From positions 919 through 45,642 of the forward strand of contig NZ_JABGBW010000010.1 in NCBI RefSeq assembly GCF_014229965.1: 44,724 nt of DNA. Direction: 5' to 3'. Positions within the stretch are counted from its first letter, which is position 1, and each line of letters begins with the position of its first letter. Shown here piece by piece: positions 1 to 44,724 of this stretch. The stretch is from Peptostreptococcus canis. Its GTDB lineage: Bacteria > Bacillota > Clostridia > Peptostreptococcales > Peptostreptococcaceae. The notes beneath the pieces were generated by a model, which was given only the letters and a program-made list of their open reading frames with translations, did not search any database and was not told the origin of the DNA. A program made the position numbers and the translations under genes.

Positions 1-30
1 AATTTTCTGTCATCATTCGACAGCTTGTAT

Positions 31-59
31 ATTATAGCATCTTTTAAAAAACACGTCAA
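31..59 (-). promoter_or_regulatory. sigma-A promoter reading out of the left edge
   Basis: Read on the minus strand this is TTGACG, a 17-base spacer and TATAAT, with a TG one base before the -10 (extended -10). The predicted transcript starts near base 24 and runs left out of the window, so the gene it serves is not visible. A short inverted repeat, CTGTC/GACAG at 7-11 and 19-23, would lie at the very 5' end of that transcript. Confidence 0.6.
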
Positions 60-499
60 TATTTTTATGACTTTTTTCTCAAAAAATATTTTTTAGTAAA
101 TAACTAAAATTCAATAGCTATAATTTTTAATAAATCCATATTGCTTTCCGCAAATAAATTATTATTTATCTCCTACTTGTTAAGGACAAGATATACTATA
201 TCACCATTGCATTTCTGTGTCAATATTTTTTTAATTATTTTTTTATATTTTTCTTTAATTACTTTTGATTATCCCAAAACCCACTCAAATGTTCGTGCTT
301 TATTTAATATAATCCAAAAAACAATATATTTTTTTAAAAAATATTCGTATTTAATTCATTATTAAGCTATACAAATTCTCACAATTGTTATAAAATAAAT
401 TTTAAAGCAAGATTTTAATTAAACGAAAGATGCATTTAATTAAATAAAAACTATATAGCAATAATAAATAACAATTAATAGAATTCTAAGGAGGAAATT
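60..499 (+). other. AT-rich intergenic region upstream of the aminotransferase
   Basis: About 440 bases with no convincing gene; the one open frame here (141-365) has no ribosome binding site and a composition no different from non-coding sequence. The palindromic 10-mer TTTAATTAAA occurs twice, at 414-423 and 435-444, separated by 11 bases. A good Shine-Dalgarno, AAGGAGG, sits just before the start codon at 500. The promoter cannot be fixed: a TATAAA near 390 is possible but lacks a clear -35 box. Confidence 0.4.
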
Positions 500-1681
500 A
501 TGCTATCTTCAAGATTAAAAAATGTCACACCTTCAGTTACTGTAGCCATAAGTTCAAAGGTAAAGGAAATGAAATCAAACAGAATAAATGTTATAAACCT
601 TAGCATAGGTGAACCTGACTTCACAATTCCTGAAAAAGCAAAGGAATACGGAAAAAAATCACTTGATGATAATAAAACAAAATATGATCTGGTTGCCGGA
701 ATACTTGAATTAAGAGAAGCCATTTGCGAAAAGCTAAATAAGGAAAATGAAATTTCATATACACCGGATCAAATAGTTTTATCAAGTGGTGCAAAAAATT
801 CAATAACAAATACAATTCTTGCAGTAACTGATCCGGGAGATGAGATTCTACTCCCTCTTCCATATTGGGTTAGTTATTCAGAAATAATAAAAATCACCAA
901 TGCGATACCAATAGAAGTTCCTACTAAAAAAGAAAATAATTTCAAAGTTACGAAATCAGACTTGGCAAAAGTAGTAACCGATAAAACAAAAATGATAGTT
1001 ATTACAAATCCGTCTAATCCAACCGGTGCAGTTTATACAAGAGATGAACTAATGGAAATAGCAGAATTTTGTCTAGAAAAAGGAATCTATATAATAGCCG
1101 ATGAAATTTATGAAAAAATTAGATTTAATGATTCTTTTGTCTCTATAGCTTCCCTAAGCGAGAATATTAAAAATATAACAATAACTATTAACGGTTTTGC
1201 CAAATCCGTGGCTATGACAGGTATGAGATTAGGATATACAGCCTCAAACACAGAAATCGCAAAAGCTATGTCTACTATACAAAGTCATATTGTTTCACAC
1301 CCTTCACTTACATCTCAATATATTGGCCTTGGCGCATTAAGGGAATGTGAAGAAGATATGAATCATATGGTTCAGACTTATAAAAAAAGATGTGAGCTTA
1401 TTACAAAAAGACTTGATAAAATAAAAAATATTTCTTATGTAGAGCCATCCGGAGCCTTTTATATTTTTATAGATTTATCTAAAGTAAAGGAAAAATACAA
1501 GTACAAAAATAGTTTTTCTGTTGAGTTTTGCCAAAACTTTTTAGAAGAAGAAAAAGTCGCTGTAGTTCCCGGTGAAGCTTTCGGTATTGATGAATATATA
1601 AGAATTTCATATGCTTGCCATGAGGACGAATTTTTAGAGGGAATAAATAGACTTGAAAAATATATAAACAAGTTCATTTAA
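500..1681 (+). CDS. class I/II pyridoxal-phosphate aminotransferase (aspartate aminotransferase-like)
   Basis: A 393-residue fold-type I aminotransferase, the usual length for the aspartate/aromatic aminotransferase group. Visible landmarks are the N-terminal substrate segment LSIGEPDF (about residues 34-41), the cofactor-contact stretch ITNPSNPTGAVY (about 170-180), ADEIYEKI, and NGFAKSVAMTGMRLGY, in which Lys235 is the expected Schiff-base lysine. The enzyme should move an amino group from an amino acid, most often aspartate, to 2-oxoglutarate in the cytoplasm; the true substrate cannot be read from sequence. The start is supported by AAGGAGG seven bases upstream. The gene stands alone, converges with lysS and is followed by a large hairpin. 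The aspC-like assignment is a family-level call. Confidence 0.9.
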   Translation: MLSSRLKNVTPSVTVAISSKVKEMKSNRINVINLSIGEPDFTIPEKAKEYGKKSLDDNKTKYDLVAGILELREAICEKLNKENEISYTPDQIVLSSGAKNSITNTILAVTDPGDEILLPLPYWVSYSEIIKITNAIPIEVPTKKENNFKVTKSDLAKVVTDKTKMIVITNPSNPTGAVYTRDELMEIAEFCLEKGIYIIADEIYEKIRFNDSFVSIASLSENIKNITITINGFAKSVAMTGMRLGYTASNTEIAKAMSTIQSHIVSHPSLTSQYIGLGALRECEEDMNHMVQTYKKRCELITKRLDKIKNISYVEPSGAFYIFIDLSKVKEKYKYKNSFSVEFCQNFLEEEKVAVVPGEAFGIDEYIRISYACHEDEFLEGINRLEKYINKFI

Positions 1682-1768
1682 TATTACCAACGAATAAGAA
1701 TAAAAAAGTAATTTTTAAATTGAAATATCAGTTCAGATTTTGTCTATAAATTATATATAAAAATAGAA

Positions 1769-1846
1769 ATTGGCTATTATCAATTTATAAAATGCGACTA
1801 TACTTTTATAAAGTTAGTGCAAAACGATCCATTGATAATAGCCAAT
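1769..1846. terminator. large two-tier inverted repeat between convergent genes (probable bidirectional terminator)
   Basis: Bases 1769-1784 (ATTGGCTATTATCAAT) are perfectly complementary to 1831-1846, a 16-bp stem with a 46-base loop. The loop holds a second perfect 8-bp stem, TTATAAAA at 1785-1792 with TTTTATAA at 1804-1811. A T-rich tract follows on both strands. It separates the aminotransferase (+) from lysS (-). The loop is much longer than in a standard intrinsic terminator. Confidence 0.6.
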
Positions 1847-1891
1847 ATTTTTTATAATATTTCCTATTAAAATTTCTATTATACCGTTTTC

Positions 1892-3415
1892 TTAAAGTTC
1901 CGTTTCTTCATCTCCCTCAACTTGAGTATTCAAAGGTTTCATCGTTGGGAATAATAATACATCTCTTATTGATGGTGAATTTGTAAGAAGCATTATTACT
2001 CTGTCTATACCTATACCTAAGCCTCCTGTTGGAGGTAGTCCTACCTCTAACGCATTGATGAAATCTTCATCCATTTCACAGGCTTCGTCATCACCTAATT
2101 CTCTTTTTCTTACCTGATCTTCAAATCTTCCCTTTTGATCAATGGGATCGTTTAATTCTGAAAATGCATTAGCAAGCTCCCATTTATTCGCAAAGGCTTC
2201 AAATCTATCTGTTTTTCTAGGATCTTCAGCGTTTCTCTTTGCAAGAGGGGATACTTCCACCGGATGATGTGTAATAAATGTTGGCTGTATTAATTTATCT
2301 TCGCCAAACTCTTCAAAAAATGCGTTAATTACCTCTCCACGTCTCATACCCGGAGTTATTTCAATACCTTTTTCTTTTGCAATTGCAAGTGCTTCTTCAT
2401 CTGTATTTATTACTGAGAAATCTACACCCGAATATTCTTTTACACATTCTTCCATCGTCATTCTTTTCCAAGGAGGTGTAAAATCTATTTCAGTCCCCTG
2501 ATAATTAATTTTCATACTTCCAGTTGCGACCTCAGCCATGTGTGAAATTACATTTTCAGTTATTTCCATCATATCTTCATAATCCGCATAAGCCTGATAT
2601 AACTCTATTGCCGTATATTCAGGATTATGTTTCATATCCATACCTTCATTTCTAAACATTCTACCCATTTCATATACTTTATCAAATCCACCAACTATTA
2701 ATCTCTTTAAATATAATTCATTGGCTATTCTCAAATACATTGGTATATCAAGAGTATTATGGTGTGTAATAAATGGTCTTGCATTAGCTCCGCCTGCTAT
2801 AGTATTCAATATAGGAGTTTCAACTTCCAAAAATCCAAGATTGTCCAAATAGTTTCTAAGAGCCTTTAATGCTTTTGTTCTTGTTAAAAATGCTTCTTTT
2901 ACTTCCGGGTTTACAATAAGATCTACATATCTTTGTCTGTATCTTAAATCAACATCTTTTAAACCATGATATTTTTCAGGAAGAACTTGAAGTGATTTTG
3001 ACATAAGTAATATCTTTTCGGCATGAATAGAAACTTCTTCAGTTTTAGTCTTAAATACAAAACCTTCAACACCAACTATATCACCCATATCAAAAGTCTT
3101 AAACTTTTTATAATCGTCTACTCCTACATCATCTCTTTTTACATATACCTGAATTCTACCATTTTGATCTTGTAGATGCATGAAAGAAGCCTTTCCCATT
3201 ATTCTTTTAGACATAATTCGTCCGGCAATACTTACGTGCTTACCTTCTAATTTATCATAATTATTTTTAATCTCATCTGAATGATGAGTAACATTATACT
3301 TACTTATTTTAAAAGGATCTTCTCCCATCTCCTGCAAGTTCTTAAGTTTTTCTCTTCTTACCATTAGAACTTCACTAAGATTTTCTACCTGATTTTCCGG
3401 CTTATTATTTTGCAT
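1892..3415 (-). CDS. lysS: lysyl-tRNA synthetase, class II
   Basis: A 507-residue cytoplasmic enzyme that charges tRNA-Lys with lysine at the cost of ATP. The N-terminal OB-fold anticodon-binding domain (about residues 60-165) contains the typical [18 protein letters not shown] and [14 protein letters not shown] stretches. The class II catalytic core follows: motif 1 around [23 protein letters not shown], motif 2 around [13 protein letters not shown], and motif 3 as [13 protein letters not shown] near residue 480. Length matches bacterial class II LysRS. The start follows AAGGAGGAAAT. It lies 101 bases downstream of greA and is probably cotranscribed with it, since no promoter or terminator is evident between them. 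No T-box leader was seen. Confidence 0.97.
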
Positions 3416-3516
3416 TATTTCCTCCTTAATTATTTTTAATTTCGATTACTATTTATCGTATTTTTATATTAAATCTAAATCTGTCTATAAATATTATTAT
3501 ATTTACTTTTTATTAT

Positions 3517-4002
3517 TTATCTTTTTATCTCAAGAACCTCTAAAGTAATTATGCCGTCCGGTACATTTACTTCTACTTTATCTCCTACTTTTCTGTTTAA
3601 TAATGCTCTACCTACCGGAGATTCATTAGAAATTTTAAATTCATATGGATCAGCCTCTGCACTTCCAACAATAGTATATTCTATCTCTTCTCCGAATTCC
3701 TCATCAAATATTTTAACTATTGAACCTATAGTAACTATATTTAAATCAACACTATTTTCATCTATTATAACGGCGTTTCTTATCATATTTTCCAACACCA
3801 TTATTCTTTCTTCCAATGCTGCTTGTTCTTTTTTCGCCTCATCATATTCCGCATTCTCAGATAAATCACCAAAAGATATAGCCTCTTTTAATCTTTCAGC
3901 AACTTCTTTTCTTCTAGTTGTTTTTAAAAGTTCCAACTCATCTTCCAATTTATCGAATCCCTCCTGCGTAAGGATTATTTCTTTGCTATTATTTTCCTCC
4001 AT
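3517..4002 (-). CDS. greA: transcription elongation factor GreA
   Basis: At 161 residues this is the normal size for GreA. The N-terminal half (about 1-80) is the antiparallel coiled coil that enters the RNA polymerase secondary channel; it carries [14 protein letters not shown] and the acidic tip motif [13 protein letters not shown], whose Asp and Glu help RNA polymerase cleave backtracked transcripts. The C-terminal FKBP-like domain contains [18 protein letters not shown], a GreA signature. The start follows GGAGG at seven bases. It precedes lysS, a common arrangement in Firmicutes. It has its own consensus promoter embedded in the end of dusB and a hairpin in its leader. Confidence 0.97.
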
Positions 4003-4103
4003 GTTAAGTCCTCCATACTCAATTTCATTTTATATTTTATTAATATTAATTTCTAATACCTTAATTTCAATCAGTCTATAGCTAAGTATTGCCAATTAAA
4101 ACA

Positions 4104-4132
4104 TAAATTGTGCCAATTTTTGACACAATTTA
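4104..4132 (-). promoter_or_regulatory. hairpin in the greA leader
   Basis: TAAATTGTG at 4104-4112 pairs perfectly with CACAATTTA at 4124-4132 (9 bp, 11-base loop). It lies about 10 bases after the predicted transcription start of greA-lysS. The octamer TGCCAATT occurs in the loop arm at 4111-4118 and again at 4090-4097. It may be an early terminator, a stability element or an operator. The sequence alone does not decide which. Confidence 0.45.
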
Positions 4133-4147
4133 CAATATATCCGATAT

Positions 4148-4176
4148 ATTATATGCTAAAATATGCTACTTGTCAA
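4148..4176 (-). promoter_or_regulatory. consensus sigma-A promoter of greA-lysS
   Basis: On the minus strand this is TTGACA, 17 bases and TATAAT, exact matches to both consensus hexamers at ideal spacing. The -35 box lies inside the last codons of dusB, whose stop codon is 4166-4168. Transcription should start near 4141, giving a leader of roughly 140 bases before greA. Confidence 0.8.
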
Positions 4177-5122
4177 TATTTTTAAGAACCTTTATTACTT
4201 CCCTGTAATCTTCCATCTTATTAATTTCATCTCTTAATCTAGCAGAATTTCTGATTCCTTTCAAATACCAGCCAATATGTTTTCTCATTTCTCTAACAGC
4301 AACATATTCACCATGTTCTTTTACTGAATACTCCATATGTCTGATTGCCACTTCTATTTTTTCAGATATGCTTGGAAGTTCTAAAATTTCACCTGACTTA
4401 AAATAATGATTAATATTTCTAAATATCCAAGGATTGCCCTGTGCACCTCTCCCTATCATTATCGCATCACAATTGGTAATTTTTTTTATATTTATAGCAT
4501 CATCTATACTACATACATCACCATTACCTATCACCGGTATATTTAGCTCCGATTTCACTCTTCTTATTATTTCCCAATCCGCTTTACCCGAATAATATTG
4601 TTCTCTGGTTCTTCCATGAATAGTTATTGCATCTATTCCCATTTCCTGAGCTATTTTAGCAATTTCAAGCGCATTCACACTATTATTGTCCCAGCCCTTT
4701 CTTATTTTCAATGTCACGGGCTTCTTAGATTTAGACACTACACTATCCAAAACTCTTTTAACTAATTCCGGATTTCGCATTAAAGCAGAACCATCACCAT
4801 TTTTTACCACCTTAGGAGCAGGACATCCCATATTTATATCAAGTATCTCATTAGGATAATCATTTAAAATCTCAGCAGCTTTTCCCATAAATTCCGGCTC
4901 ACTACCAAAAATCTGTATAGCTACAGGATGTTCTTCAGTTAATATATTGAGCATTTTTTTTGTATTTTGATCATCGTAACAAAGTGCTTTTGCATTGATC
5001 ATCTCCGTATATAGAAGACCACAGTCCAATTCCTTACAAATAAGTCTAAAAGGTAAATCCGTAACACCGGCCATAGGAGCTAGAAAAACTTCATTTTCTA
5101 CTTCAAAATCCCTAAACTTCAT
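4166..5122 (-). CDS. dusB: tRNA-dihydrouridine synthase (DusB family)
   Basis: A 318-residue FMN-dependent TIM-barrel enzyme that reduces uridine to dihydrouridine in the D-loop of tRNA using NADPH. Characteristic stretches are [13 protein letters not shown] (about 16-28), [20 protein letters not shown] (about 96-115; its Cys is the catalytic acid) and [18 protein letters not shown] (about 165-182), followed by the phosphate-binding IGNGDV and [11 protein letters not shown]. The ATG at 5122 lies inside the last codons of coaX, so the two overlap by 11 bases and are translationally coupled. This Dus next to a type III pantothenate kinase is a common Firmicute arrangement. Confidence 0.93.
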
Positions 5123-5906
5123 GAATAACTCTCTTTTCTATTTGATTTTTTTCATAAATTTGTCTCAATCCTTCAAGTGATAAATTCGAGTCCACTACAT
5201 CTATTGCATCCGTCTCAGAGGATATCAGATTCGCAAGCCCACCTGTAGCTATAACCGTAACATTATCATCCCCTAGCTCATATTTCATATTTTTCACTAT
5301 TTTTTCTACTTGTCCGGCATAACCATAAATAATTCCGGCTTGCATAGATGATACAGTATCTTTACATATTATTGTATCCGGTTTTATCAATTCTACTCTA
5401 GGCAATTTGGATGCATTTTGGAATAATGCCTCACTTGATATTTTTACTCCAGGAGAAATTGCCCCACCTAAATAATCACCCTTTCGAGAAATTGCACAAT
5501 ATGTAGTAGCAGTTCCAAAATCTATTATAATTAACGGAGCTCCATATTTTGCTATTGCCGCGACAGCATTAATTATTCTATCAGCACCCACCATTTTGGG
5601 ATCATAATATTTGATATTAAGACCTGTTTTTATACCCGGTCCCACAATCAATGGAGATATATTACAATATTTTTTACAAAAATTTTCAAGTGAATGCATT
5701 ACAGCAGGCACAACAGAAGATACTATTATAGAGTCTATTGTCCCTAAACCAATATCACTTGCATCAAATAAATTTTTTATAAGAACTCCATATTCATCTG
5801 AAGTTTTATTTAGGTCGGTATTTATTCTCCAATCTCTAATAAGTGTTTTATCATCATAAACACCTAATACCATATTTGTATTTCCAACATCTATTACTAA
5901 TAACAT
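5112..5906 (-). CDS. coaX: type III pantothenate kinase
   Basis: A 264-residue enzyme that phosphorylates pantothenate, the first step of coenzyme A synthesis. It belongs to the ASKHA fold: the N-terminal phosphate loop is [12 protein letters not shown] (about 4-15), the pantothenate-binding segment is [13 protein letters not shown] (about 105-117), and [13 protein letters not shown] (about 125-137) forms the second ATP/metal site. The usual length is 255-265 residues. The start is preceded by AAAGG. It heads the coaX-dusB unit and is divergent from birA. The shared intergenic region contains a promoter for each direction. Confidence 0.95.
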
Positions 5907-5953
5907 ATATTTACCTTTCTTTCAAAATAACCATTTTTATAATAACAAATATT

Positions 5954-5982
5954 ATTTTATCACCCCAAACATAGATTATCAA
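5954..5982 (-). promoter_or_regulatory. probable promoter of coaX-dusB
   Basis: On the minus strand this is TTGATA, 17 bases and TAAAAT, with a TG one base before the -10. The predicted start lies about 40 bases upstream of the coaX start codon. Confidence 0.55.
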
Positions 5983-6017
5983 GCTATATACAATTATTCA
6001 TAAACCAATTATTTTTG

Positions 6018-6026
6018 TGATATAAT
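6018..6026 (+). promoter_or_regulatory. extended -10 element of the probable birA promoter
   Basis: TGATATAAT is an extended -10 (TG, one base, TATAAT). There is no good -35 box 17 bases upstream. It would give birA a leader of about 100 bases that includes the 13-bp inverted repeat at 6054-6091. Confidence 0.45.
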
Positions 6027-6053
6027 AATAATCAAATATATAAATTTTTTCTA

Positions 6054-6091
6054 ATTAATTAAATAAATACGATTGAAATTATTTAATTAAT
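6054..6091. repeat. 13-bp perfect inverted repeat in the birA leader
   Basis: ATTAATTAAATAA at 6054-6066 is exactly complementary to 6079-6091, with a 12-base spacer. It lies between the predicted birA start site and the gene, so it could be an operator or an RNA hairpin. It does not resemble the known BirA operator core (TTGTAAACC arms). The similar paired TTTAATTAAA motif upstream of the aminotransferase at 414-444 may be related or merely reflect AT richness. Confidence 0.5.
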
Positions 6092-6131
6092 ACAGAATAA
6101 AAACTAATGAGAAAGGATTTTTATTTTTATT

Positions 6132-7124
6132 ATGAATACAAAAAATACAAAAGAATTTATCATAAATATTCTAAAGGATAATTCTGACAAATACATTTCA
6201 GGAGAATATATTTCTCAGCAATTAGGATTATCCAGAGCTTCTGTATGGAAGGGCATCAAAACACTTCAAAAAGAAGGTTTTAATATCACATCAAAAAATG
6301 GAGCGGGATATAGACTTGAAGGAAAGAAAAAGGAATCTACTTTATCATCATATGAAATTAAATATAATTTAAATACCAAATATATAGCACAAAAAATATA
6401 TTCTTTCGATACCATAGATTCAACAAATATATATGCAAATAATATAGCTGAAAAATCTCCTGAAGGCACTGTTATAATATCAAATGAACAGACAGATGGA
6501 AAAGGAAGAACTGGCAAAAAATGGATTTCAAAAGAAAATGATGGAGTTTACTTCAGCATTATATTAAAACCAAACATACCCATCATTAAATCCAGTTTCC
6601 TAACACAAGTAGCCGGAGCTTCACTTTTAAAAACACTAGAAAAACTATCTGTAAAAACCGAAATAAAATGGCCAAATGATATTATCCTTAATAATAAAAA
6701 AATAGCCGGCATACTTACGGAAATGAATGCTGAAATAGACAAAATATCGTATATAATAGTAGGCATAGGTATAAATCTATATAATTCAGAATTCGAAAAA
6801 AGTATTTCCAATGTGGCTACTTCAATAAAAAAAGAAGGATATAATTTAAATAAAGAACAATTTTTGAAATTATTTTTTGAGACTTTTGAATATTATTACG
6901 ATAAATTCATATGTGATGACAATGATGAGGTTCTAAAAATACTTAGAGATTATTCCGCAGTTTTAGGAAAAGATATATATATATTAAAAAATGGTGAGAA
7001 AAAAATTGTTTTTGCCGAAAATATTGATGAACACGGTAATTTAGTCATCAGAAATAGTTTTGGAATTTTAGAAACGATTTTTTCAGGTGAAATATCTATT
7101 AGAGGTTTAGATTCCTATGTATAG
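6132..7124 (+). CDS. birA: bifunctional biotin-protein ligase / biotin operon repressor
   Basis: A 330-residue protein with an N-terminal winged helix (about 5-62, including SGEYISQQLGLSRASVWKGI). The catalytic core follows: the biotinyl-adenylate loop GKGRTGKKW (123-131), KWPNDI (about 176-181) and IVGIGINL, then a C-terminal SH3-like domain ending ETIFSGEISIRG. It makes biotinyl-AMP and transfers biotin to carboxylase carrier proteins. The DNA-binding domain means it should also repress biotin genes when ligand-bound. No biotin synthesis gene lies nearby. The Shine-Dalgarno AAAGGA is spaced farther than usual from the ATG, about 15 bases, but the protein start aligns with the family. It ends opposite the transketolase genes at a large hairpin. 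Confidence 0.94.
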   Translation: MNTKNTKEFIINILKDNSDKYISGEYISQQLGLSRASVWKGIKTLQKEGFNITSKNGAGYRLEGKKKESTLSSYEIKYNLNTKYIAQKIYSFDTIDSTNIYANNIAEKSPEGTVIISNEQTDGKGRTGKKWISKENDGVYFSIILKPNIPIIKSSFLTQVAGASLLKTLEKLSVKTEIKWPNDIILNNKKIAGILTEMNAEIDKISYIIVGIGINLYNSEFEKSISNVATSIKKEGYNLNKEQFLKLFFETFEYYYDKFICDDNDEVLKILRDYSAVLGKDIYILKNGEKKIVFAENIDEHGNLVIRNSFGILETIFSGEISIRGLDSYV

Positions 7125-7183
7125 TTTCACAGACTCATTTTATACAACTTCCCATAAGTAAAGCGGTTGTACATAAAAATACA

Positions 7184-7244
7184 GAAAATTAAGGAGTTTT
7201 CTCAAAAGCCATAAACTTTGACTTGATGATACTCCTTAATTTTC
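7184..7244. terminator. large-loop inverted repeat between convergent birA and transketolase genes
   Basis: GAAAATTAAGGAGT at 7184-7197 pairs perfectly with 7231-7244 (14 bp) around a 33-base loop. Inside the loop TCAAAAG (7202-7208) and CTTTGA (7216-7221) can form a smaller stem with one bulged A. It lies between birA (+) and the transketolase C-terminal subunit gene (-). The layout matches the structure at 1769-1846. A bidirectional terminator is the simplest reading. Confidence 0.55.
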
Positions 7245-7278
7245 ATATATTATGATACTTAATAAACGTTGTTTTTCT

Positions 7279-8211
7279 CTAAATCAATTTAATTGCTTCT
7301 CCTGCAATATCATCGGCAGTCAAGTTGTACTCTTTCATTAAATAGTCTTGTTTTCCAACCTGACCAAATCTATTATTTATACCTATTCTTTTTACTTTAA
7401 TAGGATATTTCTCACTTAAAAGCTCGGCAACGGAAGATCCCAAACCATTATTAATAGAGTGATTTTCACAGGTTATAACTCTCCCGGTTTTTTGTGCGGA
7501 CTTTAATATCACTTCTTCATTTAAAGGCTTTATTCTATATACATCTATGACTTCGGCATAAATACCATGCTTTTCAAGCTTATCAGCTGCTTCTAAAGCC
7601 TCTTTTACCTCTATACCACAAGCTAGTATAGTGATACTTTTTCCTTTTTTTAATATATTGGCACCGGTGTTTTCAAATTTAGTTTCTTCACTGTAAATAG
7701 CAAACTCCTGTTTTTTTCTAGCCGTTCTAATATATATTAATTTTTTGCTTTCATAAGCGTATTCCAGTACTTTATTAAATTGCACAGGATCACAAACATC
7801 ATATATTTCTATATTTGGTATTATTCTAAGTATCCCCACATCTTCAAAGGTCATATGTGTCCCACCGTTATGTTCGGCAGTTACACCTGCATCTGATCCC
7901 ACCAAACAAGCACTTAGCTTGGAATATCCCAACGATATAAATATTTGATCCATCGCCCTCCTTGTCAAAAACTGGCCAAATGAATGCACAAAACAATACC
8001 CTCCTGCCAAATTAATACCGGATGCTACACCTATCATGTTTGCTTCCATAATACCTAAATTTATATAGTTTTTCCCCATTATCTCTTTCAATCCGGAAGT
8101 TGACATTGAAGAACTTAAATCCGCTTCTAACGCAAAAATATTTGAATCTTTTTTAAATAATTTTTCAACTGTTTTAGCATAAGATTTTCTCATTTCTAAT
8201 TCTGAATACAT
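7279..8211 (-). CDS. transketolase, C-terminal (pyrimidine-binding and C-terminal) subunit
   Basis: A 310-residue half-transketolase. It carries the central pyrimidine-binding domain (ALEADLSSSM, FINLGIMEANMIGVASGINLAG, SDAGVTAEHNGGTHMTFEDVG) and the C-terminal domain (ITILACGIEVKEALEAADKL). The conserved Glu of GIMEANMIG activates the thiamine diphosphate cofactor. With the adjacent N-terminal subunit it should form a full transketolase, moving two-carbon units between sugar phosphates in the pentose phosphate pathway. It starts two bases after the upstream subunit stops, with GGAAAGG as binding site. Location at the end of a PTS operon suggests it handles the imported sugar phosphate. DXP synthase shares this fold, but the split form and context favour transketolase. 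Confidence 0.88.
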   Translation of the reverse strand: MYSELEMRKSYAKTVEKLFKKDSNIFALEADLSSSMSTSGLKEIMGKNYINLGIMEANMIGVASGINLAGGYCFVHSFGQFLTRRAMDQIFISLGYSKLSACLVGSDAGVTAEHNGGTHMTFEDVGILRIIPNIEIYDVCDPVQFNKVLEYAYESKKLIYIRTARKKQEFAIYSEETKFENTGANILKKGKSITILACGIEVKEALEAADKLEKHGIYAEVIDVYRIKPLNEEVILKSAQKTGRVITCENHSINNGLGSSVAELLSEKYPIKVKRIGINNRFGQVGKQDYLMKEYNLTADDIAGEAIKLI

Positions 8212-8212
8212 A

Positions 8213-9058
8213 TTATAATAGGCCCCTTTCCTGTAGACTTTTTTCCAAATCTAAAATTGTTTCATTTATCTTTCCAGTCGCTTCTTTATCTAATCTCATA
8301 TGATGGTTCGACATAGTATCCTCAATAAATTTCACCCCTGCTCCTTTTACTGTATCGAGAATTATGCTTGTAGGTTTATCTTTAATTTTTCTAGCAGAAT
8401 CAAATCCCGATTTAATACTTTCAATATCATTTCCATTCAGTTTTTCCACATTAAATCCAAACGCTCTGAATTTATCTTCGAGACTAAACAAATTACAAAT
8501 ATCTTTAGTATATCCATCTAATTGCTTTTTATTATCATCTATTATAACTACAAGGTTGTTCAAATTATGATGTGCAATAAACATAAATGCCTCCCAACAT
8601 TGCCCCTCATTTAATTCACCATCACCAACTATGCAATATACTCTATTTGTCATATTTTTATACTTTAAATAATAAGCGAGTCCGGCTGCTACAGAAATCC
8701 CCTGCCCCAGAGAACCTGTCGTCATATCTACACCCTTGATTTTATTTCGATCTGGGTGAGATGGTAAATCTGTCCCATTATCATTTAATGTAAATAAATT
8801 ATCTATCGGAAAAAATCCACTAACTGCAAGTGCAGCGTAATAGGCAGGACCGGCATGTCCCTTAGAAAGTATAAAGTAATCCCTATCTTCTGATTCCGGG
8901 TTATTAGAATCAAATTTCATTTCACTGCCATATAAAACCGCCAACACTTCAACTATAGATAAAGCACCACCATAGTGACCGTATCCTAATCTGCCTAATT
9001 CTTTTAATGTATAGTATCTGATTAAATCAGCGGTTGCTTTTAAATCTCTATTCATCAT
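8213..9058 (-). CDS. transketolase, N-terminal (thiamine diphosphate-binding) subunit
   Basis: A 281-residue half-transketolase with the diphosphate-binding domain. Visible are GRLGYGHYGGALSIVEVLAVLY (about 21-42), DYFILSKGHAGPAYYAAL (about 65-82), GSLGQGISVAAGLA (about 116-129) and the cofactor motif GDGELNEGQCWEA (about 146-158) followed by VVIIDDN. Normal single-chain transketolases join this to the C-terminal half; splitting into two adjacent genes is common in Firmicutes and archaea. The second of two tandem ATGs (9055) has better spacing from GGGAGG. A terminator-like hairpin separates it from the PTS IIC gene upstream, so it may be expressed at a lower or separately controlled level. 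Confidence 0.9.
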   Translation of the reverse strand: MMNRDLKATADLIRYYTLKELGRLGYGHYGGALSIVEVLAVLYGSEMKFDSNNPESEDRDYFILSKGHAGPAYYAALAVSGFFPIDNLFTLNDNGTDLPSHPDRNKIKGVDMTTGSLGQGISVAAGLAYYLKYKNMTNRVYCIVGDGELNEGQCWEAFMFIAHHNLNNLVVIIDDNKKQLDGYTKDICNLFSLEDKFRAFGFNVEKLNGNDIESIKSGFDSARKIKDKPTSIILDTVKGAGVKFIEDTMSNHHMRLDKEATGKINETILDLEKSLQERGLL

Positions 9059-9094
9059 TTCCTCCCAAATTAATTAATTGCTCTTTAAACTTAA

Positions 9095-9126
9095 ATAAAA
9101 ATGACTGACCCAAAAGTCATTTTTAT
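9095..9126 (-). terminator. intrinsic terminator-like hairpin between PTS IIC and transketolase genes
   Basis: ATAAAAATGACT at 9095-9106 pairs perfectly with 9115-9126, with an 8-base loop. In the minus-strand transcript the 3' arm ends in a U-rich tract. It would end or reduce read-through from the PTS genes into the transketolase genes. Its arms overlap a longer competing stem (9103-9119 with 9186-9202). Confidence 0.6.
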
Positions 9127-9202
9127 ATTTATCAATATAGAAATATCTATTCCTCAATACTCCTAATTTTTTGATAAAAACTTATTGACTTCTGAGCCAG
9201 CC
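9103..9202 (-). promoter_or_regulatory. long two-tier RNA stem competing with the terminator
   Basis: In the minus-strand RNA, the 17 bases from 9202 to 9186 can pair with those from 9119 to 9103 at all 17 positions, four of them G-U. Nested inside is a perfect 8-bp stem, TTTATCAA with TTGATAAA. Forming this stem would consume most of the terminator at 9095-9126, so the two folds exclude each other. The sequence shows the pairing; a regulatory role is inference. Confidence 0.45.
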
Positions 9203-9242
9203 TCCTTTCCAATATTTATATTAAATTTCTATTTAACCATAC

Positions 9243-10607
9243 TTATTCTACATCCGAACCTTTCTTCTTGAAAAAAGTATATCCAAATATAAGTACATAT
9301 AATATCACAAGACCTGCAATTACAGCACCCTGAGCTCCTTTATTTGCAAGAGTTCCAAAGAATATACCTCCTATTCCGAAGTCTGCATCTGAAAATGTAG
9401 AATTTGCAAATCCTAAATCTCCAAGAACAGGCATTAGGAATATAGGCAAGAAACTTATCAATATTCCATGCATAAAAGAACCTATAATACTTCCTTTTAG
9501 TCCGCCTTCAGCGTTGCCAAATACACCTGCTGTTGCACCACAGAAAAAGTGAGGTACTACACCAGGAAGTATTACTACTGTTCCCAAAACTCCCATAGCT
9601 ATCATACTTACAATTCCGCCAACGAAGCTCGAAAAGAAACCTATTAATACTGCGTTTGGAGCGAAAGTGAAAACTATAGGGCAATCAAGAGCAGGTATTG
9701 CATCCGGAACCACTTTTTCTGAAATACCTTTGAATGCAGGTACAATCTCATTAAGAATTAATCTTACACCTTGAAGAATTATATATACTCCTGCTGCAAA
9801 TTCTCCGCCTTTTGTCAAAGCAAATATTATAAAATTACCACCATCAGGATAATTTTTTGCAACATATTGCGGTCCGGCTACAATTGCTATTATTACATAT
9901 ATAACCATCATAGTTAAGGCTATTGAAACCGTAGAATCTCTTAAAAAAGCCAGGCCCTTAGGAAAATTAATATCCTCAGTAGACACTACTTTTTCCTTTT
10001 TCCCTCTAACCAATTTCCCGATTGAACCGGCTAACCAATATCCGACACCGCCAAAATGCCCAAGTCCGACACCGTCTCCACCTGTCATCCTTCTCATAAA
10101 CGGTTGCAATATAAATGGTGAAAGAGTCATTGTTGCCCCTAATGCTAAAGCACCAACCAGGATAAGAGATACTCCTTTAAATCCGGCCACTGAGAATATG
10201 ACTGCATACATACAAGCCATATATAATGTATGATGACCCGTTAAAAATATATGCTTCATTTTCGAAAATCTGGCAATTAAAATATTTGCCAACATTCCGA
10301 AAAACATCACTAATGCCGTTATTGTACCAAATTGCTGCAAAGCCATTGATACAATTGCTTCGTTATTTGGAACAACTCCCTTAACATTAAATGCAGCCTC
10401 AAACATTCCGCCAAACGGTTCAAGAGAACCTGATACTACGCCTGCACCTGCAGATAAAACTAAAAAACCTACAAAAGTCTTAATTGTACCTTTAACAATA
10501 TCCGCTGCAGATTTTTTCTGAACAAGAAGGCCAATTAATGCTATTAATGATACCAAAAAAGCCGGCGATTTTGCTATATCTAATAAAACTGTCATAAATA
10601 CGTTCAT
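9243..10607 (-). CDS. PTS transporter subunit IIC, UlaA (ascorbate/SgaT) family
   Basis: A 454-residue polytopic membrane protein of the UlaA superfamily, with about eleven hydrophobic helices from residue 9 to the C-terminus. Typical stretches are SPAFLVSLIALIGLLVQKKS at the N-terminus, GHHTLYMACMYAVI, GGDGVGLGHFGGVGYW and VVPHFFCGATAGVFGNAEGG. It should form the substrate channel that imports a sugar while IIB phosphorylates it. The founding member takes L-ascorbate, but no ascorbate catabolic gene (ulaD, ulaE, ulaF or ulaG type) is present and the operon ends in transketolase, so a pentose or pentulose-like sugar is equally possible. Start supported by GGAGG at five bases. The IIB gene is 25 bases upstream. 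Confidence 0.88.
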   Translation of the reverse strand: MNVFMTVLLDIAKSPAFLVSLIALIGLLVQKKSAADIVKGTIKTFVGFLVLSAGAGVVSGSLEPFGGMFEAAFNVKGVVPNNEAIVSMALQQFGTITALVMFFGMLANILIARFSKMKHIFLTGHHTLYMACMYAVIFSVAGFKGVSLILVGALALGATMTLSPFILQPFMRRMTGGDGVGLGHFGGVGYWLAGSIGKLVRGKKEKVVSTEDINFPKGLAFLRDSTVSIALTMMVIYVIIAIVAGPQYVAKNYPDGGNFIIFALTKGGEFAAGVYIILQGVRLILNEIVPAFKGISEKVVPDAIPALDCPIVFTFAPNAVLIGFFSSFVGGIVSMIAMGVLGTVVILPGVVPHFFCGATAGVFGNAEGGLKGSIIGSFMHGILISFLPIFLMPVLGDLGFANSTFSDADFGIGGIFFGTLANKGAQGAVIAGLVILYVLIFGYTFFKKKGSDVE

Positions 10608-10632
10608 AAGATCCTCCTAACTTACATAATTA

Positions 10633-10914
10633 CTATACAAGATTTAATTCCTTGCATACATTTGTCACTTTTTCTCTTAATTCATTCATGTCTATAATAC
10701 TGTCAAGAATCACAACTCTGTCTGCCAAATGAACACCATCTGCAACATCCTTAGCCATAAAAAATACATCTGCTGCTCCACTTGAAGCACTACTTATATC
10801 AGCGTGCTCAACATCCACATTTTTTATCCCTAACTCTTTTAAAATCTTCTCTATGTTCATCTGAACCATAAAGCTGGATCCCAGTCCTGATCCACAAATT
10901 GCTAAAAATTTCAT
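10633..10914 (-). CDS. PTS subunit IIB, lactose/ascorbate type
   Basis: A 93-residue cytoplasmic phosphocarrier with a Rossmann-like fold. The phosphorylated cysteine is Cys7 in MKFLAICGSGLGSSFM, the P-loop typical of IIB proteins that partner with UlaA-type IIC. It accepts phosphate from the IIA protein and passes it to the incoming sugar. A strong AGGAGG precedes the ATG. It sits 11 bases after the IIA gene and 25 bases before IIC, a compact operon. Confidence 0.9.
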   Translation of the reverse strand: MKFLAICGSGLGSSFMVQMNIEKILKELGIKNVDVEHADISSASSGAADVFFMAKDVADGVHLADRVVILDSIIDMNELREKVTNVCKELNLV

Positions 10915-10925
10915 AATAATTCCTC

Positions 10926-11363
10926 CTAACTTTTAAAAATATCTATTATTTCCTCTTTAGTAGTAGATTTTTTTAATTTCTCAACTTTACTATCTTCTAC
11001 TAAAGTATTAGCCAGAACACTTAATATATTCAAATGACTAGTATTATCTTCTGCAGCCAAAACAATAAAAATATCAATAGGATGATCTTCCAAATCTAAA
11101 AGTTTTACCGGTTTATTAACTTTTAAAAGTGAGACCCCTTTTTTATTAACTCCATTCTCCGGTCTGGAATGTGGTACGGCAATATTTTTTCCAAAATCGA
11201 AAAATGGTCCCATTTCTTCGGCTACTTTTATCATAGAGTCAATATATTTTTCCTCTATATACTTGCCTTCTAATAACGGTTGGGCACACTTTCTAATAGC
11301 CTCTCTCCACCCTAAAATTTCATCCGTTATCTGTATATTTTCCTCTAAAAATATATCTGTCAT
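10926..11363 (-). CDS. PTS subunit IIA, mannitol/fructose (PTS_EIIA_2) type
   Basis: A 145-residue phosphocarrier. The active-site histidine is expected to be His65 in IAVPHSRPENGVNKKG, the hallmark of the EIIA-2 family. The core also shows the family sequences KVAEEMGPFFDFG and DIFIVLAAEDNTSHLNILSVLA. It transfers phosphate from HPr to IIB. The upstream regulator carries a similar IIA domain at its own C-terminus, so the operon encodes two. A Shine-Dalgarno AAGGAGG supports the start. The gene begins 11 bases after the regulator ends. Confidence 0.92.
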   Translation of the reverse strand: MTDIFLEENIQITDEILGWREAIRKCAQPLLEGKYIEEKYIDSMIKVAEEMGPFFDFGKNIAVPHSRPENGVNKKGVSLLKVNKPVKLLDLEDHPIDIFIVLAAEDNTSHLNILSVLANTLVEDSKVEKLKKSTTKEEIIDIFKS

Positions 11364-11374
11364 ATTTTTCCTCC

Positions 11375-13288
11375 TTAATAAGCGAATATCTCTAAAAATT
11401 CGTCCAAATTTTTTGACTTTTTTGCTTTCAATATCTTTTCATCATCACACATAAAAGCACCTAATTTATAATAAAATTCCTCCACTTCTTTTGAATCTTC
11501 CTTTTCCCTTATATTCAATAATATTATTAAATCTACTATTTTGTTATTAACTTTCATTGGTTTATCTAAGATTGCTACAGTAATAAAAGTTTTATTGGTT
11601 AACGGTTTCACAGGATGAGGCATTGCAACACCATTTTCAAATGCTGTAATGGATAACTTTTCCCTTTCTAACATGGATTCATATAAATCGCCATTCAATT
11701 TTATATTTTCATTTATCCTATCTGATAAATACTTTAATACTTCAAAGTAATTGTTTAGTTTTAATTTAGTAAAAAATAGTTTTTCCGAAAATAGGTTTTT
11801 TAATTCCAATCTCCCTATATTATTTTCCATAAATGGTTTAATCTGTAACATATCCTCTTTTTTCAAAAAAGACCCTACTTCAATTATTGTTGTTTTAGTT
11901 TCTTTAGTAATCGGAATACTTGTGACAATTAAATCATATTTATCCAAATCGATCTTTTGAGCATTTATATAATCACATGTTTCGAGTTTATCAATATAAC
12001 GTTCAAACTCCCTCAAAAATCTGTACTTCATCATATTTGCCGTACCAATTCCTGAACCACAAATTATTAAAATATTTTTTCTATTTGTCTTTTCATTTGT
12101 TCTACTGATAGCCACACTTAGATGTAGTGCTATATATCCAATTTCATTTTCAGATACAACAACATTATATTTCTTATTTAATACATCCACAGCTATCGTT
12201 GCCGCATCGAAAGCCAATACATCTTTTCTTATATCTTCTAAAACAGGATTACCTAATTCTAATCCATACTGAAGCCTATCAATTAAAGGAGTTATATGCA
12301 ATCCCAAAGATATTCTCAAATCCAAATCTCCGGTAAGATCTATATAAATCTCTTTTTTTATTTTTTCCAACATCTCAATTATTAAAATTTCAACCTCTGC
12401 AGGAATACTATTAACATTTGATTCGTTGCTTATCTTTTTACCTAATAAGTGAATTGATATATATGCTATCTCTGACTCCGGAAATTGCACATCGAATAAT
12501 TCCGATAAATTTTCTGTTATTTTTACTGCAATTATATATTCTTCTTTGCTTTTAAGCCTTATTAATTCACTTTTTTCAACATTCATTCGATCTCCGGATT
12601 TTATTCTTTTTATAGCTATATAAAGATGAATAACTAAATTATTCAAAGCTATATCCGTTATCTCGTATTTATTATCTAAAAAGGATTGAATTACAATATT
12701 TCTAATACTATTTAAAAGCTTTTCATTATTCTCATCTGATAAATCAAAAAAATTTTCTTCTTTAATTTTATTTTTATATAAGCAATTTGCAATAGCTATT
12801 CTTTTGTTTAACTCACTTCCACAAATTTTTATCCCCGAATAAGGTTTACTTTTTATTTGCAAATTATATTTTTTCAGAATAGATTTTACAACTTTTAAAT
12901 CTTTATTAAATTGAGATCTACTTATTAATAACTCATTACATATATCATCTACCTTTAAATAGACATCACTAAATAACAATACTTTTAAAATATATTCTAT
13001 CCGTGCCTGGGGATTATTAAAATCTTCTTTATCAAAAGCATATTTATGCCATTCTGATTTTATGAATATTTCAAACTTCTTTTTATCACTTATCTCAAAT
13101 ATACACCCTTTACCTGATACAGTTTTTACTTCTGCACCATGATTGGCAAGTATTATATTTAGATTCTTTATTTCATCCCTAACCGTTCTAGAACTACATT
13201 TCAAAATATTTCCGATTTCTTCAGATGTATAAAAGGTCATATCTTCAGTAAGTATATCGAATATTTTTTTTATCCGCGTTTCATACAT
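11375..13288 (-). CDS. PRD-domain PTS-controlled transcriptional regulator (MtlR/LicR/BglG type)
   Basis: A 637-residue multidomain regulator. In order: an HTH_11 winged helix (about 5-60, TSEEIGNILKCSSRTVRDEI), an Mga-type HTH (about 85-165, including RSQFNKDLKVVKSILKKY), two PRD domains (about 185-400, conserved His in NNLVIHLYIAI and YISIHLLGKK, then ITPLIDRLQYG and YIALHLSVAI), an EIIB-like domain with Cys at about 412 (ILIICGSGIGTANMM), and a C-terminal EIIA domain with GVAMPHPVKPL (His near 558). Phosphorylation of these sites by the PTS tells the protein whether its sugar is being imported. It is first in the operon and most likely activates it by binding DNA, perhaps at the inverted repeat 13365-13397. 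Start supported by AAAGGGG. Confidence 0.9.
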   Translation of the reverse strand: MYETRIKKIFDILTEDMTFYTSEEIGNILKCSSRTVRDEIKNLNIILANHGAEVKTVSGKGCIFEISDKKKFEIFIKSEWHKYAFDKEDFNNPQARIEYILKVLLFSDVYLKVDDICNELLISRSQFNKDLKVVKSILKKYNLQIKSKPYSGIKICGSELNKRIAIANCLYKNKIKEENFFDLSDENNEKLLNSIRNIVIQSFLDNKYEITDIALNNLVIHLYIAIKRIKSGDRMNVEKSELIRLKSKEEYIIAVKITENLSELFDVQFPESEIAYISIHLLGKKISNESNVNSIPAEVEILIIEMLEKIKKEIYIDLTGDLDLRISLGLHITPLIDRLQYGLELGNPVLEDIRKDVLAFDAATIAVDVLNKKYNVVVSENEIGYIALHLSVAISRTNEKTNRKNILIICGSGIGTANMMKYRFLREFERYIDKLETCDYINAQKIDLDKYDLIVTSIPITKETKTTIIEVGSFLKKEDMLQIKPFMENNIGRLELKNLFSEKLFFTKLKLNNYFEVLKYLSDRINENIKLNGDLYESMLEREKLSITAFENGVAMPHPVKPLTNKTFITVAILDKPMKVNNKIVDLIILLNIREKEDSKEVEEFYYKLGAFMCDDEKILKAKKSKNLDEFLEIFAY

Positions 13289-13327
13289 TTCTTTTCATCC
13301 CCTTTCAAATACATACATCTTATTCAT

Positions 13328-13397
13328 ATTGTAACCTTCAAACACCTATATATCCATATACACATTTTCCACAATAAGCCTGGTATAAAGTGGAAAA
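13328..13397 (-). promoter_or_regulatory. PTS operon promoter and upstream inverted-repeat operator candidate
   Basis: TTTTCCAC at 13365-13372 and GTGGAAAA at 13390-13397 form a perfect 8-bp inverted repeat with a 17-base spacer. Eight bases further along the minus strand is a weak -35 (TGGATA, 13351-13356), 17 bases and TACAAT (13328-13333). A symmetric site just upstream of a weak -35 is the usual position for an activator, so binding by the PRD regulator encoded next is a reasonable inference. Confidence 0.45.
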
Positions 13398-13401
13398 TTA
13401 T

Positions 13402-13440
13402 ATAACAAAAAAAGCTCATTTCAATGAGCTTTTTTGTTAT
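13402..13440. terminator. strong intrinsic terminator after ftsH
   Basis: A near-perfect stem of about 18 bp with core AAGCTCATT/AATGAGCTT, flanked by A and T tracts so that it ends in seven U on the minus strand. It lies just past the ftsH stop codon and insulates the PTS operon. It could also work in the plus direction. Confidence 0.85.
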
Positions 13441-13451
13441 ACTAATATATT

Positions 13452-15491
13452 TTATTGTCTTTCATTATCAGATTCATCAATGTCGGCTGATAAAGATTCC
13501 ATTATATCTTTATCCGATTCAACTTCTTCAACAACTTCGATATTATCATTTGTTTCAGAGTCTTTATTATTTTCATTATTTGAATCTGTTAAATTAGATT
13601 CTGCTTCAAATTCTTCTTTGGCTTTAAATAATTCCTTTTCACCTTTAGATTCCGGTATAGGCAATTTCATTTCAAAAGCCTCTTTAAACTGTGATTCATT
13701 TAAAGTTTCATATTCAAGAAGAGCTTTTGCAATATAGTCAAGTCTTTCTTGATTTTCCTGCAAAATCTTTTTTGTTTTAGAATAGGCATCTGCCACAATT
13801 CTTCTTACTTCTTCATCTATTTCAGCTGCAACTTCTTCAGAATACTCTCTAGTATGACCAAAGCTATTTCCAATAAACACCTCATCATTTGAATCAAAGG
13901 TAAGCGGTCCAAGCTTTTCACTCATACCATATTTTGCTACCATTCCTCTGGCAAGCTTAGTTACTCTGTCTAAGTCATTGGATGCACCTGTAGATATATC
14001 ATCAAGGTTTATTTCTTCGGATACTCTACCCGCAAGCAATACTATTAGTTCTTGCATCATCTCGCCCTTAGTAGCGTAATATTTGTCCTCTGTAGGAAGC
14101 TGTAGAGTGAACCCGCCAGCCATACCTCTTGGTATTATAGTTACCTGATGAACAGGATCCATTAAATCCAATATATGAGCACATACTGCGTGTCCTCCTT
14201 CGTGATATGCGGTAAGTATTCTCTCTTTCTCACTTATAACTCTGGATTTTTTAGCCACACCTACTATTACCTTGGTAATAGACTCTTCTATATTCTCCAT
14301 TGTTATTTTCTTTTCCCTTTTCCTAGCAGTTAATATGGCTGCCTCGTTCATTACGTTTTCAATGTCTGCAGGAGTAAATCCAGGTGTACTCTTTGCAAGA
14401 ACAGATAAATCGATATCTTCGCCAAGAGGTTTATTTCTAGAATGAACCTTAAATATCTCTTCCCTGCCCTTAACATCAGGTACTCCAACAACCACTTGTC
14501 TATCAAAACGACCCGGTCTTAAAAGAGCTGGATCAAGTATATCCGGTCTATTAGTAGCAGCCATTATAATTATTCCCTGATTTACACCAAAACCATCCAT
14601 TTCAACTAACAACTGATTTAGAGTTTGCTCCCTTTCATCATGTCCACCACCTAGTCCGGCACCTCTTTTTCTACCTACTGCATCAATTTCATCTATAAAT
14701 ATTATCGCCGGAGATTCTTTCTTTGCCTGTTCAAACAAATCTCTTACTCTTGAAGCACCAACTCCGACAAACATTTCAACAAAATCGGAACCACTTATGC
14801 TGAAAAATGGTACACCGGCTTCTCCAGCTACCGCTCTAGACAAATAAGTTTTTCCGGTACCTGGAGGTCCAACCATAAGAATACCCTTAGGTATTCTCGC
14901 ACCCAAATCTATATATTTCTTTGGATTTTTTAAGAAATCTACCACTTCCTGTAATTCCTCTTTTTCCTCTTTTAAGCCAGCTACATCTTTAAATTCTACT
15001 TTATCCTTATCGGAGTTTTTGTGAACTTTAGCTTTAGATTTGGCAAAATTCATTACCTTTCCTCCGCCACCCTGTGACTGATTCATCAACATAAAAAAAG
15101 CTACAACCATAAAGCCTAAAACTAATAATGTAGGTAATATTTCTAATAACCATGGTGGTTTTGGTTTCGGTTCTGCATTTACCAATAATTTGTTTTTTTC
15201 TATGCTTTCTAATATTTCTTTAGATAACTTATCTCCCTTTACTTCATTAGGTATATAAGATTTAAATTTCGTTTTTCCATCTTTTAAAGTTCCTTCAATT
15301 CTTGTATCATCTACTATCTTTACATTTGATATATTTCCTTCTCTTAATTCTTGATACATCTTTGAAAACTCTAAATCCTTAACTTCTTGAGTTTTTCCTC
15401 CAGTGTACTGAACTATAAATACAATGATTAGTAGCATCACTAAATATATCCCAGCACCCCTCAAAGTTTTACGCAATAAATATCCCTCCAA
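13452..15491 (-). CDS. ftsH: ATP-dependent zinc metalloprotease FtsH
   Basis: A 679-residue membrane-anchored AAA+ protease that degrades misfolded membrane proteins and selected cytoplasmic regulators. Two transmembrane helices bracket a small external domain: residues 11-28 ([18 protein letters not shown]) and about 113-136. The AAA module has Walker A GPPGTGKT (about 205), Walker [12 protein letters not shown], and the second-region arginines in RPGRFDRQ. The zinc site is HEGGH near 427 (usually HEAGH), with the third ligand Asp expected in [15 protein letters not shown]. The last 50 or so residues are a low-complexity acidic tail, longer than in many homologues. It is the last gene of the ispE-ftsH run, 103 bases after tilS, as is common in Firmicutes. 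Confidence 0.97.
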
Positions 15492-15594
15492 TCCTAAAGA
15501 TACACGCTATGAATAAATACAATTTCTTGTTTTTATAAGCTGATTTATATATTACAAACCATCTTATAAATTTAATCTATAAATCGTGTAAATA

Positions 15595-16974
15595 CTATTC
15601 CAAATAAAATTTTAATATCTCGCTTGTAGAATCACCTATTTTATAATCTACATTTATTCTATATCCACAAACAGACACTATTTCATCCTGATTCACTAAA
15701 ACAGGAACCAGGTTTCTATTTTCTTTGGGAATCTTCAAACCAATAAATAATTCTTTTAGCTTTTTAGTTCCTCCCAATAATCTTATTTTATCACCTTGAC
15801 GTTTATTTCTCAACGTAAGATTATTTCTAATTTTCGATAAATCAATATATTGTATACCCTTTTTGAAATTGTTTTTATCAAAATTCTTTACATCCACTAT
15901 TTCAGATACGAATCTCTTTTTTATTTCGGGTATATAAATAGCTTCTCCCGGAGTAACTTCATACTCATAGGAAATATCTTTATCCTTTATTTCTTTATCT
16001 GTTAAAAGTATATAATCATCAAACCTATAGGCAAAAACTCCTCTAGGTAAATTTATCTTTTTTCCTTTTTTGTCTTTTGAAACAAGACTTAGCACATCTT
16101 CTATATGTTTTTTATCTATTAATTTTATATCCCCTAGTATTTCTTTAATGGACTTAAAGATAAGCCTGTTTTGAATTGCAAGATGAAATTTATCCATATA
16201 TTCAGTAAAAATATATACACCATCTTCATATTTTTTTACCGAATAAGAAAATGCATTTTCCACTTGTTCATTTATATAGTCGGAATCCACTTTCAAGTTG
16301 GAACTCATCCTTACTATATTATCCACTACATTATCATTAAATTCTTTTTTCATATAAGGAATCATTTTTAATCTAATTTTATTTCTTGAATAAATATCAT
16401 CCAAATTTGTTTTATCAATTCTGGGAGATAAATTGTGCTCTTCACAATATTTTTCTATTTCTTCACGACTTAAATCCAAAATAGGTCTTATTACACCATC
16501 TTCACGCTTATATTCTATTCCTCTTAAGCCCTGAAGACCTGTACCACGCATTATTCTCATAATAATAGTTTCAGCCTGATCACTTTTATTATGTCCTATA
16601 GCCACCTTATCAGCTCCTACTTTATTTTTTATTTCATCAAACATTTCATATCGTAATTTTCTGGCGCCCTCTTCTATACCCAGCTTATTTTCTTCGCAAA
16701 AAGCAGGCACATCAATTGAACGAATAAAACAAGTAACCCCCAACTTTTCACAAAATTTCATAACATATAAAGAATCTAAGTATGCATCTAATCCCCTGAT
16801 TTGATGATTAAGATGTGCTACATATAATTTTATATCTAAATTTTGGGAAATTTTATGAAGTATATGAAGAAGACATATTGAGTCAGGTCCTCCTGATACA
16901 GCAGCAACAACAGTTTCTCCTCTATTTATCAAATTATATTTTGAAATAGTTTCAAGAACTTTTTCACACAACAT
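15595..16974 (-). CDS. tilS: tRNA(Ile)-lysidine synthase
   Basis: A 459-residue enzyme that converts C34 of the AUA-reading tRNA-Ile to lysidine, changing its codon and amino acid specificity. The N-terminal PP-loop ATPase motif is SGGPDS (27-32), followed by AHLNHQIRG and the DKVAIGHNKSDQAETIIMR stretch of the catalytic domain. The C-terminal domain resembles TilS-C, with RNKRQGDKIRLLGGTKKLKELF typical of the family. The start is 2 bases after the DUF1934 gene stops, and its binding site GGAGG lies inside that gene's last codons, so the two are coupled. tilS just upstream of ftsH is a conserved Firmicute order, though hpt is absent here. Confidence 0.95.
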   Translation of the reverse strand: MLCEKVLETISKYNLINRGETVVAAVSGGPDSICLLHILHKISQNLDIKLYVAHLNHQIRGLDAYLDSLYVMKFCEKLGVTCFIRSIDVPAFCEENKLGIEEGARKLRYEMFDEIKNKVGADKVAIGHNKSDQAETIIMRIMRGTGLQGLRGIEYKREDGVIRPILDLSREEIEKYCEEHNLSPRIDKTNLDDIYSRNKIRLKMIPYMKKEFNDNVVDNIVRMSSNLKVDSDYINEQVENAFSYSVKKYEDGVYIFTEYMDKFHLAIQNRLIFKSIKEILGDIKLIDKKHIEDVLSLVSKDKKGKKINLPRGVFAYRFDDYILLTDKEIKDKDISYEYEVTPGEAIYIPEIKKRFVSEIVDVKNFDKNNFKKGIQYIDLSKIRNNLTLRNKRQGDKIRLLGGTKKLKELFIGLKIPKENRNLVPVLVNQDEIVSVCGYRINVDYKIGDSTSEILKFYLE

Positions 16975-16975
16975 A

Positions 16976-17395
16976 TTAAACCTCCGGAATAACCCTTAAT
17001 TCAATCCTATTGTTAGCATCCATAAGACCACTTATTTTAATCTTATAATCCAGATTTACTTTTATATTTTTATTTGTAATTTTTTTGGATATTTTGTAAG
17101 TATAGATGCTCATATCAAAATTCCCATATGGAGTTGAATATGTCGATCTAAATTTTACACCCTCTTTAAATTTCATCCTGGTTTTGACTTCACCGGACTT
17201 CAGTATCAAAACTTCTTCATCACTTATCTTAATAGTAGTTTTGGAATCTTTAATAGTATCATACTCTAAAAATGTAATATAAATACTACCATTTTTTTCT
17301 ATTTGTTCTCCTCTATAAAAACTTTCTATAGTCTGAACTTCTCCGTTATCTAAGCACTGTGAAGTTTTAATTCTAACCTTTACTTCCATGTCCAC
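16976..17395 (-). CDS. DUF1934 (YwiB-like) beta-barrel protein
   Basis: A 139-residue protein matching the DUF1934/YwiB family, a small calycin-like beta barrel of unknown function: VKVRIKTSQ at the start, IYITFLEYD in the middle, and MKFKEGVKFRSTYSTPYGNFDMSIYT followed by NIKVNLDYKIKISG. The start codon is GTG, seven bases after AGGAG; the in-frame ATG two codons later is too far from it. The gene lies between murI and tilS in a compact leftward run. No catalytic residues can be named, so the call is at family level only. Confidence 0.8.
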   Translation of the reverse strand: MDMEVKVRIKTSQCLDNGEVQTIESFYRGEQIEKNGSIYITFLEYDTIKDSKTTIKISDEEVLILKSGEVKTRMKFKEGVKFRSTYSTPYGNFDMSIYTYKISKKITNKNIKVNLDYKIKISGLMDANNRIELRVIPEV

Positions 17396-17437
17396 ACTAT
17401 AACTCCTATGAATTATTATCCCTTTCCTAACTAAATT

Positions 17438-18244
17438 TTAATATCTATGTATTTCAATTTTTTCTAAATTGGTTATTTTTCTTTTCAAAAATTCACCAGC
17501 AACTTTTGAAAACTGATCGTTTATATCAGAAACATAGTATATACAGTTTCCTTTTTTTTCTGATGTATTTATTATATTCCTTTTTTCAAGAATATTCTTT
17601 AAATCGAGCGCCGTCTCTCTCGCCGGATTAATTAATTTAATATCTTCTCCTACAGCTTCACCTATAGTCCTTTTTAATATAGGATAATGTGTACATCCTA
17701 ATATTAGTGAATCTATTCCCTTTTCCACCAGAGAATCTAAATACATATGGGCTGCCATTGATGATATTTCTTTATTAGCCCACCCTTCTTCTACTAAAGG
17801 GACAAAAATTGGACAAGCTTTACCTATAACTTTTATTTTACTATCCATAGATTTTATGGCCTTGTTATATGCCTTTGAATTAATAGTACCCGTTGTACCT
17901 ATTATTCCAACTTTTTTATTTTTTGTTGAATACACTGCAGTCCTGGCACCTGCTTCCACAACGCCTATAATTGGTAAATCGTATTTTTCTTTTGCTTCAA
18001 CTAAAGCTCTTGCTGTAGCAGTATTACATGCAATTACTATCGCCTTTACATCTTTTGTATTTAGAAAATTAATAGCTTGAAATGTATACTTAATTATCGT
18101 TTCTTTAGATCTAGGTCCATATGGAACTCTTGCAGTATCTCCAAAATATATTGTATTTTCATTAGGAAGATACTTATTAATTTCCTTTAAAACCGTAAGA
18201 CCTCCTAACCCGGAATCAAATACCCCTATCGGTCTTTTATCCAT
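17438..18244 (-). CDS. murI: glutamate racemase
   Basis: A 268-residue cofactor-independent racemase that makes D-glutamate for peptidoglycan. Both catalytic cysteines are present: Cys73 in ACNTATA and Cys184 in GCTHYPIL. The N-terminal GVFDSGLGGLTVL (7-19) and YFGDTARVPYGPRS (33-46) are family signatures. The start is 3 bases after the GntR regulator stops, with a weak GGTG binding site inside that gene's end, which implies translational coupling. Neighbours ispE and tilS-ftsH make this a general growth-related cluster. Confidence 0.95.
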   Translation of the reverse strand: MDKRPIGVFDSGLGGLTVLKEINKYLPNENTIYFGDTARVPYGPRSKETIIKYTFQAINFLNTKDVKAIVIACNTATARALVEAKEKYDLPIIGVVEAGARTAVYSTKNKKVGIIGTTGTINSKAYNKAIKSMDSKIKVIGKACPIFVPLVEEGWANKEISSMAAHMYLDSLVEKGIDSLILGCTHYPILKRTIGEAVGEDIKLINPARETALDLKNILEKRNIINTSEKKGNCIYYVSDINDQFSKVAGEFLKRKITNLEKIEIHRY

Positions 18245-18247
18245 AAT

Positions 18248-18925
18248 CTACACCGTCTCATCTTGCATCAATTTTTCAATCATGAACTGCTCTGCTTTTT
18301 CAATATGTTCTTTAGCAAGCTTTTCAGCAAGATCTGCCTTTCCTTTTTTTAATGCATCGATTATTTTTTTATGTTCATCCACTATATTAACGGCAGAACT
18401 ATAATCTGACATATATTTCAATCTAAATCTGTAGACTGTTTCCCAAACTGAAAGCATCATACTTTTTAATCTGGAATTTCCCGTAAATTCAAATATACAA
18501 TTATGGAACTCTTCATCCTTAATTAACATATTTTTAACATCATTCTTACAGACATATTCTTTTAATTCTTCAGATATTTTTTCAAGTTTTTTTACACCTT
18601 CATCAGATATTCTTTCAGCTGCATAAAAAGCAGCCATTCCTTCTAGACCAATTCTAACCTCCAAAATGTCAATCAAATCTTTTTTGCTTATATTTGCTAC
18701 ATATGCACCTTTTCTAGGCAACATTACAACCAAGCCTTCCAGCTCTAATTTTCTAATGGCTTCTCTTATTGGCGTTCTACTCACTCCCAATAATTCGGCA
18801 AGTTGAATTTCCATCAATCTTTCACCTGGTTTCAGAGTCCCATCCATTATTGCACCTCTGATATTTTCAAAAACAACGTCTCTCAACGGTTTATAGCTAT
18901 CTAAATTTAGATTACTTAATCCCAC
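18248..18925 (-). CDS. GntR-family transcriptional regulator, FadR/FCD subfamily
   Basis: About 225 residues: an N-terminal GntR winged helix (RGAIMDGTLKPGERLMEIQLAELLGVSRTPIREAIRKLELEGLV) and an all-helical FCD ligand-binding domain that retains likely metal-binding residues in DEEFHNCIFEFTGN and a later VDEHKKIIDAL. FCD proteins usually sense small organic acids through a bound metal. The GTG start at 18925 is nine bases after AAGGGGG; a TTG three codons earlier would overlap the binding site. It overlaps the end of ispE by about 14 bases. Its targets cannot be read from the sequence. Its place inside an isoprenoid and cell-wall run is odd for a local catabolic regulator. Confidence 0.85.
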   Translation of the reverse strand: MGLSNLNLDSYKPLRDVVFENIRGAIMDGTLKPGERLMEIQLAELLGVSRTPIREAIRKLELEGLVVMLPRKGAYVANISKKDLIDILEVRIGLEGMAAFYAAERISDEGVKKLEKISEELKEYVCKNDVKNMLIKDEEFHNCIFEFTGNSRLKSMMLSVWETVYRFRLKYMSDYSSAVNIVDEHKKIIDALKKGKADLAEKLAKEHIEKAEQFMIEKLMQDETV

Positions 18926-19808
18926 AAATTTCAACCCCCTTATTTGATGCTTTCGTAATGAAAGTCTGACTATATTTTTTCCTTAAAATATCACTACATT
19001 TTTTTATATTCTTTCCATCTTCAAAAATTCCAAAAACAGTAGGTCCACTTCCACTCATCATCGAGATTAAAGCACCTTTATCCAACATAATTTTTTCTAT
19101 AGATGCTATATTTCTACACCAAATCTTAGTGACTGGTTCTAGAACATTATACATCGAATTTGTCATTTTTTGGACATCCTTTGTCTTTAAAGCTGACATA
19201 ATCCCTTTATTATTCGGTCTTTTATCCACCCTCATATCACCATACATACTATCAAATTTTTTGTATACTCTTTTTGTTGATACAAAAGTATTTGGTTTAC
19301 ATATAAGTATTTCTAAATTTTCATCCAAATTATCAATTTGTTTCAAATCAGTACCTTTTCCTGTAGCCAAATAAGTTCCTCCATTTATGCAAAAAGCAAT
19401 ATCAGAACCCAATTCTTTTGAATCCTCAATTAACTGGTCTCGACTTATATTTAATCCAAACAATTCATTTAGACCGATAAACATAGCTGCAGAATCAGCA
19501 CTTCCACCAGCCATCCCGGCTGCAATTGGTATATTTTTTTCTAAAAATACTTCTATTCCGCCAACTATATCATATTTCTTTTTCATATATTCCCATGTTT
19601 TAAAAATAATATTTCTTTTATCTACGGGAAGATCAGAACTAGATGTATACATCTTAAAACCTTCATCTTTTTTTCTTATCACTACATAATCCGAGAGGTC
19701 AATAGATTGCATAATCATCTCTACATTATGATATCCATCATCAAAAATCCCTAAAATATCTATTGACAAATTTATTTTTGCTCTCGCTCTCAACTTTATA
19801 ATATCCAT
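18912..19808 (-). CDS. ispE: 4-diphosphocytidyl-2-C-methyl-D-erythritol kinase
   Basis: A GHMP-family kinase of 298 residues acting in the methylerythritol phosphate route to isoprenoids. The N-terminus RARAKINLSIDILG is the family start, the ATP loop is PIAAGMAGGSADSAAMF (about 90-106), and MMSGSGPTVFG near 255 is GHMP motif 3. The ATG at 19808 is chosen because GGAGG lies five bases upstream and the usual family N-terminus begins there; an open frame continues 14 codons upstream without a binding site. It is first in the leftward run ispE, gntR, murI, DUF1934, tilS, ftsH. The 140 bases upstream are extremely AT-rich with several TATAAT-like hexamers, so the promoter cannot be pinned down. 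Confidence 0.94.
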   Translation of the reverse strand: MDIIKLRARAKINLSIDILGIFDDGYHNVEMIMQSIDLSDYVVIRKKDEGFKMYTSSSDLPVDKRNIIFKTWEYMKKKYDIVGGIEVFLEKNIPIAAGMAGGSADSAAMFIGLNELFGLNISRDQLIEDSKELGSDIAFCINGGTYLATGKGTDLKQIDNLDENLEILICKPNTFVSTKRVYKKFDSMYGDMRVDKRPNNKGIMSALKTKDVQKMTNSMYNVLEPVTKIWCRNIASIEKIMLDKGALISMMSGSGPTVFGIFEDGKNIKKCSDILRKKYSQTFITKASNKGVEICGIK

Positions 19809-19942
19809 AAAGTCCTCCACTATGATGTACTTATATATTATAATATACACAAATTTTTAATTAATCCTATACTCATTATAAATATTTCATTATGATATAA
19901 CTTTATATAAGTATACAATATTTATTATACCATATATAAACA

Positions 19943-19972
19943 TAAAAAAGCCTAGAGATTTACACCCCTAGG
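19943..19972 (-). terminator. intrinsic terminator of veg
   Basis: On the minus strand CCTAGGG pairs with CTCTAGG (one G-U) around an eight-base loop and is followed by CTTTTTT. It starts a few bases past the veg stop codon. Confidence 0.8.
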
Positions 19973-19987
19973 TTCTAAATATTTCAA

Positions 19988-20242
19988 TTAACTAACTTTA
20001 CTATTCCTATACACTTTTATCTTCACTGTTTCCGTTAAAAGATCGGAGTAACTGTAAGATATTCTCTCAAAATTATTTTCTTCTCCAATTCTTACTACAA
20101 ATACACTTGGATAAAGTGTTTCAAGTACTCCTTTTTTAGTCACAATTTGTTTTCTTCCTCGGTCTGCCTTAAGTAGTATCTTATTTCCTACATACTGTTC
20201 CAAAGCATGCCTTATATTATCTAGTGTAGCGGTTGTTGCCAT
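19988..20242 (-). CDS. veg: Veg protein
   Basis: An 84-residue protein matching the Veg family, a small SH3-like beta protein. Landmarks are TLDNIRHALEQYVGNKILLKADRGRKQ and GVLETLYPSVFVVRI, then SYSYSDLLTETVKIKVY at the end. In Bacillus subtilis Veg is abundant and stimulates biofilm matrix expression; the role here is presumed similar but unproven. The ATG at 20242 is preferred because GGTGA is five bases upstream; a GTG three codons earlier overlaps that site. Two consensus-like promoters precede it and a strong terminator follows, so it is a single-gene unit. The gene is commonly located beside ispE in Firmicutes, as here. Confidence 0.92.
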   Translation of the reverse strand: MATTATLDNIRHALEQYVGNKILLKADRGRKQIVTKKGVLETLYPSVFVVRIGEENNFERISYSYSDLLTETVKIKVYRNSKVS

Positions 20243-20273
20243 GATTATCACCGTCCTTTACAATACAATATTT

Positions 20274-20302
20274 ATTATATCATAAAAAGAACAGTATGTC
20301 AA
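20274..20302 (-). promoter_or_regulatory. consensus sigma-A promoter of veg (downstream of a pair)
   Basis: On the minus strand this is TTGACA, 17 bases and TATAAT with TG one base before the -10: a full consensus promoter. The transcript would start near 20267. The B. subtilis veg promoter is also known for its strength. Confidence 0.85.
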
Positions 20303-20314
20303 GTATAACATATT

Positions 20315-20343
20315 ATTTTATACCAACCTATGGATTTTGTCAA
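20315..20343 (-). promoter_or_regulatory. second, upstream promoter of veg
   Basis: On the minus strand this is TTGACA, 17 bases and TAAAAT, ending 12 bases upstream of the -35 box of the other veg promoter. It abuts the stop codon of the SEC-C gene (20344), leaving no room for a separate terminator for that gene. Confidence 0.65.
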
Positions 20344-20838
20344 TTATTTTCCACAACATTTTTTATATTTTTTACCACTTCCACAAGGACATGGATCATT
20401 TCTTCCTATTCTTTCTTCCTTGACAACAATTTTAGTTTTATTAAACTCTTTTATTACTCTTTTTCTATAATCTTCCGGTAATATATCTTCCCATCCTTTT
20501 AAACCATATAGCCAATGAGCTTCAACGTTCACCATATTAAAATATAGTTTTTCCCAGTCTATTTTTATATTTATCTGAGTATCTTCCTCAATTTTTTCCA
20601 ATTCTTGAGCCATTTCAATACTTTCATTTATACCATCCAAAAATCCCATAAAATATTCCGGAATAGTGTTGTATGCTTTGGCAAGATCGCATACTTTTCC
20701 TGCTATAATTTGAGTTTTTTCATTTAATATCTCATTATATATTGAAGTTTCCGCTCTTAAAAATTCTTCCCAAAATTTGACTTCGGCCTCCTCATTTACG
20801 TGGTTTTCACTTAAATTTCTCCATTTTTCAAATAACAT
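20344..20838 (-). CDS. SEC-C motif (zinc-binding) protein of unknown function
   Basis: A 164-residue protein ending in a classic SEC-C motif, [18 protein letters not shown], whose three cysteines (plus Cys or His) bind zinc as in the C-terminus of SecA. The preceding region is helical and acidic ([34 protein letters not shown]) and is not recognised. SEC-C tails often contact ribosomes, SecB or other proteins, but no function should be inferred beyond zinc binding. The ATG at 20838 lies eight bases after GGAGG. It is the last gene of a leftward group with the UPF0489, pseudouridine synthase and methyltransferase genes, although an 82-base gap precedes it. Confidence 0.75.
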
Positions 20839-20920
20839 TTTTATTACCTCCAAATTCGCTCAAGTTTACAATTCTAATATTTAAAATAAATTATATTCCA
20901 AAATAACACTCTATATATTA

Positions 20921-21643
20921 TCATAGTTTGTCTATTTTTTCCACTCTAAATAACATTTTAAGTACCTTAATAGCTCTGTCTTGCTCTATAAAATAAGGAC
21001 TTGTCGCAATGGTAATTATATCCGCATTTTCTATATACTCCCTTACTCTATATAATTTATATTCAAAATCTATATAGTCCATATCTTTTGAAAAAAAATC
21101 CAAATCTAAATCTAAAACATAATTACCTGGAATTTCTAGTTCCATTCCATAACTTGAATCTACCATTACTAAATTTGAAAAAATATCATGATAAATCGCA
21201 GGTTTTATAAAGTTTCCTACATTTAGCACTTCATTTGTATATCTTTTTACATCCTCTAAATCAAAAATATCAACGTCGAAATTTAGAGGTTCCCTCATAT
21301 CTTTATGTTGATCCACATGAACAAGAGTAATTCCTTTTTCAAATATACCTTCATTTAATAACTTACACCAAAAGAAAAAAGAATGATTGTGATTGTCAAA
21401 AACGTATATTTTTTTCCCTTTATAAATATCACTATCAACTATTTCATACATATTTTTTAAACCCATGCAAGCTTTTTCTAATCCATCCTCTATCTCAACA
21501 AAATTAGGTATTTCTCCAATTTCTATATCATTAAAATTTGCTCTAACTAACTGAGGAACGTATATTTTTTTTACTTTCCTTTTTTCAAAAGAAAACATAT
21601 TATTTCCTACAGGTTTTTCTATATAAAATCCACCATAACTCAT
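20921..21643 (-). CDS. UPF0489 family protein (arginase-like metal-site motifs)
   Basis: A 240-residue protein resembling the UPF0489 (C5orf22-like) family, which has no established biochemical role. Three metal-ligand-like motifs stand out: VFDNHNHSFFFW (81-92), LVHVDQHKDM (107-116) and VLDLDLDFFS (176-185). Their order and composition resemble the Asp-x-His and Asp-x-Asp metal sites of arginase/deacetylase-fold hydrolases, so a metal-dependent hydrolase is a reasonable guess, not a demonstration. It starts within 10 bases of the end of the pseudouridine synthase gene and shares its direction, suggesting one transcript. No membrane segment or signal peptide is seen. Confidence 0.72.
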   Translation of the reverse strand: MSYGGFYIEKPVGNNMFSFEKRKVKKIYVPQLVRANFNDIEIGEIPNFVEIEDGLEKACMGLKNMYEIVDSDIYKGKKIYVFDNHNHSFFFWCKLLNEGIFEKGITLVHVDQHKDMREPLNFDVDIFDLEDVKRYTNEVLNVGNFIKPAIYHDIFSNLVMVDSSYGMELEIPGNYVLDLDLDFFSKDMDYIDFEYKLYRVREYIENADIITIATSPYFIEQDRAIKVLKMLFRVEKIDKL

Positions 21644-21652
21644 ATATTACTC

Positions 21653-22327
21653 CTAAAATAAATTCCATGGAAAAGTATTTGGCATTTCGGTTACAAAACA
21701 CATTTCTTCTTTTGTAGTCGGATGAATTAATTCAAGTTTTGTAGACCACAGTGCAATTTGTTCTCCAATTTTCGCATAATTTGAATATCTTTGATCACCA
21801 AATAAGGCATGCCCTCTAGAAGAAAATTGAACTCTAATCTGATGCGGCCTCCCTGTATGAAGATTTATTTCGACTAAAGAGTAAAAATTATCTTTATATT
21901 TTTGAGTTGATATCAATGAATAAGATAATTTTGCTTGCTTTGACTCTTTATTGTTTTTATCGACCACTCTAACCATATTAGTCCTCTTATTTTTTATCAA
22001 ATAATCCATATATACTCCGGATTTATCACATACACCATTAACTACTGCTCTGTATGTTTTTTTCATCTTTCTAGTTCTAACTTGGTCTGACAATCTTGAT
22101 GCTGCCTTTGAAGTTTTTGCAAAAACCATTACTCCACCGACAGGTCTATCCAATCTATGTACTAACCCTAAATAAACATTTCCGGGTTTATTATATTTTT
22201 CCTTAATATAATTTTTGCATATACTAAGCATATCTATATCGTTAGTATTATCGGCTTGAGATAAAATATTCGGTATTTTTTCAACTACCAAAAGGTGATT
22301 GTCCTCATATATTACTCTCAGTTTCAT
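21653..22327 (-). CDS. RluA-family RNA pseudouridine synthase
   Basis: A 224-residue pseudouridine synthase. The catalytic aspartate is Asp60 in LVHRLDRPVGGVMVFAKT, followed by the family stretches KMKKTYRAVVNG and LVEINLHTGRPHQIRVQFSSRGHALFGDQRY. It isomerises specific uridines in rRNA or tRNA; which ones cannot be told from sequence. There is no N-terminal S4 domain, so it is a short RluA-type protein like YhcT or RluC catalytic cores. The ATG at 22327 is eight bases after GGAAGG and only two bases after the stop of the methyltransferase gene, so the two RNA-modifying enzymes appear translationally coupled. Confidence 0.88.
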   Translation of the reverse strand: MKLRVIYEDNHLLVVEKIPNILSQADNTNDIDMLSICKNYIKEKYNKPGNVYLGLVHRLDRPVGGVMVFAKTSKAASRLSDQVRTRKMKKTYRAVVNGVCDKSGVYMDYLIKNKRTNMVRVVDKNNKESKQAKLSYSLISTQKYKDNFYSLVEINLHTGRPHQIRVQFSSRGHALFGDQRYSNYAKIGEQIALWSTKLELIHPTTKEEMCFVTEMPNTFPWNLF

Positions 22328-22329
22328 AT

Positions 22330-23202
22330 TTATTTTCCTTCCCATCGCCCAAAGATTCCACAAGGCAATACCATACCATTTCTAGATGAAGGTATTCCTA
22401 TTTCTCCGGCATAAACTTTGCCACTTTTTACCTTTCTTCCTACAGTAGATTCTAATATATTTTCCAAAACAATTGGAGAAAAACCGGTAGTATATGAATT
22501 TATCAGAATAAATAATGGTTTGTCAGAAATCACCTTCATACATAATACTAAAAATTCATATAGTTTATCCTCTATCTTCCAAATTTCTCCCTTTGGACCT
22601 CTTCCATATGAAGGAGGATCCATTATAATCGCATCATATTTATTACCTCTTCTAACTTCTCTTTCAACAAATTTAAATACATCATCGACAATAAATCTTA
22701 CTTTTTTATCCTTTAGTCCGGAAAGTTCAATATTCTCTTTTGCCCAATTTACCATCCCTTTCGCAGCATCCACATGACAAACTTCAGCTCCTGCATATGC
22801 ACAGGCAACAGTTGCTCCACCTGTATATGCAAATAAATTCAATACCTTTATCGGTTTTCTTGAAGACTTAATTTTCTCAATTATCCAATCCCAATTTGCA
22901 GCTTGTTCAGGAAATAGACCAGTATGTTTAAATCCTGTAGGTTTTATTTTAAATTTTAGAGGTCCATAATTAATTATCCATTGTTCCGGATATTTCTTTT
23001 TTACTTCCCAATTACCACCACCCCTGTTACTTCTATGATAATGACCATGAGGATTTTTCCACAAAGACCATTCTCTTTGAATTGGCCAGATAACTTGAGG
23101 ATCAGGTCTCCTCAAAACGTACTCTCCCCATCTTTCAAGTTTTTCTCCACTCCCCATATCAATCAACTCATAATCTTTCCATTTATCTGCTAAAATTAGC
23201 AT
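22330..23202 (-). CDS. SAM-dependent methyltransferase (RlmI/RlmK-like)
   Basis: A 290-residue class I methyltransferase. The SAM-binding loop is VLNLFAYTGGATVACAYAGA (about 139-158), the acidic end of beta-2 is VCHVDAAKGMV, and motif IV is IIMDPPSYGRGPKGE (about 193-207), with the DPPSY form seen in rRNA methyltransferases of the RlmI/RlmK group. The N-terminal part is rich in Trp and aromatic residues (ERWGEYVLRRPDPQVIWPIQREW). No PUA domain is evident. Pairing with a pseudouridine synthase supports an RNA target, but the modified base is unknown. The ATG at 23202 is five bases after GGAGG; an upstream ATG overlaps that site. Confidence 0.85.
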   Translation of the reverse strand: MLILADKWKDYELIDMGSGEKLERWGEYVLRRPDPQVIWPIQREWSLWKNPHGHYHRSNRGGGNWEVKKKYPEQWIINYGPLKFKIKPTGFKHTGLFPEQAANWDWIIEKIKSSRKPIKVLNLFAYTGGATVACAYAGAEVCHVDAAKGMVNWAKENIELSGLKDKKVRFIVDDVFKFVEREVRRGNKYDAIIMDPPSYGRGPKGEIWKIEDKLYEFLVLCMKVISDKPLFILINSYTTGFSPIVLENILESTVGRKVKSGKVYAGEIGIPSSRNGMVLPCGIFGRWEGK

Positions 23203-23330
23203 AGCTACCTCCATATTCTCAATTTCACTTATATTACTTATTCTATCTCATATTTTAATATATTAACATGATTTTTTAAACTATACCATAATTCGATTGC
23301 TTTTATATACATTGATAATAAAATAAATGA

Positions 23331-23349
23331 TATAATAATAGTATTATTA
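23331..23349 (+). promoter_or_regulatory. ferritin promoter -10 with overlapping Fur/PerR-like palindrome
   Basis: TATAAT at 23331-23336 is the likely -10 box. Overlapping it, 23333-23349 is a perfect 8-1-8 palindrome, TAATAATA-G-TATTATTA. Fur-family repressors bind 7-1-7 AT-rich palindromes and commonly control ferritin genes, so this is a plausible operator. The -35 box is weak (TACATT 17 bases upstream). Confidence 0.5.
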
Positions 23350-23409
23350 ATAATTTTTATGTATATATTATTTCAAAATTCAACTTACTAAATATAAGGA
23401 GGAGTAACT

Positions 23410-23931
23410 ATGTTAAGCAAAAATTTGGAAAAAGCATTAAATGATCAAATCAATTTTGAATACTATTCAGCATATACTTATCTTGCAATGTCAGCTTATG
23501 CTGAGGAAATGGACTTCCCCGGAGCCGCAAACTTTTTTAAGGTTCAAGCCCAGGAAGAATTGGATCACGCTAGAATAATTTATAACTACGTATTTCAAAA
23601 AGGTGGAAGAGTTGAATTAGAAGCAATAAAAAAACCTAGAGTCAGCTATGATAATATACTGGACGTATTTGAAGAAGGATTAAAGCACGAACAAATGGTT
23701 ACAAAAAGAATCTATAATCTTGCAGATATTGCTCTAGATGAAAAAGAACATGCCACAATGAGTTTCTTAAGATGGTTTATTGATGAACAAGTCGAAGAGG
23801 AAGAAAGTTTCAGTAATCTGGTGAAAAAAATCAAAAGAGCCAGTGATAGTTTAGCCAATATGTATATGATAGATGATGAATTGGCGACTAGAACCTATGT
23901 CCCATCAATAAAAGCTTCTGAACAAGCCTAA
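23410..23931 (+). CDS. ftnA: bacterial non-heme ferritin
   Basis: A 173-residue four-helix iron-storage subunit that assembles into a 24-mer shell and oxidises ferrous iron. Ferroxidase-site residues are visible: Glu17 in NDQINFEYYSAY, Glu and His in AQEELDHARIIY (about 50-53), Glu in LKHEQMVTKR (about 94) and DEQVEEEE near 127-131. Length and absence of a heme-binding methionine pattern fit FtnA rather than bacterioferritin. The start follows AAGGAGGAG. It is a single-gene unit with a Fur-like palindrome over its -10 box and a large hairpin after its stop codon. Confidence 0.95.
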   Translation: MLSKNLEKALNDQINFEYYSAYTYLAMSAYAEEMDFPGAANFFKVQAQEELDHARIIYNYVFQKGGRVELEAIKKPRVSYDNILDVFEEGLKHEQMVTKRIYNLADIALDEKEHATMSFLRWFIDEQVEEEESFSNLVKKIKRASDSLANMYMIDDELATRTYVPSIKASEQA

Positions 23932-23957
23932 TTAATATTTATACTATCTGAAAACAA

Positions 23958-24022
23958 AGGCGCTGATGATATTTGATAAATTTTATGTTGTACTAACACA
24001 AATTTCATTATCATCAACGCCT
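23958..24022. terminator. large-loop inverted repeat between convergent ferritin and HD genes
   Basis: AGGCGCTGATGATA at 23958-23971 pairs with 24009-24022 at 13 of 14 positions around a 37-base loop. Within the loop AAATTTTATGTT can pair with AACACAAATTT. It directly abuts the stop codon of the HD gene and follows ferritin. Same two-tier layout as the structures at 1769-1846 and 7184-7244. Confidence 0.5.
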
Positions 24023-24026
24023 ATTT

Positions 24027-24599
24027 CTATATATTCTTAAATTTTCTTTCCATATCTTTCATAGCCTCAAGTGTCTCGCTTAAGAGCTCATCTAATTCCC
24101 ATCCCAAATTTTCTGCACCTTGCCTTATCACATCCCTTGAACATCCGGCCGCGAATTTCTTATCCTTAAATTTCTTTTTTAAAGATTTTAATTCCATATC
24201 TAAAGTACTTTTTGATGGACGCATCAATGCAGCTGCACCTATTATCCCCGTTAATTCATCAGATGCAAAAAGTATTTTTTCCATCTGCTTTTCAGGTTTA
24301 ACAGTAGAACCTGTTAAGCCATATCCATGACTAATAGTAGAATTTATAATCTCTTCGGAAAGGCCTTCCTGTCTCATTATCTCAACTTGTTTTACACAAT
24401 GTTGATCGGGATACATTTCAAAATCTAAATCATGTAATAGACCCACTATTTGCCAAAAATCAGCGTTCTCAGGATCATATTTAAGTGCAAAATATTTCAT
24501 GACATATCCCACAGTTTCACCATGTTGTATGTGAAATGATTCTTTATTATATTTTTTCAAAATTTCCAATGCATCATCATATTTTATCAAATTATCCAT
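24027..24599 (-). CDS. HD domain (HDIG-type) protein
   Basis: A 190-residue HD-superfamily protein. The metal-binding set appears as His in SFHIQHGETVGYVM (about residue 26), the His-Asp pair in WQIVGLLHDLDFE (about 56-57), His in INSTISHGYGL and Asp in ILFASDELTGIIGA. Such proteins are metal-dependent phosphohydrolases; the substrate is unknown here, and homologues are often annotated only as hydrolase. The second of two close ATGs (24599) is nine bases after AAGGA; the first (24605) is three bases after it. The stop codon is next to a large hairpin, and the gene converges with ferritin. Confidence 0.82.
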   Translation of the reverse strand: MDNLIKYDDALEILKKYNKESFHIQHGETVGYVMKYFALKYDPENADFWQIVGLLHDLDFEMYPDQHCVKQVEIMRQEGLSEEIINSTISHGYGLTGSTVKPEKQMEKILFASDELTGIIGAAALMRPSKSTLDMELKSLKKKFKDKKFAAGCSRDVIRQGAENLGWELDELLSETLEAMKDMERKFKNI

Positions 24600-24694
24600 A
24601 CTCATTCTTCCTTTCCAATCGATATTTTCTATATTATACGATATTTATCAGAATAAGTTAATATCTTATTTGATTTTTTATGCATTATAAAAAA

Positions 24695-25180
24695 TCATTT
24701 TGGAAACCACGGAATACATCTATTAACTCTTTTACAATAATCTATATATTCACTACCATAAAGATTTTGAAGCCATTTTTCCTCCGTATTTTTCAAAATT
24801 AACGTCATATAAATCCAGCAAATAATTGGTATTAAAAATAAAATCATATTATTTTCCACCATAATGAAACCGGTACATATTAATAAAAACGAACTATAAA
24901 TTGGATTTCTTACAATAGAATATATACCGGTAGTAGCCAACTTATTTTCTTTAATATACTTATCTATTCTTGTTTTAAAATTTGCAAAACACCAAATAAT
25001 AACACCGGAAATGATTAATAAAATTCCAACAATCATAAATGGTAGCTTGGTCATATTTAATTTTGCAAAGCCGAAAAATCCTTTTCTAGAAATTATTATA
25101 GCTATTGTAGTAATTAGCAATTGTGGAATTACAATTAAAGGTCCTATTCCCATTATCGGCAAATGTTCTTTATTATTCAT
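24695..25180 (-). CDS. isoprenylcysteine carboxyl methyltransferase (ICMT/PEMT)-like membrane protein
   Basis: A 161-residue integral membrane protein with about four hydrophobic helices (9-30, 46-66, 95-112, 115-135). Its C-terminal half has the ICMT/PEMT SAM-binding signature: TGIYSIVRNPIYSS (about 84-97) and EEKWLQNLYGSEYIDYCKRVNRCIPWFP at the end. Bacterial members methylate diverse lipids or small molecules, and the substrate here is unknown. An inverted repeat TGATTTTTTAT/ATAAAAAATCA (24671-24697) overlaps the stop codon and may stop transcription before the HD gene. Confidence 0.82.
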   Translation of the reverse strand: MNNKEHLPIMGIGPLIVIPQLLITTIAIIISRKGFFGFAKLNMTKLPFMIVGILLIISGVIIWCFANFKTRIDKYIKENKLATTGIYSIVRNPIYSSFLLICTGFIMVENNMILFLIPIICWIYMTLILKNTEEKWLQNLYGSEYIDYCKRVNRCIPWFPK

Positions 25181-25493
25181 CTTAAATCACCTTGTCCCTA
25201 TTGTCACCTATAACTATACTTTGTAAACATAATATAATCCCAAAATTCTGTTATTGTTTTTTTCTTAAATTAGTCTCCACAAAATAAAATTTACCTTTAA
25301 ATATTAAGATACTATTTTTTTATTAATTAACATTTTATCTAAACTAAAAATAGAATTCAATATTATTTTTGATTTTTATTATTTCCCATATATTCTGCTA
25401 TTCACCAAATTTTAATATAGATACATCTTAATGTAACTTTATTGATGACAGTGTAGTTTTAATTGTGATATGATAGCGTAAGGAGGTGTTATT
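25181..25493. other. AT-rich divergent intergenic region before the peroxidase gene
   Basis: 313 bases between the ICMT-like gene (-) and the peroxidase gene (+), with no coding potential seen. TGATATGAT at 25466-25474 resembles an extended -10, but it lies so close to the binding site AAGGAGG (25480-25486) that it would leave almost no leader, so its role is doubtful. Nothing else was recognised. Confidence 0.4.
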
Positions 25494-25970
25494 ATGACTT
25501 TTTATGATTATAAAGCAAAAGATATAAACGGAAATATCGTTTATATGGAAATGTTCAGAGATAATGTTATTCTTGTGGTAAATACAGCTAGCAAATGTGG
25601 TTTTACTCCTCAGTTTGAGGGTCTTCAAAATTTGTACAATAAATATAAAAATCAGGGCTTTACTGTGTTGGGATTTCCATCAAGTCAGTTTGCCAATCAA
25701 GAAGTCAAGAATAGTGAGTCCATTAAGAACTTCTGTTCTATAAATTATGGTGTTACCTTTCCTATGTTTGAAAAAGTTGATGTAAATGGAGATAATGCTC
25801 TAGAACTTTTTGAATTTCTGAAGAATGAACAAAAAGGAGCAATGGGTTCCAAATCAATCAAATGGAATTTTACCAAATTTTTAATAGACAGAAATGGTAA
25901 TGTAGTAAAAAGATTTTCTCCAACTACAAAACCTAAAGACATTGAAAAATATATAAAACAACTTATATAA
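25494..25970 (+). CDS. glutathione peroxidase-family thiol peroxidase
   Basis: A 158-residue peroxidase. The peroxidatic residue is Cys35 (TGT codon, not selenocysteine) in NTASKCGFTPQ. The tryptophan of the active site is in KWNFTKFLID (about 122-131). The middle motif reads FPSSQFANQE (61-70), where most relatives have FPCNQF, so the usual cysteine there is replaced by Ser. Cys81 in KNFCSINYGVTFP is at the position of the resolving cysteine in thioredoxin-dependent members. It therefore probably reduces peroxides with thioredoxin rather than glutathione. Start supported by AAGGAGG. Confidence 0.93.
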   Translation: MTFYDYKAKDINGNIVYMEMFRDNVILVVNTASKCGFTPQFEGLQNLYNKYKNQGFTVLGFPSSQFANQEVKNSESIKNFCSINYGVTFPMFEKVDVNGDNALELFEFLKNEQKGAMGSKSIKWNFTKFLIDRNGNVVKRFSPTTKPKDIEKYIKQLI

Positions 25971-25992
25971 ATAAAATTAAATATTAGAGATA

Positions 25993-26020
25993 GAAATTTT
26001 AGAAAAAATACTAAATTTTC
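25993..26020. terminator. weak hairpin between convergent peroxidase and DUF3021 genes
   Basis: GAAATTTTAG at 25993-26002 can pair with CTAAATTTTC at 26011-26020 with one mismatch and an eight-base loop. There is no clear U tract. It is the only terminator-like structure in this convergent gap. Confidence 0.3.
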
Positions 26021-26050
26021 CGTACACTCTTTATATAAACAAACTGGGAT

Positions 26051-26416
26051 TTATTTAGATAGCAACTTGCCAAAAATAAAGTATGCAATTACCCACAATA
26101 TAATACCAACCAACATAAATATTAATAATACTTTTAGATAATCTATAGGAGTATTTAACTCAAACCAGCCACTAACTATTAAGCATGGAAATACTGTTAT
26201 TAACATAATCAAAAAATGCACAATTGACTGCTTAAATAAAGACCAGTTTTCGATATCATATATTACTGAAGCGGATGCAACCACTGTCACTATAATACCA
26301 ACGATGAATGTGCTCCTCACTTGAAAGGCATCCATTTTCTGATATTTCATTATTAATGATATTGCAGTCATTATGATAAAAGGAAATACTCCTCTGACTA
26401 CTGCTTCTTTTAACAT
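26051..26416 (-). CDS. DUF3021 family membrane protein
   Basis: A 121-residue protein with four predicted transmembrane helices (about 7-23, 37-57, 67-87, 94-115). The central segment RSTFIVGIIVTVVASASVIYDIENWSLFKQSIVHFLIML is typical of DUF3021 proteins. Many DUF3021 genes sit beside a LytTR-type DNA-binding gene; none is present here. Function unknown. The ATG at 26416 is eight bases after GGAGG, and an ATG five codons upstream overlaps that site. A good promoter lies about 75 bases upstream. Confidence 0.75.
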   Translation of the reverse strand: MLKEAVVRGVFPFIIMTAISLIMKYQKMDAFQVRSTFIVGIIVTVVASASVIYDIENWSLFKQSIVHFLIMLITVFPCLIVSGWFELNTPIDYLKVLLIFMLVGIILWVIAYFIFGKLLSK

Positions 26417-26490
26417 TTTTATCTCCTCCATAAATTCCAGTTTATTACTTATTTATTTCTTATAGTTATACCGCTCTTATAGACCTTTTT

Positions 26491-26519
26491 AGTCTATCAC
26501 CTATAATCGATAGTGTCAA
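26491..26519 (-). promoter_or_regulatory. promoter of the DUF3021 gene
   Basis: On the minus strand this is TTGACA, 17 bases and TAGACT, with TG one base before the -10. The spacer and -10 hold a small dyad, CTATC and GATAG, which could be an operator. It lies in the 316-base region 26417-26732, which also contains a repeat at 26546-26579 and the cys leader promoter. Confidence 0.55.
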
Positions 26520-26545
26520 GTTTTTGTGGAGTTTAGTGTTGTTAT

Positions 26546-26579
26546 TATGATAATGTCACCTTAGGATTAATTTTGGACT
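26546..26579. repeat. 34-bp exact repeat, copy 1 (possible mobile-element end)
   Basis: The 34 bases starting TATGATAATGTCACC and ending TTTTGGACT recur exactly at 44691-44724. Similarity extends a further ten or so bases to the left (GTTGTTATT) with a two-base gap. Here it is followed by TTGTCACTTTTTG, giving a second TGTCAC. No transposase gene is adjacent. A solitary end of an insertion element or a dispersed intergenic repeat are both possible. Confidence 0.6.
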
Positions 26580-26625
26580 TTGTCACTTTTTGATATAAAA
26601 TAATAACATATTTTTCTCTTATATA

Positions 26626-26654
26626 TTGACAATCACAAAGTGATGTTATAAAAT
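26626..26654 (+). promoter_or_regulatory. promoter of the cysteine leader and cysK-cysE
   Basis: TTGACA, 17 bases and TAAAAT. The spacer contains a perfect inverted repeat ATCAC-AAA-GTGAT (26632-26644), which could be a repressor site. Transcription would start near 26661, leaving about 70 bases before the leader peptide start codon. Confidence 0.65.
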
Positions 26655-26732
26655 TATATTTAATTAATTCCTAGTATTTTTATCGGAATTAAAATTTAAT
26701 TCGAGAAATGACAATAATAAGGAGATGTTAGT

Positions 26733-26813
26733 ATGAATAAGTTCAAATCAACAAAAAAATTCATAAACGCCGCTTTCGGGGGAATCTCTTGTTGTTGCTG
26801 TTGTTGTAGATAA
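26733..26813 (+). CDS. 26-residue leader peptide with six consecutive cysteines
   Basis: ATG is seven bases after AAGGAG. The peptide begins MNKFKSTKKFINAAFGG and ends ISCCCCCCR before TAA. The six Cys codons are TGT TGT TGC TGT TGT TGT at 26790-26807. The gene lies 363 bases upstream of cysK, in the same direction and behind its own promoter. Six consecutive codons for the end product of the downstream genes are the signature of a translation-dependent attenuator: low charged tRNA-Cys would stall the ribosome there. The RNA just after it can adopt alternative folds. A structural or metal-binding micropeptide is a less likely alternative. It is too short for most gene callers. Confidence 0.8.
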   Translation: MNKFKSTKKFINAAFGGISCCCCCCR

Positions 26814-26979
26814 TCTTTTTTGCATAATCTACCAAAGTAATAGCAATTAAAATAAACGGTAGATTTATAGCAATCTTAGCTAATTATTGAGTATTCTTTA
26901 TATTTTCAACTTATTTCAAAAAATATTTTTATACGTGGTTTTTACATGCAAAAAACCTCTATTTGATGTAGATTTTTTT
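26806..26979 (+). promoter_or_regulatory. candidate cysteine attenuator RNA between leader peptide and cysK
   Basis: Segment 1, GTAGAT (26806-26811), overlaps the last Cys, Arg and stop codons. Segment 2, AATCTACC (26826-26833), can pair with segment 1 or perfectly with segment 3, GGTAGATT (26858-26865), but not both. Segment 3 can instead pair with AATCT at 26872-26876. Further on, GGTTTTT (26937-26943) pairs with AAAAACC (26951-26957), in competition with an A-tract/TCTA-TAGA hairpin that ends in seven T (26973-26979). The stretch 26814-27176 has no other gene; an AGTATT/AATACT hairpin near 27021 is followed by a T-rich tract. The competing pairings are visible; the mechanism is inferred. 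Confidence 0.5.
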
Positions 26980-27176
26980 GATTAATTATTATTTGATAAC
27001 CATTTAATATCAATATTTGAAAGTATTATGTAAATACTCATTTTTATTCACAAACTATCCAAATAATAATATAAAAAAATATAATAAGAAATTCAATATT
27101 TATATATTCAGAAATACCTAGTATATAAATATATATCAAAAAATATAATAACAGTAGACAAAAAGGAGAAAATATC

Positions 27177-28064
27177 ATGAAAAAAAATGTAATCGAATTA
27201 ATAGGAAAGACACCAATAGTCAATATTTCAAAAATAGACAAAAATATATTTGTAAAGCTGGAAAATAAAAATCCTGGTGGCTCAATCAAGGATCGTGCCG
27301 TACTTGGAATGATATTAGGAATGGAAGAAAGAGGAAAACTTATTTCAGGAGACAGAATAGTGGAAGCAACAAGTGGAAATACCGGTATAGCAACTGCAAT
27401 GATTGGAAAAAGTAGAGGTTATGACGTGACAATTATAATGCCTGAATCAATGAGCCAGGAAAGAAGGGCTCTAATAAGAGCTTTTGGTGCGGAACTTATT
27501 CTTACTGAGGCATCAAAAGGTATGCAGGGTACAATTGATAAAATGAACGAACTTCTTTCCACTGGAAACTATAAATCCCTAGGTCAATTTAATAATAAAG
27601 ACAACCCTGACTTTCATTATAAAACGACGGGGCCTGAAATTTTTGAAGATATAGATGATTTAGATATATTTGTAGCCGGTATCGGTACTGGTGGTACTGT
27701 ATCAGGTATAGGTAAATATTTAAAAGAAAAAAATCCTAACATCAAGATCTTTGGAGTAGAACCTGAAGCTTCTCCTCTAATTAATAAAAATATAGCCGGT
27801 CCTCATAAAATTCAGGGAATTGGAGCAAACTTTATACCAAAGAACCTAGATTTAAATATTATTGATGAGGTGATATTAATAACTGATGACGAGGCTTTTG
27901 ATATGATGAAAAGAGTTTCAAATGAAGAAGGAATAATGCTTGGTATATCATCTGGTGCCAATATAGCTGCAGCTAAAAAACTAGCTGAAAGATTTCCTGG
28001 CAAAAAAATTGTAACTGTTGCTCCAGATGGTGCAGAAAAGTATATGTCAATGAATATATTCTAA
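27177..28064 (+). CDS. cysK: cysteine synthase (O-acetylserine sulfhydrylase)
   Basis: A 295-residue fold-type II pyridoxal-phosphate enzyme that makes cysteine from O-acetylserine and sulfide. The cofactor lysine is Lys38 in NPGGSIKDRA; the substrate loop is EATSGNTGIATAM (about 63-75), the phosphate-binding loop is GIGTGGTVSGIGKYL (about 170-184), and SSGANIAA lies near 263. Length fits CysK/CysM. Start supported by AAGGAG. It is followed after 40 bases by cysE, giving the two-step serine-to-cysteine pathway. The leader with a six-cysteine peptide upstream suggests control by cysteine supply. Confidence 0.95.
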   Translation: MKKNVIELIGKTPIVNISKIDKNIFVKLENKNPGGSIKDRAVLGMILGMEERGKLISGDRIVEATSGNTGIATAMIGKSRGYDVTIIMPESMSQERRALIRAFGAELILTEASKGMQGTIDKMNELLSTGNYKSLGQFNNKDNPDFHYKTTGPEIFEDIDDLDIFVAGIGTGGTVSGIGKYLKEKNPNIKIFGVEPEASPLINKNIAGPHKIQGIGANFIPKNLDLNIIDEVILITDDEAFDMMKRVSNEEGIMLGISSGANIAAAKKLAERFPGKKIVTVAPDGAEKYMSMNIF

Positions 28065-28104
28065 TAATTCATATGATTGACATATAAGAAAGCGAGGAAA
28101 ATCG

Positions 28105-28704
28105 ATGAAATTGATTAAAAATATAGATTACATTATTGCAAATGACCCTGCTTCTAGTAGGGGAAATTTGAAATTTTTAAATAGACTAAAAGTATTTATA
28201 ATATATCCCTCTGTCCATGCATTAATTGGACATAGTATATCACATTTTCTCAGCAATATTGGACTTAAATTTTTGGCAAGGCTTATTTCTCAAATTTTTA
28301 GATTTTTTACAGGTATAGAAATACATCCCGGTGCCAAAATTGGTCATAGTATAATGATAGATCATGGTATGGGTGTTGTAATTGGTGAAACAACTGAAAT
28401 AGGAAATAGAGTAACAATATATCAAGGTGTCACTCTTGGTGGTACCGGTAACCATACCGGTAAAAGACATCCAACAGTTGGTGATGATGTGGTGATAGGC
28501 TCAGGTGCTAAAGTTCTTGGTCCTATAACGTTGGGAAATGAAGTTAAGATAGGTGCCAATAGTGTTGTTCTTAATGATATTCCAAATGGTGCTACTGTGG
28601 TTGGAATCCCGGGAAAAATCGTAAAGATTAAAAACACTCACTATGATTCGAAAATGATAGATTTAAATGAAAAAAGAGCTATAAATGAGATGTATTATAT
28701 ATAA
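28105..28704 (+). CDS. cysE: serine O-acetyltransferase
   Basis: A 199-residue enzyme that acetylates serine with acetyl-CoA, the committed step of cysteine synthesis. It has a short helical N-terminal part and a left-handed beta-helix of hexapeptide repeats from about residue 70. The catalytic Asp86-His87 pair is in [17 protein letters not shown] and the CoA-binding region in [20 protein letters not shown]. The N-terminal domain is shorter than in the E. coli enzyme, as usual in Gram-positives. The C-terminus lacks the long tail ending in Ile seen in forms that bind CysK tightly, though it does end in Ile. Start after GAGGAAA. Transcribed with cysK. Confidence 0.94.
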
Positions 28705-28763
28705 CAGATCATTCTAAGTGAATTATAAATATTAATATAATTTATTGAAATAATATCATAAAT

Positions 28764-28811
28764 AACTATAAAAAGATTCCCAATTTATTTTTGAGAATCT
28801 TTTTTATAGTT
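28764..28811. terminator. intrinsic terminator between convergent cysE and DUF2812 genes
   Basis: AACTATAAAAAGATTC (28764-28779) pairs with 28795-28811, with a single bulged base and a 15-base loop. T-rich on the plus strand and A-rich on the other side, it can serve cysE and probably the minus-strand PadR-DUF2812 unit. Confidence 0.75.
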
Positions 28812-28888
28812 TCTCCATTGTGACAGGAAGCTGAGGTTACTGCACTTTTACCTTTGCCTCTTGAAATAATCTTTATACAAATCGCAAT

Positions 28889-29437
28889 CTATTCCCAAAT
28901 ATCTTTTTCTTCTTTTGGCAAAGAATATTTCCTATGCTTTCGAACACCCAAAATGAAGAAGATGATCCCGGAAATGATTAAGCCTACATCGATAACAATG
29001 GTAATCCAAAACGGAACACCTTTTGGCTGCACGTAGTACAGTGTTTGAATCAACATAATAATCCCCAACATAAACTGAGATATAGCGGTGATGAATAAAT
29101 GGGAATATCGCTTGTTCATTTGCTTTGTGACCTCCTTCTTTTCTGTATACAAATCCAGAGGACCATCGGCTGCATTCTTCCTAAGATACACCCTCCCACC
29201 ATACTGTGCCACTACAGAAATACCGGTTTGTTCTAAGAAATCAAGATATTCCTTTTTCTTTCTGCCTGTATAATCAGGTATATCTATCTTATACTGATAC
29301 TTTACTGGAGAAACATCCTCAAACTCATATTCTCCATTATGATAGCCTATAAGCATTAGTCCATTTTCACCTTGCTCATTCAACCATTGTTCTTCCTTGT
29401 AGATGTCCAAAAAAGTCTTTTTAATACTTGTTTTCAT
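28889..29437 (-). CDS. DUF2812 domain membrane protein
   Basis: A 182-residue protein. Residues 1-90 form a soluble DUF2812-like domain (EEQWLNEQGENGLMLIGYHNGEYEFEDVSPVKYQYKIDI, then EFLEQTGISVVAQYGGRVYLRK in form). Two transmembrane helices follow (about 106-128 and 137-160). DUF2812 proteins are typically encoded immediately after a PadR repressor, as here: its ATG lies 17 bases inside the end of the PadR gene. Function is unknown; a role in membrane stress or drug response is often guessed from the PadR pairing. Base composition looks more GC-rich than neighbouring genes, which hints at acquisition by transfer. Confidence 0.8.
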   Translation of the reverse strand: MKTSIKKTFLDIYKEEQWLNEQGENGLMLIGYHNGEYEFEDVSPVKYQYKIDIPDYTGRKKKEYLDFLEQTGISVVAQYGGRVYLRKNAADGPLDLYTEKKEVTKQMNKRYSHLFITAISQFMLGIIMLIQTLYYVQPKGVPFWITIVIDVGLIISGIIFFILGVRKHRKYSLPKEEKDIWE

Positions 29438-29759
29438 TTGTATCCTCCTTCACTTTTTTTGCATTTTGCAACATTTCTTCCAGACGGATAAGTTCTTTTT
29501 CAAAAAACTCTTTTCCTGTGCTTGTGATGATATATTCAATCCTTCTATCCTTCGGATGCTCGTCCAGTGCCTTAATCCATCCTTTTTTTTGCAAAGTGTC
29601 GAATGCTCCATAGAGAGAACCGGCTCCGAGATTTACCCTACCGGCTGTCATTTCTGCAATGTCTTTCATCAGAGCATAACCATGAGCGGGTTTATGAAGT
29701 AGCAATAAAATGTAAAAGACAGATTCAGTAAGAGCTCCGCTATTTGCTGTTCTACCCAT
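29421..29759 (-). CDS. PadR-family transcriptional repressor
   Basis: A 112-residue winged-helix protein: ESVFYILLLLHKPAHGYALMKDIAEMTAGRVNLGAGSLYGAFDTLQKKGWI covers the recognition helix and wing, and the C-terminal part RRIEYIITSTGKEFFEKELIRLEEML is the short dimerisation helix of subfamily 2 PadR proteins. It should repress its own operon until a ligand or signal is sensed. The start follows AAAGGAG. The promoter upstream carries a symmetric site over its -10 box. It overlaps and is coupled to the DUF2812 gene. Confidence 0.92.
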   Translation of the reverse strand: MGRTANSGALTESVFYILLLLHKPAHGYALMKDIAEMTAGRVNLGAGSLYGAFDTLQKKGWIKALDEHPKDRRIEYIITSTGKEFFEKELIRLEEMLQNAKKVKEDTNENKY

Positions 29760-29785
29760 GACTTCTCCTTTCTAATACGAATTTA

Positions 29786-29831
29786 GATATATCGGTATAT
29801 GTAATATATCATAATCTGTAATAGTTGTCAA
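29786..29831 (-). promoter_or_regulatory. PadR-DUF2812 promoter with overlapping operator candidate
   Basis: On the minus strand this is TTGACA (29826-29831), 17 bases and TATATT (29803-29808). GATATAT at 29786-29792 and ATATATC at 29804-29810 form a perfect 7-bp inverted repeat that covers the -10 box. Autoregulation through such a site is typical for PadR proteins. Confidence 0.65.
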
Positions 29832-29909
29832 TAGCAAAGTAAATGCATGTATTGGTGGTGGGATAAGTTCCTATTATTCAAAAATACGGGATACTTTTTT
29901 GCATAGAAC

Positions 29910-29926
29910 TGACTTTTGAGTCAACC
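29910..29926. repeat. 17-bp element related to the repeats in the PTS-transketolase gap
   Basis: TGACTTTTGAGTCAACC differs at only a few positions from the inverted copies at 9103-9119 and 9186-9202. Here no pairing partner is visible nearby. It lies in the gap between the PadR promoter and the carB terminator. Confidence 0.35.
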
Positions 29927-29943
29927 CCTTTCATTCATAAAAT

Positions 29944-29974
29944 AAGAGGACTGATAAAACTCACCAATCCCCTT
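29944..29974 (-). terminator. intrinsic terminator of the pyrF-carA-carB operon
   Basis: On the minus strand AAGGGGATTGGT pairs with ATCAGTCCTCTT (12 bp, three G-U) around a seven-base loop, followed by ATTTTATG. It is 15 bases past the carB stop codon. Confidence 0.7.
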
Positions 29975-29988
29975 ACTAATTATTCTAT

Positions 29989-32900
29989 TTAAGCATTTAT
30001 ATCTTTCAAACTATATACCTTCATCAAATCGGAGTTCACATGTTTCTTATTTACTCCAACCATAGCTTTTAATGTATCCAGTGATGTCATTATTTCAGTC
30101 TGAAATTCTATTGCTGTTCTTCTTATCTTAAACCCATCTCTAGTCGAATCATTTCCCTTTGTAGGAGTATTTATTACTAAGTCAACTTGTTTATTTCTAA
30201 TTACATCAAGTATATTCGGTCTAGGTTCTTCGACTCTATTCACTACATCACATTTTACACCTGCATCATTTAGTGATTTAGCAGTTCCTTGAGTTGCTAC
30301 AAAAGTATATCCAAGTTCACTCATATCCTTTGCAATTTCTATGAATTCTGACTTATCATTATTATTAATTGTCGCAAGAACCATTTTGTTTTCATCCGAT
30401 ACCTTCTGCCCTGATGCTAAGAAACCTTTATAAAGAGCTTCTTCGAGAGTTTCTCCTACCCCAAGTACCTCTCCGGTTGATTTCATTTCAGGACCTAAGC
30501 TCACTTCTACCTTAGATAGTTTTGACATAGAAAATACGGGAACTTTTACACATATATGCTTAGGTGTCTTATATACACCCGTTCCATATCCCAATTCAGA
30601 AAGCTTTGCTCCTAACATGCACTTAGTGGCAAGATCTACTATAGGTACACCACTTACCTTAGAAATATATGGCACTGTACGGCTTGCTCTAGGATTTACT
30701 TCTATGATATATAATTCATCTTTATACTCTATAAACTGAATATTTACCATACCTATTACATTTAAATTTAATGCCATCAATTTAGTATATTCATATATTT
30801 TTTCTTTAATTTTATCTGATATTCCCTGGCTAGGATACATAGTAATACTGTCTCCGGAATGAACTCCCGCTCTTTCTAAGTGTTCCATTATTCCCGGTAT
30901 CAGTATATCTTGTCCGTCACAGATTGCATCTACTTCTATTTCTCTACCAGTTAGATATTTATCTATAAGTACAGGATTCATGGAATCTCTTTCAAATGCA
31001 TCTTCCAGATACTGAGTAAGTCTCACTTCATCATAAGTTATTTCCATTCCCTGACCACCTAATACATAAGACGGCCTTACTAATACCGGATAACCTAGTT
31101 CTTTTGCAACCTCAACACCCTCGGATACAGACCAAACGCCTTTTCCTTTTGGTCTGTTTATATTTAATTTTTCCAAAAGAGCATCAAATTTTTCTCTATC
31201 TTCCGCTGCATCTATATCTTTAAAATCAGTTCCATATATATTCACTTTCTTTTCAGATAGGAATCTTGCCAGCTTTATGGCTGTCTGACCACCAAACTGC
31301 AATATTACACCGTCCGGCTTTTCTTTTTGTATTATATTGTAAACCTCTTCTTCTGTAAGTGGTTCGAAATACAGTTTATCAGAAGTATCGAAATCAGTAC
31401 TAACAGTTTCTGGATTATTATTTATTATAATAGTTTCCACACCTTGTTTTCTTAATGATTTTACACAATGAACTGAACAGTAATCAAATTCTATACCTTG
31501 CCCTATTCTTATAGGTCCGGAACCAAGAACAATTATCTTCTTTTTATCACTTACTTCTACCTCATCATACTCTTCATAAGTTGAGTAATAATAAGGAGAT
31601 AATGCATCAAATTCTCCTCCACAAGTGTCCACCATTTTATAAGATGGTTGAATTTTGTAAAGTGTTCTAAGCTCCAATAAATCTTCGGGATCAATTTTCA
31701 TCAAATCGCTCATTCCTTTGTCTGAAAAGCCTTTTTTCTTTAGTTCAAGTAAATACTCTTTACTTAAATCTTCTATGCTCATACCTTTAAGCTTTTCCTC
31801 TTGATCCACTATCCATTTAAATTTGTTCAGGAACCATTCATCTATTCCTGTTATTTGAGATATCATCTCTATTTTGTATCCTCTTCTAATCATCTCAGCA
31901 AGATCGAATATTCTCTCATCATCCGGAACTACTATACTCGCTTTTAATTCAGAAAGACTCTTAAGCTCTGAAGCCTTATGCACAAGCGAATATTTTCCCG
32001 TCTCAAGAGATCTTATTCCCTTTAGAAAAGCCGCTTCAAAATTCGAACCTATACTCATTATTTCACCAGTAGCCATCATTTTTGTTCCAAGCTTTCTATT
32101 TGCATGTTTAAACTTGTCAAAAGGCCATTTAGGTATCTTGACCACTACATAGTCAATAGTAGGCTCAAAACAAGCATCTGTTGTCTTTGTCACTGCATTT
32201 TTTATTTCATCAAGGGTATAACCTAAAGCGATTTTTGATGCTACTTTTGCTATTGGATAACCTGTTGCTTTCGATGCTAATGCAGAAGATCTTGAAACCC
32301 TTGGATTTATTTCTATTACAGCATATTCAAAACTTTTAGGATTTAACGCAAACTGAACATTACATCCTCCTTCAACTCCAATTGCTTCCAATATATCCAG
32401 AGATGCCTTTCTAAGCATCTGGCATTCTATACCCGATAATGTCTGTGTAGGTGCAACAACTATCGAATCTCCAGTATGAACTCCTACCGGATCTATATTT
32501 TCCATATTACAAACGGCTATACTATTTCCATTTGAGTCTCTTATTACCTCATACTCAATTTCTTTCCATCCCTTTATACTTTTTTCTATTAAACACTGGG
32601 TAACCGGGCTCAGTTGTAATCCATGAGTAAGAATTTCTCTTAATTCTTCTTCTGTTTCAGCTATACCTCCTCCTGTACCTCCTAGAGTATATGCCGGTCT
32701 TACTACTACCGGATAACCTATTTCTTTTGCATAAACCATACCTTGTTCTAAAGTTGTTACGATATCACTTTCTATAATAGGCTGTCCGATTTTATTCATT
32801 ACCTCTCTAAAGGTATCTCTATCTTCACCTTTTTTAATAGCTTCTACAGAAGTACCTATTATCTTTACACCATATTTATCCAGTATTCCTTTATCATATA

Positions 32901-33204
32901 ATTCCACAGCCAAATTCAAACCTGTCTGTCCACCCATCCCTGCAAGTAAACTATCCGGTCTTTCTTTTGCAATTATTTTTTCAATAAAATCCAAAGTAAG
33001 TGGCTCTATATATATATGATCAGCTATTTCTTGGTCCGTCATTATGGTTGCAGGATTTGAATTTATAAGTACAACCTCTATTCCTTCTTCTTTTAAAGAT
33101 TGACAAGCTTGCGTTCCTGAATAGTCAAACTCTGCCGCCTGCCCGATTATTATAGGACCGGAACCTAAAACTAATGTTTTCTTTATACTATTTATTTTTG
33201 GCAT
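29989..33204 (-). CDS. carB: carbamoyl phosphate synthase, large subunit
   Basis: A 1071-residue enzyme making carbamoyl phosphate from ammonia, bicarbonate and two ATP, for pyrimidines and arginine. Two homologous ATP-grasp halves are visible: the first opens with [20 protein letters not shown] and has [12 protein letters not shown]; the second begins near residue 555 with [18 protein letters not shown] and has [11 protein letters not shown]. The last 140 or so residues ([26 protein letters not shown]) are the MGS-like allosteric domain. Length is normal and no defect is seen. It is third in pyrF-carA-carB, 56 bases after carA, with AAGGAG before its ATG. Since the partner CarA lacks glutaminase residues, CarB must probably use free ammonia. 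Confidence 0.96.
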
Positions 33205-33260
33205 ATTATATCTCCTTATAACTATTAAATTATCATTACTTAATCTCTAATTTTTTATAA

Positions 33261-34286
33261 TTACTCCGCAAGTTCCATAAATTTATCAAATACGTATTCA
33301 TTTGGATCATACTGAACACTATAAATCGATAAACTATTGTGTCTTATACCTTCTATAGTTTTATCGTTTAAATGTATATCTGTTATCATTAAATCTTTTG
33401 GAGTTTCACTTACATAATAACTATGATTTTGAGAAGTAATAAATATCTTTTCTAAATCGAAATTTTTAACAGGATGATTAGCACCCCTGTGTCCATATTT
33501 TAATTTGTCAATTTTACTTCCTAGTGCCATTGCAATTAATTGATGACCTAATGAGATACCAATTAAAGGCTTTTTGCCAATAAACTCTTTTAATTTTTTA
33601 GATTCTTCTTGTAAATCCATGGGATTCCCCGGTCCATTTGATACGCATATTAAATCCGGATTAATTGACAATATTTCAGCTACAGGTGTTTCTACCGGAA
33701 AAATTGTTACATCACAGCCTCTATCTATAAAACCCTTTATTATACTGTCCTTTACACCTAAATCTATTATAGCTACCTTTTTACCTTTTCCCTTAATATG
33801 CTCAATTTTTTTTCTACTTACTATTTTTACTGCATCAGAATTATCATAGGAATCAAGTTTTGACTGAATATCTTTTAATTTTGAATGCTCGGTAGTTATT
33901 ATACCTTTCATCGTCCCTTTATTTCTAATAATTTTTGTAAGTGCTCTAGTATCTATCCCTTCTAAACCAATTACTTTACTTTGTTTTAAATATGTATCTA
34001 TATCCATTTCACATCTAAAATTTGAAGGCATATCACTTTTTTCTCTTATGATAAACCCACTTACTTTTACTGAAGAAGATTCTTTATCTTCCAAATTAAT
34101 TCCATAGTTTCCAACTAACGGATATGTAATTGCAACTATTTGTCCATAGTATGACGGGTCTGTTAATATTTCCTGATAACCTGCCATAGAAGTATTAAAT
34201 ACCACTTCTCCTACACTATCTTCAATATGCCCGAATACCTTGCCTTCAAATATTGTTCCGTCCTCTAAAATTAATCTGCCCTTCAT
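33261..34286 (-). CDS. carA: carbamoyl phosphate synthase small subunit, glutaminase triad lost
   Basis: A 341-residue CarA with a normal N-terminal domain (GEVVFNTSMAGYQEILTDPSYYGQIV) and a class I amidotransferase domain. The nucleophile cysteine of the family motif GICLGHQ is Ser245 here (GISLGHQ, codon TCA). The catalytic His of the C-terminal HPE motif is Asp327 (SVQYDPNEYVFD), and the Glu with the following Pro-Gly-Pro loop is missing by a short deletion. Surrounding structural motifs such as NGPGNP, YGHRGANHPV and SQNH are intact. It therefore should not hydrolyse glutamine and may act only as a structural partner for CarB. Somewhat shorter than the usual 360-380 residues. Coupled to pyrF by a nine-base gap, with AGGAGG at the start. 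Confidence 0.95.
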   Translation of the reverse strand: MKGRLILEDGTIFEGKVFGHIEDSVGEVVFNTSMAGYQEILTDPSYYGQIVAITYPLVGNYGINLEDKESSSVKVSGFIIREKSDMPSNFRCEMDIDTYLKQSKVIGLEGIDTRALTKIIRNKGTMKGIITTEHSKLKDIQSKLDSYDNSDAVKIVSRKKIEHIKGKGKKVAIIDLGVKDSIIKGFIDRGCDVTIFPVETPVAEILSINPDLICVSNGPGNPMDLQEESKKLKEFIGKKPLIGISLGHQLIAMALGSKIDKLKYGHRGANHPVKNFDLEKIFITSQNHSYYVSETPKDLMITDIHLNDKTIEGIRHNSLSIYSVQYDPNEYVFDKFMELAE

Positions 34287-34295
34287 TATAACCTC

Positions 34296-35018
34296 CTACT
34301 TAATCACCGATTCTATTTCTTTCACTATTTCATCCGCTGCCTTATTTGGTTTTTCCGCTTTTGTAATAGGTCTGCCAACCACCAAAACAGTAGCACCGTT
34401 TTTTATTGCGTCACTTGGAGTTACCACTCTTTTTTGATCTCCAACTTCGGCAGTTTTTGGTCTAATGCCGGGGCAAACAGTAATAAAATCATCTCCACAA
34501 GCTTTTACTATTTTGCTGACTTCTCTTGCTGAACAAACTACTCCATCAAGTCCCGCTTCTTTTGCTAGTTTTGCTCTCTTTATTGCCGTTTCTTCAGTTG
34601 AAAGACTACATCCTATATCACTCAAATCACTATCACTCAAAGACGTTAATACTGTAACTCCAACTATCAGAGGCCTTTCTATACCCAATCTTTCAGCTTC
34701 CTCTTTTGCTGCAAGAGCACATTGTCTCATTCCCTCCATATCAGAAACATGTATTGTCATTAACCATACACCATCTTTTACTGCAGCTTTTACTGCAGAT
34801 TTCATAGTATTAGGAATATCATGAAACTTTAGGTCTAAAAAAATCTTTTTTCCTTTAGATTTCAAATAATCAACTGTTTTACCTCTAGATGAAATATAAT
34901 TTTCCAAGCCAACCTTATATATCTCTACACTATTTTCAAGTGAGTCAATTAGCTCTACCGCTTTTTCATATTCATCAGTATCAATAGCTACTATCAATTT
35001 TTCCTTACCACTTACCAT
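34296..35018 (-). CDS. pyrF: orotidine 5'-phosphate decarboxylase
   Basis: A 240-residue TIM-barrel enzyme that decarboxylates OMP to UMP, the last step of de novo pyrimidine synthesis. The catalytic Lys-Asp array is in IFLDLKFHDIPNTMKSAV (about residues 59-76), and the phosphate-binding segment is VTPSDAIKNGATVLVVGRPITKA near the C-terminus. Start follows AGAAGGAG. First gene of the leftward pyrF-carA-carB operon, preceded by a PyrR-type attenuator. Other pyr genes are not in this window. Confidence 0.96.
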   Translation of the reverse strand: MVSGKEKLIVAIDTDEYEKAVELIDSLENSVEIYKVGLENYISSRGKTVDYLKSKGKKIFLDLKFHDIPNTMKSAVKAAVKDGVWLMTIHVSDMEGMRQCALAAKEEAERLGIERPLIVGVTVLTSLSDSDLSDIGCSLSTEETAIKRAKLAKEAGLDGVVCSAREVSKIVKACGDDFITVCPGIRPKTAEVGDQKRVVTPSDAIKNGATVLVVGRPITKAEKPNKAADEIVKEIESVIK

Positions 35019-35062
35019 TTTAAGCTCCTTCTGATTAAGCCTGATGTGTTGATAAAAACATA

Positions 35063-35091
35063 AAAAATCCTTATACCAGAGGTATAAGGAC
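35063..35091 (-). terminator. attenuator terminator in the pyr leader
   Basis: On the minus strand TCCTTATACC pairs perfectly with GGTATAAGGA around a three-base loop and is followed by six T. It lies 45 bases before pyrF, inside the leader. Its 5' arm can alternatively pair with GGTAAGG at the 3' side of the PyrR-type hairpin (35151-35157), forming an antiterminator. Confidence 0.85.
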
Positions 35092-35155
35092 GTAATTTTT
35101 GTACCATCAATAAAAGTTTTACTAAAACTAAAACTTCAATTATTATATATCCTTA

Positions 35156-35173
35156 CCAGTCTCTCTGGACTAG
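35156..35173 (-). promoter_or_regulatory. PyrR-binding anti-antiterminator hairpin
   Basis: On the minus strand CTAGTC-CAGAGA-GACTGG forms a six-bp stem with a CAGAGA hexaloop and reads AGTCCAGAGAGACTGGTAAG in context, very close to the PyrR-binding consensus. PyrR with bound UMP would stabilise this hairpin, free the terminator and switch off pyrF-carA-carB when pyrimidines are plentiful. The mechanism is known from Bacillus; PyrR itself is not encoded in the window. Confidence 0.85.
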
Positions 35174-35209
35174 CTTAAAAGACTTAATCTATTTTATTTT
35201 TTGTGTACC

Positions 35210-35227
35210 ATTGCGTCTCTGCACAAT
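35210..35227 (-). promoter_or_regulatory. second CAGAGA hexaloop hairpin in the pyr leader
   Basis: On the minus strand ATTGTG-CAGAGA-CGCAAT forms a stem with one G-U pair and the same hexaloop as the PyrR hairpin downstream, and is likewise followed by TGGTA. It lacks the consensus TC before the loop and has no terminator of its own, so it may be a decayed or auxiliary PyrR site. Confidence 0.4.
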
Positions 35228-35249
35228 CCTTCTCATACACCTGTAGAAT

Positions 35250-35278
35250 ATAATATCACAATTTTTTCTATTTTTCAA
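35250..35278 (-). promoter_or_regulatory. promoter of the pyrF-carA-carB operon
   Basis: On the minus strand this is TTGAAA, 17 bases and TATTAT. Transcription would start near 35242, giving a leader of about 220 bases that includes both hexaloop hairpins and the attenuator terminator. It lies about 20 bases downstream of the stop codon of the DUF2974 gene. Confidence 0.7.
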
Positions 35279-35298
35279 TAGAATATAATAGCGAGTTA

Positions 35299-36429
35299 CT
35301 ATAATTCTCTCAAAAATCTTTTTCTATTTTTCTTTTTCCTTTCTTGACTTTTTATTATTTGCGAACCACTCTTTACAAATTGACTAATCATTTTTAACAT
35401 AAGTTCTCGCTTTTCAGGCTCTAAATCTGACATTTCCATTAATATTTTAATAGCCACTTTTAATCTTTTATTTGATATTTCACTTATCCTTTTTGCTTTT
35501 GTAGTCTTTATTATTAATTCATAAAACTCATCTACAAACGCAGCTTTTTCTTCATCACTTGTATTTTCTAGCCAGTGTTTCAATGTTTTATCAATGAAAA
35601 CTATATCCTTTGTTAACCTTTTTTCTTCAACAAATTTATTTCCCTTAACTTCCCAATTAAATCCGTCGTGTTGAATAAATCCTGTTGAACCTATTGCATT
35701 TATAAGTTTTCTATTTTCATTATCCTTCATTAAAATTCCCACAACAGAACTTTTAGGCATTATTTTTTTTACTTTTTTTACAGTTTTTTTATACTTGGAT
35801 GAAATTACCACTTCACTTGAAAATCCCGGACCATCATTATTATAGACTATTTCAACTCTGTTTATATTTTTATCATCTAAACCCATAACTGAATAAACTG
35901 CAAAATTGCCACCTTTTGAATGACCACCTACAAATATTTTTTCTTTTTTGTATTTTTTCATAATACTTCTTAAATATTTGGCTGAATATTCTTGTCCATA
36001 AATGGATGTGGAAAAACTCATATTAAAATCTTCCTTAAATCCCACAAGAGTATCATCGGTTCCTCTAAATGCAATGTATATAGAATCATCTTTGAATTTA
36101 AAACACATTGCACAAAACTGAACTTCTTTTATTTCATCAAATTTACTTATAAAATCAGATACTACGACTTTTCTAAATCTATTTGTATTAGAAGCCTTCC
36201 TCAACAATCCCTCTATCCTTGTTATAAGACTTGTCGATTTTCTTTCTTTTTCATTTAGTGTATCATTTTGAAAATATCTATTTGCTACTTCTTCTAAAGT
36301 CGACCCTCCTGAAGTATTTATATTTAAATAAGACAATTCACAAAAAATCAAATTATCTACTTCGTTAATTTCATCTTGTTCAAATGTCAAATCTCCTCGC
36401 CAATTTAAATAATCCATTATATTATCCAT
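35299..36429 (-). CDS. DUF2974 (Mbeg1-like) alpha/beta hydrolase
   Basis: A 376-residue protein of the DUF2974 family, lipase-like alpha/beta hydrolases without a signal peptide. The nucleophile elbow is FVGGHSKGGNFAVY, with Ser171 as expected nucleophile, preceded by IAFRGTDDTLVGFKEDF, a lipase class 3-like strand-loop. The N-terminus MDYLNWRGDLTF is typical of the family. Possible later catalytic residues are Asp in YNNDGPGF and a His in IQHDGFNWEV. The C-terminal 100 residues are basic (ERKKKNRKRFLREL). Substrate unknown; homologues are annotated as putative lipases. The ATG at 36429 is nine bases after AAAGG. The gene is 54 bases or more from its neighbours and no promoter was pinned down. 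Confidence 0.8.
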   Translation of the reverse strand: MDNIMDYLNWRGDLTFEQDEINEVDNLIFCELSYLNINTSGGSTLEEVANRYFQNDTLNEKERKSTSLITRIEGLLRKASNTNRFRKVVVSDFISKFDEIKEVQFCAMCFKFKDDSIYIAFRGTDDTLVGFKEDFNMSFSTSIYGQEYSAKYLRSIMKKYKKEKIFVGGHSKGGNFAVYSVMGLDDKNINRVEIVYNNDGPGFSSEVVISSKYKKTVKKVKKIMPKSSVVGILMKDNENRKLINAIGSTGFIQHDGFNWEVKGNKFVEEKRLTKDIVFIDKTLKHWLENTSDEEKAAFVDEFYELIIKTTKAKRISEISNKRLKVAIKILMEMSDLEPEKRELMLKMISQFVKSGSQIIKSQERKKKNRKRFLREL

Positions 36430-36491
36430 AATTATCAACCTTTCATTAGATAAAACCGGAAATACGTCTACAAATACATTTTATAAAAATT

Positions 36492-36932
36492 CTATAAATC
36501 AAATATCATTTGATTATATTCTAACTTGTCAAATCCCATTTTGTTATATAGTTCAATGGCTCTTGTATTAGATGGAGAAACCTCCAGCCTAAATCTAACA
36601 GCTTCTGGATTGTTATTCATTATATAGTTAAAATATTTTTTAGCAATCCCTTTACTTCTGTATTCTTTTTGAATATATAAGTCCTCTAGTTGAACAGTTA
36701 TACCTGCTACCTCAGAAGCATAGTAACTTGTAGTAATACCAAATCCTACCAAATTACCCTCATAATAAACTTCTAACCCTTTAACAAGATAATTTTGGGA
36801 TATTATATCATCCAGTAGTTTTTTTATTGTTTTAAATGGTATTGGATGAGCTACTGCATCAGATGTATAAAACTCTGACATCATATCTAGTAATTCATCA
36901 TACCTTTCTTTGCTAAATGTCTTAAAATTCAT
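36492..36932 (-). CDS. GNAT-family N-acetyltransferase
   Basis: A 146-residue GNAT acetyltransferase. The acetyl-CoA pyrophosphate loop is in LEDLYIQKEYRSKGIAKKYFNYI (motif A, QxxRSKGIAK, about 89-99), with RLEVSPSNTRAIELYNKMGF as motif B near the C-terminus. The substrate cannot be inferred. The ATG at 36932 is six bases after AGGAGG. It follows rpoC in the same direction, with the rpoC terminator between them. Confidence 0.88.
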   Translation of the reverse strand: MNFKTFSKERYDELLDMMSEFYTSDAVAHPIPFKTIKKLLDDIISQNYLVKGLEVYYEGNLVGFGITTSYYASEVAGITVQLEDLYIQKEYRSKGIAKKYFNYIMNNNPEAVRFRLEVSPSNTRAIELYNKMGFDKLEYNQMIFDL

Positions 36933-36984
36933 TTTATACCTCCTCATAAATATTTATGACTTTTCATAAAATATAAAATATTAA

Positions 36985-37016
36985 TATAAGACGCCGTAAA
37001 ATTACAGCGCCTTATA
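36985..37016 (-). terminator. terminator of rpoC
   Basis: The minus-strand RNA can form a 15-bp stem (TATAAGGCGCTGTAA with TTACGGCGTCTTATA, two G-U pairs) with a minimal loop, followed by an AT-rich tract. It begins 14 bases after the rpoC stop codon. The U tract is weak, so some read-through into the acetyltransferase gene is possible. Confidence 0.65.
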
Positions 37017-37030
37017 GTTTTTATTTTTTA

Positions 37031-40000
37031 TTAATATTGTTCATCTTCTACAACTTCTTTTTCTATTGCTATATTTCTATACTTCTTCATACCCGTACCT
37101 GCTGGTATTAGTTTACCAAGAATTACATTTTCCTTCAAACCTATCAAATGATCTTCTTTACCTTTGATAGCAGCATCTGTAAGTACTCTTGTTGTTTCTT
37201 GGAATGAAGCTGCTGAAAGGAATGATTCTGTAGCAAGAGAAGCTTTAGTAATACCAAGTAGCACCCTCTTTGCTGTGGCAGGTCTTTCTCCTCTTTCAAT
37301 AGCTTCTTCATTACACTTATTATAGTTTAGAACATCTTCATAACCACCAGGTAATAAATCTGTATCTCCAGGATCTTCAACTTTAACTTTTGAAAGCATC
37401 TGTCTTACTATAACCTCTATGTGCTTATCATTAATATCAACACCTTGTAATCTATAGACTCTCTGTACTTCTTTGACAATATAGTCTTGAACTCCGCCTA
37501 TACCATTAACTCTAACTATATCATGAGGATTTATAGATCCTTGTGTAAGTGGTTCTCCTGCCTTAACAAAAGCACCGTTTTTAACTCTTATTCTAGAACC
37601 ATAAGGAATTTGATATACTTCTGCTTCACCATCCTGTGGCGTTACTATCACTTCTTTTCTCTTTCCTGTTTCATCTATTTCTACAGTACCGGAAATTTCA
37701 CTGATAACAGCAAGCCCTTTTGGTTTACGTGCTTCAAAAAGCTCTTCGACTCTAGGAAGCCCCTGAGTAATATCTCCACCGGCTACTCCACCAGTATGGA
37801 ATGTACGCATTGTAAGCTGTGTACCGGGCTCACCGATAGACTGAGCAGCAATTATACCTATTGCTTCACCTATATTGACAGGTTTACCTGTCGCAAGGTT
37901 TCTACCATAACACTTAGCACAAACGCCATGTTCTGTCTTACAATTAAGCACAGTTCTTATATGAACTTTTTCAATTCCGGCTTCAACTATCTTATCTGCA
38001 TCATCTTCAAGTATCATTTGATCTGCTTCTACGATTACTTCTCCTGTTTCCGGATGAACAATTGAATCTATAGTATATCTACCTATAATTCTGTCTCTTA
38101 GTTCTTCTATTACTTCATTTCCATCTTTTATTGCAAATATTTCTGTAGTTTCAGTAGTACCACAGTCTACATCTCTTACAATAACGTCTTGGCTGACATC
38201 TACAAGTCTTCTTGTTAGATAACCCGAATCGGCAGTACGAAGAGCTGTATCGGCAAGTCCTTTTCTGGCACCATGCGAAGATGTAAAGTATTCCATTACT
38301 GAAAGACCTTCACGGAAATTAGACTTAACCGGTATTTCGACTGTTTTACCGGATGCATTGGCCATAAGTCCACGCATACCTGCAAGCTGTCTTATCTGGT
38401 TTTTAGAACCTCTGGCCCCTGAATGTGCCATTATAAATATGTTATTCATTCTGTCCAAGCCATCCATAAGGGCTTCAGTTACCTTATCAGTTGTTATAGT
38501 CCAAGTCTCAATAACTTTTTCATATCTTTCTTCATTTGAAATAAGACCTCTTCTATAAGCCTTTTCATACTTATCTACCAAATCTTCGGCTTCTTTTAAA
38601 TAAGTATACTTAGCTTCCGGTATATCCATATCTGCAACCGCAACTGTTATACCACCAACAGTTGAGTACTTATATCCCATTCCCTTAACATAGTCAAGTA
38701 ATTCAGCAGTCTTTGTATTTCCATGCTTTCTAAAGCATTTATCTATTATCTTTCCTAACTTTTTCTTATCTGCCAGGAAGTCCACTTCTAAACTAAATGG
38801 ATCTTTTTCCCTATCTACAAATCCTAAGTCCTGAGGGATACCTTCATTAAATATAAATCTACCAACAGTACTTTCTATCATCTGACTTCTTCCATCTTCT
38901 AAAGTCTTTCTCATCTTTACAAGAGCATGTAATTCGACTTTATGATTGAAATATGATAACAGTAATTCATTATAATCCTTAAATACTGAACCCGTTCCTT
39001 TTGCTCCTTCCTGAGCTTCTATTGTCAAGTAATATGAGCCAAGAACCATATCCTGAGAAGGAGTGGTAATAGGAGCACCGTCTTTTGGAGCAAGTATATT
39101 GTTTACAGACAACATCAAATATCTTGCCTCTGCCTGTGCTTCTACTGACAATGGAACATGGACTGCCATCTGGTCTCCATCAAAGTCCGCATTATACGCT
39201 GTACAAACTAATGGATGAAGTTTTATAGCTTTACCTTCTACCAATACCGGTTCAAACGCCTGAATACCTAATCTATGTAGAGTAGGTGCACGGTTAAGCA
39301 ATACCGGATGACTCTTTATAACCTCTTCAAGTACATCCCAAACTTCAGGTTTAACTTTTTCTACTATTGTTTTTGCACTTTTAATATTATGCGCATATCC
39401 TTTTTTAACCAATTTGTCCATTACAAAAGGCTTAAATAATTCTAATGCCATTTTCTTCGGAAGACCGCATTGATAAAATTTCAACTCCGGACCAACAACA
39501 ATAACTGAACGCCCTGAATAGTCGACTCTCTTACCAAGCAGATTCTGTCTAAAACGCCCTTGCTTTCCTTTTAGCATATCAGATAATGATTTCAAAGGTC
39601 TATTTCCCGGACCTGTAACCGGTCTACCTCTTCTGCCATTATCAATAAGCGCATCTACAGCTTCTTGAAGCATTCTTTTTTCATTTCTAACAATGATTTC
39701 CGGAGCTCCTAATTCAAGAAGTCTCTTCAATCTATTATTTCTATTTATTACTCTTCTGTACAAATCATTCAAATCAGATGTGGCAAATCTACCTCCATCC
39801 AACTGAACCATAGGTCTAAGATCAGGAGGAATTACCGGAATAGCTTCTAATATCATCCATTCTGGCTTATTTCCTGATTTTTTAAATGCCTCCACTACTT
39901 CCAATCTTCTAATAGTTCTTACTCTTTTCTGTCCTGTTGCATCTTTTAAATCGGCTCTAAGTTCAGCAGACTGAGCATCTAAATCTATCTTCTCTAATAA

Positions 40001-40531
40001 CTTTTTGATGGCTTCGGCACCGATTCCTACTTCAAAACTATGTCCATATTTTTCAATATTGGCTCTGTATTCTCTTTCAGTAAGTACCTGTTTATATGCC
40101 AACCCTGTTTCACCCGGCTCTATTACTACATAAGATGCAAAATAAAGTACTTTTTCCAAAGATCTTGGTGACATATCCAACAAAAGACCCATTCTTGATG
40201 GTATTCCTTTAAAATACCATATATGAGACATAGGAGCAGCAAGTTCTATATGCCCCATTCTCTCTCTTCTTACTTTGGCTTTTGTGACTTCAACTCCACA
40301 TCTATCACAAACAACACCTTTATATCTTACTCTTCTGTATTTACCACAATGGCATTCCCAGTCTTTTGTAGGTCCAAATATTTTTTCACAAAATAGGCCT
40401 TCTTTTTCTGGTTTTAATGTTCTATAGTTTATTGTTTCTGGTTTTTTTACTTCTCCCCTAGACCACTGTCTAATTCTTTCCGGAGAAGCCAATCCTATTT
40501 TTATCGACTCAAAATTGTTTAATTCAAACAA
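37031..40531 (-). CDS. rpoC: DNA-directed RNA polymerase, beta' subunit
   Basis: A 1166-residue beta' subunit. The N-terminal zinc ribbon is [19 protein letters not shown] (about 60-78). The catalytic magnesium motif is [17 protein letters not shown] (about 443-459). A second zinc site includes [18 protein letters not shown], and the bridge-helix and trigger-loop region around [19 protein letters not shown] is intact. Length fits Firmicutes, without the large insertion of Proteobacteria. The start codon is TTG, seven bases after GGGAGA, aligned with the usual MFELNNFE N-terminus. It follows rpoB by 142 bases with a hairpin between them. Confidence 0.98.
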
Positions 40532-40575
40532 GGAGTTCTCTCCCTTCTTTTGATACTTATATAATTAACTGCTTT

Positions 40576-40603
40576 CCTAGTTCTCAAATATATGAGAACT
40601 AGG
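40576..40603 (-). promoter_or_regulatory. hairpin between rpoB and rpoC
   Basis: CCTAGTTCTCA (40576-40586) pairs perfectly with TGAGAACTAGG (40593-40603) around a six-base loop. On the minus strand, in which rpoB-rpoC is transcribed, no T tract follows, so it is unlikely to be a terminator in that direction. An RNase processing or stability element is more likely. Confidence 0.55.
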
Positions 40604-40673
40604 AGCTTTTTCCTTCTACCCTTTAATTCGCCTTTGATATATACTTTCTAATTAGAATTATTATGTAAGACTA

Positions 40674-43600
40674 TTAATATTCTTCATCTTCATCATAATC
40701 GTCTACTTCATCTTCAAACTCATCGATGTCATCTTCAAAGTTTTCTATTTCATCCTCATCAAATGAATTGTCATCATTATCATTGAATTCGTCATCTTCA
40801 ACTTCTTCTATCATATGAGTATCTTCAATATCTTCAGGAACAATCTGTTCAATCTTGAATTCCTCAATACCTTCTTCATCAACAGATTCTTTTATATCTA
40901 TTGGTGTACCATCTTGATCTAAAGCACTAACATCCAGGCATAGAGACTGAAGTTCTTTCATTAATACTCTAAATGATTCAGGCATTCCCGGTTCAGGTAT
41001 ATTTTCACCCTTAACTATAGCCTCATAAGTTTCAACTCTACCTTTAACATCATCCGATTTAACCGTCAATATTTCTTGAAGAATATGTGAAGCACCATAA
41101 GCTTCCAAAGCCCAAACTTCCATTTCCCCAAATCTCTGGCCACCAAACTGTGCTTTACCTCCCAGAGGCTGCTGAGTTACTAACGAGTACGGTCCTGTAC
41201 TTCTAGCGTGTAGTTTGTCGTCAACAAGATGATGTAACTTCAAGTAATACATATAACCAACAGTAATTCTGTTATCAAAAGTTTCTCCAGTACGTCCATC
41301 AAATAGTTTTAACTTACCATCTCTTGGATATCCCGCTAATTCCAGAGCATCCATTATGTCATACTCATTTGCACCATCAAATACTGAAGTAGCAACATAC
41401 CAGCCAAGTCTCTTAGCAGCAAGTCCTAAGTGAACTTCAAGTACCTGACCTATATTCATACGAGAAGGTATACCCTGAGGATTAAGTACTATATCCATTG
41501 GAGTTCCATCTTCCATAAATGGCATATCTTCCTCAGGTAACACTCTGGAAATAACCCCTTTATTACCATGACGGCCGGCCATTTTATCTCCGACTTTTAT
41601 TTTTCTCTTCTTAGCTATATAGCATCTTACTAATTCGTTTACACCTGGAGATAAATCATCTCCATTTTCTCTCGTAAATATTTTTATATCTACTATGATA
41701 CCGGATTCTCCATGTGGCACTTTTAAAGAAGTATCTCTTACCTCTCTGGCTTTTTCACCAAAAATAGCTCTTAAAAGCCTTTCTTCTGCAGTAAGTTCAG
41801 TTTCTCCCTTAGGTGTAACTTTACCAACAAGTATATCTCCGGAATCAACCTCTGCACCTATTCTTATGATACCTCTTTCATCAAGATTTTTTATAGCATT
41901 TTCACCAACATTAGGTATATCTCTGGTAATTTCTTCCGGTCCTAATTTAGTATCTCTTGCTTCACATTCATACTCCTCAATATGGATAGTAGACAATCTG
42001 TCTTCTTTTATAAGTCTTTCATTAATCAGAACCGCATCTTCATAGTTATAGCCTTCCCAAGTCATGAAAGCAATTAAACAGTTTCTTCCAAGAGCAATTT
42101 CTCCAAGATCAGTAGCTGGTCCATCTGCAATTACATCTCCTACTTTAACTTCTTCACCTTTACTTACAATAGGTGTTTGATTCAAGCAGGTACCGGAGTT
42201 TGATCTCTTAAACTTAAGTAATCTATATCTATCTTTATCACCATTGTCTTTTTTTATGATAATTTCATCGGCTGATACTCTGTCAACTACACCATTATTT
42301 TTAGCTACAACAACAGCTCCGGAATCTTTAGCAGCTCTATATTCAATTCCTGTCCCTATAATTGGAGCTTCTCTTCTAACTAGAGGAACAGCCTGACGCT
42401 GCATGTTTGATCCCATCAAAGCTCTATTGGCATCATCATTTTCAAGGAAAGGAATCATAGCAGTAGCAACAGATACAACCTGTTTCGGAGATATATCCAT
42501 ATAATCTACACGATCCTCCGGAACCAATTCAACCGCACCTAAAACAGTTCTACAAATAACTCTATTATTCATAAAACTTCCATCATCATTTAAAGGCTCA
42601 TTAGCCTGAGCTCTTACATACAAATCTTCTTCATCGGCTGTCAAGTAATGAATTTCATCTGTAACAACTTTCTTTTCTTTGTCATACTTTCTGTATGGAG
42701 ATTCAATAAATCCATATTCATTTATCTTTGCATAAGTAGAAAGTGAATTTATAAGACCTATATTTGGACCTTCCGGAGTTTCTATAGGACACATTCTACC
42801 ATAATGTGAGTGGTGAACGTCACGTACCTCAAATCCTGCCCTTTCTCTTGAAAGTCCTCCCGGTCCTAATGCAGATAATCTTCTTTTATGAGTAAGCTCT
42901 GAAAGTGGATTTGTCTGATCCATGAACTGTGATAACTGAGAGCTTCCAAAAAACTCCTTTATAGCCGCAGATACCGGTCTTATATTTACAAGAGCCTGAG
43001 GAGTAATAGTCTCCATATCTTGAACAGTCATTCTTTCTTTTATAACTCTTTCCATTCTCGAAAAACCTATACGTACCTGATTTTGAAGCAATTCACCTAC
43101 ACATCTTATTCTTCTGTTTCCTAAATGGTCAATATCATCTACATTACCTATTCTGTCTTTACCATCTATAATGTAGAATAATCCAAATTCATAACTTATA
43201 GAAGCAATTATGTCATCTAACAGAATGTGCTTTGGAATTAAAGATTTAATATTTGTTCTAATAACTTCTTTTATTTCATTTTCATCCTGATAGCTTTCTA
43301 ATATTTCTTTTAAAGTAGGATAATGAACATTTTCTTTTATATCCAAATCCGAAATATCAAAATCTACATGAGATTTAATGTCTACGAAATTATTTCCTAT
43401 TACTTTTATTTCTCTTTCTTCATCTATTTTTACCCATACAGAATTTATGCCTGAATTCTGGATTGCTTTAGCTACTTCTAAAGAAATTTTTTCATCTTCT
43501 TTTACAAAAACTTCACCAGTTTCTTCATTTACAACATCCCTAGCTGCAATTTTATCCATTATTCTATAACAAAGGGCAAGTTTTTTATTAAATTTATACC

Positions 43601-44414
43601 TACCAACCTTTGCTAAATCATATCTCTTAGGATCGAAAAATAAAGAATTCAGCAATGATGAGGCGCTCTCAACTGTTGGAGGTTCTCCAGGTCTAAGTTT
43701 CTTATAAATCTCTATTAAACCTTCATCAACATTAGTAGTATTATCTTTTTCTAATGTCGCTCTTAGTCTCTCATCTTCACCTAATAAATCTATAATTTCA
43801 GCATCTGAACCTATTCCCAACGCTCTTAAAAGAACTGTAACCGGCTGTTTTCTGGTTCTGTCAACTCTTACAGATATTACTCCTGTAGAATCCGTTTCAT
43901 ATTCCAACCAGGCACCTCTATTTGGTATTACCGTAGAAGATATAAGTCTATTTCCGGTCTTATCTCTTTCTTCCGAATAATATACACCTGGTGATCTTAC
44001 TAACTGTGATACTATGACCCTCTCTGCACCATTTATAATAAACGTTCCTCTGTCAGTCATTAAAGGGAAATCACCCATAAATACTTCCTGTTCCTTTATC
44101 TCGCCAGTTTCCTTATTTATAAGTCTAACTTTTACCTTTAAAGGAGCACAATAAGTAGTATCTCTCTCTTTACATTCTTCAATATCGTATTTAGGCTTTT
44201 CATCTAATGAATAATCTACAAATTCCAATATCAAATTACCAGTGTAATCCTCTATTGGTGAAATATCTGTAAACACTTCTTTTAAGCCTTCTCTTAAAAA
44301 CCAATCATATGAATCCACCTGAATTTCAATAAGATTGGGCACATCAGCTATTTCCTTGATTTTGGAAAAGCTCATTCTTTCTCTTTTTCCAATCGTGACT
44401 GGATGTGGTACCAC
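40674..44414 (-). CDS. rpoB: DNA-directed RNA polymerase, beta subunit
   Basis: A 1246-residue beta subunit. It opens with [16 protein letters not shown] and [15 protein letters not shown]; the rifampicin region is [19 protein letters not shown], then [14 protein letters not shown] without a known resistance change, and the C-terminus contains [18 protein letters not shown]. The last 67 or so residues are extremely acidic (many Asp and Glu, such as [21 protein letters not shown] in part), an extension beyond the usual end. A GTG at 44414 is preferred because GAGGTGA lies five bases upstream; a GTG three codons earlier overlaps it. rplJ-rplL, the normal upstream neighbours, are absent in the 300 bases available. 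Confidence 0.98.
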
Positions 44415-44442
44415 AATTTTCACCTCACTAAATTAAATTTTA

Positions 44443-44507
44443 TTGCATTTGTTAATTTATGAGTTCACGATAATAAATCCACCTTGCTTTAGAGTAATTA
44501 AATGCAA
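44443..44507 (-). promoter_or_regulatory. inverted repeat in the rpoB leader
   Basis: TTGCATTT (44443-44450) is exactly complementary to AAATGCAA (44500-44507), a stem that would enclose about 49 bases of the leader some 20 bases before the rpoB binding site. The leader between the promoter and rpoB is about 210 bases long and contains no gene. Structure and role are unproven. Confidence 0.35.
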
Positions 44508-44633
44508 CAGAAATTTACCTTCACAAGCCCACTTTATTTATCGCTATTTACAAAAATATTGCTATTAAAGATATATTTTTTTACCTATCTCTCTTTAAAA
44601 ATAGGCATATTTACACATTTTAAGCAGTATATT

Positions 44634-44662
44634 ATTTTAGCACAATTTTTGTACTTTTTCAA
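44634..44662 (-). promoter_or_regulatory. promoter of rpoB-rpoC
   Basis: On the minus strand this is TTGAAA, 17 bases and TAAAAT with TG one base before the -10. It would start an rpoB-rpoC transcript near 44627, independently of any rplJ-rplL genes. Confidence 0.65.
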
Positions 44663-44690
44663 GTCTTTTATTTTACAATTGTTGTTATTT

Positions 44691-44724
44691 TATGATAATG
44701 TCACCTTAGGATTAATTTTGGACT
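44691..44724. repeat. 34-bp exact repeat, copy 2, at the right edge
   Basis: Identical to 26546-26579 and cut off by the window end, so the true repeat may be longer. It begins 28 bases upstream of the -35 box of the rpoB promoter. If it is the end of an insertion element, that element would lie to the right of the window, between rpoB and whatever precedes it. Confidence 0.6.

Follow-up and report, generated by a model that had tools for sequence, protein, structure and literature searches.

A putative cysteine-sensing leader peptide upstream of cysK-cysE in Peptostreptococcus

Does a short open reading frame that ends in a run of cysteine codons, and that lies upstream of the cysteine synthesis genes of Peptostreptococcus canis, act as a leader peptide that senses cysteine, and, if so, by what means would it control the genes behind it? 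To address this question, we analyzed a stretch of DNA of 44,724 nucleotides, referred to here as the window, together with the corresponding loci of related genomes. The leader ORF (26733..26813, forward strand, as are all features described unless noted otherwise), which was defined by translation and by its conservation in the genus, comprises 26 codons and a stop and encodes the peptide MNKFKSTKKFINAAFGGISCCCCCCR, with six consecutive Cys codons (26790..26807) being followed by Arg and TAA. Its Shine-Dalgarno (SD) sequence, AGGAGA (26720..26725), is found 7 nt upstream of the ATG. After a spacer of 363 nt from the leader stop comes cysK, encoding cysteine synthase A (27177..28064; TIGR01139, 384.9 bits with a cut-off of 350.95) and preceded by an AGGAGA SD of its own (27164..27169), and then cysE, encoding serine O-acetyltransferase (28105..28704; TIGR01172, 223.3 bits with a cut-off of 210.65). 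An earlier note, made from this DNA alone, had described a leader ORF with a binding site, ending in six Cys codons, Arg and stop and positioned before cysK-cysE; all of these elements were found as described, with both genes scoring above the curated cut-offs. We consider it very likely that the leader peptide is cysteine-responsive. The reading that we favor, and deem probable, is that this leader peptide senses cysteine and thereby governs how the cysK-cysE message is translated, namely, by translational attenuation, while sequestration of the cysK SD as the main output is proposed with slightly less assurance, as the likelier outcome.

A run of six TGY codons is found at a single place in the window and is absent from all of 100 dinucleotide shuffles. 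In the genome as a whole, four successive TGY triplets are found at 17 places, including three inside the leader itself, and the leader is the only ORF among these with an SD-like stretch, a start codon and CCC. To assess conservation, we relied on a CysK search that matched 57 of 61 genomes, from which 30 loci were considered. Besides the window's own, eight of these belong to the same genus, while the remaining 21, which are the best-matching of the cysK matches outside it, each come from a different genome elsewhere in the family or order. In all nine genus genomes, cysK is preceded by a short SD-led ORF with a run of 3–6 Cys codons, with eight distinct peptides being represented (MNKFKSTKKFINAAFGGISCCCCCCR, MKNIVSKNLISIVFGEFSSCCCCCCR in two genomes, MKSRQTKNFIFTAFGGISCCCCCSCNC, MRNIKKKIEYSNSYGGVSSCCCCCCPSV, MNVRQLKKIITTAFGGISSCCCCCS, MMFLQLEKYNIRSFGGVSCCCCCC, MKVRQLKTIITTAFGGISCCCCCCK and MNNLQFKKLITTAFGGISNCCCSK). 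Conservation of the ORF and of its Cys run in relatives, which the earlier note had proposed to look for, was thus found in 9/9 genus members and supports its claim of a Cys-codon leader before cysK-cysE, with the ORF being under selection, bearing in mind that the nine species are related, such that neither the conservation nor the codon counts given below are independent. The leaders contain 3 to 7 Cys codons, with TGT and TGC being exchanged, and end 72–363 nt before cysK. Their N-terminal halves diverge, while the segment (F/Y)G(G/E)(I/V/F)S before the Cys run is kept. A search of a collection of named genomes with the pattern SD-ATG-(F/Y)GG-x-S-x-CCC yielded 13 contigs, five of which belong to Peptostreptococcus (two P. 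russellii, P. faecalis, P. anaerobius and P. sp. MV1); these five carry five of the eight leader peptides, all leading into cysK-cysE.

The earlier note likened this layout to that of trp/his-type attenuators. One feature of these is indeed present, in that the leader ORF is rich in codons for the end product of the operon. A scan for hairpins followed by a T-run, begun 20 nt ahead of the leader in each of the nine genus loci and carried on as far as cysK, nonetheless revealed no intrinsic terminator between leader and cysK (0/9), whereas the same scan, serving as positive control, detected at least one site at the operon end downstream of cysK in 9/9 loci. In the window, the terminator-like hairpin with a T-run after cysE lies at 28774..28808 (-6.3 kcal/mol) and has a mirror on the other strand. 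As no intrinsic terminator was found before cysK, the leader does not look like a trp/his-type attenuator, and this part of the earlier description is not supported. The approximately 80 nt that follow the leader stop do fold, with energies of -11.7 to -23.0 kcal/mol in seven of the nine loci, these being raw folding energies, and of -3.7 and -1.3 kcal/mol in the two loci with spacers of 72–73 nt, where a shorter stretch was folded.

The end of the leader is, at the same time, complementary to the ribosome-binding region of cysK. Pairing calculations pointed to an anti-SD segment, AUCUCU, contributed by the codons of Ile18 and Ser19 (26784..26789). In the predicted long-range helix (-23.6 kcal/mol), the 5' arm begins at base 2 of the Ile codon and takes in all of the Cys codons (26785..26808), such that the proposed sensor would itself be part of the helix, and the 3' arm, TATAATAACAGTAGACAAAAAGGAGA, ends in the cysK SD (27144..27169). 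When the cysK side was dinucleotide-shuffled 500 times for each of the nine genus loci (L001 to L009), the observed energy was reached once in L001, three times in L006, never in L007, L008 and L009, 34 times in L005 and 73 times in L004 (both being weak results), 366 times in L003 and 403 times in L002. When the SD was kept and only the sequence upstream of it was shuffled, the counts of 1000 were 1 for L001, 8 for L004, 1 for L007, 5 for L008 and 4 for L009, with 51 for L006, 286 for L005, 879 for L003 and 979 for L002. As a further yardstick, we used the starts of 30 other ORFs in the window, with this one genome serving for all loci; the number pairing at least as well as the locus' own cysK was 0 for L001, L007 and L009, 1 for L004 and L008, 2 for L006, 3 for L005, 29 for L003 and 30 for L002. 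Pairing between leader and cysK ribosome-binding site (RBS) thus exceeds that of SD-preserving shuffles in five of the nine genomes, is borderline in one (L006) and is unsupported in three (L005, L002 and L003), for which another or a modified account is needed. In L002 and L003, the cysK SD region reads AAAGGAAAAG and is predicted to be open without any masking (accessibility of 0.93 and 0.96, respectively), with post-leader folds of -20.1 and -23.0 kcal/mol.

Masking of the footprint of a stalled ribosome in silico raised the accessibility of the cysK SD above that seen with every control window in five of the nine loci, namely, from 0.18 to 0.40 in L001 (30 controls), from 0.50 to 0.66 in L006 (23 controls), from 0.53 to 0.72 in L007 (5 controls), from 0.19 to 0.85 in L008 (12 controls) and from 0.31 to 0.60 in L009 (6 controls). 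In L002, L003, L004 and L005, the gain was not above that of the controls. Leaders and RBSs that were swapped between loci bind about as well as do cognate pairs, and little compensatory change can, therefore, be claimed. An anti-SD fits any SD. All five leaders with Ile before the conserved Ser encode it by ATC, a rare codon making up 6.8% of the Ile codons (n = 1156) across 32 ORFs of the window. The conserved Ser is encoded by TCT or TCC in 9/9 leaders (38% together). Although the stretch preceding the Cys run has the look of a conserved peptide, this codon choice points to the RNA level.

The anti-SD segment could also pair with the SD of the leader itself. Such pairing was matched by 0 of 500 shuffles in L004 and L007, 2 in L008, 9 in L005, 22 in L002, 55 in L001, 63 in L003, 140 in L006 and 152 in L009, such that the idea of a leader-SD hairpin is supported in part only; one double change, from GAGAU:AUCUC to GAGAC:GUCUC, was recognized by eye in L005. 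Competition of the leader SD and the cysK SD for a single anti-SD is allowed by these data, yet not proven.

The mode of action that we propose, based on these predicted pairings, is as follows. With ample Cys-tRNA, the ribosome would complete the leader and depart, upon which the anti-SD arm would pair with the cysK SD and translation would be turned off. With Cys-tRNA in short supply, the ribosome would wait at the Cys codons and mask the anti-SD arm, the cysK SD would open, and CysK and CysE would be made. A regulator of the Rrf2 family (IscR/CymR-like), acting at a box near the promoter, would probably add control at the level of transcription. In erm-type translational attenuators, a stalled leader ribosome likewise frees a sequestered SD; the signal proposed here is amino acid supply, whereas theirs is a drug.

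Several other explanations should be considered. In transcription attenuation, translation of the leader would decide whether RNA polymerase stops before cysK, either via Rho or via an atypical terminator. In the Rho version, a departed ribosome would expose the spacer to Rho, while a waiting one would shield it. Rho-dependent control enters consideration because Rho is encoded (574.4 bits), and the stable post-leader folds in seven of nine loci, the three species without supported leader:RBS pairing and an earlier proposal of Rho for actinobacterial Cys leaders (PMC1262725) would all fit such a scheme. The nine loci, however, contain no intrinsic terminator, two species have spacers of 72 and 73 nt, which offer little room for a Rho site, no conservation of the spacer is seen by eye, and attenuation of transcription does not predict the complementarity of leader and RBS. 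We thus regard this explanation as unlikely. The kept segment before the Cys run, following a variable N-terminal half, might instead suggest arrest by the nascent peptide, with FGG(I/V)S stalling the ribosome on cysteine or a related thiol, such that the peptide and not the supply of Cys-tRNA would be the sensor. As the codons concerned are at least partly explained as an RNA anti-SD (ATC only, TCT/TCC only) and as the leaders differ in their count of Cys codons, which ranges from 3 to 7, we find arrest of this kind quite improbable.

Still less probable is that the leader encodes a small functional peptide that binds thiols or metals and is co-expressed with cysKE. The good SD, the conservation and the potential of poly-Cys to bind metal agree with such a role, but the N-terminal half diverges, the number of Cys residues varies and the ORF is always located before cysK; moreover, the places with four TGY codons in the same genome or with five in eight relatives yielded no further short SD-led ORF. 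Finally, the ORF could have arisen by chance, with cysKE being controlled solely at the promoter via the Rrf2-type box found in 9/9 loci. This we find hardly credible, given that SD, ORF and Cys run are kept in 9/9 loci at differing distances from cysK and that none of the 100 shuffles contained such a run.

As to the promoter that the earlier note had assigned to the leader, a promoter-like site, TTGACA-17-TAAAAT (26626..26654), is present, as found by consensus scan only with 11 of 12 matches. It has the top score among 22 promoter-like sites in 26300–28900, yet shuffled sequence would be expected to contain 17.0 of them, and the promoter itself is, therefore, weak evidence. An inverted-repeat box, TTAATTCCTAGTATTTTTATCGGAATTAA (26664..26692), which is presumably of the Rrf2 (IscR/CymR-like) type, starts 10 nt past the -10 hexamer. 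Boxes resembling TTAATTCCTAGTA-N5-ATCGGAATTAA lie upstream of the leader in 9/9 genus loci and match 25–29 of 29 positions, as compared to at most 21 of 29 in the 21 loci outside the genus, it being noted that the consensus was derived from the nine genus loci themselves and then scored on the outside loci. The distance from box to leader ATG is 21–40 nt in seven genus loci, about 84 nt in L009 and about 129 nt in L004.

Only one other site with three or fewer mismatches is found in the same genome, just before an Rrf2 gene that is flanked by ORFs which we take to be RarA-like and MnmA-like. The Rrf2 protein scores 141.5 bits with CymR, its best match (cut-off of 195), and 134.8 bits with IscR (cut-off of 207.55), both being below the cut-offs, and matches solved CymR and IscR chains, with a BadM/Rrf2 protein being the best. 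In eight relatives, 17 box sites were found, with a reversed control giving 3 matches. Six of these sites precede cysK, three precede an Rrf2 gene, two precede a gene for a SufC-like ATPase and six have no clear target. Given the scores of the Rrf2 protein below the CymR and IscR cut-offs and the varied targets of the box, we refer to the box as Rrf2-type (IscR- or CymR-like) and not as a proven CymR operator. As a candidate element near the promoter, it may add a transcriptional layer to the control of cysKE. The SufC-like genes concerned, named by eye, are at L160 (G001:C4:381-404) and L165 (G008:C15:108087-108110), which hints that cysteine synthesis and Fe-S assembly may be controlled together. 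A more elaborate version, which we put forward tentatively and hold to be rather unlikely, is a two-layer cysteine/Fe-S switch, in which an IscR-type Rrf2 regulator would gate transcription of cysKE and suf, and, within the transcript, a single anti-SD segment contained in the Ile/Val-Ser-Cys codons would toggle between leader SD and cysK SD, with the leader governing its own translation while sensing Cys-tRNA. If true, a poly-Cys attenuator would have evolved independently in Clostridia, at a position occupied in some relatives by a T-box.

Other genera appear to place different devices before cysK. The scan that found the leader in the genus revealed no SD-led Cys-run ORF before cysK in the 21 outside loci. 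Three of these contain a T-box (L015, L016 and L027), 13 an inverted repeat (L010–L012, L014, L018, L020–L025, L028 and L030) and five neither. The repeat consists of one or two copies of TTATCA-N3/4-TGATAA within 300 nt upstream of cysK, in six cases as a pair 34 nt apart, and is perhaps the operator of an unnamed regulator. T-boxes (RF00230) were found neither in the window nor in the eight other genus loci, while each genus genome contains 13–18 matches at E ≤ 0.001 (a few being below the gathering score), none of which is closer than 20 kb to cysK on the contig that carries it. A T-box or other Rfam element at the leader was thus rejected, with the window containing a PyrR binding site elsewhere and one match at chance level; the PyrR site (RF00515, 35060–35185, reverse strand, 59.2 bits) is the sole Rfam match in the window at the gathering score. 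As regards the statement of the earlier note that cysteine control in Firmicutes has mostly been described through CymR and T-boxes, T-boxes are found at the same place in 3/21 outside loci, and an Rrf2-type (IscR/CymR-like) box lies just downstream of the promoter.

Leaders of this kind have been described elsewhere. Predictions made in 2005 placed poly-Cys leaders that lack conserved terminator hairpins in Mycobacterium, P. acnes and B. longum (PMC1262725); those of M. smegmatis were seen by ribosome profiling (PMC4633059). Papers citing Canestrari et al. 2020 relate a cysteine-dependent attenuation that acts on translation (PMC9031893, PMC13236596; also cited in PMC9094748). A study of Rhodobacterales describes the uORFC-8-2 motif before cysS, comprising a uORF with two Cys codons and an intrinsic terminator (PMC8632094). 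The assertion that poly-Cys upstream ORFs are mainly known from mycobacteria is thus nearly right, if extended to P. acnes and B. longum and to cysS of Rhodobacterales. Among the literature matches listed, i.e., the best 3 to 20 of each search, with coverage mostly not extending to subscription papers, none reports a poly-Cys leader from Firmicutes.

Like the mycobacterial uORFs, the Peptostreptococcus leader is a short ORF that contains a Cys run and precedes cysteine genes, lacks a conserved terminator hairpin and, as proposed here, would attenuate translation in a manner tied to the speed of the ribosome at Cys codons. It differs in belonging to another phylum, in that one operon was found and in the Rrf2-type box near the promoter. 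Since the mycobacterial mRNAs are leaderless, whereas the present leader has its own SD and a presumed 5' UTR, we did not file it with the mycobacterial set; it resembles poly-Cys leaders in its proposed mode of action, by which it is grouped with them. The uORFC-8-2 motif likewise places Cys codons within a uORF upstream of a gene related to cysteine, but only two of these, before cysS and not cysKE, and with an intrinsic terminator that is absent in Peptostreptococcus. End-product codons are shared with trp/his-type leaders and with the histidine leader peptides that precede hisS/hisZ in bacilli (PMC2965389), while no terminator was found here; the hisS/hisZ leaders are also Firmicutes leader peptides in places where relatives have a T-box. 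In Clostridium perfringens, cysKE is preceded by a Cys-specific T-box (PMC2940859), i.e., the same operon and signal, yet with a tRNA-binding RNA that has a terminator and no leader peptide. If our reading is true, a poly-Cys attenuator would exist outside Actinobacteria, in a T-box-rich genus that uses none here, and one could test how control devices have replaced one another in front of the same operon among members of a single order. The find suggests that poly-Cys leaders are worth seeking in other phyla.

Searches beyond cysK were based on the peptide itself. The pattern GG-x-S-x-CCC, which misses the FGEF leaders of G002 and G007, matched 16 of 197 relatives, i.e., seven of the nine genus genomes and nine others, and in these nine no SD-led leader before a cysteine gene was recognized. 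In one of the loci, L048, a frame of 20 aa is accompanied by an SD-like stretch and has CCC close to its start, and another, L051, reads FGGISGCCC without an SD. A peptide profile run against 398 genomes of the phylum gave nothing at E < 0.001 except for the window's own leader; of 70 weaker matches, 29 with loci were examined, yielding two SD-led short CCC ORFs (L099 and L110) with no nameable cysteine gene downstream. In the eight other contigs of the named collection, the pattern is in long frames or has no in-frame start after the SD. As these patterns miss poly-Cys leaders without GG, absence elsewhere holds only for this form of the peptide. As a separate observation, four genus genomes contain an ORF of 134–155 aa with a very Cys-rich C-terminus (L043, in the C23:18028 region of the window's own genome, L115, L120 and L129).
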